From Candidatus Omnitrophota bacterium (lineage in GTDB: Bacteria > Omnitrophota > Gorgyraeia > Zapsychrales > Fredricksoniimonadaceae): DNA of 51,082 nt. Where the stretch lies: positions 1-51,082 of the forward strand of contig JACQCF010000028.1 of NCBI GenBank assembly GCA_016201795.1, in the 5' to 3' direction. Shown piece after piece: positions 1-51,082 of this stretch. Position 1 is the stretch's first letter; each line of letters opens with the position of its first letter. The translations under genes were made by a program, and so were the position numbers. Below the pieces are notes generated by a model, which saw nothing but the letters and a program-made list of their open reading frames with translations, was not told where the DNA came from and ran no database searches.

Positions 1-3000
1 GATGTCCTATTCGCAGTCAGCCTGGTTGGCGTTGTTGGTTTGCTGGCAGCGCTTGCACTCAAGGGATCGCTGATCGTGACGTGGCTGATACATTTGTTTC
101 TGGCCCACCCGGCAGGTGCTTCGATCATGGCCGCGATGCCGCTGGTGGCGATGGCGGGTATGGATGCCGAGCGATTCTTTAACGAAGGCTATTGGATTGA
201 TTTTAAGACGGAAGAGTCGGCAACTCTGGTGACCGTTCATCATGTGGATCGTAGCAAATTTAGAGATAACCAAACCATGGGCGGGTTTGTGATGGATAAG
301 CTTGATCGCCATACCATTGGCCTTGGTTATCTTCGTCCCCATCTTCCTCGAGGAGGTTATGGATATGGCAGAACCTTTATCGCCTTGGCGCTTTTGATGC
401 TTTACGGCACGGCAAAGCAGCCGAAGAAGTTTAGGCACTTGATTACTCAGCCCGGTGTGGCGAAAAGTTTAAGTCAACTCACTGGATTTTCAGTAGTGTC
501 AAAACCATTTTTTATTACGACTTACGCGGGTGAGGTGAAAGCCAAAGTAGAGTTGGAAGGGTCGGTGCCTCAAGTTGATCGGGCTTTGGTTGATTCATGG
601 CGCCGACGTAATAACGAAAATCGTCGTAAAGCGATGGAGGGCTTACAGCAAGCAGCGGGCTCTTCGGCTCGCGTCTGGAGGAGTAGATCAGGGCTGCTCT
701 GGATGATACCGGCAAGTTTCATCATGGGCTGCGAGGCGCGTGCTCAGGAGATGTTTTATGGGCGCCTGAGTGATAGCCACGTGCCGGCAATTTTGCACGG
801 CGATTATGTGGACGTGTTCCCCCCATTTATGCGTAGGGAAGATAATGATACGGCCATTCAACAGATTCTCAAATTGAACGAAACCCAACGCATTCAAGTG
901 ATTACCATTTTATCGCAGTGGGTTAAAAACCGTCATATTCATAAAGATATTGCTGCACAAAGCGTTGAACTTTTGGGCCGCTTGGCCGCAGCCTCCGATG
1001 AATTAGTGCCGCTGATTTTACCGGCGATGATGGAGGCGCTCAATCATCCGTCGGTGAAAGTGCGTGAAGCGGCTCAGATTCCTTATCGAACTGGAATTTT
1101 TATCCAACCACGACATTATGCGCGATTGTATGAAGCGTTCCAGGAACGTCTTTATGATCCCGCCATGCGCAGAGACGTCCTTTTGGTCTTGCCGGGTGAG
1201 CGCGTGACCATCAACGATATTGAGTCGATGATCATCACACAATACGAGACCGCCATCACGTTTTTGCCGCGGACCGAGAAGGAATTTGGGCGCGTCATTC
1301 AAAAACCCGGCGATTTTGTCTTAAGCAGGGTCAACGGGGAAATCACGCTGGCGCTGTTTGATCGCACGGGAGTGTTGGAAAGGGCGGTTGGCCCTCAGGC
1401 CGTCAGCCAGATTTTAATCGCGAAAGGTGTTATCGGCGCAGACGGCCTCGTCGTATTTACGCGCGGCAATGCCAATTCTGTGACAGGGTTGATTCCGTAT
1501 TTGTATACTTGGCATACCCATCCGCCGGACGCACCCAAGGCGTCGGATCCTTCCCAAGCGCCGGGCGATCTGGCCACGGCGACCGTGCAGGCCATCAATC
1601 CGTTTAGCCCCCAAGCGCAGAAGGAAACGATCGTAAGGCCAATGAAATATCGTGCTCCAAGTGGGGCGGAGGGGGGAAGCGCTCCCGCGTCTGCCCAGCT
1701 TCCGTTGACCCCAGCCGTCGCGCCAGTGGCACCAGCCTCGTCGACAGAATCTGCCGTCCGACCACATCGGAAATTCAATATCCAATTTACTTCAGTTGAA
1801 GCCGCCATAAAGTCAGCGCTCGAAAATATTGTTCAGGATGAAGCCGCTATTCGCGTCAGGAAAGGCTTTGAACTCCTTCAGCATTATTATCCAAGCCATG
1901 CCGAGATATTATCGAATTATCTTGGGATTAATCAACCGCAGGGCGATTGGAGTTGTCAGGCCATCGCTACTCAATTAAAAATTACCCGCGCTGAGGTGAC
2001 CATACGCAAAGACCATGCGCTGGCAATGATGCAAAAACCGGAGATCTTTGCCATGCTCGAAGCCATGCGCGCGATCCCGCAACGTGTCCGGATGCGGTTT
2101 GAAGCGATGGGCCTGTCCGTTCGTGATCTTGCCAAGGCCCAGAACCAGATGACCATCCACGGTTTCACAATTATGATACGTAATGTCCTGGAAGGCGACG
2201 CAGGGTATAGACGCATCAAAATCGTCGATGTTTTAGCGAATGTGCTTAAGACCAATGTGACATGGTTGGTCTTCGGACAGGGGGCGCCGGATCCGGTTAG
2301 CCGTGAAGAAAATGGTGAAACGTTCGCGGCCAGGTTACAGCGCTTGCGTGAACATGAAGGTTTATCCAAGGCAAAACTTGGGAAAGTAATCGGTAAGATG
2401 TCGAACTCCATTAAAACATTTGAAAGTGGCAATAAAAAACCAAATCTTATGAGTTTAATATTCCTGTCTTGGGCGTTGGATAGGCCTGTCGGCTACCTTG
2501 TTGCGGGTGAAATAACGCCTGCTTCACCTCTGCATACTTGGGCACTTCCTGAAGTTCCGGTACCGGCAAGGCCGTTAACGGTTATCTCTCAGGAAAAATC
2601 ACAGGCCCCAGCGGCCTCTACTGTAGAAAAGACTCCACCACCACCGGTTCAGGCCGGTGACAAGACATTAGCGCAGCTAGTTCGTGAATTGTTGGATTTG
2701 ACTTATCAACCAGAGTTCATTCGTGGAGTTAACACGTCGTCTTTAAACGTTTTGACGAGACAATTATTAGGTTTACAGGGCGTCTTAGATGCGACAGAGG
2801 TGAGATGTGCTGTTGAAAAAATCAAAGGCCATCCGGTCTTTAAAAATGAAGAGGCGCAGGCATTAATCAATCAAATCCTTTCTGCTAGACCCGTATCAGC
2901 TGCGCCCGGCGTTGCCCAACCACCGGTACAAACAAAACTCGCCCCGTATAAGCCGCAAAGCGGCTCTAAGGGGCCCGCGCCGGTTAAGTTAGCGCCAGCC

Positions 3001-4248
3001 AAAGCAGCAACCGTTTCGGCAACTGCTCAGAAACCGCCGGTTGACATAGCGGCGCCGTCTGTTGATGTGTTGTCAGCCCTTTTCCTCGCGGCAACGAAAG
3101 ATAGGCGACAGGCCCAAGCGTTATTCGGCGCGACTTCGGCTGAGGTCAGCCAGGCGAATTTTTCGCCGGAACTTTTACATCTGTCGCCCCGTAAGCTGGC
3201 TGCTCAAAATCCGACAGCGGCCTTTTATATGGCCCGTTATTTTATCATCAAGGAGGGAGATGTGGGTCAGGCCGACCTTTACCTTGCCGCCATTCCTGAT
3301 AAAGCGATCACGGCGGATTCTGAGATTATTCAGCGTTGGATCAAAGACATCAAGGCATTGAGGAATGACCGCCAGGAGACGGCAGTCTATATCTTGACGG
3401 AGGTTGAGAATCCTTCTTTGTGGTTGAGCTTCTTATCATCAGAGATGGCGGAAAAGCTGGGCAATTACCTGGAGGAAAAGGAATATACCGATGATCGTAT
3501 CACTGAAATCTTGTTTATTCTGGAAGCGAAAAGGAAAACAGCCGAAGCACAGGAGGAGTCCATCGATGAAAGGAAGAAGGAGGTTGCTGCCGGGCAAGGG
3601 CAGGAGGGAATGGATGCAAATGAAGTAGAGGAAGAAGAAAAGCCTTTGCCTCGACGAGTGCAGGAGGGCGAGGCCGAGGATTCAGACTTTAAGGCAGCCC
3701 GTGTCATGCTTAAGGTATACATCAATAAGCAGGCGGGGCGGTTGGCGAAGGAGTGGAATGTTTCAGCAAATGAGTTGGAGGCGATTGCCCGGTCAATGCT
3801 CAAGGAGCTTTTGGTGAAAGAATGGTTGCTGCCCAAGGCTGATAGAAAAATAGGCAGGGTTGCCCGGCAGATTAATGAGATTATGCAAGAGCTTGCTCAG
3901 CGGCGGAAGGGGCAATCCGGGGTCGCTCCCTCGGTTGGTACGGCGGCAGGATCAGAAGAAAACTTACAGGAGGAAATCAACAAGTTTATAAAGGAGCAAT
4001 TGCCATCAGAGACCTTTGAAATCGAGGAGGATGGGTCGCGGAAAATCATTATTACCGCTGAGGAATTTGCGCAAGCCATGGGCAAACCCAAAGAAATGGC
4101 CCGGGAAATTTCCACTGCCTTTGGAGAGAGCGTGACAATCACGTGGCCTCGTAGCGGGGATAAGGTTAAATTCACCTGGTTAATGAAAGATCGTTTTCCA
4201 TCCGACGAGAAAGGAGGTGCACAGGCATCAGGAGCAGTAGTTTTTTAA
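1..4248 (+). CDS. Large mosaic protein, 5' truncated by the window edge (N-terminal hydrophobic segment, HEAT-like helices, JAMM-like HTHP motif, sigma-70 region-4-like HTH, two XRE-like HTHs, charged C-terminus)
   Basis: Frame open from base 1 (DVLFAVSLVGVVGLLAALALKG...); the track start at 40 is a TTG. Motifs: YTWHTHPPDAPKASDPSQAPGD; EILSNYLGI..WSCQAIATQLKITRAEVTIRKDHAL; TFAARLQRLREHEGLSKAKLGKVIGKMSNSIKTFESGNKKPN. Confidence 0.8.
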   Translation, partial: DVLFAVSLVGVVGLLAALALKGSLIVTWLIHLFLAHPAGASIMAAMPLVAMAGMDAERFFNEGYWIDFKTEESATLVTVHHVDRSKFRDNQTMGGFVMDKLDRHTIGLGYLRPHLPRGGYGYGRTFIALALLMLYGTAKQPKKFRHLITQPGVAKSLSQLTGFSVVSKPFFITTYAGEVKAKVELEGSVPQVDRALVDSWRRRNNENRRKAMEGLQQAAGSSARVWRSRSGLLWMIPASFIMGCEARAQEMFYGRLSDSHVPAILHGDYVDVFPPFMRREDNDTAIQQILKLNETQRIQVITILSQWVKNRHIHKDIAAQSVELLGRLAAASDELVPLILPAMMEALNHPSVKVREAAQIPYRTGIFIQPRHYARLYEAFQERLYDPAMRRDVLLVLPGERVTINDIESMIITQYETAITFLPRTEKEFGRVIQKPGDFVLSRVNGEITLALFDRTGVLERAVGPQAVSQILIAKGVIGADGLVVFTRGNANSVTGLIPYLYTWHTHPPDAPKASDPSQAPGDLATATVQAINPFSPQAQKETIVRPMKYRAPSGAEGGSAPASAQLPLTPAVAPVAPASSTESAVRPHRKFNIQFTSVEAAIKSALENIVQDEAAIRVRKGFELLQHYYPSHAEILSNYLGINQPQGDWSCQAIATQLKITRAEVTIRKDHALAMMQKPEIFAMLEAMRAIPQRVRMRFEAMGLSVRDLAKAQNQMTIHGFTIMIRNVLEGDAGYRRIKIVDVLANVLKTNVTWLVFGQGAPDPVSREENGETFAARLQRLREHEGLSKAKLGKVIGKMSNSIKTFESGNKKPNLMSLIFLSWALDRPVGYLVAGEITPASPLHTWALPEVPVPARPLTVISQEKSQAPAASTVEKTPPPPVQAGDKTLAQLVRELLDLTYQPEFIRGVNTSSLNVLTRQLLGLQGVLDATEVRCAVEKIKGHPVFKNEEAQALINQILSARPVSAAPGVAQPPVQTKLAPYKPQSGSKGPAPVKLAPAKAATVSATAQKPPVDIAAPSVDVLSALFLAATKDRRQAQALFGATSAEVSQANFSPELLHLSPRKLAAQNPTAAFYMARYFIIKEGDVGQADLYLAAIPDKAITADSEIIQRWIKDIKALRNDRQETAVYILTEVENPSLWLSFLSSEMAEKLGNYLEEKEYTDDRITEILFILEAKRKTAEAQEESIDERKKEVAAGQGQEGMDANEVEEEEKPLPRRVQEGEAEDSDFKAARVMLKVYINKQAGRLAKEWNVSANELEAIARSMLKELLVKEWLLPKADRKIGRVARQINEIMQELAQRRKGQSGVAPSVGTAAGSEENLQEEINKFIKEQLPSETFEIEEDGSRKIIITAEEFAQAMGKPKEMAREISTAFGESVTITWPRSGDKVKFTWLMKDRFPSDEKGGAQASGAVVF

Positions 4249-4296
4249 TTCATTTTAATGTTAAGAGTGAAGCATATTCAAAGAAAGGAGTAGACC

Positions 4297-4653
4297 ATGG
4301 ACGAACGCAGGCAAATCCCACGATGGGAAATTAAGCAGCCGGCCAAAGTAAAAATTGGCCCAGAAGGGGAGTTTGTGGACTGTGTCATTGAGGATTTAAA
4401 TCTTAAAGGTTTATGCATGTCCGTTTCCACGCAATTACCAGAGAATGATCCTCTCAAGATGGTTTTGGAGCTTCCGGGGTATTTGCATCTGGATGTGGGG
4501 GCGCATATTCCCTGGGTCCGGCAAGCGGAGGGTCGTTATATCTATGGAATGTCTTTTAGCACGATCATGGATGAATCTAAGGAAAAGATTTATAAATATT
4601 TATCCAAGAATTTTCCCGGCGAATTTCGCAGGAAGTGGTGGTCGGATAAATAA
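4297..4653 (+). CDS. PilZ domain protein
   Basis: ERRQIPRWEIKQPAKVKI...CVIEDLNLKGLCMSV...GMSFSTI pattern typical of PilZ; SD aaaggag upstream. Confidence 0.85.
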   Translation: MDERRQIPRWEIKQPAKVKIGPEGEFVDCVIEDLNLKGLCMSVSTQLPENDPLKMVLELPGYLHLDVGAHIPWVRQAEGRYIYGMSFSTIMDESKEKIYKYLSKNFPGEFRRKWWSDK

Positions 4654-4667
4654 AAAAGGAGAATGCC

Positions 4668-4859
4668 ATGCAACACATCACATTAGCCCAATATCATAAT
4701 CGCCTGCCATGCGATTGGCAGGCCGTGACACAAGAGCCCCTGGAGTTGGTTTTGCCCGTAGAGCGGTACAACCAGCTCAAAGACGTCATCAGGGTTCTTT
4801 TTGATGAGAATTCCGTCAAGCTCATCCGACGTTTTCATCGCCGGATGCGGCGCAAATAG
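4668..4859 (+). CDS. Small hypothetical protein (63 aa)
   Basis: ORF with SD aaaggag 5' of ATG, follows the PilZ gene. Confidence 0.6.
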   Translation: MQHITLAQYHNRLPCDWQAVTQEPLELVLPVERYNQLKDVIRVLFDENSVKLIRRFHRRMRRK

Positions 4860-4928
4860 GTTTATACTTGGTTTTGGTGTTTTGGATCAAGGCGTAGCTT
4901 AAGAAGTTACCCCGTTAGGCTGAAAAGA

Positions 4929-4957
4929 TTGACACTGGCTAGGGGGAATGTTATACT
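4929..4957 (+). promoter_or_regulatory. Sigma70-type promoter TTGACA-17 nt-TATACT upstream of the coiled-coil gene
   Basis: ttgaca 4929-4934, 17-nt spacer, tatact 4952-4957. Confidence 0.75.
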
Positions 4958-5044
4958 TTCTTCGTTTTTATTCTATTCTTACATCATCTCGTGGATTTTC
5001 TCCCGGAGATTATCGTCACTCTATATTAATTAAGGAGTTTTGTT

Positions 5045-6274
5045 ATGAAAAGAATGAATTTGATTTTACTTATTATTTTAACAGGCGCACCCCTGACGGC
5101 GCTGGCGGCCCAGGGCGTTGTGACCCCGCCGGTTTTTGTTTTTACCCAAACCAGCGGTTTGGGTAAAGACGAAACGCAGTTAAAAAATGACGTGCTTAAT
5201 CAAGAGCGCGCCAACCGCGATGCGGAAATTGAGGCCAGGAATTTAGCCGAAGAAAACGTCAAGATCATAGACACCTTTGCCAACTATGAGAACTTCCGTC
5301 AATTAAAAACGGTTTTATTGAATTACGGCCGTAAGCTGGATGAACGTAATCGCAAGCTCATGGCGCGCAATGAAGAAACCATCGTTTTAAGAAACCGCAT
5401 TGAAAAACTCGAGCACCTTTTTGATGCAGTTATTAAACTTAACAGCGACGTGGAAGTCATCAAGGTCGCCTCGGGCATCGCGGCGTCGCAGGATCAAAAA
5501 AATTTTTTGATTTTCAAAAACAGGTCTCTGGTTGAGAAATATAAGCAGCTTTTGGATTTTAAAGCTCAGCTGGCGCGTACGAAAGAAGAGCTGCAGAAGG
5601 CCCAGCATCGTTATCAAGCATTGCTGGCGCAGAATAACGCCGTGCAGCCACCATCGCAAGAATTATCTAAAATCAATGACCATTTAAAATCTCAAACAGC
5701 ATACCTGGAACAATACCAGATGTCTTTGCAGGACAAAGACAGCCGCATCGGCGCTCTTAACACTACCGTCAAGCATTTAACCGCACAAGTGGCCAATTTA
5801 GAGCAACAGCTTCAAGGGCAAAAATATCAGTCCGCGCAGTTATCCGCCATGCTGGATGTGTATCAGCAAAGAATCAGCAACAAAAATGCCGATGATCAAG
5901 AGTCGGCCGCTCTTCAAGAGAGGCTGACGGTGGCTGAAGCAAAACTCAAAGTTTCCGTTGATCAAAGCGAGCTTAAGAACACTAAAGAACTTCTGAAAGC
6001 CTCCAGCGTTGAGGTGTCCTCCCTGAGGAATTCTTTGAAAGAGAAAGATGATCAAATTCAACGGTTGAAAAAACAGAGCACACACGACGATAGCCCGCAG
6101 AGGATGAATATATCCAGAGCAAGATTCAAAAACCTCCTAGAAGACTTGTATTTTAAAGACAAACAAATTGAGCGTTTGAAAAAGCAGATGGCCCAAAAAG
6201 ACCGGACGCTGGTGATAGCCCAACGGCAGCTTAAAGCGATCAAAGAACAGCTCAATCAAACCACCCTTCCATAG
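5045..6274 (+). CDS. Secreted/periplasmic coiled-coil protein
   Basis: Signal peptide MKRMNLILLIILTGAPLTALA; long heptad-rich K/E/Q/L sequence. Confidence 0.8.
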   Translation: MKRMNLILLIILTGAPLTALAAQGVVTPPVFVFTQTSGLGKDETQLKNDVLNQERANRDAEIEARNLAEENVKIIDTFANYENFRQLKTVLLNYGRKLDERNRKLMARNEETIVLRNRIEKLEHLFDAVIKLNSDVEVIKVASGIAASQDQKNFLIFKNRSLVEKYKQLLDFKAQLARTKEELQKAQHRYQALLAQNNAVQPPSQELSKINDHLKSQTAYLEQYQMSLQDKDSRIGALNTTVKHLTAQVANLEQQLQGQKYQSAQLSAMLDVYQQRISNKNADDQESAALQERLTVAEAKLKVSVDQSELKNTKELLKASSVEVSSLRNSLKEKDDQIQRLKKQSTHDDSPQRMNISRARFKNLLEDLYFKDKQIERLKKQMAQKDRTLVIAQRQLKAIKEQLNQTTLP

Positions 6275-6797
6275 GATTTTCTTTATCCAGGTGCCATTGT
6301 CGGGGATTTTCATTGATATATTGACGGACGGCATATAGGGATTCTTCATTACGGATGATGTGCTCGTAATAATTGCGTTGCCATAATTTCACACCGGGTG
6401 TGTTACGTATTTTATTAATCAATTTGGTTGTTTTATATTTAAAATATGCGATTATTTTACCCAAGGTAATTGTCCGTAGGGGCGGGGTTCCCCCGCCCAT
6501 TGCCATAGGGCCGGGTGACCCGGCCCCTACGGCGGAATTATCAATAACAATAATTCCATGCACATGATTTGGCATAACCACGAACGCATCAATATCTATC
6601 GGGTAATGAATGGGTAATTCCTTCCATATTGATTCCACCATACGTCCGGCATCATTCAATAATATTTGACCGTTCATAATTTCCCCCAATAATGGGATAC
6701 GATCTTTAACACAAACGGTCACAAAATAATATCCATTTTGGCTATAATCCCAATCTTGCAATCGTAGGTTTTTACGACGACGCATATTATTTCTCAT
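6252..6797 (-). mobile_element. REP-associated tyrosine transposase (RAYT, IS200-like Y1_Tnp)
   Basis: RRKNLRLQDWDYSQNGYYFVTVCVKDR...DAFVVMPNHVHGIIVI (HUH motif) and candidate catalytic Tyr in RNEESLYAVRQYINENP; start likely at the internal MRRRKN. Confidence 0.9.
6474..6532. repeat. GTAGGGGC-type palindromic (REP-like) element inside the RAYT ORF
   Basis: ccgtagggg...cccctacgg terminal inverted repeat; inner hairpins ggcggggttcccccgcc and gggccgggtgacccggccc. Confidence 0.9.
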
Positions 6798-8320
6798 TAT
6801 CCCATCCGATCCAATGCGCGGTAGCTGATGGCCTCGGCGATGTGAGCGGTTTGGATCTCTTGGTATCCGGCCAAATCCGCGATGGTGCGGGCTGTTTTAA
6901 GAATTTTGTCGTGACCCCGCGCTGAGAACCCCAGCGTTTCAATAGCCTTCTTTAAAAGTTCTTCTGCCCGGGCATTAAGATTACAGAATTCTTTAAGTTG
7001 GCTGCTTGTCATTTGCGCGTTGGTATGGACAGAGCCTTTGAAACGCCGGTGCTGAAACTCTCGGGCAGCGACGGTGCGCTTTTTGATATCCAAAGAACTT
7101 TCCATCGGCAGGTGGGTAAGAAGCTCACGGGCTTTAAGCGACGGCACCTGCAGGTGAATGTCGATGCGGTCTAACAAAGGGCCTGAGATTTTGGCTAAAT
7201 ACCGTTGAATATCAAGGGCGGAACACTGGCAGGGTTTTTGGGCGCTCATCAGCCATCCGCACGGGCAGGGGTTCATGGCCGCCACCAGCATAAAGCCGGC
7301 GGGAAAACGCAACGACCGATGGGCGCGTGCCACCGTCACACAAAGGTCTTCCATGGGCTGACGCAGCACTTCCAGTACATGGCGGGAGAACTCTCCTAGC
7401 TCATCCAAAAACAGCACGCCGTTATGCGCCAAGGTGACCTCACCGGGTTTAGGATTAGATCCACCGCCGACCAGGGCAATATTCGAGGCGGTATGATGCG
7501 GCGAGCGAAACGGGCGGGCGGTGACGATACCGGTTTGATTTTTGATAAGCCCCATCACCGAATGGATTTTGGTAGTTTCCAGCGCTTCCGTTAAAGTCAT
7601 GTCCGGCAAAATCGTTGGCAGGCGTTTGGCCAGCATGGTTTTGCCGCTTCCCGGCGGGCCGATCATGAGCACATTATGTCCGCCAGCTGCGGCAATCTCG
7701 AGGCCTCGTTTGACATGGATTTGTCCTTTGACATCCGCAAAGTCCATGCTGTAGCGGCGGTTTCCAGTCAGCAAAGAAGCGCTGTTGGAAGCCGTTGGTT
7801 TGATGCTCTCTGGAACACAGAGGAAATGAACAACTTCTTTGAGGTTTTGGACGGGATAGACATTCACACTGTTGGCTAAAGCTGCTTCTTGGGCATTCTC
7901 CGTCGGTACAATCAACCCTTGAAAAATTTTAGGATCACAAGCCAAGGCGATGGGTAAGGCGCCGTTAATTGGCCGGATATGCCCGTCTAAGGCCAGCTCT
8001 CCTAGAAAAGCATAAGCGCAAAGCGCTTGGGCAGGAATTTGGTTATCACAACCTAAGACGCTTAAGGCAATGGCCAAATCAAAGGCCGGCCCTTCTTTTT
8101 TGATATCTGCCGGCGCTAAATTGATGGTGATACGCCCGCCCGGGAAGGTGAAACCACTGTTTTTGATAGCCAGCCTCACCCGTTCACGGCTTTCTTTGAC
8201 CGCATTATCGGGTAGACCCACGATGGTCATCATGGGAAGGCCGCTGGTGATATCCGCTTCAATGATCAGCGGATAAGCCTCCAGTCCACTCAAGGCAAAA
8301 CTAACAGCTTTGGCGAGCAT
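6797..8320 (-). CDS. comM: YifB/ComM family Mg chelatase-like AAA ATPase
   Basis: Starts MLAKAVSFALSGLEAYPLIIEADITSGLPMMTIVGLPDNAVKESRERVR; Walker A GPPGSGKTMLAKRLP; NPCPCG. ORF opens to 8485, but the homology start is the ATG at 8320. Confidence 0.95.
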   Translation of the reverse strand: MLAKAVSFALSGLEAYPLIIEADITSGLPMMTIVGLPDNAVKESRERVRLAIKNSGFTFPGGRITINLAPADIKKEGPAFDLAIALSVLGCDNQIPAQALCAYAFLGELALDGHIRPINGALPIALACDPKIFQGLIVPTENAQEAALANSVNVYPVQNLKEVVHFLCVPESIKPTASNSASLLTGNRRYSMDFADVKGQIHVKRGLEIAAAGGHNVLMIGPPGSGKTMLAKRLPTILPDMTLTEALETTKIHSVMGLIKNQTGIVTARPFRSPHHTASNIALVGGGSNPKPGEVTLAHNGVLFLDELGEFSRHVLEVLRQPMEDLCVTVARAHRSLRFPAGFMLVAAMNPCPCGWLMSAQKPCQCSALDIQRYLAKISGPLLDRIDIHLQVPSLKARELLTHLPMESSLDIKKRTVAAREFQHRRFKGSVHTNAQMTSSQLKEFCNLNARAEELLKKAIETLGFSARGHDKILKTARTIADLAGYQEIQTAHIAEAISYRALDRMG

Positions 8321-8383
8321 ACGAGAATTAAAATATGGGGAAGTTAGAGGTAAATTTTGCTGCTCTCTTGGGGAGAGAAAGTC

Positions 8384-8439
8384 CGCCAAAATGACTTTGT
8401 CATTTTGGCGAGATTTCACCAAGCCAACAGCTTGGTGAA
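8384..8439. repeat. Two adjacent perfect hairpins upstream of comM
   Basis: cgccaaaatgac-ttt-gtcattttggcg (8384-8410) and ttcaccaagc-caaca-gcttggtgaa (8415-8439). Confidence 0.85.
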
Positions 8440-8514
8440 CAATCCTTGCTTTTTGGGGGAGCAAAGATATAATGAAGGCTAACATATTTGGCCTTTTTCG
8501 TCAACATTATTAAG

Positions 8515-8976
8515 ATGACCGACCATCTGCGACATTCCTTCTGGCTGGAAATTTGGCACAATCGTATTTTTTTAGTCACCTTGGTGGTTTGGTTTTTAGC
8601 TCAGACAACCAAGGTGATTGTTGGTTTTTTTCAGGAAAAACGGTTTAATTTCCGTTGGCTTATCGGCACCGGGGGCATGCCCTCCAGTCATGCGGCCGGC
8701 GTCACCTCCCTGGCAACCGCGGTTGGCTTGGAGTACGGTTTTAGTTCAGTATTTTTTGCCATGGCCGCTTCATTTGCTATGGTCACCATGTTCGATGCCC
8801 AGGGCGTACGCCGCGCCACCGGGCAGCAGGCGGGCATCCTTAATAAAATGATGGAGGACATTTACTGGAAAGGCCAAATCGAAGAGCGCCGGCTTAAGGA
8901 ACTCATCGGCCATACGCCGATTCAGGTACTGGCCGGGTTTTTATTTGGAATTTTTTGGACATTAATATTGTATTGA
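8515..8976 (+). CDS. DUF212/divergent PAP2 family membrane protein
   Basis: GTGGMPSSHAAGVTSLATAVGLEYG...FDAQGVRRATGQQAGILNKM; ATG at 8515 preferred over the TTG at 8488. Confidence 0.9.
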   Translation: MTDHLRHSFWLEIWHNRIFLVTLVVWFLAQTTKVIVGFFQEKRFNFRWLIGTGGMPSSHAAGVTSLATAVGLEYGFSSVFFAMAASFAMVTMFDAQGVRRATGQQAGILNKMMEDIYWKGQIEERRLKELIGHTPIQVLAGFLFGIFWTLILY

Positions 8977-8989
8977 GGTGTGATTATGC

Positions 8990-9052
8990 CCCTCGTCCCG
9001 AGCACATTGATGAAATTTTGATTGGCGAGGGACTCGGGACTATGGTGAGGAG
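8990..9052. repeat. Imperfect palindromic repeat between the DUF212 and Ldt genes
   Basis: cctcgtcccgag ... gagggactcgggac inverted arms; related to the element at 9911. Confidence 0.55.
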
Positions 9053-9078
9053 CAGTATAAATCTTGAGGTGACGAACC

Positions 9079-9906
9079 ATGAAGAAACGCTGGATAGTGA
9101 TTATTGTTTGGGTCATTTTATTGGCCACCATTGGTATAGTGATTGCCAAGGGCAAGAAAGGGGCTTTATCATCACTGCAGCCGTCTTTTGTACCGGTGCA
9201 AAAATTGTTGGAAGAAGCCGCCCAAGATGAGGCCGGGGGGGATAAGCTAAAGGCCAAACAAGCTTATCAGGAGATTATTTTGGAATATCCCGATTACGAT
9301 AAGATCGAGGAAATTCAAAATAAACTGGGCAACTTGAACATGGGTATTATTTTTTCAACTTTACAGACGCCCCAGAGCCTGATGCATCAAGTTGAGCCAG
9401 GGGATTCTCTGGGAAAATTGGCCAAACAATACGGTACGACCAAAGAGCTTATCAAAAGAAGCAATGGCCTTAAAAGCGATGTGATCCGCGTGGGCCAGAA
9501 GCTGCGCATCTGGAAAGCGTCGTTTTCCGTGCTGATCAATAAATCCCAAAATATTTTGATTCTCAAATCCGGACAAGAAGTGATTAAAATGTATCATGTG
9601 GCCACCGGCAGGGAGGATAAAGAGAACGCTACGCCCATCGGTATTTTTAAAATCGCTTCCAAAATCCCCCATCCCGTGTGGTTTAAAGCCGGCAGCGCAC
9701 CGATTCCTCCGGAAAGCCCGGAAAATGAATTGGGTTCGCGCTGGATGGGGTTTGACGTTGATCCGCATTACGGTATCCACGGCACGATTCATCCGCGGAT
9801 GATTGGAGAGCATGCCACCGCAGGCTGCGTGCGTCTGACTAATCCCGAGGTGGAAGAACTTTTTGACCTTCTGCCGATGGGGACACAGGTGACGATACAA
9901 AATTAA
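9079..9906 (+). CDS. LysM-containing L,D-transpeptidase (YkuD)
   Basis: HQVEPGDSLGKLAKQYGTT LysM; YGIHGTIHPRMIGEHATAGCVRL catalytic motif. Confidence 0.95.
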   Translation: MKKRWIVIIVWVILLATIGIVIAKGKKGALSSLQPSFVPVQKLLEEAAQDEAGGDKLKAKQAYQEIILEYPDYDKIEEIQNKLGNLNMGIIFSTLQTPQSLMHQVEPGDSLGKLAKQYGTTKELIKRSNGLKSDVIRVGQKLRIWKASFSVLINKSQNILILKSGQEVIKMYHVATGREDKENATPIGIFKIASKIPHPVWFKAGSAPIPPESPENELGSRWMGFDVDPHYGIHGTIHPRMIGEHATAGCVRLTNPEVEELFDLLPMGTQVTIQN

Positions 9907-9910
9907 GGTA

Positions 9911-9952
9911 ATCCCTCGTCCCAGGAGGGGACTCGGGATAAATTCATCCCGA
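9911..9952. repeat. Imperfect palindromic repeat between the Ldt gene and accA
   Basis: atccctcgtcccaggaggggactcgggat plus cgggataaattcatcccg. Confidence 0.6.
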
Positions 9953-9970
9953 TAAAAGCCGCAGGAATTT

Positions 9971-10924
9971 ATGAGCAAATTGGATTTTGAAAAACCAGTC
10001 CTCGAGCTGGAGGTAAAAATTAATGATCTTCGCCAGATGAGCTCTAAACGCGTCACCTTGGAGCCGGAGGTCAAACGCCTGGAAGCCAAGCTGGAGAAAT
10101 TAAAGCACGACATTTATATGAATTTAACGCCCTGGCAGAGGGTGCAGATCGCCCGCCACCCCAAGCGGCCTTACACGCTTGATTATATCAGGCTTATGAG
10201 TGATGAATTTTTGGAATTGCATGGCGACCGCCTGTTCGCGGATGATCTTTCTATCGTGGGTGGTTTTGCTAAAATCGACAGCCAGAAAGTGATGATCATC
10301 GGTCATCAAAAGGGCCGCGATACGAAAGAAAATTTGCAGCGCAATTTCGGCTGCGCGCATCCGGAAGGCTACCGCAAAGCCATGCGCCTGATGAGGCTGG
10401 CCGCCAAATTTCATGTGCCGGTTATTTGTTTGATTGATACGCCCGGCGCTTATCCAGGCATTGGCGCCGAAGAGCGCGGTCAGGCGCAGGCCATTGCTGA
10501 AAATTTGCGTGATATGGCTGGCATTAAAACACCGGTCATTGTCGCTATTATCGGCGAGGGCGGCAGCGGCGGGGCGCTGGGCATTGGTGTGGCGGACCGC
10601 GTGCTAATCCTCGAGCATGCCTATTATTCAGTGATATCGCCGGAAGGCTGCGCCTCCATTCTCTGGCGCAGCTCTCTGAGAGCTTCTGATGCGGCCAAAG
10701 CCTTGAGATTGCACGGCGAAGATTTAATAAAGTTTAATATCGTCGATGAAATCATTCCCGAGCCTTTAGGCGGCGCACATCGAAGCTCCGAAGAAACCGC
10801 GGCCAATTTAAAGTCCGCCCTGCTCAAACATCTTAAAAAAGTCATCAGTCTTTCCTTGGAAGATCTTCTGGAAGCCCGCTACAAAAAATACCGTAACATC
10901 GGTGAATTCATCGAGCAAAAATGA
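9971..10924 (+). CDS. accA: Acetyl-CoA carboxylase carboxyltransferase subunit alpha
   Basis: [27 protein letters not shown]...[38 protein letters not shown]. Confidence 0.97.
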
Positions 10925-11964
10925 ATACTCCCAAGGATATCCGCGACTTGTCTTTTGAGGAACTGGACGGTTATTTAAAATCCGTCGGGCAGGAGACTTT
11001 CCGCGCCCAGCAGATCTTCGAGTGGATTTATAAGAAGGGGGCCGTTGGTTTTGAGTCCATGAGCAATTTGCCCTTGGATTTGCGCCAGCGGTTAAGACAA
11101 GATTTCGATTTAAAGCCCAACGCCATTACTAAAAAAGTAGTTTCTGAAGATGGGACAACCAAATTTCTTTTCGATTTATTGGACCATGAAAAAATCGAGA
11201 GCGTGTTAATTCCGACGGCAACTAGAACAACAGCCTGTATTTCTACTCAAGCGGGATGCAAATTCGGCTGTAGATTCTGTGCCAGCGGCATTGGCGGCTG
11301 GTCTCGTCATTTAAGTTGCGCGGAAATCGTCACCCAGGTTTTACATGTCAAAGAAGAATCTCAAAAGCACAAGAGACCATTATCCAATATTGTGTTCATG
11401 GGTACGGGCGAGCCTCTGGATAATTTTGATAATTTGTTTAAGGCGATCAGGATTATCAATTCGGATAAGGCCATGGGTATAGGAGCCAGGCACATTACTA
11501 TCTCGACGGTGGGATTGGTCCCCCGGATTAAAGAATTAGCCAGACAAAACCTGCAAATTGAGTTAGCTGTTTCCCTGCATGGGTTTGACAATGCCTCGCG
11601 CAACGTTTTAATGCCGGTCAATCGCAAATATCCTTTCGATGAACTTATCGAGGCGTGCCGCCAGTATGTCAAAGCAACCAAGAGGCAAATTACATTTGAA
11701 TACATCCTGATTAAAGACGTCACCTGCACACCAAAGGCCGTTCAAAGTCTCAAGAAAGCATTGCAAGGACTTATTTGTAAAATGAATCTCATTCCTTATA
11801 ATCCCGTCTCGGAATTTGACCACCGGACCCCTTCCCGCCAAGAAATGCTTACCTTTAGAAATCGTCTGGAAGAATGCGGCATCCATGCCACTATCCGTAT
11901 GCCACGCGGCAGAGATGTCGCTGCCGCCTGCGGGCAATTGCGTCACGCGCATTTAGAAAAATAA
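10921..11964 (+). CDS. rlmN: 23S rRNA (adenine2503-C2)-methyltransferase
   Basis: Radical [31 protein letters not shown] overlap with accA. Confidence 0.97.
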
Positions 11965-12474
11965 TTATGGGGAGGTATTTTTGCTGCGCAGTTTGTCCAT
12001 CAGCGCGCGCATTTTGGGATTATTGATGAGCTCCTGCGCTTTAGGATTGTTCTGGATGGCTTTTGTATCGTGGGACATGACCTCCTGGGTCAGGGTCGGG
12101 TCCAAGAGCAGCTGCATCAATTCGGGGTCTTTGACCATCTCTTGAATCTCTGCCATCATTTCAGGATCACCCATCAATTTGGTCTGAGCAGACCGAATTT
12201 TCTGATTCATAACATCATCGGAAGGTGATGGCGTAGCATCAGGATTGGCCGCCGGCATAATCTGGGCATTGGCAATAGTGGCCACCTGTGAAGCATTGAT
12301 TTTGATATCACCCATCGTCGGTGTATGAATGGTGTAGACGCCCGCGACCGCTGAGATTAATTCACCTTTGATTTGCGAGCCGTCTTTGAGGGTGATGATC
12401 TGGTCGGCAGATAAAGCCGTCTGTGGCAGGAGCACTAAGAAAGCAAAGACCAATATTTTGGAAATCCTGTTCAT
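11965..12474 (-). CDS. Hypothetical secreted protein
   Basis: Signal peptide MNRISKILVFAFLVLLPQTALSADQIITLKDGSQIKGELIS. Confidence 0.7.
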   Translation of the reverse strand: MNRISKILVFAFLVLLPQTALSADQIITLKDGSQIKGELISAVAGVYTIHTPTMGDIKINASQVATIANAQIMPAANPDATPSPSDDVMNQKIRSAQTKLMGDPEMMAEIQEMVKDPELMQLLLDPTLTQEVMSHDTKAIQNNPKAQELINNPKMRALMDKLRSKNTSP

Positions 12475-12519
12475 AACTAATCAAAGTTTACCATGAAAGC
12501 GCAGGGGATGCAAAAATGC

Positions 12520-12606
12520 TGGTGCTGGGAGAGGGAATCGAACCCTCACAGCCGTGAGGCTACTGGTTTTTGAGACCAGCGCGTATACCAGTTCCGCCAT
12601 CCCAGC
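12520..12606 (-). tRNA. tRNA-Leu(CAA), CCA encoded
   Basis: Acceptor gctggga/tcccagc, long variable arm, TTCGATTC T-loop, anticodon loop ctCAAaa, 3' acca. Confidence 0.92.
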
Positions 12607-12610
12607 AGAA

Positions 12611-12684
<74 letters not shown>

Positions 12685-12802
12685 ATTACATTAAGATTTT
12701 TTCAAGAACGATGGGGCGCCATCCCGAGTATATCGAGGGACAGCCCCGACCTAATTTTCTAAAAAGAAGAAACGCCACTATACCATACCCTTTTCTATTT
12801 TG

Positions 12803-12878
12803 TCAATCTTTCGACTTTGTCCTTCGATAAACTCAGGACTCGGCCTGAGCAAAGTCGAAGGCCTTCGTTCAAGATTGA
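12803..12878. repeat. Palindromic repeat of TTCGAC...GTCGAA type
   Basis: tcaatctttcgactttgtccttcgataaactcaggactcggcctgagcaaagtcgaaggccttcgttcaagattga. Confidence 0.75.
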
Positions 12879-12905
12879 TTCGTTAACCTCAACTATCCAA
12901 TCAGG

Positions 12906-12934
12906 TTGACAATTAAGATGGAGGCGATTATCAT
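12906..12934 (+). promoter_or_regulatory. Sigma70-type promoter TTGACA-17-TATCAT upstream of nifS
   Basis: ttgaca 12906-12911, tatcat 12929-12934; ATG only 8 nt beyond the -10. Confidence 0.65.
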
Positions 12935-12942
12935 ACTGACTT

Positions 12943-14082
12943 ATGTCATCTATTTATTTAGATTATGCTGCAACCACCCCTTGTGATCCTCTGGTGGGAC
13001 AGGCCATGGCTCCTTACTTTTTTGAGCGTTTTGGCAATGCCTCAAGCCCACATAGTTTTGGTCAAAGCGCCCGCAAAGCCCTTGAAGACAGTCGCGCTCT
13101 GGTGGCGGATTTTATCGGGGCCAAACCTTCGGAGATTATCTTTACTTCCGGCGCCACCGAGGCCAACAATCACGCTATTTTTTTCACGGCCCGCGCTTTA
13201 AAAAACAAAGGCAGACACGTGATTATTTCTGCCGTCGAGCATCACAGCGTGCTTGAGCCCGCCCGTCGTCTGCAGGCTGAGGGTTTTGACGTCAGCTTTG
13301 TGAAGCCTACCGCCGACGGGATTATTGATCCCCCATCGGTCGAAGATTTGATTAGAGAAGATACAATTCTTATGGCTATCCATCATGCCAATAATGAAAT
13401 CGGTGTGCTTGAGCCGGTGGAAGAGATCGGTACCATAGCCCGTCAAAAGGGTATTTATTTTCTGGTGGATGCCACGCAAACCGTAGGGCATATTCCCGTC
13501 GATGTCCGTCAAATCTGTTGCGATTTCCTATCCCTGTCAGCACACAAATTTTATGGACCCCAGGGAGTGGGCGCTTTATACGTGCGCGAGGGAATTAAAA
13601 TTGATCCCTGGCTTTTAGGCGGAGATCAAGAGCGTGGCCGTCGGGCCAGCACACATAATCTTGCTGCTATCGTGGGTTTAGGCAAAGCCGTTCATTTGTG
13701 CCGAAATCATAGGGAGAAAGAAGCCAAAGAACAATCAGCCCTTCGTGATCGTATCATCGAGTATGTGCTCAACAACATTCCTGGCGTTGTATCCAACGGT
13801 CACCGGCAGCGTCGTTTGCCCAACAATGCCCATTTTGCTTTTGAAAATATCAGCGGGGAGGAATTGGTGGCGGCTTTGGACATGGCCGGTATCGCCGTCT
13901 CGCAAGGATCAGCGTGTACGTGGGGAGCTCTTGAGGCTTCGCATGTGCTTAAAGCCATCGGGTTATCGGACCGTATGGCCTTAGGCAGTTTGCGTATCAG
14001 CCTCGGACGATGGACAACGTCACAGGACGTCGATTATTTTTTGCAGCAGTTGAAATTAAAAGTAGAAAAGATTCGTCGTTAG
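12943..14082 (+). CDS. Cysteine desulfurase (NifS/IscS-like)
   Basis: IYLDYAATTPCDP; FTSGATEANNHAI; SLSAHKFYGPQGVGALYV; GSACTWG. Confidence 0.95.
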   Translation: MSSIYLDYAATTPCDPLVGQAMAPYFFERFGNASSPHSFGQSARKALEDSRALVADFIGAKPSEIIFTSGATEANNHAIFFTARALKNKGRHVIISAVEHHSVLEPARRLQAEGFDVSFVKPTADGIIDPPSVEDLIREDTILMAIHHANNEIGVLEPVEEIGTIARQKGIYFLVDATQTVGHIPVDVRQICCDFLSLSAHKFYGPQGVGALYVREGIKIDPWLLGGDQERGRRASTHNLAAIVGLGKAVHLCRNHREKEAKEQSALRDRIIEYVLNNIPGVVSNGHRQRRLPNNAHFAFENISGEELVAALDMAGIAVSQGSACTWGALEASHVLKAIGLSDRMALGSLRISLGRWTTSQDVDYFLQQLKLKVEKIRR

Positions 14083-14120
14083 GGATGGCCAGGACAGGAC
14101 CCCTGTAGAAAAATTGGCCT

Positions 14121-15074
14121 ATGCAAGAGAAGATTATTCAATTTCTAAAACAAACCGACGGCTATGTTTCCGGCGAGGAAATGAGCCAGCAGCTCAATAT
14201 GTCCCGCGCCGCGATTTGGAAGCATATGCAGGAGCTGCGCGCGTTAGGGTATGACATCGCTGCGGTGCCGCATTTAGGATATCAACTGGTGGCTTCTCCT
14301 GACCGGCTTTTTGCTCATGAAATTCAATTCGGTTTATCTACCAAGACCATGGGCCAAAAGATTTTTGCTTTTGATTCCATCAGCTCGACCATGGATGAAG
14401 CTTTTCGTTTAGGGATGGAAGGTACCGTCGAGGGAACGGTGGTTTGTGCCGAGGGACAAACCAAGGGCCGTGGCCGCCTGGGCCGGGGCTGGCTGTCGCC
14501 CAAGACCAAAGGCATTTATTGTTCGCTGGTTCTGAGGCCTAAATTACCTCCGACGCAAATGCCGCGCTTGACACTGATGACGGCGGTTGCTTTAGCAGAG
14601 GCGGTCCATCAGACAACGTCCTTGCAGCCAATGATCAAATGGCCCAATGATCTTGTGATCGGTTCTAAAAAATTGGCCGGGATTTTGACGGAACTGCGCG
14701 CCGAGGTGGATCAGGTAAAATTTGTCGTCGTGGGCATTGGTTTAAACGTCAATGCCGCCAGTTGGCAGCTTCCAGAGGCAGCCACTTCTTTGAAAATCGA
14801 AACCAGGCAAACCATCAACCGCATCAGGGTTTTTCAGGAAACTTTAAAGTCCATGGAGTTTTGGTACAACAAGGTTCTTAAAGGTCACTTTGATGAGGTT
14901 TTAGACTATTGCAAACAACATTCCGCTACCTTGAAAAAACGTGTGCGCGTACATGATTCCGCAGGAGACAGCCAAGGAGAAGCTCTGGATATTGACAGCG
15001 ACGGAGGTCTTTTAATCCGTCAGGATAACGGCACACTGATCAAGAAAATGGCCGGGGACGTCCGCCAAATATGA
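14121..15074 (+). CDS. birA: Biotin-[acetyl-CoA-carboxylase] ligase/repressor
   Basis: N-terminal HTH (GEEMSQQLNMSRAAIWKHMQELRALGYDI); GRGRLGRGWLSPK; KWPNDLVIGSKKLAGILTE. Confidence 0.95.
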   Translation: MQEKIIQFLKQTDGYVSGEEMSQQLNMSRAAIWKHMQELRALGYDIAAVPHLGYQLVASPDRLFAHEIQFGLSTKTMGQKIFAFDSISSTMDEAFRLGMEGTVEGTVVCAEGQTKGRGRLGRGWLSPKTKGIYCSLVLRPKLPPTQMPRLTLMTAVALAEAVHQTTSLQPMIKWPNDLVIGSKKLAGILTELRAEVDQVKFVVVGIGLNVNAASWQLPEAATSLKIETRQTINRIRVFQETLKSMEFWYNKVLKGHFDEVLDYCKQHSATLKKRVRVHDSAGDSQGEALDIDSDGGLLIRQDNGTLIKKMAGDVRQI

Positions 15075-16225
15075 TGAATCCATCTTTCTTAGAACAAAAT
15101 CTTTTTGAATTGGAATCCAAATCCCTGCGCCGACATTGGCGCATGGTGCAAAGCCCTCAGTCGAAGGAAATCATCCTGGATGGAAAGCGTGTTTTAAACT
15201 TTTGTTCCAACAATTATCTGGGCCTGGCGGATGATGAGCGTATCAAGCAGGCCGCCCTTGAGGCGGTGCGTCAGGATGGTTTTGGATCCGGGGCCTCGAG
15301 ACTGGTTTGCGGAACCTTGAGCGCGCATGTTAAGCTCGAAGAGAAACTGGCCCGTCTTAAAAATACCGAAAGCGCGCTGGTGTTTTCCAGCGGCTATATG
15401 GCCAACACAGGCATTATCCCGGCCTTGTTTGGCCGAGACGATGTTATCTTGAGCGATCGGCTCAATCATGCCTCCATCGTCGACGGCATTCTTTTAAGCC
15501 GGGCTAAACTAAAACGCTATGCGCACAAGGACATGCAGGACTTGGAAGACGCGCTTAAAAATTCCGGCAGTTTTAAGAAGCGTTTGATTGTTACCGATAC
15601 CATTTTTAGCATGGACGGCGACACGACCCCGCTTCAAAAGATTGTTGATTTAGCCCGTCGCTATGAAGCCTGGGTGATGGTCGATGAAGCGCACGCTTTT
15701 GGTGTGCTAGGTGAGCATGGAGCCGGGTTGGTGGAAGAGGAGAATTTAGGTGATCACATAGATATTCAGATGGGAACGCTCTCCAAAGCGGCCGGGTGTT
15801 TTGGCGCTTATGCCGCCGGCTCAAAATCTTTGTGCGATTATTTGACCAACCACAGCCGCAGTTTCATTTATACCACCGCCATGCCGCCGGCTTGTGCCGC
15901 CGCCGCATCCGTGGCCGTGGATATCATCGCGCAGGACAAAGAACGTCGTCACAGGCTTCTTTTCAATGCCGATTATCTGCGTCGAGGACTGCAGGCTTTA
16001 GGTTTTGATACGATGCAGTCGGCCACCCCGATTATTCCGATCGTGGTCAAAGATTCAGTCAAAGCCCTGGAAGCCTCGCGGCGTTTGCTAGAGCAGGGAA
16101 TTTTTGTGCAGGCCATACGCCCACCAACGGTGCCGGTCAATACCGCCCGCTTGCGTGTGACAGTGATGGCGACACATACCGAGGAAGATTTGGATTTATT
16201 TTTGGATTGTATACAAAAAATTTAG
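15071..16225 (+). CDS. bioF: 8-amino-7-oxononanoate synthase
   Basis: NFCSNNYLGLADD; FGSGASRLVCGT; TLSKAAGCFGAYAAG. Confidence 0.93.
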   Translation: MMNPSFLEQNLFELESKSLRRHWRMVQSPQSKEIILDGKRVLNFCSNNYLGLADDERIKQAALEAVRQDGFGSGASRLVCGTLSAHVKLEEKLARLKNTESALVFSSGYMANTGIIPALFGRDDVILSDRLNHASIVDGILLSRAKLKRYAHKDMQDLEDALKNSGSFKKRLIVTDTIFSMDGDTTPLQKIVDLARRYEAWVMVDEAHAFGVLGEHGAGLVEEENLGDHIDIQMGTLSKAAGCFGAYAAGSKSLCDYLTNHSRSFIYTTAMPPACAAAASVAVDIIAQDKERRHRLLFNADYLRRGLQALGFDTMQSATPIIPIVVKDSVKALEASRRLLEQGIFVQAIRPPTVPVNTARLRVTVMATHTEEDLDLFLDCIQKI

Positions 16226-16269
16226 GATGGGGATACCTGAGGACAGGCCCCCATAAAAAGTTTAGATAT

Positions 16270-17070
16270 ATGGCTTATTTGGTTACTAATCGCAATCTTA
16301 AATGGTATTACGAAATCTCCGGCAGCGGCGAGCCGATCATTTTTATCCACGGCTTTGGCGGCAGCAGCCGATGGTGGTCGGCGCAAAAAGCTTTTTTCGA
16401 AACCGATTATCATGTCTTGACCGTCGATTTGCCGGGCCACGGACAAAGTTCCTGGGGTATGGTTAACCTTAAGGATATGGCCATGGATCTTCGCCAAATG
16501 ATCAATACTTTAGACCTGGATCGAATCAACATCGTCGCCAGTTCCTTTGGCGGATTGGTGGCGCTGGAGCTCTATCCTCTCATATCAAAGAGAACATTGC
16601 GTATCAGCTTTGTCGGCTCCATTCCTAAATTCGCTCGAGGGCCTTCTTATCCTGCAGGACTCGATATCGACAGGATCCGCGAGCTCAGCCAACAATTCGA
16701 GGGGGATTACGCGTCCATTTTGGATATTTTTTTTCGCTCGCTGTTTACGGTGCAGGAAAGGGAATCCGCGGCCTTTAAGACAGTTCAAGAGCTTCGAGAC
16801 AATGATGTTTTACCTCAGCGGGAAGCCTTGAAGATTTTTCTGGATATTTTAGAGAAGGCGGATTTGCGCCACCGTTTAGCGTCGCTGGTTTGCCCGGTGC
16901 AGTTTATTACAGGTACAGAAGATTATATTTGTCCCAAGGCCGTCATGGAATGGGTGGGGGAGCATATACCCCATGCCCGTTTGGATTTTATCGACGGATG
17001 CGGCCATTTGCCGTTTTTAACCAAGGCCACCCCATACAATGACCTTTTGGAAAGTTTCCTCATTAACTGA
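16270..17070 (+). CDS. Alpha/beta hydrolase (BioH-like by context)
   Basis: PIIFIHGFGGSSRWW; VASSFGGLVALEL; DGCGHLPF; located in the biotin cluster. Confidence 0.85.
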   Translation: MAYLVTNRNLKWYYEISGSGEPIIFIHGFGGSSRWWSAQKAFFETDYHVLTVDLPGHGQSSWGMVNLKDMAMDLRQMINTLDLDRINIVASSFGGLVALELYPLISKRTLRISFVGSIPKFARGPSYPAGLDIDRIRELSQQFEGDYASILDIFFRSLFTVQERESAAFKTVQELRDNDVLPQREALKIFLDILEKADLRHRLASLVCPVQFITGTEDYICPKAVMEWVGEHIPHARLDFIDGCGHLPFLTKATPYNDLLESFLIN

Positions 17071-17824
17071 GCGTGTCCGACGGGCTTTTAGCGAAGCCGC
17101 GGATCAATACGACATTTTAGCCGGTCTTCATCGGGAAATCGGCCGTGATCTCATGGGCAAAATTGTGCGTTTGCCTCAGGCGCGTTACATTCTAGACGTG
17201 GGCTGCGGCACGGGGTATTTAACAGGCAAAGCCAATTTTTATTTTCCCGAAAGTCACGTTATCGGTTTGGATTTCTCCGAGGAAATGCTGGCCAAGGCCA
17301 AAGAAAAGCATGAAAATATCAGCTGGATCACCGCTGATGCGCATCATTTGCCGCTTAAAGACAAAGCCATGGACATCATTGTTTCTAATCTGGCGTATCA
17401 ATGGGTTTTGGATTTACCCAAAGCTTTTGTCGAAGCCCGTCGGGTTTTATCACCAGAAGGGGTTCTGGCAGCAACTTTGTTTGGCTATCAGACCTGCGAT
17501 GAACTCTTTTCTTCCCTGCAAGCGGTGGGGGTAAGCTCGCAAGATTTCCATCGTTTGCCGACGATGGATGAGATTCAAAGAAGTTTGGTCCAGGCGGGCT
17601 TTGCCAAAACCGACGTGGATTATGAGCGCATTCAAATTCAGTTTAAGGATCTCTGGGATCTTTTAGGCTGGCTGAAAGCCATCGGCGCCAACGGCCTCTC
17701 GCACGGTGAATTTTTAGGCCCTCAGACGCTGGAAGAGGCCAATGCGTATTGTCTAAACACCTATCCGTATCACGACGGTATTCGTGTCACATTCGAGGTT
17801 ATCTGGATTTATGCCAACGCATAG
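17039..17824 (+). CDS. bioC: Malonyl-ACP O-methyltransferase
   Basis: VRRAFSEAADQYDILAGLHREIG; YILDVGCGTGYLT; DAHHLPLKDKAMDIIVSNLAYQW. Confidence 0.92.
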   Translation: MTFWKVSSLTERVRRAFSEAADQYDILAGLHREIGRDLMGKIVRLPQARYILDVGCGTGYLTGKANFYFPESHVIGLDFSEEMLAKAKEKHENISWITADAHHLPLKDKAMDIIVSNLAYQWVLDLPKAFVEARRVLSPEGVLAATLFGYQTCDELFSSLQAVGVSSQDFHRLPTMDEIQRSLVQAGFAKTDVDYERIQIQFKDLWDLLGWLKAIGANGLSHGEFLGPQTLEEANAYCLNTYPYHDGIRVTFEVIWIYANA

Positions 17825-18491
17825 ACCTATTTTTATTACCGCCACCGACACCAATGTCGGTAAAACCATTGCCGCTTACGTCTTGGGACTTTTGCTAAAG
17901 AAGCAAGGGATCGATGTTGGCGTGATGAAACCCGTGCAGTGTGCGGGCAATGACGCACAATTCCTTAAAGAAAAGTTAGCTCTTCAAGATGATTTGTCTT
18001 TGATCAATCCTGTTTTTGCTCCGGAGCCATTGTCACCGCATCTAGCCTTAAGGCGGGCCAGAATCAAATTTAACCTTAAGACGATCAAGAATACTTTTGA
18101 ACAATTAAGCGCCCGCCATGATCTGCTGCTCATCGAAGGCGCCGGCGGTTTAATGGTGCCATTAGATGCGGGGGCGATTAGTAATCGCCCCTACTACAAC
18201 ACAGATTTAGTCCGCGATCTAAACGCCGAGGTGATTATCGTCTCTCGTCTGGGATTGGGGACCATTAACCACACGCTCCTGACGATCAATCAGGCTAGGG
18301 CTTACGGGCTCAAAATCAAGGGCGTGCTTTTTAGCGACACTAATCCTAAGGCCAAGAGCATTGCCGAGAAAACTAATCCCATCGAGATCAAGCGCCTCTG
18401 TGGGATTAAGATTTTGGGAATCATTCCGTATTTAAAACACCTGAGTACCAAAGAAATTTTAAGCCAATGCAAAAACATAGCCGTCGATTAA
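17784..18491 (+). CDS. bioD: Dethiobiotin synthetase
   Basis: RPIFITATDTNVGKTIAAYVLG; LLIEGAGGLMVPL. Confidence 0.93.
   Translation: MSHSRLSGFMPTHRPIFITATDTNVGKTIAAYVLGLLLKKQGIDVGVMKPVQCAGNDAQFLKEKLALQDDLSLINPVFAPEPLSPHLALRRARIKFNLKTIKNTFEQLSARHDLLLIEGAGGLMVPLDAGAISNRPYYNTDLVRDLNAEVIIVSRLGLGTINHTLLTINQARAYGLKIKGVLFSDTNPKAKSIAEKTNPIEIKRLCGIKILGIIPYLKHLSTKEILSQCKNIAVD
18169..18193. repeat. GTAGGGGCG-type palindrome inside bioD
   Basis: ggggcgatt-agt-aatcgcccc (18171-18191) followed by tac. Confidence 0.8.
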
Positions 18492-19756
18492 AAAATTGGG
18501 ATAAGCGCTACCTCTGGCATCCGTTCACCCAGATGAAAGAGTGGGTGCGACAGGAACCTCTGGTGATTGACCGTGCCCAAGGTGTTTATTTGATAGACAC
18601 CGACGGCAGGCGTTATATCGACGGGGTGTCTTCCTTGTGGGTCAATGTGCACGGTCATAAGCATCCGGCCATTGATGCGGCGATCAAAAAACAAATGGAT
18701 AAAGTCAGTCATAGCACTTTGTTGGGCCTGGCCAATACGCCGTCGGTGGAATTATCCAAAGAACTTATTGCTATCGCGCCTCGGGGTTTGAAGAAAGTGT
18801 TCTATTCGGATAATGGCTCAACTTCGGTGGAAGTCGCCCTTAAAATGGCCTATCAATATTGGCAGAATACCGGACAGAAGAACAAGCGTACGTTGGTGCA
18901 TTTGCAAAATTCTTATCACGGTGACACGCTGGGGTCGGTGAGTGTGGGCGGTATTGATCTTTTTCATAAGGTTTACCGCGGTTTGATTTTTAAAACAGTG
19001 ACCTTGAAAGGGCGGGGATGGGAGACGGTTTCGGATTTCGAAAGGTTGCTCAAGAAAAAGTCTTCCTCGATGGCCGCGTTGGTGGTGGAACCTCTGGTAC
19101 AGGGAGCGGCAGGGATGCTTGTATATCCCCGTGGCGTTTTAAAAGAGTTCAGGCGTTTATGTACCAAATATAATGTATTTTTGATTGCGGATGAGGTGGC
19201 GACCGGTTTTGGCCGTACGGGGAAAATGTTTGCTTGCCAGCATGAAAATGTTACGCCGGATTTTTTATGTTTGGCCAAAGGAATCACCGGCGGCTATTTG
19301 CCGCTAGCAGCCACTTTGACGACCCAAAAGGTTTACGACGGCTTTGTGTTTAATGACAGAGATCAAAAAAAATTTTTCCACGGCCATACCTATACCGGCA
19401 ACCCTCTGGCCTGCGCGGCGGCGCTGGCGAATTTGGCAGTGTTCAAGAAAGAGCGTACCCTGGAGAAATTAGCTCCCAAAATAAAATTCCTGGCCCAGCG
19501 ACTCAAGATGTTTTATAATTTGCCTTCCGTCGTGGGAATACGCCAGTGCGGTTTGATGGCCGGCATTGAACTTAAAAGTCATTTTCAAGACCGCGGGTGC
19601 GTTGACGTATGCCAGCGCTTGAGAGATAGGGGTGTTATTTTGCGGCCTCTGGGTAATGTGGTCGTCATCATGCCGCCATTGGCAATTTCCGTCGACGAAT
19701 TAGATGCTTTGCTTAAAGCAACTTATCGAGTTATTAAAGAATATGAAACCAAATAA
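18467..19756 (+). CDS. bioA: Adenosylmethionine-8-amino-7-oxononanoate aminotransferase
   Basis: WHPFTQMKEW; YSDNGSTSVEVALKMAYQYW; GFGRTGKMFACQHENVTPDFLCLAKGITGGYLPLAATLTT. Confidence 0.96.
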   Translation: MQKHSRRLKNWDKRYLWHPFTQMKEWVRQEPLVIDRAQGVYLIDTDGRRYIDGVSSLWVNVHGHKHPAIDAAIKKQMDKVSHSTLLGLANTPSVELSKELIAIAPRGLKKVFYSDNGSTSVEVALKMAYQYWQNTGQKNKRTLVHLQNSYHGDTLGSVSVGGIDLFHKVYRGLIFKTVTLKGRGWETVSDFERLLKKKSSSMAALVVEPLVQGAAGMLVYPRGVLKEFRRLCTKYNVFLIADEVATGFGRTGKMFACQHENVTPDFLCLAKGITGGYLPLAATLTTQKVYDGFVFNDRDQKKFFHGHTYTGNPLACAAALANLAVFKKERTLEKLAPKIKFLAQRLKMFYNLPSVVGIRQCGLMAGIELKSHFQDRGCVDVCQRLRDRGVILRPLGNVVVIMPPLAISVDELDALLKATYRVIKEYETK

Positions 19757-20861
19757 AGATAAAACCGTTTTTGTCGCGATGTCCGGCGGGGTGGATTCTT
19801 CGGTGGTGGCGGGCTTAATCCAAGAAGCCGGCTACAATACTGTCGGGGTCACCATGTGTTTTAATATCACGCACCCTAATAATCACAAGCCTTCCTGCTG
19901 CGGCATCGAGGGTATTGGCGATGCCAGGCGCGCGGCGGAAATTTTAGGCATCCCGCATTATGTGTTTAATTTTGCGGCGGACATTAACGATTACATCATT
20001 GAGGATTTTACCCGCGAATATTTAAGCGGCCGCACGCCCAACCCATGCGTGCGCTGCAATCAGCATTTAAAATTCGGCACGCTTTATAACAAAGTCAAAT
20101 CCTTAGGAGCCGATTATATCGCTACCGGTCATTACGGCAAAATCGAGTTTAACAGCCAACGAGGAAGTTTTGAACTTAAGAAAGCCGCCGACAACCGCAA
20201 GGACCAGTCCTATTTTCTCTATAGCATGAAGAAGGAGACTTTACCGTCGGTGCTTTTTCCTTTGGGGAGCTTAACGAAAGTACAAGTGCGGGACTTGGCG
20301 CGCCAGTATAAGCTCAACACCGCCGAGAAGCCCGAAAGCCAGGATATTTGCTTTGTTCCAGCTGAAGGTTATAAAAAGTTCCTCGAGGACAGGGTGGGCA
20401 AAGCATCCATGGTTCCCGGTGATTTTGTGAATGAAGGGGGAAACATCATCGGTAAGCACAAGGGCATGGCCTATTACACTATTGGCCAGCGTGACAAACT
20501 TGGGCTAGCGTTAGGTTATCCGGTGTACGTGTATCGGATGGACCCTCAAACCAATACCGTGCACGTCGGCAATTTAGACAAACTCTACTCCAAGGGATTG
20601 ATCGCGGCCCAAGCCAATTGGGTGAGCACGGCAATTCCTCAAGAAACCATAGAAGTCATGGCCAGAATTCGTTATAATTCCCCTGAAGTCAAAACCACTT
20701 TGACAGCCCTGGACGAGCATAAAGTGCGTCTGGAATTTGCCCAGCCGCAGAAATCCGTCACCCCTGGTCAGTCGGTGGTTTTTTACCAGGATGATGTGGT
20801 GTTGGGTGGGGCGATTATTGACGAACCTGTTTCAATGGATAATCTCCCGAAGGGGAATTGA
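19743..20861 (+). CDS. mnmA: tRNA-specific 2-thiouridylase
   Basis: VFVAMSGGVDSSVVAGLIQEAGY; GRTPNPCVRCNQHLKFG; ESQDICFV. Confidence 0.96.
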   Translation: MKPNKDKTVFVAMSGGVDSSVVAGLIQEAGYNTVGVTMCFNITHPNNHKPSCCGIEGIGDARRAAEILGIPHYVFNFAADINDYIIEDFTREYLSGRTPNPCVRCNQHLKFGTLYNKVKSLGADYIATGHYGKIEFNSQRGSFELKKAADNRKDQSYFLYSMKKETLPSVLFPLGSLTKVQVRDLARQYKLNTAEKPESQDICFVPAEGYKKFLEDRVGKASMVPGDFVNEGGNIIGKHKGMAYYTIGQRDKLGLALGYPVYVYRMDPQTNTVHVGNLDKLYSKGLIAAQANWVSTAIPQETIEVMARIRYNSPEVKTTLTALDEHKVRLEFAQPQKSVTPGQSVVFYQDDVVLGGAIIDEPVSMDNLPKGN

Positions 20862-21457
20862 TGGTAAGAGTATGCCTTAGCGTAATTCTTCTTCTTTTGA
20901 TAACGGCCTTGGCTTACGCTCAGGCGGTTAATCCCGCCCGTCAGTACGAACAGCAAAGAAACACCCAGTCTCCAGCCTATGGAGTTTGGCATGTCTATGA
21001 TCGGTATGGAAATCTTCAAAAGGAAGAGAATTATAAAGCGTATCGTTTAGATGGTGACGTCAAAACGTTTTATCCTTCCGGTGAGTTAAAAGCGCTGACG
21101 CCTTACGTGGATGGAGAGCGCCAGGGCCTCGAGAAAACCTATTATGAAAAAGGCGCTCTGGAAAGCCAAAACATTTATGCGAACAATGATCTTAATGACC
21201 TGAGCCGTCATTATTATGACACCGGCGAGCTGGAGCGCGAAGCGTATTACAAAGATGGCCAGCTCAACGGGACAACTAAGATTTATTATAAAAGCGGGAA
21301 CATGAAACAACAGTTGAGGTATATCCGTGGTATTATCGACGGAACGGTGTTGACTTACAGCAAGGATGGCCATCTGAATGTTGAGGATGATTATCAAAAA
21401 GGGATCCTGATGGCCCATAAGGACTACACTAAAGAGACAGCTAAACTCATCCCATGA
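20861..21457 (+). CDS. Secreted MORN-variant/YwqK-like repeat protein
   Basis: Repeats of GxLxxxxxYKDGxLxGxxKxYYxSG; signal peptide; TGATG junction with mnmA. Confidence 0.8.
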   Translation: MVRVCLSVILLLLITALAYAQAVNPARQYEQQRNTQSPAYGVWHVYDRYGNLQKEENYKAYRLDGDVKTFYPSGELKALTPYVDGERQGLEKTYYEKGALESQNIYANNDLNDLSRHYYDTGELEREAYYKDGQLNGTTKIYYKSGNMKQQLRYIRGIIDGTVLTYSKDGHLNVEDDYQKGILMAHKDYTKETAKLIP

Positions 21458-22725
21458 TTTCTTTCAAGACCGATTATCTCAAAGGCTTCGTTAGCGACCA
21501 AGACATTAAAAGCATGGCGGGTGCGGTTAAGCAAGCCCATGAGGATTTGCAAGCCCGCAAAGGTAAAGGAGCTGAGTTTACCGGCTGGCTTCATTGGCCC
21601 TCGAGCATATCAGAAAATTTTCTTAAAGAGCTTCAGGTGCTGGCCGCGGAAGTACAAAAACATTCTGATTGTCTGGTGTCTATCGGCATTGGCGGGTCGT
21701 ATCTGGGAATCCGCGCCACCCTCGAGTTTTTGGGCGGGACAGCCAAGCTTCCCATTTATTATGCCGGGCACAATATCAGTAGCGACGGTCTTTATGAACT
21801 TTTAGAAACCATCAAAAATAAACGCTTGAGCGTGGTGGTGATTTCTAAATCAGGCACCACCACTGAGCCGGCCATTGCTTTTCGCGCTGTAAAAAAATTA
21901 TTGGAGAGCAAATACAGCGCCGACGAGTTAAAAAAACGTATTATTTGTGTGACCGATCAGAAAAAAGGCGCTTTGCGGTCCATGGCCTCAAAGTACGGTT
22001 ATCGTTCTTTTGTGATTCCCGACGATGTGGGCGGACGATTCTCGGTGCTGACACCCGTCGGGCTCGTACCTTTGGCCTTAGCCGGGGTGGATATCCATGC
22101 TTTGGTCGAAGGCGCGCGCAAAGCCGAAGCCGAATACGCCATTTGCGATCTCGAAAAAAATACCTGCTACCGTTATGCCGCTATCCGCAACATCCTTTAT
22201 CGCAAGGGCAAAACCATCGAGGTGGTTTCTTCCTTTTACCCGAATGTTTATTATGTGGCGGAATGGTTCAAACAACTTTTCGGCGAAAGCGAAGGCAAAG
22301 ACGGCAAAGGCATTTTCCCCGCCTCCATGATGTTCTCAACGGATTTACATTCTATGGGCCAGTTCATGCAGGAGGGGGAGCGCAACATTTTTGAAACATT
22401 TATTGCCATTGATAAGCCGCGTCATGACTTGCCTATCCCGCACGATAGCGATGATTTGGACGGTTTTAATTACGTCGCCGGCAAGAGTTTTGATTTCGTC
22501 AATAAAAAAGCGTATGAAGCCACTGCCGCGGCGCATTTCGAGGGCGGTGTGCCTAATATGACCATCGGCCTCTGCCAGGCGGATGCCTTTCATCTGGGTC
22601 ATTTGTTTTACTTTTTTGAAAAAGCGGTGGCCGTCTCCGGTTATCTTCGGGGGATTAATCCTTTTGACCAGCCGGGAGTGGAAGCGTACAAGAAAAAGAT
22701 GTTTGCTCTGCTTGGTAAGAAATGA
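21454..22725 (+). CDS. pgi: Glucose-6-phosphate isomerase
   Basis: SIGIGGSYLGIRATLEFL; VVISKSGTTTEPAIAFR; FDQPGVEAYKK. Confidence 0.96.
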   Translation: MISFKTDYLKGFVSDQDIKSMAGAVKQAHEDLQARKGKGAEFTGWLHWPSSISENFLKELQVLAAEVQKHSDCLVSIGIGGSYLGIRATLEFLGGTAKLPIYYAGHNISSDGLYELLETIKNKRLSVVVISKSGTTTEPAIAFRAVKKLLESKYSADELKKRIICVTDQKKGALRSMASKYGYRSFVIPDDVGGRFSVLTPVGLVPLALAGVDIHALVEGARKAEAEYAICDLEKNTCYRYAAIRNILYRKGKTIEVVSSFYPNVYYVAEWFKQLFGESEGKDGKGIFPASMMFSTDLHSMGQFMQEGERNIFETFIAIDKPRHDLPIPHDSDDLDGFNYVAGKSFDFVNKKAYEATAAAHFEGGVPNMTIGLCQADAFHLGHLFYFFEKAVAVSGYLRGINPFDQPGVEAYKKKMFALLGKK

Positions 22726-22806
22726 GTCGGAATAATTTCCCTTGTCGCAGGCGAGCGGAGCTAATAAAATAATAGCAAGACGTGGGGGTCATTAAGGAGT
22801 TGAATT

Positions 22807-22962
22807 ATGGGAGGACGTACAGGCGAACTTATTTTGATTCTGGTGGTTTTTGTTTTACTTTTTGGCGCGCAGAAGCTGCCGGAAATTGGCGCGGCCATCG
22901 GCAAGGCGATCCGCGAATTTAAAAAGAATTTGCGCGACGTTGAAGAAGAAGTTAAGAAGTGA
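22807..22962 (+). CDS. tatA: Sec-independent translocase TatA/E (51 aa, absent from the ORF track)
   Basis: MGGRTGELILILVVFVLLFGAQKLPEIGAAIGKAIREFKKNLRDVEEEVKK. Confidence 0.93.
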   Translation: MGGRTGELILILVVFVLLFGAQKLPEIGAAIGKAIREFKKNLRDVEEEVKK

Positions 22963-23705
22963 GAGCGTTTTTAACCCACCTGGATGAACTGCGCCGGCGG
23001 CTGATTAAAGTTTTGCTGGGGTTGATAGCCGCCACGCTGGTTTGTTATAATTTCGTCGGTAAAATCTTACCGTGGCTGATCAAACCTGCTTGTCTGGCAG
23101 GCCCGCCTGCCGGCGAGGCGGGCAGGCCCGCCGGCCATCTGGTTTTTATTTCACCCACCGAAGCCTTTGGCGCCTACATGACGCTGGCCGTGGTTATGGG
23201 CTTTCTGGTTTCTTTACCCTGGACGCTTTATCAGGTTTGGGGATTTGTTGCCAGCGCCCTGCGCCCCCACGAGAAGAAATTCATCGCCACCTTTGGGCCG
23301 CTGTCCTTTTTATTTTTTCTTTCAGGAGTTCTTTTTGCTTATTTTGTGGCCATTCCCTTGACCTACAAATTCCTGATGAGTTTTTCTTCACAGTATATGC
23401 AGCCGATGATTACGGTTGGCCACTACATGGGGTTTTTGGCCAACATGTTGATTGCTTTTGGGGTGACCTTTGAGCTCCCTTTGATTTTAGCTTTTCTGGC
23501 TAAGATCGGTATTGCCACGCCGGAGTTTTTGCGCCAGAAACGCCGTCACGCGATCATGATTATTTTAATCATGGCCGCTATCGTGACTCCGCCGGATGTG
23601 ATATCGCAGATTTTATTGGCACTGCCGCTGATGCTCTTGTACGAGGTGGGGATTATTTTTGCGAAAGTATGTTATAGAGGTCATCCTAAACATAAAACCC
23701 TCTGA
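22959..23705 (+). CDS. tatC: Sec-independent translocase TatC
   Basis: HLDELRRRLIKVL; FISPTEAFGAYMTLAV; ATPEFLRQKRRHAIMI; GTG start overlapping the tatA stop. Confidence 0.96.
   Translation: MRAFLTHLDELRRRLIKVLLGLIAATLVCYNFVGKILPWLIKPACLAGPPAGEAGRPAGHLVFISPTEAFGAYMTLAVVMGFLVSLPWTLYQVWGFVASALRPHEKKFIATFGPLSFLFFLSGVLFAYFVAIPLTYKFLMSFSSQYMQPMITVGHYMGFLANMLIAFGVTFELPLILAFLAKIGIATPEFLRQKRRHAIMIILIMAAIVTPPDVISQILLALPLMLLYEVGIIFAKVCYRGHPKHKTL
23090..23132. repeat. GC-rich palindromic element inside tatC
   Basis: gcccgcct-gccggcg-aggcgggc (23101-23123) within ttgtctggcaggcccgcctgccggcgaggcgggcaggcccgccgg. Confidence 0.8.
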
Positions 23706-23721
23706 AACATCAGAGGGTTTT
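23694..23721. terminator. Bidirectional intrinsic terminator
   Basis: aaaaccctctga-aaca-tcagagggtttt, 12-bp stem with A and T tracts; tatC stop lies in the stem. Confidence 0.85.
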
Positions 23722-23747
23722 ATGATAATGAAAGCTGAAAACAGCGT

Positions 23748-23789
23748 TTATTTTCTTTTGGCTGCTTTCCTTTTTCTCTTTTTAGCCAT
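23748..23789 (-). CDS. Very short basic peptide MAKKRKRKAAKRK (13 aa)
   Basis: SD aaggagaacgtc-ATG on the minus strand, 13 codons then TAA, followed by the 23694-23721 terminator. Confidence 0.5.
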   Translation of the reverse strand: MAKKRKRKAAKRK

Positions 23790-23886
23790 GACGTTCTCCT
23801 TTCTTAAGGATTGATTTGTTAGTAAGATATTAACACATGCGTTACGTTATGCAAAAAAAATTTGAAATTTTTTTAAGTATTCTTCT

Positions 23887-24960
23887 ATGAGCGCCTCTTC
23901 CCTTTACATTCATATTCCCTTTTGTGCGCATAAATGTTTATTTTGTTCCTTTGCGATTGCGGTGGCGCAGACGCATCGCGCGCATGATTATTTAAATCGA
24001 TTAGATCAGGAAGCCCGAGCGTACCGGGGCGCACATCTGGATACCGTTTATGTCGGAGGTGGCACACCATCGATGTTGTCTGTCGATGAGCTCAGGCGGC
24101 TGATGGGTATCGTCAGAGAATATTTTTCTTTAAGCGATGATTGTGAAATGACCATCGAAGCTAACCCTGAAGGGGTTGATGAGCCTAAAGCCCGCCTCAT
24201 GAAAGAGCTGGGGTTTAATCGTTTCAGTTTAGGGATACAGTCGTTGGATGATCGTTATTTAAAATTTTTAGGACGCTGGCATGATGCCTGGCAGGCCAAA
24301 GAGGCGTATGCTTTATGGAGAAAGGCAGGATTTGAGAATATCAATCTGGATTTGATGTACGCGTTTCCTTCACAAACCAAGCAAGAACTGGAAACGGATG
24401 TGCGTGCCATTGCTTCTTTAGGTAGCGAACATCTATCGCTGTATACGCTCACCATTGAGCCTTACAGTCGTTTTTATGCTCAGGCCATCAAACTCGACGA
24501 CGATGACAAAATAGCCGGCCATTACCAGAAGGTTGTGGACATTCTTCAAGAGTACGGTTTCGGGCAGTATGAAATCAGCAATTTCTCCAAAGCAGGCTTT
24601 CAATCGCGGCATAACAAAAATTATTGGCGGGGCGGGCGTTACATCGGCTTAGGGATGGGCGCGCACGGATTTACTGGTCATCGTCGCTATTGGAACACAG
24701 CAAAACTTCAGGAATATTTAAACAGCACCGAGGCGGTGGCGGGGTTTGAAGACCTGGATGATGCGACGCTTGCGATCGAGAAGGTTTTATTTGGTTTAAG
24801 GATGAATGAAGGCATTGATCCGGCTTTGGTCCCGTCGCAAAAAAAGTCTTTGATGGATGATTTTGTGCGCCAGGGGTTTTTAAAGACGGAAGGTGCGCGT
24901 CTGAAAACGACGGACCAAGGTCGTCTGGTGCTAGATGAGTTGTCCGTGCGGTTGATATGA
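23887..24960 (+). CDS. hemW: HemW-like radical SAM protein
   Basis: SLYIHIPFCAHKCLFCSF; DTVYVGGGTPSML; RFSLGIQSLDDRYLKFLGR. Confidence 0.93.
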   Translation: MSASSLYIHIPFCAHKCLFCSFAIAVAQTHRAHDYLNRLDQEARAYRGAHLDTVYVGGGTPSMLSVDELRRLMGIVREYFSLSDDCEMTIEANPEGVDEPKARLMKELGFNRFSLGIQSLDDRYLKFLGRWHDAWQAKEAYALWRKAGFENINLDLMYAFPSQTKQELETDVRAIASLGSEHLSLYTLTIEPYSRFYAQAIKLDDDDKIAGHYQKVVDILQEYGFGQYEISNFSKAGFQSRHNKNYWRGGRYIGLGMGAHGFTGHRRYWNTAKLQEYLNSTEAVAGFEDLDDATLAIEKVLFGLRMNEGIDPALVPSQKKSLMDDFVRQGFLKTEGARLKTTDQGRLVLDELSVRLI

Positions 24961-26046
24961 ATCGACAATTTTCTGGCTGTGAGAAAAAAGTTTCAGTAAA
25001 GATTGTTCAATAAGGATACGGTATGCTTGATTCATTTTCAAGCTCGATAAAATTTTTTGGGCTTGAGCCAGACGGGTCTTAACAGCCCTTAAAGCATAGC
25101 CAAGGCTTCCAGCCTCGATGAAAATGGTTTTGACCTTTTCTAAGTCTCCAAGGGTTTTAGTTTTTTTATGAAAGATTTTTAAAAATTGTGCGCGTTGGGG
25201 GCCTTTGAGGGTTCGATAGGCATGCACCGCCAGAATGGTTTTTTTGCCTTCCGCCAGATCGCTTAGAATAGGCTTGCCGATATTTTTTTCCGTCTCAAAA
25301 ATGCCGATCATGTCATCTTGAATTTGAAATGCCTGACCGATGAGAATACCGAATTGGGAAATCTTTGGGATATCGCCCTCGGGCGCGTCGGCCAAAATGG
25401 CACCGGTGACCATGGGGCAGTCGAAGGTGTAGCGGGCCGTCTTTAAAGTGTAGTTTAAGAATACGTCTTTTTCGCTGATTTGATCAAGGTCTTGGGCGCT
25501 ATGCACCGTGTCGATAAATTCTCCCATGGCCGTAAAAGCGGCAGTTTGAATAAAATATTTAAGCGCGCGTTCTTTGCGCGGCAAGGGTTCTTGGATGGAT
25601 AAAAACGCATCGATGGCCAGTGCATAGACAATGTCGCCGGCGATAATGCCTAAATCAATACCCAGTTTCTCACGGGCGCTGGTGTCGACGGTTTTGGCTA
25701 AGACTTTATGCAAGGTGGGCTTGCCACGGCGTAAGTGGGAGCGGTCAATGATATCGTCGTGAATGAGCATGAAATTATGCAGGAATTCCATACAGGTGGA
25801 GGCGTTGTAAAGCTCTCTGGTGATTTTTTTATCTGGCGGCGAATAGGCTTTATAGGTCAGGATCAACAACAGCGGCCGCAGGCGTTTGCCTTTGCGCAAG
25901 GTGAATTCCCGAATGCTTTCAAATAAAAGCGGAGAAACTAAATGCAGTTTGTAATCTTTTTTGACGGTTTGAAGAAATGAAGCCAGGCTGGCGTCGATAT
26001 TCTTGCGTAATTGTTCAATGGTTCGGCTTCGCTCACCATAAATCAT
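24931..26046 (-). CDS. Polyprenyl (isoprenoid) synthase
   Basis: LIHDDIIDRSHLRRGKPT; QAFQIQDDMIG; start probably MIYGERSRT at 26046. Confidence 0.92.
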   Translation of the reverse strand: MIYGERSRTIEQLRKNIDASLASFLQTVKKDYKLHLVSPLLFESIREFTLRKGKRLRPLLLILTYKAYSPPDKKITRELYNASTCMEFLHNFMLIHDDIIDRSHLRRGKPTLHKVLAKTVDTSAREKLGIDLGIIAGDIVYALAIDAFLSIQEPLPRKERALKYFIQTAAFTAMGEFIDTVHSAQDLDQISEKDVFLNYTLKTARYTFDCPMVTGAILADAPEGDIPKISQFGILIGQAFQIQDDMIGIFETEKNIGKPILSDLAEGKKTILAVHAYRTLKGPQRAQFLKIFHKKTKTLGDLEKVKTIFIEAGSLGYALRAVKTRLAQAQKILSSLKMNQAYRILIEQSLLKLFSHSQKIVDSYQPHGQLI

Positions 26047-26172
26047 GGCGTTTATGCTAGCATACAACCCCCATGGGCTCAATAAAACTTTGTGGTTCGA
26101 CGCGTTCTTACCATTTTCTATATTTTCTTGATTGCTTAATTATTTCTAAACCTTAGAATAGTTTTTAATGAA

Positions 26173-26209
26173 CCCCTGCCGCTTTGCTTCGCAAAGCGAA
26201 GCGCAGGGG
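26173..26209. repeat. Nested palindrome in the leader of the DUF2059 gene
   Basis: cccctgc-cgctttgc-ttc-gcaaagcg-aagc-gcagggg. Confidence 0.8.
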
Positions 26210-26230
26210 CGGATAACAGGAGGCCATGTT

Positions 26231-26890
26231 ATGAAGAAATTATGGATATTTTTATGCGTTATGTTGTTAAGTTCTGTTGTTTTTGCCGAAACGATTAATT
26301 TCAAAAACGGGCATAGTATGACCGGCAAGATATTAGAAAAGAACGCGCAAAGCATTAAAATCGATTTAAATGGTGTAGCCGTGACGTATTATGCGGATGA
26401 AATCAAAGATATCGATGGCCAGCCTATGGCGCCAGAACCGGCAGCGGCTTCAACGCTTGAGCCAATGCCCCTGCCGGCTCCTACACCAACCCCTGCGTCA
26501 GTTCCTGTGTCTCTGGTCAATCCGACCTTTTTAGCCACGGATGATCCCGCAGAGAAAAAAGTGCTGATTTTGAAATTTATTGATGTCTTTGGCACCCGGC
26601 TGTCCCTGACGCGGAATTTTGAGGGCATGCTTAATCTTTTATCCAAGCAAAAGCCCGAAGAGGTTCAAAAAATCCGCGATCGGGTTAAAGTGGATGAAAT
26701 CATCGAGCGGCTTATCCCTTTGTATGACAAGCACTTTACGGCTGAAGAATTAAAGACTTACATCGATTTCTACTCCTCAGACAAGGGGCAGAAGCTCATT
26801 TCCAGTATCGGCGCGATTGTGAAAGAAAGCATCCAGGTCAGCGCGGATTATTTTAAAGAGAAATTCCCCGAAATGGGCAAGAAGCAATAA
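26231..26890 (+). CDS. Secreted DUF2059-like protein
   Basis: Signal peptide MKKLWIFLCVMLLSSVVFAE; C-terminus IIERLIPLYDKHFTAEELKTYIDFYSSDKGQKLISS. Confidence 0.85.
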   Translation: MKKLWIFLCVMLLSSVVFAETINFKNGHSMTGKILEKNAQSIKIDLNGVAVTYYADEIKDIDGQPMAPEPAAASTLEPMPLPAPTPTPASVPVSLVNPTFLATDDPAEKKVLILKFIDVFGTRLSLTRNFEGMLNLLSKQKPEEVQKIRDRVKVDEIIERLIPLYDKHFTAEELKTYIDFYSSDKGQKLISSIGAIVKESIQVSADYFKEKFPEMGKKQ

Positions 26891-26964
26891 ATTTTTTATG
26901 ATTCATAACTATATTGTTACCAAAAGGTTATGATATTTAAAGGGTTTAATCCTGCTTTTTTGAG

Positions 26965-26993
26965 TTGACCTTATAAATATTATCTGTTATATT
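26965..26993 (+). promoter_or_regulatory. Promoter TTGACC-17-TATATT upstream of purB
   Basis: ttgacc 26965-26970, tatatt 26988-26993. Confidence 0.65.
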
Positions 26994-27013
26994 AACCGCG
27001 TTTTATTCCTTCC

Positions 27014-27067
27014 TTAACCCTTCGACTTTTCGCTCAGGGTTAATCCTGAGTGTAATCGAAGGATTAA
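27014..27067. repeat. TTCGAC...TCGAA-type palindromic repeat in the purB leader
   Basis: ttaacccttcgacttttcgctcagggttaatcctgagtgtaatcgaaggattaa. Confidence 0.8.
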
Positions 27068-27091
27068 TATTAACCATTTCAAGGAGTTGCC

Positions 27092-28387
27092 ATGATTGAT
27101 CGTTACTCGCTGTCCAAAATGAGCCGTATTTGGTCTGATGAGCATAAAATGGACACTATGCTCAAAATTGAAATCCTAGCCTGCGAGGCCATGACCAAGT
27201 TGGGCATGATCCCCAAGCCGGCGATGGAAAAAATCCGCAAAAATGCGAAATTCGATTTGGAAGAAGTGCGCCGCCTGGAAGAACGAACCAAACATGATGT
27301 GGTGGCTTTTATTCAAAACGTCGGTCAGAATTTGGGGCCGGAAGCACAATACTTGCACATGGGCATGACCTCTTCGGATTTGCTGGATACGTCGCTGTCA
27401 ATACAATGCGTGGAGGCCTGCGATATTTTAATTGGTGACGTCAAGAAACTGGCGGGCGTTATTAAAGAAAAAGCTAAGAAATACAAAGATACGGTCTGCA
27501 TTGCCCGCACCCACGGCGTGCACGCGGAGCCGACGACTTTTGGTCTGAAGCTGGCGATCTGGTATGACGAGATGGTGCGCAACCTTGAACGTCTGCAACA
27601 GGCCCGTGAGATGATGCGCCACGGCAAACTCTCCGGTGCCGTGGGGACTTATGCCAATATTGACCCCAGCGTGGAAGAGTATGTGTGCGAACAATTGAAT
27701 TTAAAGCCGGCCAATGTGGCCACTCAAGTCATTCAGCGTGATTTGCATTGCCATTTTGTTACCACCATGGCCATGATCGGCTGTTCGCTGGAGAAATTCG
27801 CCACCGAAATCCGCTCTTTGCAAAAAACCGAAATTCTCGAGGTGGAAGAGCCGTTTTTCAAAGGACAAATCGGTTCCTCCGCCATGCCGCATAAGAGAAA
27901 TCCGGTGACCTGCGAGCGCATCTGCGGGCTGTCACGCATTTTACGGGCCAATGCCATGGTGGCGTTTGAAAATATCAATCTCTGGCATGAGCGCGACATC
28001 AGCCATTCCTCCGCTGAGCGCATCATTTTGCCGGATTCGACAGCCGCTTTAAATTATATGCTCAATAAATTTATTCCTATCGTCGAGGGACTTTTGGTTT
28101 ATCCGAAAAATATGATCGCCTCGCTTTCAAAGACCAAGGGCCTGATCTACTCCCAGCGCCTGCTTCTGGAGCTTATGAAAAAAGGACTCTCCCGCGATGC
28201 GGCGTATGATATTATTCAATCCAGCGCCATGCAGGTTTGGCAGGAGAACTCGGAATTTAAAGATGTGCTCTATCGCGATCGGCGCGTACGCAAATATCTG
28301 TCCAAGAATGAAATTGATGGCTGTTTTGATATCAAATACTATATCCGTCATCGGGACCGCATCTTCAAACGCGCAGGGATCAAATAA
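27092..28387 (+). CDS. purB: Adenylosuccinate lyase
   Basis: YLHMGMTSSDLLDTSLS; GSSAMPHKRNPVTCERICGLSR. Confidence 0.97.
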   Translation: MIDRYSLSKMSRIWSDEHKMDTMLKIEILACEAMTKLGMIPKPAMEKIRKNAKFDLEEVRRLEERTKHDVVAFIQNVGQNLGPEAQYLHMGMTSSDLLDTSLSIQCVEACDILIGDVKKLAGVIKEKAKKYKDTVCIARTHGVHAEPTTFGLKLAIWYDEMVRNLERLQQAREMMRHGKLSGAVGTYANIDPSVEEYVCEQLNLKPANVATQVIQRDLHCHFVTTMAMIGCSLEKFATEIRSLQKTEILEVEEPFFKGQIGSSAMPHKRNPVTCERICGLSRILRANAMVAFENINLWHERDISHSSAERIILPDSTAALNYMLNKFIPIVEGLLVYPKNMIASLSKTKGLIYSQRLLLELMKKGLSRDAAYDIIQSSAMQVWQENSEFKDVLYRDRRVRKYLSKNEIDGCFDIKYYIRHRDRIFKRAGIK

Positions 28388-28390
28388 CCT

Positions 28391-29095
28391 ATGCAAAAAC
28401 TACAGTCCATTTATGAAGGCAAGGCCAAGGTTCTCTACACCACCGAGGATGACGGCCTTTTGATTCAGTATTTTAAAGACGATGCCACGGCCTTTAATGC
28501 CCAGAAAAAAGGCACGATCCATCAAAAGGGCATTATGAATAACCGCATCGCGGCCAAGATTTTTGAATACTTAAGCGCTCAAGGCATCCCGACTCATTTT
28601 GTCAAAACGCTTAGCGACCGGGAGATGCTGGTGAAAAAAGTTTCCATTGTCCCCGTCGAGGTCATTGTGCGAAACCGCGCCGCCGGCTCTTTATGCCGGT
28701 TTCTGGGTTTGGCGGAAGGGACGGCCCTAGCTTGTCCAACGCTGGAATTCTGTTATAAAAACGACGCTTTGGGGGACCCTTTGATCAATGAATATCACAT
28801 CAGGGCGCTGAATTTAGCCACCGAAGGGGAGATCAAAGAAATTTCTGGGATGGCGCTGTCGATTAATGAGCATTTAAAGAATTTTTTCTTGAAGCTCAAC
28901 ATTGAATTGATTGACTTTAAGCTGGAATTCGGCCGGTATAACGGTCAGATTATCCTGGCGGATGAAATTTCTCCCGATACCTGCCGTTTATGGGAAGTGG
29001 GAACGGGTAATAAACTGGACAAAGACCGGTTCCGTCGAGACCTGGGCAATATTGAGCAAGCCTACCAAGAGGTTCTTCGTCGGGTAATTCAATGA
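28391..29095 (+). CDS. purC: Phosphoribosylaminoimidazole-succinocarboxamide synthase
   Basis: IYEGKAKVLYTTEDD; VEVIVRNRAAGSL; LADEISPDTCRLW. Confidence 0.97.
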   Translation: MQKLQSIYEGKAKVLYTTEDDGLLIQYFKDDATAFNAQKKGTIHQKGIMNNRIAAKIFEYLSAQGIPTHFVKTLSDREMLVKKVSIVPVEVIVRNRAAGSLCRFLGLAEGTALACPTLEFCYKNDALGDPLINEYHIRALNLATEGEIKEISGMALSINEHLKNFFLKLNIELIDFKLEFGRYNGQIILADEISPDTCRLWEVGTGNKLDKDRFRRDLGNIEQAYQEVLRRVIQ

Positions 29096-31995
29096 TTTGG
29101 CGCGTTGAAATCAAACAGAAAAGCGGACTTTTGGATGCCGGTGGCCAAGCTGTTTTAAAAGACATTGTTGATTTAGGGGTTTCTTCCATCCAAGATGTCC
29201 GGGTGGTTGGCGTTTATCTTTTAGAAGGCCAGCTTTCCCGTGAAGATGTCAAGCGCGTTTGCCAAGAGCTTCTGGTTGATCCCATCGTCGAGGAATATGG
29301 GTTTTCATCCTCCCCTAAGAAAGAATCTCAAGCCCACTCTATTATTGAAATCGCCTATAACCCCGGGGTCATGGATCCGGTGGAAGCCTCCACTCTTAAA
29401 GGCATCCGTGATTTAGGAATTGCTCAAATCCAGGCGGTGCGTACCGCCAAACAGTATCATTTCTGGGGCGCTTTATCTAAGAAAGACATTGAACACATCA
29501 CCCATCGTTTGCTCATGAATAAACTCATTCAGCACGCGGTTGAATCTGCGGCGCAGGCCATACCCACGACACTGACCTTAGGGGCCGCCTCAAAAGCTCA
29601 ATTTGATGTTCTTATCGTCGAGCTGCTCAAAGCCAGCCATAAGGATTTGATGCAAATTTCCAAAAAGGGACAGTTGTATTTAAGCCTCAATGAGATGAAA
29701 ACTATCCAGGCACATTTTAAAAAGGAAGGTCGCAATCCGACGGATGTCGAACTGGAAACCTTTGCGCAAACCTGGAGCGAGCATTGCCATCATAAAACTT
29801 TCCGCGGGATTATCCGCTACCGTGAAGGTCAAAAGGGCAGGCCTAAGATTATCCGCAGTTTGTTTAAAAGCACCATCGCCAAAGTCACCAGGGACCTTAA
29901 TAAAAAATGGTGTGTTTCCGTTTTTCACGACAATGCGGGGGTGATTGCTTTTGATAAGGATTACCATGTTTGTTTTAAGGTGGAAACACACAATCATCCC
30001 TCGGCCCTGGAGCCTTTTGGCGGGGCCAATACTGGTGTCGGCGGCGTCATCCGCGATATTTTAGGCACAGGCCTGGCCGCCAAGCCGCTGGCGAACACGG
30101 ATGTGTTTTGTTTTGCGCCGCCGGATACGCCTGCCAGAGATATTCCGGCCGGTGCTTTGCATCCTAAACGCGTGATGAAAGGGGTTGTTTCTGGCGTGCG
30201 CGATTACGGCAATAAAATGGGTATTCCCACGGTCAACGGGGCCATTGTTTTCGATAAACATTTTGTGGGCAACCCTCTGGTTTTCTGCGGCAATGTGGGA
30301 TTGATACCCCGGGGTAAAGAAATAAAGCAGGTCAATAAGGGGGATTTGATCGTGGCCATCGGCGGCAGAACCGGCCGTGATGGTATTCACGGCGCCACAT
30401 TTTCATCGGGGGAGCTGACCAGCCAGTCCGAGATGGTTTCTTCGGGGGCGGTGCAAATCGGCAACCCCATCGAGGAGAAAAAACTGCTGGATGCTCTGAT
30501 GAAAGCCAGAGAGCGTCATTTATATTCGTCCATCACCGACTGCGGTGCCGGCGGGTTTTCCAGTGCCGTCGGGGAAATGGGGGCTCAAACCGGCGCGCGG
30601 GTGGATTTGGACAAAGCGCCCTTGAAATACCAGGGGCTTCGTTACACGGAAGTGTGGATTTCTGAGTCGCAGGAGCGTATGATTATGTCGGTACCGCCGG
30701 CGCATAGTGATGAGCTGCTGAAGATTTTTGACGACGAGAACGTGGAGGCGTGCGTTTTAGGGGAATTTGACGGCAGCGGGCGTTTGCAATTGTTTTTCCA
30801 CGGCCATCAGGTGTGTGATTTGGACATGCGTTTTCTACACGACGGTATTCCCCTCATCACCAAAGACGCCGTCTATCAGCCGCCGAAGTTAAAAGCGGAA
30901 AAATTAGCGGACAAAGAAAATTTAACCGATGATTTGTGTGCGGCCTTGAGCCATTTTAACGTGGCGTCCAAAGAATCCGTCATTCGCGTTTATGATCATG
31001 AAGTGCAGGGCACCAGCGTCGTCAAACCCCTGGTAGGGATTCATACCGACGGCCCGTCGGATGCGGCGGTCATTGCCCCGCGGCTGGGGTTTAACAAAGG
31101 GCTGGCGATCAGTAACGGTATCAATGTGCGTCTGGGTATGATTGATCCGTTTTGGATGGCGGCTTCCTGTATTGATGAGGCCATTCGTCAGATTATTGCC
31201 GTCGGTGGGTCCCTGGAGCGTATGGCTTTGCTGGATAATTTTTGTTGGGGCAATCCCGATAAAGAAGATCGTTTAGGAACGCTGGTGCGCTGCGCGCAAG
31301 GTTGTTATAAGGCGGCCAAGGCTTTCGGCACTCCGTTTATTTCCGGCAAGGACAGTCTGTACAATGAGTATACGCATCAAGGAAGGTCACTGGCCATCCC
31401 GGGGACGATTTTGATCTCCGCGATGGGCATTCTCGAGGATATTTCTAAAGCCGTGACCATGGATTTGAAAAAAACGGGCAACAGTATTTATGTGGTGGGC
31501 ACGACCTTTGATGAGCTGGGTGGATCCATTTATTTAGCCAATGAAGGTCAGTTGGGCCAAAACGTGCCTCGGGTACGTTTCCCGACAGCTATCAAAACGT
31601 ATCAGGCTATTGAAAAAGTAGTAGAAAAAGGACTCATTGCCTCGATGCATGATGTTTCTGAAGGTGGCTTGGCCGTGGCTTTAGCCGAGATGGCTTTTGC
31701 CGGCGGTCGTGGAATAACCGGCTTTGTGAAAGCCGTGCCTTATCAAGGCAAGTCCCGCCATAGGCGGGATCGGGAGGATGTGATTTTGTTTTCGGAATCC
31801 AACTCCCGCCTGCTGGTAGAGGTGGAATCTCGTCATGAAAAAGCTTTTAAACAAATGCTTAAAGGCATTGTCCATGCTAAGATTGCCAGCGTTGAAGCGT
31901 CGTCCGAGATGATGGTTTATGGACTTAAGGATCAAGTGGTGATCAATGCCAATATTTTTGATTTGAAGCAAGTCTGGAAAAACCCTCTTTTTTAA
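29092..31995 (+). CDS. purL: Phosphoribosylformylglycinamidine synthase, PurS-PurS-PurL fusion
   Basis: TFAQTWSEHCHHKTFRG; KVETHNHPSALEPFGGANTGVGGVIRD; two N-terminal PurS-like modules. Confidence 0.95.
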   Translation: MIWRVEIKQKSGLLDAGGQAVLKDIVDLGVSSIQDVRVVGVYLLEGQLSREDVKRVCQELLVDPIVEEYGFSSSPKKESQAHSIIEIAYNPGVMDPVEASTLKGIRDLGIAQIQAVRTAKQYHFWGALSKKDIEHITHRLLMNKLIQHAVESAAQAIPTTLTLGAASKAQFDVLIVELLKASHKDLMQISKKGQLYLSLNEMKTIQAHFKKEGRNPTDVELETFAQTWSEHCHHKTFRGIIRYREGQKGRPKIIRSLFKSTIAKVTRDLNKKWCVSVFHDNAGVIAFDKDYHVCFKVETHNHPSALEPFGGANTGVGGVIRDILGTGLAAKPLANTDVFCFAPPDTPARDIPAGALHPKRVMKGVVSGVRDYGNKMGIPTVNGAIVFDKHFVGNPLVFCGNVGLIPRGKEIKQVNKGDLIVAIGGRTGRDGIHGATFSSGELTSQSEMVSSGAVQIGNPIEEKKLLDALMKARERHLYSSITDCGAGGFSSAVGEMGAQTGARVDLDKAPLKYQGLRYTEVWISESQERMIMSVPPAHSDELLKIFDDENVEACVLGEFDGSGRLQLFFHGHQVCDLDMRFLHDGIPLITKDAVYQPPKLKAEKLADKENLTDDLCAALSHFNVASKESVIRVYDHEVQGTSVVKPLVGIHTDGPSDAAVIAPRLGFNKGLAISNGINVRLGMIDPFWMAASCIDEAIRQIIAVGGSLERMALLDNFCWGNPDKEDRLGTLVRCAQGCYKAAKAFGTPFISGKDSLYNEYTHQGRSLAIPGTILISAMGILEDISKAVTMDLKKTGNSIYVVGTTFDELGGSIYLANEGQLGQNVPRVRFPTAIKTYQAIEKVVEKGLIASMHDVSEGGLAVALAEMAFAGGRGITGFVKAVPYQGKSRHRRDREDVILFSESNSRLLVEVESRHEKAFKQMLKGIVHAKIASVEASSEMMVYGLKDQVVINANIFDLKQVWKNPLF
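31753..31776. repeat. TCCCGCC-NNN-GGCGGGATCGGGA palindrome inside purL
   Basis: tcccgcc-ata-ggcgggatcgggag; same core as 43289-43318. Confidence 0.75.
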
Positions 31996-32005
31996 GGAAA
32001 ACAAC

Positions 32006-32668
32006 ATGACCAAAATTAAAAAACATCCCCAAGTTCCTGATTTAGAAATGATGGAAGACCCCTGGCGAATTTTTCGCATTATGGCGGAATTCGTTGACGG
32101 GTTTGAAGAGCTTAAGAGTATTGGCACGGCGGTGAGTATTTTTGGTTCCGCCCGTATTCAACCCGGCCATCCTTATTATCGAGCGGCCGAGCAAACAGCG
32201 TATCTTTTAGTGAAGGCCGGTTACGGTGTCATCACCGGCGGAGGCCCCAGTATTATGGAAGCGGCCAATAAAGGAGCGGCCAGAGCCGGGGGCAGATCCA
32301 TCGGCCTTAATATTGATTTGCCTTTTGAGCAGAAACCGAATCTCTATATCAATCATTTGATCAATTTCCATTATTTTTTCTGCCGCAAGGTGTGTTTCGT
32401 CAAATATGCCAAGGCGTTTGTGATTTTCCCTGGCGGTTACGGCACGCTGGATGAATTCTTCGAGAGTATTACGCTGATTCAAACCGAACGCATGGACAGG
32501 TTTCCCGTGATTCTTTATGGCACCAGTTATTGGAAGGGCCTTTTGGACTGGTTTAAATCTTCGGTACTCAAAGAAAAATGCATCGACCCTAAAGATTTGA
32601 ATATCATTGAGATCATCGATAAGCCGCAGGACATAGTGAAAAGCATCAAGAAATTTTATAAGAAATAG
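32006..32668 (+). CDS. LOG family (TIGR00730-type) protein
   Basis: VSIFGSARIQPGHPYY; GYGVITGGGPSIMEAANKGA; FPGGYGTLDEFFE. Confidence 0.92.
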   Translation: MTKIKKHPQVPDLEMMEDPWRIFRIMAEFVDGFEELKSIGTAVSIFGSARIQPGHPYYRAAEQTAYLLVKAGYGVITGGGPSIMEAANKGAARAGGRSIGLNIDLPFEQKPNLYINHLINFHYFFCRKVCFVKYAKAFVIFPGGYGTLDEFFESITLIQTERMDRFPVILYGTSYWKGLLDWFKSSVLKEKCIDPKDLNIIEIIDKPQDIVKSIKKFYKK

Positions 32669-32670
32669 AT

Positions 32671-33462
32671 ATGATTAAAAATCCAAAAGTTTTAGTTCTA
32701 CGCACCGCCGGAACCAACTGCAATGAGGAAACGGCATTTGGCTTTTCTTATTTTGGCGCCTCGGTGGATCAGATGCATGTCCATGCCTTGGCCACAGGGC
32801 AAAGCAAGCTGGCGGATTATCATATTTTGGTCCTACCCGGCGGCTTTAGCTACGGCGATGATATCGCCTCTGGCCGCATTTTAGCCAATGAGCTGCGTTT
32901 GAAATTAGGCGAGGATATCAAAAAATTTATTGCCGACGGCAAACTGGTCCTCGGTATTTGTAATGGTTTTCAGATTTTAACCAAGGCTGGTATTTTGCCG
33001 GGACTGAGCTCCAGCACAGGTCAAGAAGCGACGCTATTTCATAACGACTCTGCTAAATTCGAAGCACGCTGGGTGCATTTGTCAGTCACGGGAGGAAAAT
33101 GTGTTTGGACACAAGGGATACCCGCTCAAATTTATCTACCCGTAGCTCATGGGGAGGGGAAATTCATTCCGCGTGACTCTAAGGTCCTTGATGCTTTAAG
33201 GGGCAATGGTCAAATTGTGTTTCGTTATCGAACAGCCAGCGGGACCAGTCCTTCGTATCCAGATAATCCCAATGGTTCCATCGAGCATATTGCCGGCATT
33301 TGTGATCCGACGGGCCGGGTGCTGGGCTTAATGCCTCATCCCGAGCGTCATTTCTTAAACCATCAGCATCCGTTCTGGTCTAGGCTGGGTAAAAAAGAAA
33401 AGCTAGGCGATGGAGCGAAAATTTTTGAGAACGGCATCAAATACGTGAAAGAAAACTTATGA
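32671..33462 (+). CDS. purQ: Phosphoribosylformylglycinamidine synthase, glutaminase subunit
   Basis: LRTAGTNCNEETAFGF; LPGGFSYGDDIASG; LGICNGFQIL; MPHPERH. Confidence 0.96.
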   Translation: MIKNPKVLVLRTAGTNCNEETAFGFSYFGASVDQMHVHALATGQSKLADYHILVLPGGFSYGDDIASGRILANELRLKLGEDIKKFIADGKLVLGICNGFQILTKAGILPGLSSSTGQEATLFHNDSAKFEARWVHLSVTGGKCVWTQGIPAQIYLPVAHGEGKFIPRDSKVLDALRGNGQIVFRYRTASGTSPSYPDNPNGSIEHIAGICDPTGRVLGLMPHPERHFLNHQHPFWSRLGKKEKLGDGAKIFENGIKYVKENL

Positions 33463-34460
33463 GCAAGTCTTTGACCTATAAAAAAGCCGGCGTTGATATT
33501 GCCAAGGCCAATCGGTTAGTAGATGATATCAAAGCCATGGCTGAATCCACGACTACAGCCAAAGTGTTGAACCGGCCGCAGTCGTTCGGGGCTTTGTTTG
33601 GGCTGGATTTAAAAGGCTATAAGAGGCCTGTTTTGGTTTCTTCCACCGACGGGGTGGGGACTAAACTCTTGGTAGCGAGCCTGGTGGGCAAGCATGATAC
33701 CGTGGGCATTGATCTGGTGGCCATGAACGTCAACGATGTGCTCTGCTGTGGGGCTCAACCACTATTCTTTTTGGATTATATCGCCGCAGGAAAACTTAAC
33801 AATACGACCATGAAATCCGTGATGAAAGGAATTGTCAGGGGCTGTCAACTATCAGGCTGCGCGCTGATCGGTGGAGAAACGGCGGAAATGCCGGATATGT
33901 ACAGAGGTGAGGATTATGATTTGGCCGGTTTTACCGTCGGGGTAGTGGAACGCGATAGAATAGTGGACGGCTCAAGCATGAAAGTAGGGGATGTGCTGAT
34001 CGGCTTACCTTCCTCAGGGTTGCACTCCAACGGCTATTCGCTGGCGCGCAAAGCGTTAAGCGTTAGAGAACAGAAACAATACGCGCAAGCATTGCTTAAG
34101 CCCACTCGCATTTACGTTAAGCCGGTACTGGCTTTATTAAAGAAGTTTACCGTCAAAGGTATGAGCCATATGACCGGAGGCGCCTGGTATGAGAAGCTGA
34201 CTAAGATTCTACCTAAGGGGCTGGCCTTCTCTATATATAAGGGCAGCTGGTCAATCCCGGGGATTTTTCAATTGATTCAGGATAAAGGCCGTGTGCCCGA
34301 GCATGACATGTACAAGACCTTTAACATGGGCATCGGCTTTGCGCTGGTGGTTTCCTCTAAAGATGTCGTCGGTGTTCAGGCTCTGTTACGCCGTCAGGCC
34401 CAAGAGTCGTTTTTGATCGGTAAGGTTCTACAGAGTAGTAAGAAGATTGTATTTAAATAG
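33459..34460 (+). CDS. purM: Phosphoribosylformylglycinamidine cyclo-ligase
   Basis: LTYKKAGVDIAKANRLV; STDGVGTKL; GGETAEMPDMY; GLHSNGYSL. Confidence 0.97.
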   Translation: MSKSLTYKKAGVDIAKANRLVDDIKAMAESTTTAKVLNRPQSFGALFGLDLKGYKRPVLVSSTDGVGTKLLVASLVGKHDTVGIDLVAMNVNDVLCCGAQPLFFLDYIAAGKLNNTTMKSVMKGIVRGCQLSGCALIGGETAEMPDMYRGEDYDLAGFTVGVVERDRIVDGSSMKVGDVLIGLPSSGLHSNGYSLARKALSVREQKQYAQALLKPTRIYVKPVLALLKKFTVKGMSHMTGGAWYEKLTKILPKGLAFSIYKGSWSIPGIFQLIQDKGRVPEHDMYKTFNMGIGFALVVSSKDVVGVQALLRRQAQESFLIGKVLQSSKKIVFK

Positions 34461-34470
34461 AAAGGTATAG

Positions 34471-34552
34471 TAAGCGGGTGGCCGAAGGAGGGGTATCCCC
34501 ATCGCCCGCAAGAATGAGGACGATGGGGATACCTGAGGACAGGACCCGCTTA
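34471..34552. repeat. 82-bp palindromic element between purM and purD
   Basis: Termini taagcgggt/acccgctta (9 bp perfect); inner stem ggtatccccatcg/cgatggggatacc (13 bp perfect). Confidence 0.9.
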
Positions 34553-34560
34553 GGCAGAAT

Positions 34561-35850
34561 ATGAATATCTTAGTGATTGGTTCAGGCGGACGGGAACACG
34601 CCCTGTGCTGGAAAATCAAGCAGAGCCTTAAAGTCAAAAAACTTTACTGTGCGCCGGGAAACGGCGGCATCGCGCAGGTGGCCGAATGCGTTGCTGTGGC
34701 CGCAGAAGACATCGACGGTTTATTGAAATTTGCTTTATCTAAAAAGATTGATTTGACCGTTGTCGGGCCGGAGGCCGCGCTGGTTAAAGGCGTGGTGGAT
34801 GCGTTTGCGCAAAAGGGCCTGAAGATTTTCGGCCCCAGCCGTGAAGCGGCCCAACTAGAAGGCAGCAAAGTGTTTGCCAAAGAGTTCATGCACCGGCGCA
34901 ATATCCCCACCGCTGTTTATAAAATTTTCGCGAGCGCCTTTGAGGCTCTAAAGTTTTTAGACAAGGCCCAGTTTCCCGTGGTGGTTAAAGCCGACGGGAT
35001 TGCCGCGGGCAAAGGCGTTTATGTCTGCGACCATTTAAAAAAAGCGCGCCAGGCCATTGATGAGATCATGGTGCAAAAGATTTTTGGGAACGCCGGCAAT
35101 CAAGTGGTCATTGAAGAATGCCTGCAGGGCCAGGAGGCCTCGGTATTGGCCATTTGCGACGGCAAACATTTTTTTGTTTTACCCAGCGCCCAGGACCATA
35201 AACGTATTTTCGACGATGATTTAGGGCCTAATACCGGCGGCATGGGCTCTTACTCTCCGGCGCCGGCGGTAACAGCCAAACTTTTAGATACCGTTATCGT
35301 GCGCATCATTGAGCCGGCGGTGCGGGGTATGTATCAGGAAGGAATACCATTTAAAGGTGTTTTGTACGCGGGGTTAATGTTAACCGACAACGGGCCTTTT
35401 GTGCTAGAATTTAATACTCGTTTTGGCGATCCGGAAACACAGAGCATTTTGCCGCGGCTCAAAAGCGATCTGGTGGAAATGATGCTGGCTGCCTGCGACG
35501 GCAGGCTTAGTGAATTAAAAGTGCAATGGGATCCTCGCTCTTGCGTTTGTGTGGTGGTCACCTCCGGCGGTTATCCGGGCCCATACAAGAGTGGTTTTGA
35601 AATCACCGGTTTATCCGACGTCAATGACCCTGAAATAGTTGTTTTTCATGCCGGCACTAAAAATGACGGCGGTACTTTAGTGACCGCGGGTGGAAGGGTT
35701 CTGGGGGTTACTGGTTTAGACAAGAGCCTTGAGGCGGCCATCAGCAAAGTCTATGAGGCTATTGATAAAATCCATTTTGAGCATATGTTTTTTAGACGCG
35801 ATATCGGGCAGAGGGCTTTAAAGCTAACTATTAACAAACATGAAAACTAA
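34561..35850 (+). CDS. purD: Phosphoribosylamine-glycine ligase
   Basis: ILVIGSGGREHALCWKI; GPNTGGMGSYSPAPAV; EFNTRFGDPETQ. Confidence 0.97.
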   Translation: MNILVIGSGGREHALCWKIKQSLKVKKLYCAPGNGGIAQVAECVAVAAEDIDGLLKFALSKKIDLTVVGPEAALVKGVVDAFAQKGLKIFGPSREAAQLEGSKVFAKEFMHRRNIPTAVYKIFASAFEALKFLDKAQFPVVVKADGIAAGKGVYVCDHLKKARQAIDEIMVQKIFGNAGNQVVIEECLQGQEASVLAICDGKHFFVLPSAQDHKRIFDDDLGPNTGGMGSYSPAPAVTAKLLDTVIVRIIEPAVRGMYQEGIPFKGVLYAGLMLTDNGPFVLEFNTRFGDPETQSILPRLKSDLVEMMLAACDGRLSELKVQWDPRSCVCVVVTSGGYPGPYKSGFEITGLSDVNDPEIVVFHAGTKNDGGTLVTAGGRVLGVTGLDKSLEAAISKVYEAIDKIHFEHMFFRRDIGQRALKLTINKHEN

Positions 35851-36904
35851 GGTTCTAAAGATTAACCCTGCTGTACCGGAGCCGGAGAAAATTGCCGAGG
35901 CGGCGCGTATGATCCGCCAGGGCGGGTTGGTCATTTTTCCGACGGAAACCGTCTACGGCATCGCGGTGGATGCCAATAATCCCAAGGCGATGGAGCGCCT
36001 CTCCATTGTCAAACATCGTTCCTCGGCCAAGCGGTTTTCCATTTTAGTCGCCCAACGCGGGATCATCGAGAATTACGGTTCTTATACCGAACCGGATCTA
36101 TATAAGCTTATTGATAAATATTGGCCGGGGCCTTTGACCGTCATTGTGCCGTCCAAAACGCCGGGGGATACGGTGGGGGTCCGCATGCCGGATCACACCA
36201 TTGCCCTGCGGTTAGTCGAGGAAAGCGCATGCACCATTGCCGCGCCGTCGGCGAATCTGGAAGACAAAAAAGCGCCGACGAATTTACCGGAGGCGCTACA
36301 GGATTTGGACGGCCAGGTGGATTTGGCCATTGACGGGGGGCCGGTAGAATTCGGCATATCCTCGACGATCGTAGATTTTACCAAACCCAAGCCGACGGTG
36401 ACCCGTGAAGGGGTGATCAGCCAGTCGGATGTGGACCGCACCATCCATAAAAAAACGGTGCTGTTTGTCTGTACCGGCAATAGCTGCCGTTCGGTGATGG
36501 CGGAATATCTTTTGAAGGCCAAGTTGGTCGGTCGTAACGACGTGGAGGTGATCTCCGCCGGCACCAGCGTGTTTTTTAAATCCGGCGCCAGCCAGGAAAC
36601 GATCGCGGTTTTGCGCGAGCGCGGCATTAACGCGGTAGCGCATGCGGCTAAATCTTTGGGCCGGATTATGCTGCGTAAGGCAGATTTAATTTTTGCCATG
36701 ACCAGGGCGCACCGTATGCAGATTCTAGACCATGTGCCTTATGTGGAAAAACGGCTGTATCTTTTAAAGGAATTTTGTCATCAGCCCTCGGGCGCTGAGT
36801 TGGATTTGGATATTTTGGATCCCATCGGTCAGTCGCATGGGGCCTATCAGGATTGTTTACTGATGATCAACGAAGCGGTTGAAAAAATTGTGGGGCTTTT
36901 ATAA
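35840..36904 (+). CDS. Fusion: L-threonylcarbamoyladenylate synthase (Sua5/YrdC) + low-MW protein tyrosine phosphatase
   Basis: GGLVIFPTETVYGIAVDA...KHRSSAKRFSILV then VLFVCTGNSCRSVMAEYLLKAK...DILDPIG. Confidence 0.93.
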   Translation: MKTKVLKINPAVPEPEKIAEAARMIRQGGLVIFPTETVYGIAVDANNPKAMERLSIVKHRSSAKRFSILVAQRGIIENYGSYTEPDLYKLIDKYWPGPLTVIVPSKTPGDTVGVRMPDHTIALRLVEESACTIAAPSANLEDKKAPTNLPEALQDLDGQVDLAIDGGPVEFGISSTIVDFTKPKPTVTREGVISQSDVDRTIHKKTVLFVCTGNSCRSVMAEYLLKAKLVGRNDVEVISAGTSVFFKSGASQETIAVLRERGINAVAHAAKSLGRIMLRKADLIFAMTRAHRMQILDHVPYVEKRLYLLKEFCHQPSGAELDLDILDPIGQSHGAYQDCLLMINEAVEKIVGLL

Positions 36905-37356
36905 TGAAAATTTTTGTGGGCGCGGACCACCGCGGTTTTGAATTAAAGAAAAAAGTTATCGGGGCGCTTGAACATAAAGGCCACGAAGTCATCGACGTTG
37001 GCGCACATACTCAAGGGGAGGTTTGCGATTATCCGCAATTTTCTTACGAGGTCGCAACTCAAGTAGCTAAGAACCCTGACTCACGAGGGATTTTAGTGTG
37101 CATGAGCGGCATAGGCCATAGCATTGCTGCCAATAAGGTGCCGGGTGCTTACGCGGCGCTGTGTTACAACAAAGAAGCCGCTGCTTTATCGCGCCAGCAT
37201 AACAACGCGAATATTTTAGTGGTAGGTTCCAAATTCGTCCCTGAAGCAGAGCTTTTAGAGATCGTCAAGGTGTGGTTGTCATCTTCCTTTGAAGGGGAAC
37301 GTCACCTACGTCGTACAGAACAAATTAAGAAAATTGAGAGGGAGTTTTTAAAATGA
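36904..37356 (+). CDS. rpiB: Ribose-5-phosphate isomerase B
   Basis: [41 protein letters not shown]. Confidence 0.95.
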
Positions 37357-38588
37357 ATCATTTAAAGGATGTTGATCCGGATGTTTACCAGGCCATCGAA
37401 GGCGAGCTGAAGCGTCAGAAGAATAACCTGGAGCTGATTGCCTCCGAAAACATTGTTTCACGCGCTGTTCTGGAAGCAGCGGGAACGGTGTTGACCAATA
37501 AATATGCCGAAGGCTACCCGTCGGCCCGCTGGTACAATGGCTGTGAGTATGTGGACACTGTTGAATCCGCCGCTATCGAGCGTGCCAAGAAACTTTTCGG
37601 TGCTGAGCATGTTAATGTGCAGCCGCATTCAGGTTCGCAGGCTAACACCGCCGTGTATATGGCAGCTCTTAAACCCGGTGACACGCTGATGGGTATGGAT
37701 TTGGCCTGTGGCGGGCATTTGACACACGGACTTAAATTCAATATTTCAGGCCGTCTCTATAACATTGTTTCCTATAAGGTCGATCCCAAGACTGAGCGCA
37801 TTGATATGAATGAGGTCGAGCGAGTAGCGCTTGAACATAAACCAAAAATGATTATCGCTGGCTACTCAGCGTATTCACGGGTTTTGGACTTTAAACGTTT
37901 TAGAGAAATTTGTGATAAGGTCGGGGCCTATCTTTTCGTCGACATGGCGCATTTTGCGGGGCTGGTGGCGGCAGGCGTGCATCCTAACCCTGTGCCGTAT
38001 GCCGAGTTTGTGACCACCACCACCCATAAGACTTTACGCGGCCCCCGCGGCGGGATGATTCTTTGCCGCTCGGAGTTCGCCAAAAAAATCGACAGTGCTC
38101 TTTTTCCCGGCATTCAAGGCGGACCTTTGATGCACATCATCGCGGCCAAGGCCGTGGCTTTCAAAGAAGCGCTGGAGCCTTCTTTTAAAGTATATCAACA
38201 GCAGATTGTGGCTAATGCTAAAGCTTTGTCGGCGGCGCTGTCTGCCAAGGGATACCGTATTGTCTCCGGCGGCACCGACAATCATTTGTTCATGGTAGAT
38301 TTACGTTCGAAGAAAATCACGGGCAAAGAAATGGCCACCTTGCTGGACCATGTGCAAATTACCGTGAATAAAAATTTGATTCCTTTTGATACAGAACCAC
38401 CGACGATCACCAGTGGTATTCGCATCGGCACACCGGCGGTGACCAGTCGCGGCATGAAAGAAAAAGAAATGAACCGCATCGCGGATTTGATGGACCGCGC
38501 CGTGGCTCATCGTCAGGATACGAAAGCCCAGGAGGCCATCCGTAAAGAAGTGGAGAGACTGGCTCACGAGTTTCCTATATACGCATGA
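37353..38588 (+). CDS. glyA: Serine hydroxymethyltransferase
   Basis: [48 protein letters not shown]. Confidence 0.98.
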
Positions 38589-39067
38589 GATGTCCCAGTT
38601 GTCATTATAAAGATACCAATGTGGTGGACTCGCGCATGAACAGCGATGGCACCTCCATTCGCCGTCGCCGCAAATGTCCCAAATGCGAAGAGCGTTTTAC
38701 CACGTATGAGTACATTGAGCAAGTGCCTTTGATGGTGGTCAAACGCGACGGCCGTCGACAACCATTTGACCACTCGCGTATTTTAAATGGTATAATGAAG
38801 GCGTGTGAGAAGCGGCCGGTGAGCGTGGATCAGATCGAGTCCACGGTTGATGACATTGAGCGGATCATCCGCAAGAAATACGATCAGGAGATCGATTCCA
38901 AAGATATCGGCGAGATGATTATGGATCGTCTCTCCATGATGGATGAAGTCGCTTACGTGCGCTTTGCCTCTGTTTACCGGCAGTTTCGCGACGTTAATCA
39001 GTTTATGGCGGAATTACAAAATATTTTGGGCAAGAAGAAAATGAAAAAAATTAAGAAAGGTAAATAA
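38585..39067 (+). CDS. nrdR: Transcriptional repressor NrdR
   Basis: [42 protein letters not shown]. Confidence 0.98.
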
Positions 39068-39076
39068 TTTTTAGAT

Positions 39077-39481
39077 ATGATTCAAGTCGAATTATCCCGT
39101 ATCATTATCGACGAGAAACGCCAAGACCAGGTGATTGTGCTTAAAGAAAAAGACGGCGAGCGCCAGATTCCGATCGTCATCGGTTTTATGGAAGCCTCCA
39201 GCATTAAAATCAAAGTCACCGGCATGGATGTACCGCGGCCCATGACCCATGATCTATTGGTTAATATCATCGAAACCTTAGGAGGCAGAATCGAGAGGGT
39301 TTTGATTGATAAACTCGTGCACAATACCTATTTTGCCAAAATCGAGATGAAAACCAAAGAGGGCGAACTTAAAATTGTCGACGCCCGCCCTTCCGACAGC
39401 ATCGCGATGGCGGTGCGTTTTAAAGCACCTATTTTCGTGGCCGAAGAAGTTTTCGATAAAACGGCCATGAACCCGCAATGA
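39077..39481 (+). CDS. Bifunctional nuclease (DUF151) family protein
   Basis: PIVIGFMEASSIKIKVTGMDVPRPMTHDLLVNIIETLG; DARPSDSIAMAVRFKAPIFV. Confidence 0.92.
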   Translation: MIQVELSRIIIDEKRQDQVIVLKEKDGERQIPIVIGFMEASSIKIKVTGMDVPRPMTHDLLVNIIETLGGRIERVLIDKLVHNTYFAKIEMKTKEGELKIVDARPSDSIAMAVRFKAPIFVAEEVFDKTAMNPQ

Positions 39482-40995
39482 ATTTTTTGTTAAGTTTCCC
39501 TCATTTAAAGAAGATTCAGGCTTTGAGTCATCGGCGAAAACTTTCCGTCTATTTGGTCGGTGGTTTCTTACGCGATCAACTTTTAAATCGCGCCGGCTAT
39601 GATTTTGATTTTGCCGTTTCTAAAGATGCCATTTCTCTGGCGCGGGCTTTGGGCCGCGCGATCAAAGGCGCCTTTGTGCTTTTACATGAAGAACATCCTT
39701 GCGGCCGCGTAGTCAAAAAAGAAAAGGGAGTGCTTTGGACTTTTGATTTTTCCAATTTTCGTGCCTCCACGATAGAAAAAGATTTGGGATTGAGGGATTT
39801 TACCATCAATACACTGTGCCTGAATCTCAGAGATATCAACCATACAACAAACTGGATACAAAAGCTTTTAGACTCTCCCCAAGCTGCCAAAGATTTAAAA
39901 CTTCAAACCGTACGTATGGTCGCCCCCAAAGCTTTTGTCGATGATCCTTTGCGCCTGATGCGCGCTTTCAGCCTTTTTGCGCAATTGGGTTTTAAGATCG
40001 AGGCTAAGACTTTTGGGCAAATTCAGAAAAATGTCAAGCTGATTCATAAGGTTTCGATCGAGCGCGTTCGGGAAGAGTGGTTTAAGATTTTATCGTCCCA
40101 GCGTACCTTTGAGACTTTGCTTTTGATGCAAAAGAGCTCTTTATTAGAGCAGGTGATTCCTCAAGTGACGGTCATGAAAGGTGTCCATCAGGGCGGTTAT
40201 CATCATTTGGATGTGTGGCGTCATAGCCTTGAGGTGGTGCGCCAGTTTGAGGAGTTAGTGAATGAAATCAAACTAGAATCACTTGGTGTCATTGCGAGTC
40301 CCGCCAACGGCGGGACGAAGCAATCTTTTAAAAGATCGCCACGTCCCCTTCAGGGACTCGCGATGACACATTTTATTCATGATTACTTGCAGGAAGAGAT
40401 TGCCGGTGGGCATAAGCGCTATGCGCTGCTCAAGTTTGCTTGCCTTTTGCATGATATCGGAAAGCCGGATACCAGGAAAAAAGAAGCCGACCGCATGACG
40501 TTTCACGGCCACGAACATGTGGGTAGCCGCCTTGTGCGTATCATTGCCAAGCAGATGAAGCTTTCCGTCAAAGAAAGACATTTTCTGGAGGATTTGACCA
40601 CCTGGCATTTGCGCCCGGGATATTTGTCGAATTTCAAAAAACCTTCCGAACGGATGATCTTTCGTTTCTTACGCGATACAAAAGAGGAAGCTTTAAGTGT
40701 TTTGCTTTTGTCTTTGGCGGACCAGCGCTCCACCCGTGGGGCGCTGACGACCAAGGCTAAACACCAACATCATCAAAAAATTTGTTGGCAGATGACGGAG
40801 CGGTTTATTCAACAGAAAAACCAAAAGCCCCTGGTGCGTTTGATGACCGGGCATGATTTGATAAAAAAATTGAAATTAAAACCCTCACCGCTGTTTACTA
40901 AGATTTTATGCGGTGTTCAAGAGGCGCAATCGCTTGGAAAAATTTCGACTAAAGAAGAAGCTTTAATTTTGGCCCGAAAAATAGCGAGAATTTAA
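39478..40995 (+). CDS. CCA/poly(A) polymerase family tRNA nucleotidyltransferase with HD domain
   Basis: VYLVGGFLRDQLLNRAGYDFDFAV; LRDFTINTL; DDPLRLMRAF; FACLLHDIGKP. Confidence 0.93.
   Translation: MNFLLSFPHLKKIQALSHRRKLSVYLVGGFLRDQLLNRAGYDFDFAVSKDAISLARALGRAIKGAFVLLHEEHPCGRVVKKEKGVLWTFDFSNFRASTIEKDLGLRDFTINTLCLNLRDINHTTNWIQKLLDSPQAAKDLKLQTVRMVAPKAFVDDPLRLMRAFSLFAQLGFKIEAKTFGQIQKNVKLIHKVSIERVREEWFKILSSQRTFETLLLMQKSSLLEQVIPQVTVMKGVHQGGYHHLDVWRHSLEVVRQFEELVNEIKLESLGVIASPANGGTKQSFKRSPRPLQGLAMTHFIHDYLQEEIAGGHKRYALLKFACLLHDIGKPDTRKKEADRMTFHGHEHVGSRLVRIIAKQMKLSVKERHFLEDLTTWHLRPGYLSNFKKPSERMIFRFLRDTKEEALSVLLLSLADQRSTRGALTTKAKHQHHQKICWQMTERFIQQKNQKPLVRLMTGHDLIKKLKLKPSPLFTKILCGVQEAQSLGKISTKEEALILARKIARI
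40286..40369. repeat. 84-bp palindromic element inside the CCA nucleotidyltransferase ORF
   Basis: tgtcattgcgagtccc ... gggactcgcgatgaca (1 mismatch); inner hairpins gtcccgcc-aac-ggcgggac and atcttttaaaagat. Confidence 0.93.
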
Positions 40996-41008
40996 CGGGG
41001 TTTTTTTG

Positions 41009-41641
41009 ATGCGATTATACAAGCTTAACGATGTGGTTTTAAATATTAAAGGCCATGCGACGACGCTGCTCAACGGTCTTTCCTCCAATGGGCTGGATCA
41101 ACCTTTGAACGCGTTTCTCAATCAGCATGGCCGCATTGTCGCCACGTTCCGTCAGCAAAAAATCAGCGATGATGCCTTTTTCATCGTTGTGCCTTCCATC
41201 GCTACTGAGAATTTATTAAGACACCTGGATCGTTATGCCAAACTCAACCGCACTCAAATTCAGACGACACCACTGAAAGCTTATATCGATGTGGATACCG
41301 GCGGTTTATGGTTGAAAGCCCAGGATGTTTCTTCGCAGGTCTCCGATGAGGAATTCACCTTATTTCGGCTTCAAAAGAATATCCCGCTGCTGGGGGTAGA
41401 TTATCAGGCGGAGGAATTTATTTTAAACGTTAGTGAAGATGCGTATGTTTCCTACACCAAGGGCTGTTTTTTAGGCCAGGAGCCGGTATCCAAGGTACAC
41501 AGCCGCTCCAAGCCGACCCGGAAGCTCATCGTTAAATATGAAGACGAATGTACCGACGAAGAAAAAGCCAGCATGACCTCTAAAATCTTGGACCCTCAAA
41601 CCAGACGGATGAAGGGGTTTGTGTTTGTAGGTAATAAATGA
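41009..41641 (+). CDS. YgfZ/GcvT-like folate-binding protein
   Basis: Signature YTKGCFLGQEPVSKVHSRSKP. Confidence 0.82.
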   Translation: MRLYKLNDVVLNIKGHATTLLNGLSSNGLDQPLNAFLNQHGRIVATFRQQKISDDAFFIVVPSIATENLLRHLDRYAKLNRTQIQTTPLKAYIDVDTGGLWLKAQDVSSQVSDEEFTLFRLQKNIPLLGVDYQAEEFILNVSEDAYVSYTKGCFLGQEPVSKVHSRSKPTRKLIVKYEDECTDEEKASMTSKILDPQTRRMKGFVFVGNK

Positions 41642-41680
41642 AAATGTAGCACGTTTAGAATTAAGTACTACGAAAATATA

Positions 41681-41721
41681 TTGACATACTTTATAATGTA
41701 TGTTATTCTTTTGATCAAAAG
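41681..41721 (+). promoter_or_regulatory. Promoter with overlapping inverted repeats upstream of the AbrB-VapC operon
   Basis: TTGACA-17-TATTCT; acatac...gtatgt inside the spacer; cttttgatcaaaag perfect palindrome downstream. Confidence 0.65.
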
Positions 41722-41733
41722 GGAGGACAGGAT

Positions 41734-41985
41734 ATGACGACAACAACCGTAACGGCCAAAGGCCAGGTAGTTATTCCTTCAAGGATTCGCAGGCATTTGA
41801 ATATTAAGAGAGGAACGCGGCTTTGCGTTGTTGAGAAAAACAATAGCATTCTCTTGCAGCCGTTGACGGAGGAGTATTTTGAGAAAGCGGCAGGCGTCTT
41901 AAAAGGAAAAACCAGTCTACGGGTTCTTTTGGAAGAGCGCAGGAGGGAACAAGAGATAGAGGATAGGAAATGGCGAAAATCTTAG
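41734..41985 (+). CDS. AbrB/SpoVT-family antitoxin
   Basis: TTVTAKGQVVIPSRIRRHLNIKRGTRLCV. Confidence 0.93.
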   Translation: MTTTTVTAKGQVVIPSRIRRHLNIKRGTRLCVVEKNNSILLQPLTEEYFEKAAGVLKGKTSLRVLLEERRREQEIEDRKWRKS

Positions 41986-42365
41986 ATACTTCGGCCTTAT
42001 GGGCTTATTTTTCCAAAGAACCTGGTTATGAAAAAGTACGTGATCTTTTTATCAAAGCTGCCAGTGGACAAGCTTTGTTGATGACAACAGTACATTGGGG
42101 GGAGATGTATTATTTATTAGTTCGGGATCATGGTGATCAAGAAGCCGGGGCGATTTGTGCCATGATTGATACATTTCCTTTGGAGATCATACCAGTTGAT
42201 AGAGAACTAGCCCGGCAGGCCGCTTTATATAAAATACAAAAGAAATTACCTTTTGTCGATTCCTTTGCCGCTGCCTTGGCCAAATTACGTAAAGGCGAGC
42301 TCGTGACAGCGGATAAAGATTTCAAAGCGGTAGATGGTGATATCAAAATTATATGGGCGGTATAG
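41970..42365 (+). CDS. vapC: PIN-domain toxin (VapC family)
   Basis: KILDTSALWAYFSKEPGYEKV; LPFVDSFAAALAKLRKGELVTADKDFKAV; overlaps the antitoxin. Confidence 0.92.
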   Translation: MAKILDTSALWAYFSKEPGYEKVRDLFIKAASGQALLMTTVHWGEMYYLLVRDHGDQEAGAICAMIDTFPLEIIPVDRELARQAALYKIQKKLPFVDSFAAALAKLRKGELVTADKDFKAVDGDIKIIWAV

Positions 42366-42492
42366 ATATATTGGGATTTTATTCAAAAACCTTATACGAT
42401 CATGACCTTAGCTCAAATTTTGAGAAAAGGGATTGATCATTGATGCTCGAATCGTTAAAGTTGCTTCTTCATAGGTTCGGTATACAAGGAAA

Positions 42493-43146
42493 GTGCAGCT
42501 CAAAATAAATATGATGTTTGATCCGAAAACCCATTGGGAAAACATTTACAAGACCAAATCTTCAAAAGATGTGAGCTGGTATACTCCTCATTTAGAGGAG
42601 TCCTTTCGGATGATCCGGGATCTTGGCCTTTCGAAAGACGCGGAGATTATCGATGTGGGTGGAGGGGCTTCAACTTTGCCCGACGATCTTCTGACGGAAG
42701 GTTATAAAAATATTACAGTCCTTGATATTTCATCTGAAGCCATCAAGGTTTCCAAAGACCGCTTGGGGAATAAAGCGAACTTAATCCACTGGTTAGAAGC
42801 TGACGCTACTATTGTTTCTCTTGAGCCCAACCATTACGATCTTTGGCACGACCGTGCAGTGTTTCATTTCCTAACGAAACCCGAAGACAGGCAAAAATAC
42901 GTTAATAATCTAGGCAAGGCTCTTAAGCCTGGCGGTTATGCTCTGATAGCGACCTTCGGACCGAATGGCCCCTTAAAATGCAGTGGTCTTGGGATCGTTC
43001 GTTATTCGGCCGAGAACCTAAGGCAGGGATTAGGAGAGACGTTTGAATTAGAAAAACACTTTACTGAAATCCACAAGACGCCTTTTGACACGACCCAGGA
43101 ATTCCTCTATTGCCTTTTTAGGAAAGTTGATGCCTTCAAGAACTAA
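42493..43146 (+). CDS. Class I SAM-dependent methyltransferase
   Basis: HWENIYKTKSSKDVSWY; AEIIDVGGGASTLPDDLL; YDLWHDRAVFHFL. Confidence 0.9.
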   Translation: MQLKINMMFDPKTHWENIYKTKSSKDVSWYTPHLEESFRMIRDLGLSKDAEIIDVGGGASTLPDDLLTEGYKNITVLDISSEAIKVSKDRLGNKANLIHWLEADATIVSLEPNHYDLWHDRAVFHFLTKPEDRQKYVNNLGKALKPGGYALIATFGPNGPLKCSGLGIVRYSAENLRQGLGETFELEKHFTEIHKTPFDTTQEFLYCLFRKVDAFKN

Positions 43147-43288
43147 GATGTCTAGGTAGATACCTTGATCCCACCTCTATTTTAAACCACCTGCAAAGAG
43201 AGTCCCGGAGCATTTTCTCTGTCCAGTGAAAATCATTTTCTAATTTTTCCCTGTGTGTTACAATACCGCCTTATTAGTCATAAGGTAA

Positions 43289-43318
43289 TCCCTCTCCCGC
43301 CGTTGGCGGGATCGGGAT
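43289..43318. repeat. TCCCGCC-NNN-GGCGGGATCGGGA palindrome, intergenic
   Basis: atccctctcccgccgttggcgggatcgggat. Confidence 0.8.
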
Positions 43319-43330
43319 CAATTCGTACTT

Positions 43331-43361
43331 ATAAGTTACATCACTTCGTTCTGTAACTTAT
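43331..43361. repeat. Hairpin directly upstream of the Cys/Met enzyme RBS
   Basis: ataagttaca-tcacttcgttc-tgtaacttat, extended by gtac/gtac. Confidence 0.75.
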
Positions 43362-43381
43362 GTACTCATTGAGGAGCATAT

Positions 43382-44518
43382 ATGGACATTCGTACCAAAA
43401 GCGTTCACACCGGTGTCAACATCGACAAAACATTTAATTCCGTCATCACCCCGATTTATCCGACCTCAACTTTTTTCTTCGACGAGATCGGTAAACATAA
43501 GGGCTATGATTATACCCGCAGCGGCAACCCGACGCGCACGGCCCTGGAGGCCAATATCGCGGCTTTAGAAGGAGGGGTTAATTGTTCGGCCACCGCCACC
43601 GGTATGGCTGCGATCACCACCGTCCTATTTTTTCTTAAACCTGGCGATCATATCATCACCGGCGATGATATTTACGGCGGCACGTACCGTCTTTTCAACG
43701 CCGTCCTCAAACCGATGGGCTATAAGTTTTCTTTCATTAACATGAGGGATTTAAACAAGGTCAAAGCCGAGGTTACCAAAGACACCAAAATGATTTGGAT
43801 TGAAACGCCCTCCAACCCGCTTTTAAATATCATCGACCTGCAAGCGGCCATTGACATTGCCCAAAAAGCCAAGGCTTTGTCGGTCGTGGACAATACTTTC
43901 TTATCGCCGTATTTTCAGAGGCCTTTGGAATTCGGCGCGGATATCGTGGTGCATTCCACCACCAAATATCTCAATGGCCACAGCGATGTCGTCGGCGGAG
44001 CTATTGTTTATGCCAACACAGAATTACAGGAACGCGGCCGTTATCTGGTCAATGCCTTAGGCGTTTCCCAGTCGCCGTATGACGCGTGGCTGGTTTTGCG
44101 GGGGATCAAAACCTTGGGGCCTCGCATGGAGGCGCATCAGGCCAATGCCGTCAAGATCGCCCATTTTCTCGAGGGGCACAAAAATGTGAAAAAAGTTTAT
44201 TATCCCGGCCTTAAGAGCCATCCGCAGCCGGATCTGATCCAGAAACAAATGAAGGGGTTTGGCGCCATGCTTGCGTTTGAACTCAATACCGTCCAAGTGC
44301 CCTTGAATCAATTTTTTAAGAAACTCAAATACTTCGCGTTAGCGGAATCTCTGGGTGGGGTGGAGTCTTTGATTGAGACGCCCTGGTTTATGAGCCATGC
44401 CTCCATGGGGCCGGCGCTCAAAGCCTCCGGCATCACCCAAGAAACCGTGCGCGTTTCCGTCGGTATTGAAGGCGCGGATGATTTGATAGCAGATTTGGAC
44501 CAAGCTTTAAAAGGTTAA
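43382..44518 (+). CDS. Cystathionine gamma-synthase/lyase family PLP enzyme
   Basis: YDYTRSGNPTRTALEANIAALEGG; STTKYLNGHSDVVGGAIV; LGGVESLIETP. Confidence 0.94.
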   Translation: MDIRTKSVHTGVNIDKTFNSVITPIYPTSTFFFDEIGKHKGYDYTRSGNPTRTALEANIAALEGGVNCSATATGMAAITTVLFFLKPGDHIITGDDIYGGTYRLFNAVLKPMGYKFSFINMRDLNKVKAEVTKDTKMIWIETPSNPLLNIIDLQAAIDIAQKAKALSVVDNTFLSPYFQRPLEFGADIVVHSTTKYLNGHSDVVGGAIVYANTELQERGRYLVNALGVSQSPYDAWLVLRGIKTLGPRMEAHQANAVKIAHFLEGHKNVKKVYYPGLKSHPQPDLIQKQMKGFGAMLAFELNTVQVPLNQFFKKLKYFALAESLGGVESLIETPWFMSHASMGPALKASGITQETVRVSVGIEGADDLIADLDQALKG

Positions 44519-44519
44519 G

Positions 44520-45293
44520 ATGAGAACATTGAAAAGGATTGCTTCGTCGCTATTCATGTTAAACATCAGTGGGCTCCTCGCAATGACACTAGCCCACGCC
44601 TCCATGCCGGACATCGAAGCCGCGATCATGGACAAAAACTATGAGCAAGCAAGAACTCTTTCCTCAAACGTTTTAAAATCCACGGCTGACCCAAAAGAAC
44701 GCATTCAAGCCCAGTATTATCTGGGTTTGAGTCAATTGCGCTTAGGGCAATATGCCGAAGGCCGAAGCGCTTTTCAAATTGTCATGTCAGCGACGGGTCC
44801 TGGCGACCTCTACGATAGAGCTGCTTTAGGGATGATGGAGGGGCTTTATATGCCGGGTTTTTATAAAGACGCGCTCAAAGCAGGCGAACGCCTTTTGCGT
44901 AAAAGCCCTCACTCTTCCTTGTTAAGCTTAATTTATCTAAAGCTCGCCCGCACGCATCTGAAACTGACACACTGGAGTTTGGCCAGAGAATATCTGCAGA
45001 AAATTATCAATGAATTCCCCCGGAGCCTGGAAGCGCCTATTGCCCAGAACCTCATGGAGGAAAAGGAATATTTTACGGTGCAGGTCGGGTCTTTTTTGGA
45101 TCAAGATAGAGCCGAGCGGTTGATGCAGCAGTTAAAATCCGGAGGCCAATACGCTTATATTGTGGAAACCACGACGAGTGACGGCAAAAAGTTTTATCGC
45201 GTGCGCGTCGGGCAAATGGCTTCGCTCTTAGACGTCCAGACACTTGAGGCGCAATTGTCCCATCAGGGCTATCCCACTCTTATCTATCCGTGA
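44520..45293 (+). CDS. Secreted TPR/SPOR-domain protein
   Basis: TPR-like helices; C-terminal YFTVQVGSFLDQDRAERLMQQLKSGGQYAYIVE...YRVRVGQ. Confidence 0.87.
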   Translation: MRTLKRIASSLFMLNISGLLAMTLAHASMPDIEAAIMDKNYEQARTLSSNVLKSTADPKERIQAQYYLGLSQLRLGQYAEGRSAFQIVMSATGPGDLYDRAALGMMEGLYMPGFYKDALKAGERLLRKSPHSSLLSLIYLKLARTHLKLTHWSLAREYLQKIINEFPRSLEAPIAQNLMEEKEYFTVQVGSFLDQDRAERLMQQLKSGGQYAYIVETTTSDGKKFYRVRVGQMASLLDVQTLEAQLSHQGYPTLIYP

Positions 45294-46210
45294 CGCATCC
45301 ACCCCTTGTTTTTATAGTCGGTCCCACCGCCGTCGGAAAAAGCGAGGTTGGGATTTTACTAGCTAAACAAATAGGCGGCGAGATCATCTCTGGCGATGCC
45401 ATGCAGGTGTATCGCGAGATTAATATCGCCAGCGCCAAGCCAACCCGCGACGATTTAACAAAAGTCAAACATCATTGCCTGAATCTGGTTTCCGTGACCG
45501 AAGATTTCAACGTGGCGCGGTTTCGCCGGGAAGCCCTTAAAGCCATCGAGGATATTTTGAGCCGGGGCCGACGGCCGGTCATTGTCGGCGGCAGCGGCAT
45601 GTATGTATCCGTGTTGATCGACGGTATTTTCGAGGGCTCGGCTGGCGATGAACATCTGCGAGAGCAACTGGAAGAAGAAATTAAGATTCAAGGGACGCCA
45701 GCATTGCATGAGCGTCTCAAAAGTCTGGATACAAAAGCCGCGGCGAAAATCCATGCTCATGATGCCAAGCGCATTGTACGGGCTCTGGAAGTTGTTTTAT
45801 CCACCAAAAGTCCGATTTCTAAGCTTCAATCCCAGCGTCAGGGCCTGTGGGGTCAATATCCGATTAGGATTTTCGGTTTAAATCGGCCCCGCGTAGAGCT
45901 TTATCGTCGCCTGGAGGCACGCATTGATAAAATGTTTGAACAAGGCTTGGTCAAGGAAATTCAAAAGCTTTCAACGCTGTCTTTAAGCCCGACGGCCCAA
46001 ACGCTCATCGGCATCCCGCAGGTGCAGGGCTATTTGCAAGGGGAATATGATTTGGAGCGCGCGAAATATTTGATGAAGCTCAATACCCGTCATTATGTCA
46101 AAAGGCAGTTGACCTGGTTTCGACGGGAAAAACGATTGGAATGGATTAATGTTGACAATGAATCTGCCCAAGATATTGTAGAGGATATCATCAAAAAAAT
46201 ATCCGCATGA
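45290..46210 (+). CDS. miaA: tRNA dimethylallyltransferase
   Basis: FIVGPTAVGKSEVGILLAKQIGGEIISGDAMQVY; NTRHYVKRQLTWFRR. Confidence 0.97.
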   Translation: MTHPPLVFIVGPTAVGKSEVGILLAKQIGGEIISGDAMQVYREINIASAKPTRDDLTKVKHHCLNLVSVTEDFNVARFRREALKAIEDILSRGRRPVIVGGSGMYVSVLIDGIFEGSAGDEHLREQLEEEIKIQGTPALHERLKSLDTKAAAKIHAHDAKRIVRALEVVLSTKSPISKLQSQRQGLWGQYPIRIFGLNRPRVELYRRLEARIDKMFEQGLVKEIQKLSTLSLSPTAQTLIGIPQVQGYLQGEYDLERAKYLMKLNTRHYVKRQLTWFRREKRLEWINVDNESAQDIVEDIIKKISA

Positions 46211-47451
46211 GAGAGCGCGTCCTTTTAGCCATCGTGACATTAAATAATCGAAGCTCCTGGACATCGCAGGATGAAGCCCGGGAGATGACGGAGCTCATCC
46301 ATTCTTGCGGCGGCCAGGTGGTACACACGGTTTTTTGCAAAGCCATGCCGCCGACGGCCAGCCATCTGATCACTAAAGGCAAGGTGGAGGAAATCCAGGC
46401 GCTGTGCCAAGCCGGCGGAGTGGATACGGTGGTGCTTGGCCATGACCTTAAAGGTACCCAACAAAGAAACCTCGAGGAGGATTTCGGCGTCAAGACCCTG
46501 GACCGCACCCAGGTGATCCTCGATATTTTTGCCCACAATGCTACCAGCCTCGAGGGTAAGATGCAGGTGGAGCTGGCACAGTCGCAATATCTTCTGCCGC
46601 GATTAGTCGGTTATGGCAAGGAGATGTCCCGTTTAGGTGGCGGTATCGGCACTTCCGGTCCCGGGGAAACGAAGCTGGAAGTGGACCGCCGGCGCATTGC
46701 CGCGCGCATTACCAAACTTAAAAAAGACCTTCAGGCCGTCGCTCAAAGCCGTCAGGTCAAACGCAAAAAACGCCAGGAGCAGCAGGTGCCCACGGTGGCT
46801 CTCATCGGCTACACTAATGCCGGCAAAAGCACGTTACTCAATGTGTTGACCGATGCGGCCACGCGCACCCACGAGGGGCTTTTTACGACGCTGGATTCGC
46901 TTTCGCGCCAGACGCTTTTGCCTGACCATCGCAAAGTAGTTTTTACCGACACGGTCGGTTTTATGCACGATCTGCCGCACGGACTCATCGAGGCCTTTAA
47001 AGCCACGCTGGAAGAGGTAAGCCAGGCGGACCTTCTGTTGCATGTGATGGATATCAGCCACAGCGATTACCGGCATTTTTATAAGGCGGTTAACGCGGTG
47101 CTGGAAGAATTAGGCACTCTGGATAAGGCGACCATTCTGGTTCTCAATAAAATAGACAAACTCGACGATCAAAAGCGTTTCAAGGAGTTTGCACAATCTC
47201 ATCCCCGGCTGGTGGCGGTCTCGGCATTGACTGGCCAGAATATTCATTCGTTGCTCTTGACCATTGAAGAGGCTTTAAGCGAAGGCACGAAAGCGATTGA
47301 CGTTCTTTTGGCTTGCAACCGCATGGATTTAGTCAATCTCGCCTACGCCCAGGGACAAGTTTTGCAGGTGGATTATACGGCCCAGGGCATTCATCTCAAA
47401 GCCATTCTGCCTTCCAAAACCGCGGGGGTTATATTGAAAGAAGCGCTATGA
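46207..47451 (+). CDS. hflX: GTPase HflX
   Basis: RLGGGIGTSGPGETKLEVDRRRI; VALIGYTNAGKSTLLN. Confidence 0.97.
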   Translation: MRERVLLAIVTLNNRSSWTSQDEAREMTELIHSCGGQVVHTVFCKAMPPTASHLITKGKVEEIQALCQAGGVDTVVLGHDLKGTQQRNLEEDFGVKTLDRTQVILDIFAHNATSLEGKMQVELAQSQYLLPRLVGYGKEMSRLGGGIGTSGPGETKLEVDRRRIAARITKLKKDLQAVAQSRQVKRKKRQEQQVPTVALIGYTNAGKSTLLNVLTDAATRTHEGLFTTLDSLSRQTLLPDHRKVVFTDTVGFMHDLPHGLIEAFKATLEEVSQADLLLHVMDISHSDYRHFYKAVNAVLEELGTLDKATILVLNKIDKLDDQKRFKEFAQSHPRLVAVSALTGQNIHSLLLTIEEALSEGTKAIDVLLACNRMDLVNLAYAQGQVLQVDYTAQGIHLKAILPSKTAGVILKEAL

Positions 47452-47500
47452 CCCTTCGGCAGGCTCAAGGTCAATCCCGAAGCGTAGTCGAGGGATTGAC
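47449..47500. repeat. TTCG-type palindromic repeat between hflX and the bamD-like gene
   Basis: tgacccttcggcaggctcaaggtcaatcccgaagcgtagtcgagggattgac; stem tcaatccc/gggattga. Confidence 0.75.
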
Positions 47501-47524
47501 AAAATAAAACAACTATGTTAGATT
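47496..47524 (+). promoter_or_regulatory. Promoter TTGACA-17-TAGATT upstream of the bamD-like gene
   Basis: ttgaca 47496-47501, tagatt 47519-47524; ATG at 47531. Confidence 0.55.
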
Positions 47525-47530
47525 GACGCA

Positions 47531-48472
47531 ATGATGTTTCGACGGGTTTTAATTTTTTTGGTCTTCATTTGCGTTTTTGTGCCCCAAGCTCACGCCGTTT
47601 GGATCTGGACGCCGCAGACCGGCAAGTTCATCAATCCCAAATGGTCGGTCAAATCCACCCCCAAAGAACAGCTCGAATACGGCATGGCCTTTTTTAACGG
47701 CAAGAAATACAACGAGGCCATCAGCGAGTTTAAAAAACTGATCAGACATTATCCCCGTGCCAAAGAAGCTCCCGAAGCCCAATATTATATAGGAAAGATT
47801 CAAGAAGAACTCAATAAACCCTATGAGGCTTTCAAAGCTTATCAGGTGGTCATTGACAAATATCCTTTTAGCGAGCGGGCAGGGGAGATCGTGGGGCTGC
47901 AGTATCAAATAGGCAATCAACTGTTGGAAGGCAGAAATAAGCGCGGCAAATGGGTGGAGGTGCTCGTCGGTGGCGATGACAGGGTCATTGAGGTCTTTCG
48001 CGCCGTCATCAAAAACGCGCCCTACGGCAAATACGCCGCCATTGCGCAGTATAAGATCGGTCTTTATTTAAAAGAAAAAGGCCTTTTTGATGAAGCCCGC
48101 GATGAATTCGAAAAGACCATGAATGATTATCCCACCAGCGAATGGGCTAAAGCCGCGCAGTTTCAGATTGCCATGGCTGATACCAAACGTTCTGCCAATG
48201 CCCAGCATGAGCAAAAAACCACCAAGCTGGCCATCGACGGCTTTAAAGAATTTGTCAAAAGTCATCCTGAAAGTGAGCTGACCCCGCAGGCGAAAGAGCA
48301 AATTGCCCGTCTGCGTGACAAGGAAGCCGAAAATAGTTTTTTGGTGGCCAAGTTTTATGAAAAGCAGCATAATTTAAAATCCGCCCGCCTGTATTATCGG
48401 GATATCGTCGATAAATATGCGGATACCGCCTGGGCCTCTAAAGCGCTGGCGCGGCTTCAAGGGAACAGATGA
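47531..48472 (+). CDS. BamD/YbgF-like TPR outer-membrane assembly protein
   Basis: EQLEYGMAFFNGKKYNEAISEFKKLIRHYPRAKEAPEAQYYIGKIQEEL. Confidence 0.85.
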   Translation: MMFRRVLIFLVFICVFVPQAHAVWIWTPQTGKFINPKWSVKSTPKEQLEYGMAFFNGKKYNEAISEFKKLIRHYPRAKEAPEAQYYIGKIQEELNKPYEAFKAYQVVIDKYPFSERAGEIVGLQYQIGNQLLEGRNKRGKWVEVLVGGDDRVIEVFRAVIKNAPYGKYAAIAQYKIGLYLKEKGLFDEARDEFEKTMNDYPTSEWAKAAQFQIAMADTKRSANAQHEQKTTKLAIDGFKEFVKSHPESELTPQAKEQIARLRDKEAENSFLVAKFYEKQHNLKSARLYYRDIVDKYADTAWASKALARLQGNR

Positions 48473-48993
48473 TACGCAAACTTTTTTTGATTTTGGCTGT
48501 GATGGGGGTGATCTCCGGCTGCGGTTATACCACGGGCTCGGTCTTATCTTCCAATTACCGCACCATTTCGGTGCAGCCTTTTGGCAATAAGGTGGAATTT
48601 GTGAATGAAAACGTGCGCGGGCTGTATGTGCCGCTTTTGGAAACCAAGGTGCGTACCGCCATCATTAACCGCTTTTTGCTCGACGGACATTTGCGCCTGA
48701 GCGATTCCGACAAGAGTGATCTGGTCCTCAAAGGGGATTTGATCGGTTTTGAACGCGATGATTTAAGAACGACCAACACCCAGGATGTGGAAGAATTCCG
48801 TATCCGTGTGATCGTATCTTTGACCATGATGGATACGGCCACTGGCCAAGTTTACTGGACGGAACCCTCTTTTGCCGGTGAGGCAACCTATTTTACCACC
48901 GGGCCGCAGACCAGAAGCGAAAGTGCTGCATTAAACGATGCGCTGACGGATTTATCCCGCCGTGTCGTCGAGCGCACTATCGAAAATTGGTAA
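48469..48993 (+). CDS. LptE-like LPS assembly lipoprotein
   Basis: Lipobox VISGCGY; TISVQPFGNKV...LSRRVVERTIENW. Confidence 0.85.
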   Translation: MIRKLFLILAVMGVISGCGYTTGSVLSSNYRTISVQPFGNKVEFVNENVRGLYVPLLETKVRTAIINRFLLDGHLRLSDSDKSDLVLKGDLIGFERDDLRTTNTQDVEEFRIRVIVSLTMMDTATGQVYWTEPSFAGEATYFTTGPQTRSESAALNDALTDLSRRVVERTIENW

Positions 48994-49019
48994 ATGAGCC
49001 AACGGCGAGGGATTCCCAT

Positions 49020-49664
49020 ATGATCTACCTCCTCCTAGGCGAGGATACCCAAGCCAAAGACCTTAAAATCGCCGAAATTAAATCCAGGCTGCTGACTAAA
49101 CCCGAAGCCGTTCATTTTGATTTTGAATCCTTAGATGCCCATCATTTATCCGCCGCCAGCCTTAAAAAAGCCCTTTTAGCTCTTCCAGCATTTTCTTCTC
49201 AACGATTAGTCTTAATCCGTCATGTGCATAAACTTAAAAACGATGTGGTGACGGTGCTTTTGCCTTTTGTGGATAAGCCGCCGGATTATTGCGATGTGAT
49301 CCTGGAGGCATCCGGGGAACTTAAAGGACAGTTAAAAGAAATGCCCACCGGCGTTAAGACATGGACTTTGGGCGTTAAAGAAGAAGCGAATATTTTTGAT
49401 ATGACCAGACTCATGTCGGCCCAAAAAACCACGGAAGCTTTAAAAATGCTGCATGAATTTTATAGCCACGGGATGTATCCTTTGCAGATGATGGGTGCGC
49501 TGGTGTGGTACTGGGGCAAAGAGGGCAGAGCTTTGGGGCCACAGAAATTTGAACGGGGCTTGAAAGTTTTGCAAGAAGCGGATTTGAATATTAAACGCAG
49601 CCGTCTTTTGCCTGAATACGCGCTGGAAAAATTGGTGGTGGAGCTAGTGGAATTGCAGAAATGA
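49020..49664 (+). CDS. holA: DNA polymerase III delta subunit
   Basis: MIYLLLGEDTQAKDLKIAEIKSRLL; LPAFSSQRLVLIRHVHKL. Confidence 0.85.
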   Translation: MIYLLLGEDTQAKDLKIAEIKSRLLTKPEAVHFDFESLDAHHLSAASLKKALLALPAFSSQRLVLIRHVHKLKNDVVTVLLPFVDKPPDYCDVILEASGELKGQLKEMPTGVKTWTLGVKEEANIFDMTRLMSAQKTTEALKMLHEFYSHGMYPLQMMGALVWYWGKEGRALGPQKFERGLKVLQEADLNIKRSRLLPEYALEKLVVELVELQK

Positions 49665-49674
49665 TTTGGAAATT

Positions 49675-49935
49675 TTATTTGGAAGAAACTAAAAGCCTGG
49701 CAAAACGGGATTTGCGCCGCGCCGCGGTTTTCTTGTGCAGGATGCGATGTTTGGCCGCTTTATCCATTTTTTTATAAAGTCCTTTGAGAAGGTCTTTGGC
49801 TTTGTTTTGATCGCTTTTAGCGACGGATATGAAAGACTTGATGGTCTTTTTCAAATCGGTTTTAATGTCCAAATTGTGCATATGGCGCGTATAATTTTTG
49901 CGCAAATCTTTGATGGCGTTGCGGCGTTGCGGCAT
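49675..49935 (-). CDS. rpsT: 30S ribosomal protein S20
   Basis: MPQRRNAIKDLRKNYTRHMHN...YKKMDKAAKHRILHKKTAARRKSRFARLL. Confidence 0.95.
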   Translation of the reverse strand: MPQRRNAIKDLRKNYTRHMHNLDIKTDLKKTIKSFISVAKSDQNKAKDLLKGLYKKMDKAAKHRILHKKTAARRKSRFARLLVSSK

Positions 49936-49975
49936 AAATAAAAATCTCCCTTTAGTGGTTCGTAATAAGGGCGAT

Positions 49976-50004
49976 AATATACCAAACCCCCTAAATTATG
50001 TCAA
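49976..50004 (-). promoter_or_regulatory. rpsT promoter TTGACA-17-TATATT overlapping the murJ start
   Basis: Reverse strand ttgacataatttagggggtttggtatatt. Confidence 0.7.
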
Positions 50005-51082
50005 TCGATAAATCAACCCTCACCCCTTTGCATCAATCTTTGATGAAATCCAGCGGGATTGTTTCTTTAGGTGTTTTATCCTCACGCGCCTTAGGGTTTG
50101 TGCGGGATGTGATCCTGGCTCATTTTTTGGGAACAGGTGTGGTGGCGGAGGCTTTTTTCGTGGCCCAGCGCATCCCCAACCTTTTGCGGGATTTAGCAGG
50201 CGAGGGGGCGGCCAATGCCGCCATTGTGCCGGTATTGTCCGAATATGCCCACCAAAAATCCAAACAAGAATGGCAGGAGCTCATTAATGTGGTGATGGCC
50301 TGGGGCGTGATTATTTTGGGGGCAATCACCATTGCAGGCATGATAGCGACTCCATGGATAGTGCGGCTCATTGCCCCGGGCTTCGTGGGTGATGCGGCCA
50401 AGTTCCAACTGACCGTTGATTTGACGCGTATCATGTTCCCGTATTTGATTTTGATTGGCCTTACCGCGTTTCAGATGGGGATTTTGTATTCCCTGCATGC
50501 TTTTTTTGCCCCGGCCTTTGGGCCCTGCCTGTTGAACGTGGCCATGATTTTAAGCGTATGGGTGGCGTGTTTATTTTCGTGGCCTTTGGCGTACATTTTA
50601 GCTATCGGCGTTTTGGTCGGCGGGGTGTGGCAATTTTGGGCCCAATGGGTGGCGCTTAAAAAAAGGGGTGTGCATTGGCACAAGCCGCAGGCGCTCAATC
50701 ATGAGGGGGCCAAGCAAATCGGCCGATTGTTAATCCCGCGCTTGTGGGGCAGCGCGGTTTATCAGTTAAATATTTTGGTGGATACGTTTTGCGCCTCTTT
50801 GGCAGTGATTGTGGGGGCAGGGGGCATCGCGGCGATTTATTATGCGGCACGCATTATTCAATTTCCCTTAGGAGTTTTTGGTTATGCCCTCTTTTCGGTG
50901 AGTTTGCCGTCGCTGTCTAAAATCGCCAGCGAAGGGGACATGGCTCGTTTTAAGGCAACCCTGGTTTTTTCCTTGCGTAATTTAATGCGGGTGCTCATCC
51001 CTTGCGCTACGCTTATGGTTATTTTTTCCCATTGGATTATCCACCTCGCCTTCGAGCGCGGGCAATTTGACGCGTATTCGAC
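49998..51082 (+). CDS. murJ: Lipid II flippase MurJ, 3' truncated by the window edge
   Basis: MSIDKSTLTPLHQSLMKSSGIVSLGVLSSRALGFVRDVILAHFLGTGVVAEAFFVAQRIPNLLRDLAGEGAANAAIVPVLSEY; absent from the track because it is open at the end. Confidence 0.95.
   Translation, partial: MSIDKSTLTPLHQSLMKSSGIVSLGVLSSRALGFVRDVILAHFLGTGVVAEAFFVAQRIPNLLRDLAGEGAANAAIVPVLSEYAHQKSKQEWQELINVVMAWGVIILGAITIAGMIATPWIVRLIAPGFVGDAAKFQLTVDLTRIMFPYLILIGLTAFQMGILYSLHAFFAPAFGPCLLNVAMILSVWVACLFSWPLAYILAIGVLVGGVWQFWAQWVALKKRGVHWHKPQALNHEGAKQIGRLLIPRLWGSAVYQLNILVDTFCASLAVIVGAGGIAAIYYAARIIQFPLGVFGYALFSVSLPSLSKIASEGDMARFKATLVFSLRNLMRVLIPCATLMVIFSHWIIHLAFERGQFDAYS

Follow-up and report, generated by a model that had tools for sequence, protein, structure and literature searches.

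An inverted pair of REP sequences in frame within a RAYT gene of a Candidatus Omnitrophota bacterium, and covariation of REP stems with a predicted RAYT helix

Introduction

REP sequences located inside the genes of RAYT (TnpA_REP) transposases have been described for one subclass of these enzymes. Quentin et al. (2018, PMC6006769) place REPs in frame within the tnpA_REP gene of subclass 2.4, between the HuH and Y motifs, and describe them as double-foot REPs; the same report equates subclass 2.4 with group 4 of Bertels et al. 2017 and records flanking REPs within about 1 kb in the large majority of its members, where they are not stated to be obligatory. In-frame palindromes are also tolerated in other coding genes, including those of tRNA synthetases, as exemplified by intragenic GTAG/CGTC REPs and the Rickettsia palindromic elements (Di Nocera et al. 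2013, PMC3733652). For another RAYT group, the recognition of perfectly palindromic REPs was posed as an open question, and a DNA-binding helix was proposed without a structure; the equivalent helix of Escherichia coli TnpA_REP touches its REP, and the same was speculated for another group (Corneloup et al. 2021, PMC8266576).

Here, we describe a RAYT gene with an internal REP pair in a stretch of 51,082 nucleotides (the window; contig JACQCF010000028.1 of assembly GCA_016201795.1) from a Candidatus Omnitrophota bacterium, and we compare it with related genes from many phyla.

Results

The RAYT gene (6252..6797, minus strand) encodes a protein of 181 residues with a predicted Y1 HUH transposase fold, as judged from the ORF, profile matches, and an AlphaFold2 model (mean pLDDT, 88). 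The protein matches PF01797 (E=6e-8) and NF047646, the REP-associated tyrosine transposase profile (NCBI's REP_Tyr_transpos; E=3e-19). The latter match is broken into two stretches, and its 69.5 bits lie under the 80-bit cut-off, which is a naming threshold and not a defining biological feature. The best PDB matches of the model are IS608 TnpA (Foldseek E 2e-7), ISDra2 TnpA, and 4er8, the E. coli TnpA_REP bound to REP (E 4e-7). The gene has the features of class 2 TnpA_Y1 (RAYT) enzymes, namely the HUH motif, a single Tyr in a Y---NP context, and the Y1 transposase fold. The codons for N-H78-V79-H80 (HUH codons at 6558..6566, minus strand) and for Tyr160 (6318..6320, minus strand; in YINENP, the class 2 Y---NP signature) flank the element described below, and both are invariant across an alignment of 48 sequences; the original prediction, that the HUH motif and the catalytic Tyr are intact on either side of the element, was thus correct.

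Between the HUH strand and helix alphaC lies a variable loop (residues 86-111; 6465..6542, minus strand) that is predicted to be disordered by its low pLDDT (blocks of 51 and 68). It is followed by alphaC itself (residues 112-131; 6405..6464, minus strand), our candidate for the part of the protein that reads the REP stem. The fold is shared with E. coli TnpA_REP (subclass 2.2, PDB 4er8), as is the W-Q...E-H..R region, which contacts GTAG in 4er8 and with which the conserved W139, Q140, and R149 align; helix alpha3 of the E. coli enzyme, the counterpart of alphaC, contacts the REP stem and bulge. Unlike the window RAYT, however, the E. coli enzyme has no described internal REP, acts with bulged REPs present in many copies, and contacts GTAG with its C-terminal tail. 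The window ORF stops 21 residues past Tyr160, with no conserved domain beyond the core.

Upstream of the RAYT gene is a gene for a ComM/YifB-like ATPase (6797..8485, minus strand; named from its sequence only). The RAYT start shares one base with the stop codon of this gene (TAATG, 6795-6799), and the RAYT gene is therefore probably cotranscribed with it; the overlap suggests that the two may also be translationally coupled. A PADLOC search gave no matches.

The element at positions 6474-6532 encodes residues about 89-108 of the RAYT and is translated in its frame as AVGAGSPGPMAMGGGTPPLRT. The DNA is strongly palindromic, with arms of 25 nt (84% complementary) around a centre of 9 nt, and it folds better than all of 200 shuffles (z = -3.5). 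The two best hairpin arms sum to 17, and the terminal 25-nt arms match at 21 positions; when the loop was recoded synonymously 300 times, the corresponding maxima were 14 and 19. Because the observed pairing surpasses all 300 recodings, the palindrome exceeds what the peptide forces, and a chance palindrome was rejected. An in-frame palindrome with two inner hairpins had been predicted here, and the arms, the folding score, and the recoding control bear this out. The earlier description as a single 59-bp palindrome holds for the DNA but has to be revised as to the nature of the element, which is made up of two inverted REPs, each of them complete.

REP 1 (6509..6530, minus strand) lies on the RAYT sense strand and reads GTAGGGGCCGGGTCACCCGGCC(C), with the hairpin GTAG-GGGCCGGG-TCA-CCCGGCCC. 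REP 2 (6476..6497, plus strand) lies on the opposite strand and reads GTAGGGGCGGGGTTCCCCCGCC(C), with the hairpin GTAG-GGGCGGGG-TTC-CCCCGCCC. Each has a perfect 8-bp stem and a 3-nt loop and exactly matches the stem-family pattern given below. The arrangement resembles a REPIN or BIME in that two inverted REPs are joined by a short spacer; unlike in those elements, the two stems differ at one inner pair (CGGG versus GGGG), and each is still perfectly paired. REPs of this type follow the double-foot form GT[AG]G ... C[TC]AC, as GTAGGGGC...GCCCCTAC in the RAYT gene and as GTAGGGGC...GCCC[C/G]TAC in copies elsewhere.

Pattern searches of the same genome with GTAGGGGC-NRGG-TYN-CCYN-GCC (at most 3 mismatches) gave 16 forward and 16 reverse matches, compared with 2 and 0 for the reversed pattern, which corresponds to about 14 places outside the two REPs of the RAYT. 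Exact counts of GTAGGGGC...GCCCCTAC fall short of the true family size because most copies end in GTAC. With a GTAG foot, a hairpin, and multiple dispersed copies, the family has the properties of REPs, so that the element was rightly taken for a REP of the kind on which RAYTs act, sited inside a RAYT gene, and its confinement to this one locus is contradicted by the genome-wide count.

One dispersed copy, a REP pair of 52 bp, is located in frame in the leucyl-tRNA synthetase gene leuS (G000:C20:12470-12521; L034 2071-2122) and is read as YVGAGLPRLPDGEATSPLR. The same leuS loop carries a REP of another stem (GAACGGCCGTTC) in genome G011 and no REP in 20 other relatives. Nearly all of the remaining copies sit between codirectional genes. 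In 13 of 14 dispersed copies the GTAG foot falls between -4 and +5 nt relative to the stop codon upstream, and in four the stop codon is the REP foot itself (GTAG or GTAA). REPs of this genome at stop codons are L209, L214, L216, L218, L222, L226, L228, L230, L232, L233, L235, and L237; the operons concerned include dprA/topA, gyrB/gyrA, ilvB/ilvN, yajC/secD, and trxA/panD, as identified by sequence. There is also a consistent strand asymmetry: most dispersed copies (L209-L238) have the form GTAG...GTAC with a TGA or TAA loop on the coding strand, and the RAYT-internal REPs are GTAG footed with TCA and TTC loops.

The window RAYT fits subclass 2.4 in several features: an in-frame REP in the variable insertion between beta3 and alphaC, double-foot REPs of the GT[AG]G...C[TC]AC form, and a missing C-terminal extension. 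As in that subclass, its relatives are scattered over phyla. It differs from most members in its lack of a nearby flanking REP: a hairpin scan that overlooks some REPs whose arms reach past the foot found none within 800 bp of either this RAYT or its paralogue.

The paralogue, a second RAYT of the same genome (G000:C8; 47% identical), carries GTAGGGGCGATTAATAATCGCCCCTAC in frame at the equivalent loop, and its REP (GATTATTAATC) has a stem other than that of the window REP. For a wider view, 111 RAYT genes were sampled from the window's relatives, from its phylum, and from a GTDB-wide scan over many phyla by record title; because resemblance to the window protein guided both their retrieval and their ranking, the frequencies below do not hold for all RAYTs. 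At least 85 of the 111 genes have a footed hairpin between the HUH and W motifs, whereas shuffles give an expectation of 2.1 genes. The count is a lower bound, since the stricter scan behind it demands GTRRG and overlooks GTAGAG feet, with which palindromes are present in six further genes (L042, L046, L101, L111, L149, and L154). Footed hairpins are concentrated in the loop and alphaC (114 in 20.8 kb); the N-terminal core has 5 in 21.9 kb, and the C-terminal core has none in 10.3 kb. The original prediction regarded an internal REP as an exception; instead, it is a published hallmark of subclass 2.4, and the loops of the sampled relatives likewise carry palindromic DNA and not a shared peptide without it.

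The foot is read as GTA-GGG (frame 0) in 60 cases, as xGT-AGG (frame 1) in 13, and in the frame that reads TAG in 0. The use of two frames, the occurrence of REPs both singly and in pairs, and the variety of stems together point to repeated insertions. Four relatives (L045, L048, L054, and L055) have a short or absent loop and no REP insert, and some relatives are truncated or have one stop. Individual genes show further arrangements. The RAYT ORF of L053 (genome G044) has, besides the in-frame REP of the usual loop, a second one in a loop near residue 43, before HUH, and in L049 (G014) and L159, half a REP is tandemly duplicated in frame in the loop (SKPALMQ x4; RAGLE-type repeats). Genome G003, of the same genus, has 23 double-foot palindromes of several stem types and at least four RAYT genes or fragments, among which L060 is apparently frameshifted just past its internal REP pair.

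The internal REP tends to be of the same type as the other REPs of its gene. In 38 of the 45 genes that have both, the internal and the flanking REPs share a stem (a match being an edit distance of at most 4 of 22 nt), and 3.1 matches are expected from the flanks of other genes. Further copies of a gene's own internal stem exist in 14 of 23 genomes (permuted mean, 3.2; maximum, 9; stems transcribed by hand), and no further copy was found in the other 9. By these sequence comparisons, the REP within the gene is a cognate one.

Across 82 genes, how far two internal stems differ tracks the distance between the 21-residue alphaC segments (Mantel r, 0.42; permutation maximum, 0.11) much more closely than distance in the N-terminal part (0.17) or in the part from W to Y (0.22). 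The alphaC correlation remains at 0.39 when the N part is controlled, whereas that of the N part drops to 0.08, not significant, when alphaC is controlled; such Mantel-type tests only partly remove shared ancestry. A sliding profile peaks at residues 112-135 and is about 0 over the HUH motif and the catalytic helix. Nearest-neighbor assignment from residues 114-130, which are not REP encoded, places 53 of the 82 genes in the correct stem class, compared with 28 from the N part and 4.7 by chance. The best-covarying columns, 122, 114, 121, and 118, all lie on one helix face. Genes identical at these four positions share the stem in 35 of 53 pairs (overall, 5.8%; random C-terminal quadruples, at most 23%), a share that is somewhat optimistic because the positions were picked from the data used for scoring.

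Several pairings of helix and stem can be read from the genes. A K-x3-Y-FK-MN helix pairs across phyla with the AATTCATGAATT stem, S-x3-G-FK-IG with AT-rich GAAAnnTTTC, A-x3-Q-FK-SI with GACCC/GGGTC, and E-x3-[GQ]-FK-TF with GGTTT/AAACC; the class of the window RAYT, [KNQ]-x3-Y-FK-Y, pairs with GGGG and GAGG stems with T-Y-N loops. Prediction of the flanking stem for genes without an internal REP was mixed: good for L095, L135, and L138, fair for L045, L054, L055, L118, and L175, and poor for L048 and L081, while L106 of the same set has no true flanking REP.

Discussion

We favor the reading that a RAYT gene of the subclass 2.4 type here harbors an inverted pair of its cognate REPs, that its product binds, cuts, and moves REPs, and that copies in its own loop survive when they are in frame (probability, about 0.82). 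Under this reading, the RAYT would bind a GTAG-footed hairpin in single-stranded DNA, its predicted own substrate being single-stranded GTAGGGGCCGGGTCACCCGGCCC. The foot would be read by the W139-Q140...R149 region and, as we infer from the covariation, the stem by helix alphaC; Tyr160 and the HUH metal site may then cut and join the hairpin, so that REPs move. Copies that land in the RAYT's own gene would persist if in frame in the disordered loop between the beta-strand and alphaC. Elsewhere in the genome the same family is present at the stop codons of operon genes and, in frame, in the leuS loop. Self-insertion, one of the origins first proposed for the internal REP, is plausible, and we infer RAYT-driven insertion into a permissive loop. 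The missing flanking REP, which sets the window RAYT and its paralogue apart from a typical REPtron, counts against our reading, as do the genomes without a further copy of the internal stem and the NF047646 score below its cut-off.

There is about an even chance that the internal copy itself is inert. Any in-frame REP in a disordered loop would then be tolerated, and the RAYT gene would often be hit only through its nearness to the enzyme and the REPs. This alternative concerns the function of the internal copy and refines the favored reading without contradicting it. Such tolerance agrees with the in-frame REP in the equally variable leuS loop and with the REP of another stem at that loop in G011, with the intragenic REPs published for many unrelated genes, with the existence of insert-free RAYTs, and with the predicted disorder of the loop; pure decay, however, should often leave broken palindromes, and the presence of perfect palindromes at a single site in most of the sampled relatives, along with the match of stem and helix, requires constant reinsertion or selection. 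In most relatives the pairing is perfect even though the stems have diverged, which slightly favors continual renewal or selection.

That the internal site is itself selected is possible but rather doubtful. The internal copy would keep a substrate with the enzyme when the gene is transferred horizontally or its flanking REPs are lost, or self-binding would limit expression. Cognate identity and recurrence across phyla are in keeping with this, and neither the window RAYT nor its paralogue has a REP nearby other than the internal one, but insert-free relatives retain flanking REPs. We also advance, tentatively, the wider idea that each RAYT gene of this class is self-contained, holding both a reader and its target: alphaC (114, 118, 121, and 122) would read the stem, and selection would maintain the in-frame REP, keeping the enzyme matched to its substrate and letting the two move as a unit. 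If so, the gene pool would amount to a natural catalogue of which protein recognizes which hairpin, readable gene by gene.

It is improbable that the covariation of stem and alphaC merely reflects shared ancestry or the linkage of adjacent sequence. The loop and alphaC adjoin in the DNA, and genes are inherited whole; yet within the top decile of N-part similarity the stem is shared in 72% of pairs if alphaC is similar and in 3.5% if it is dissimilar, and below the median the shares are 64% and 1.5%. The upstream HUH segment, equally adjacent, lacks covariation, but it also varies less than any other part, and the assignment from residues 114-130 succeeds with no REP-encoded positions. Lastly, although the insertion sits in coding sequence and defective genes occur among the relatives, the proposal that it marks the start of decay, as an inactivating insertion, is very unlikely given the open frame, the retained HUH, Tyr160, W139-Q140, and R149 residues, the perfect hairpins, the well-folded model, and the in-frame inserts of most relatives.

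In-gene REPs have been known since 2018. As far as we found in the literature, the cognate match of the in-gene REP and the covariation of its stem with alphaC are new, the latter link having no mention in the available part of Quentin et al. (PMC6006769); they provide a testable hint at how the repeats are read. The covariation supports, for subclass 2.4, the idea of a contact between helix and REP (PMC8266576), and it suggests how RAYTs choose their targets, singling out a handful of residues relevant to REP preference. Whereas the host genes of the intragenic REPs of Di Nocera et al. (PMC3733652) are unrelated to the element, the host here is its presumed enzyme. RAYTs with an internal REP combine enzyme and substrate in one gene in many phyla, and their in-frame REPs are not to be taken as marks of pseudogenes.
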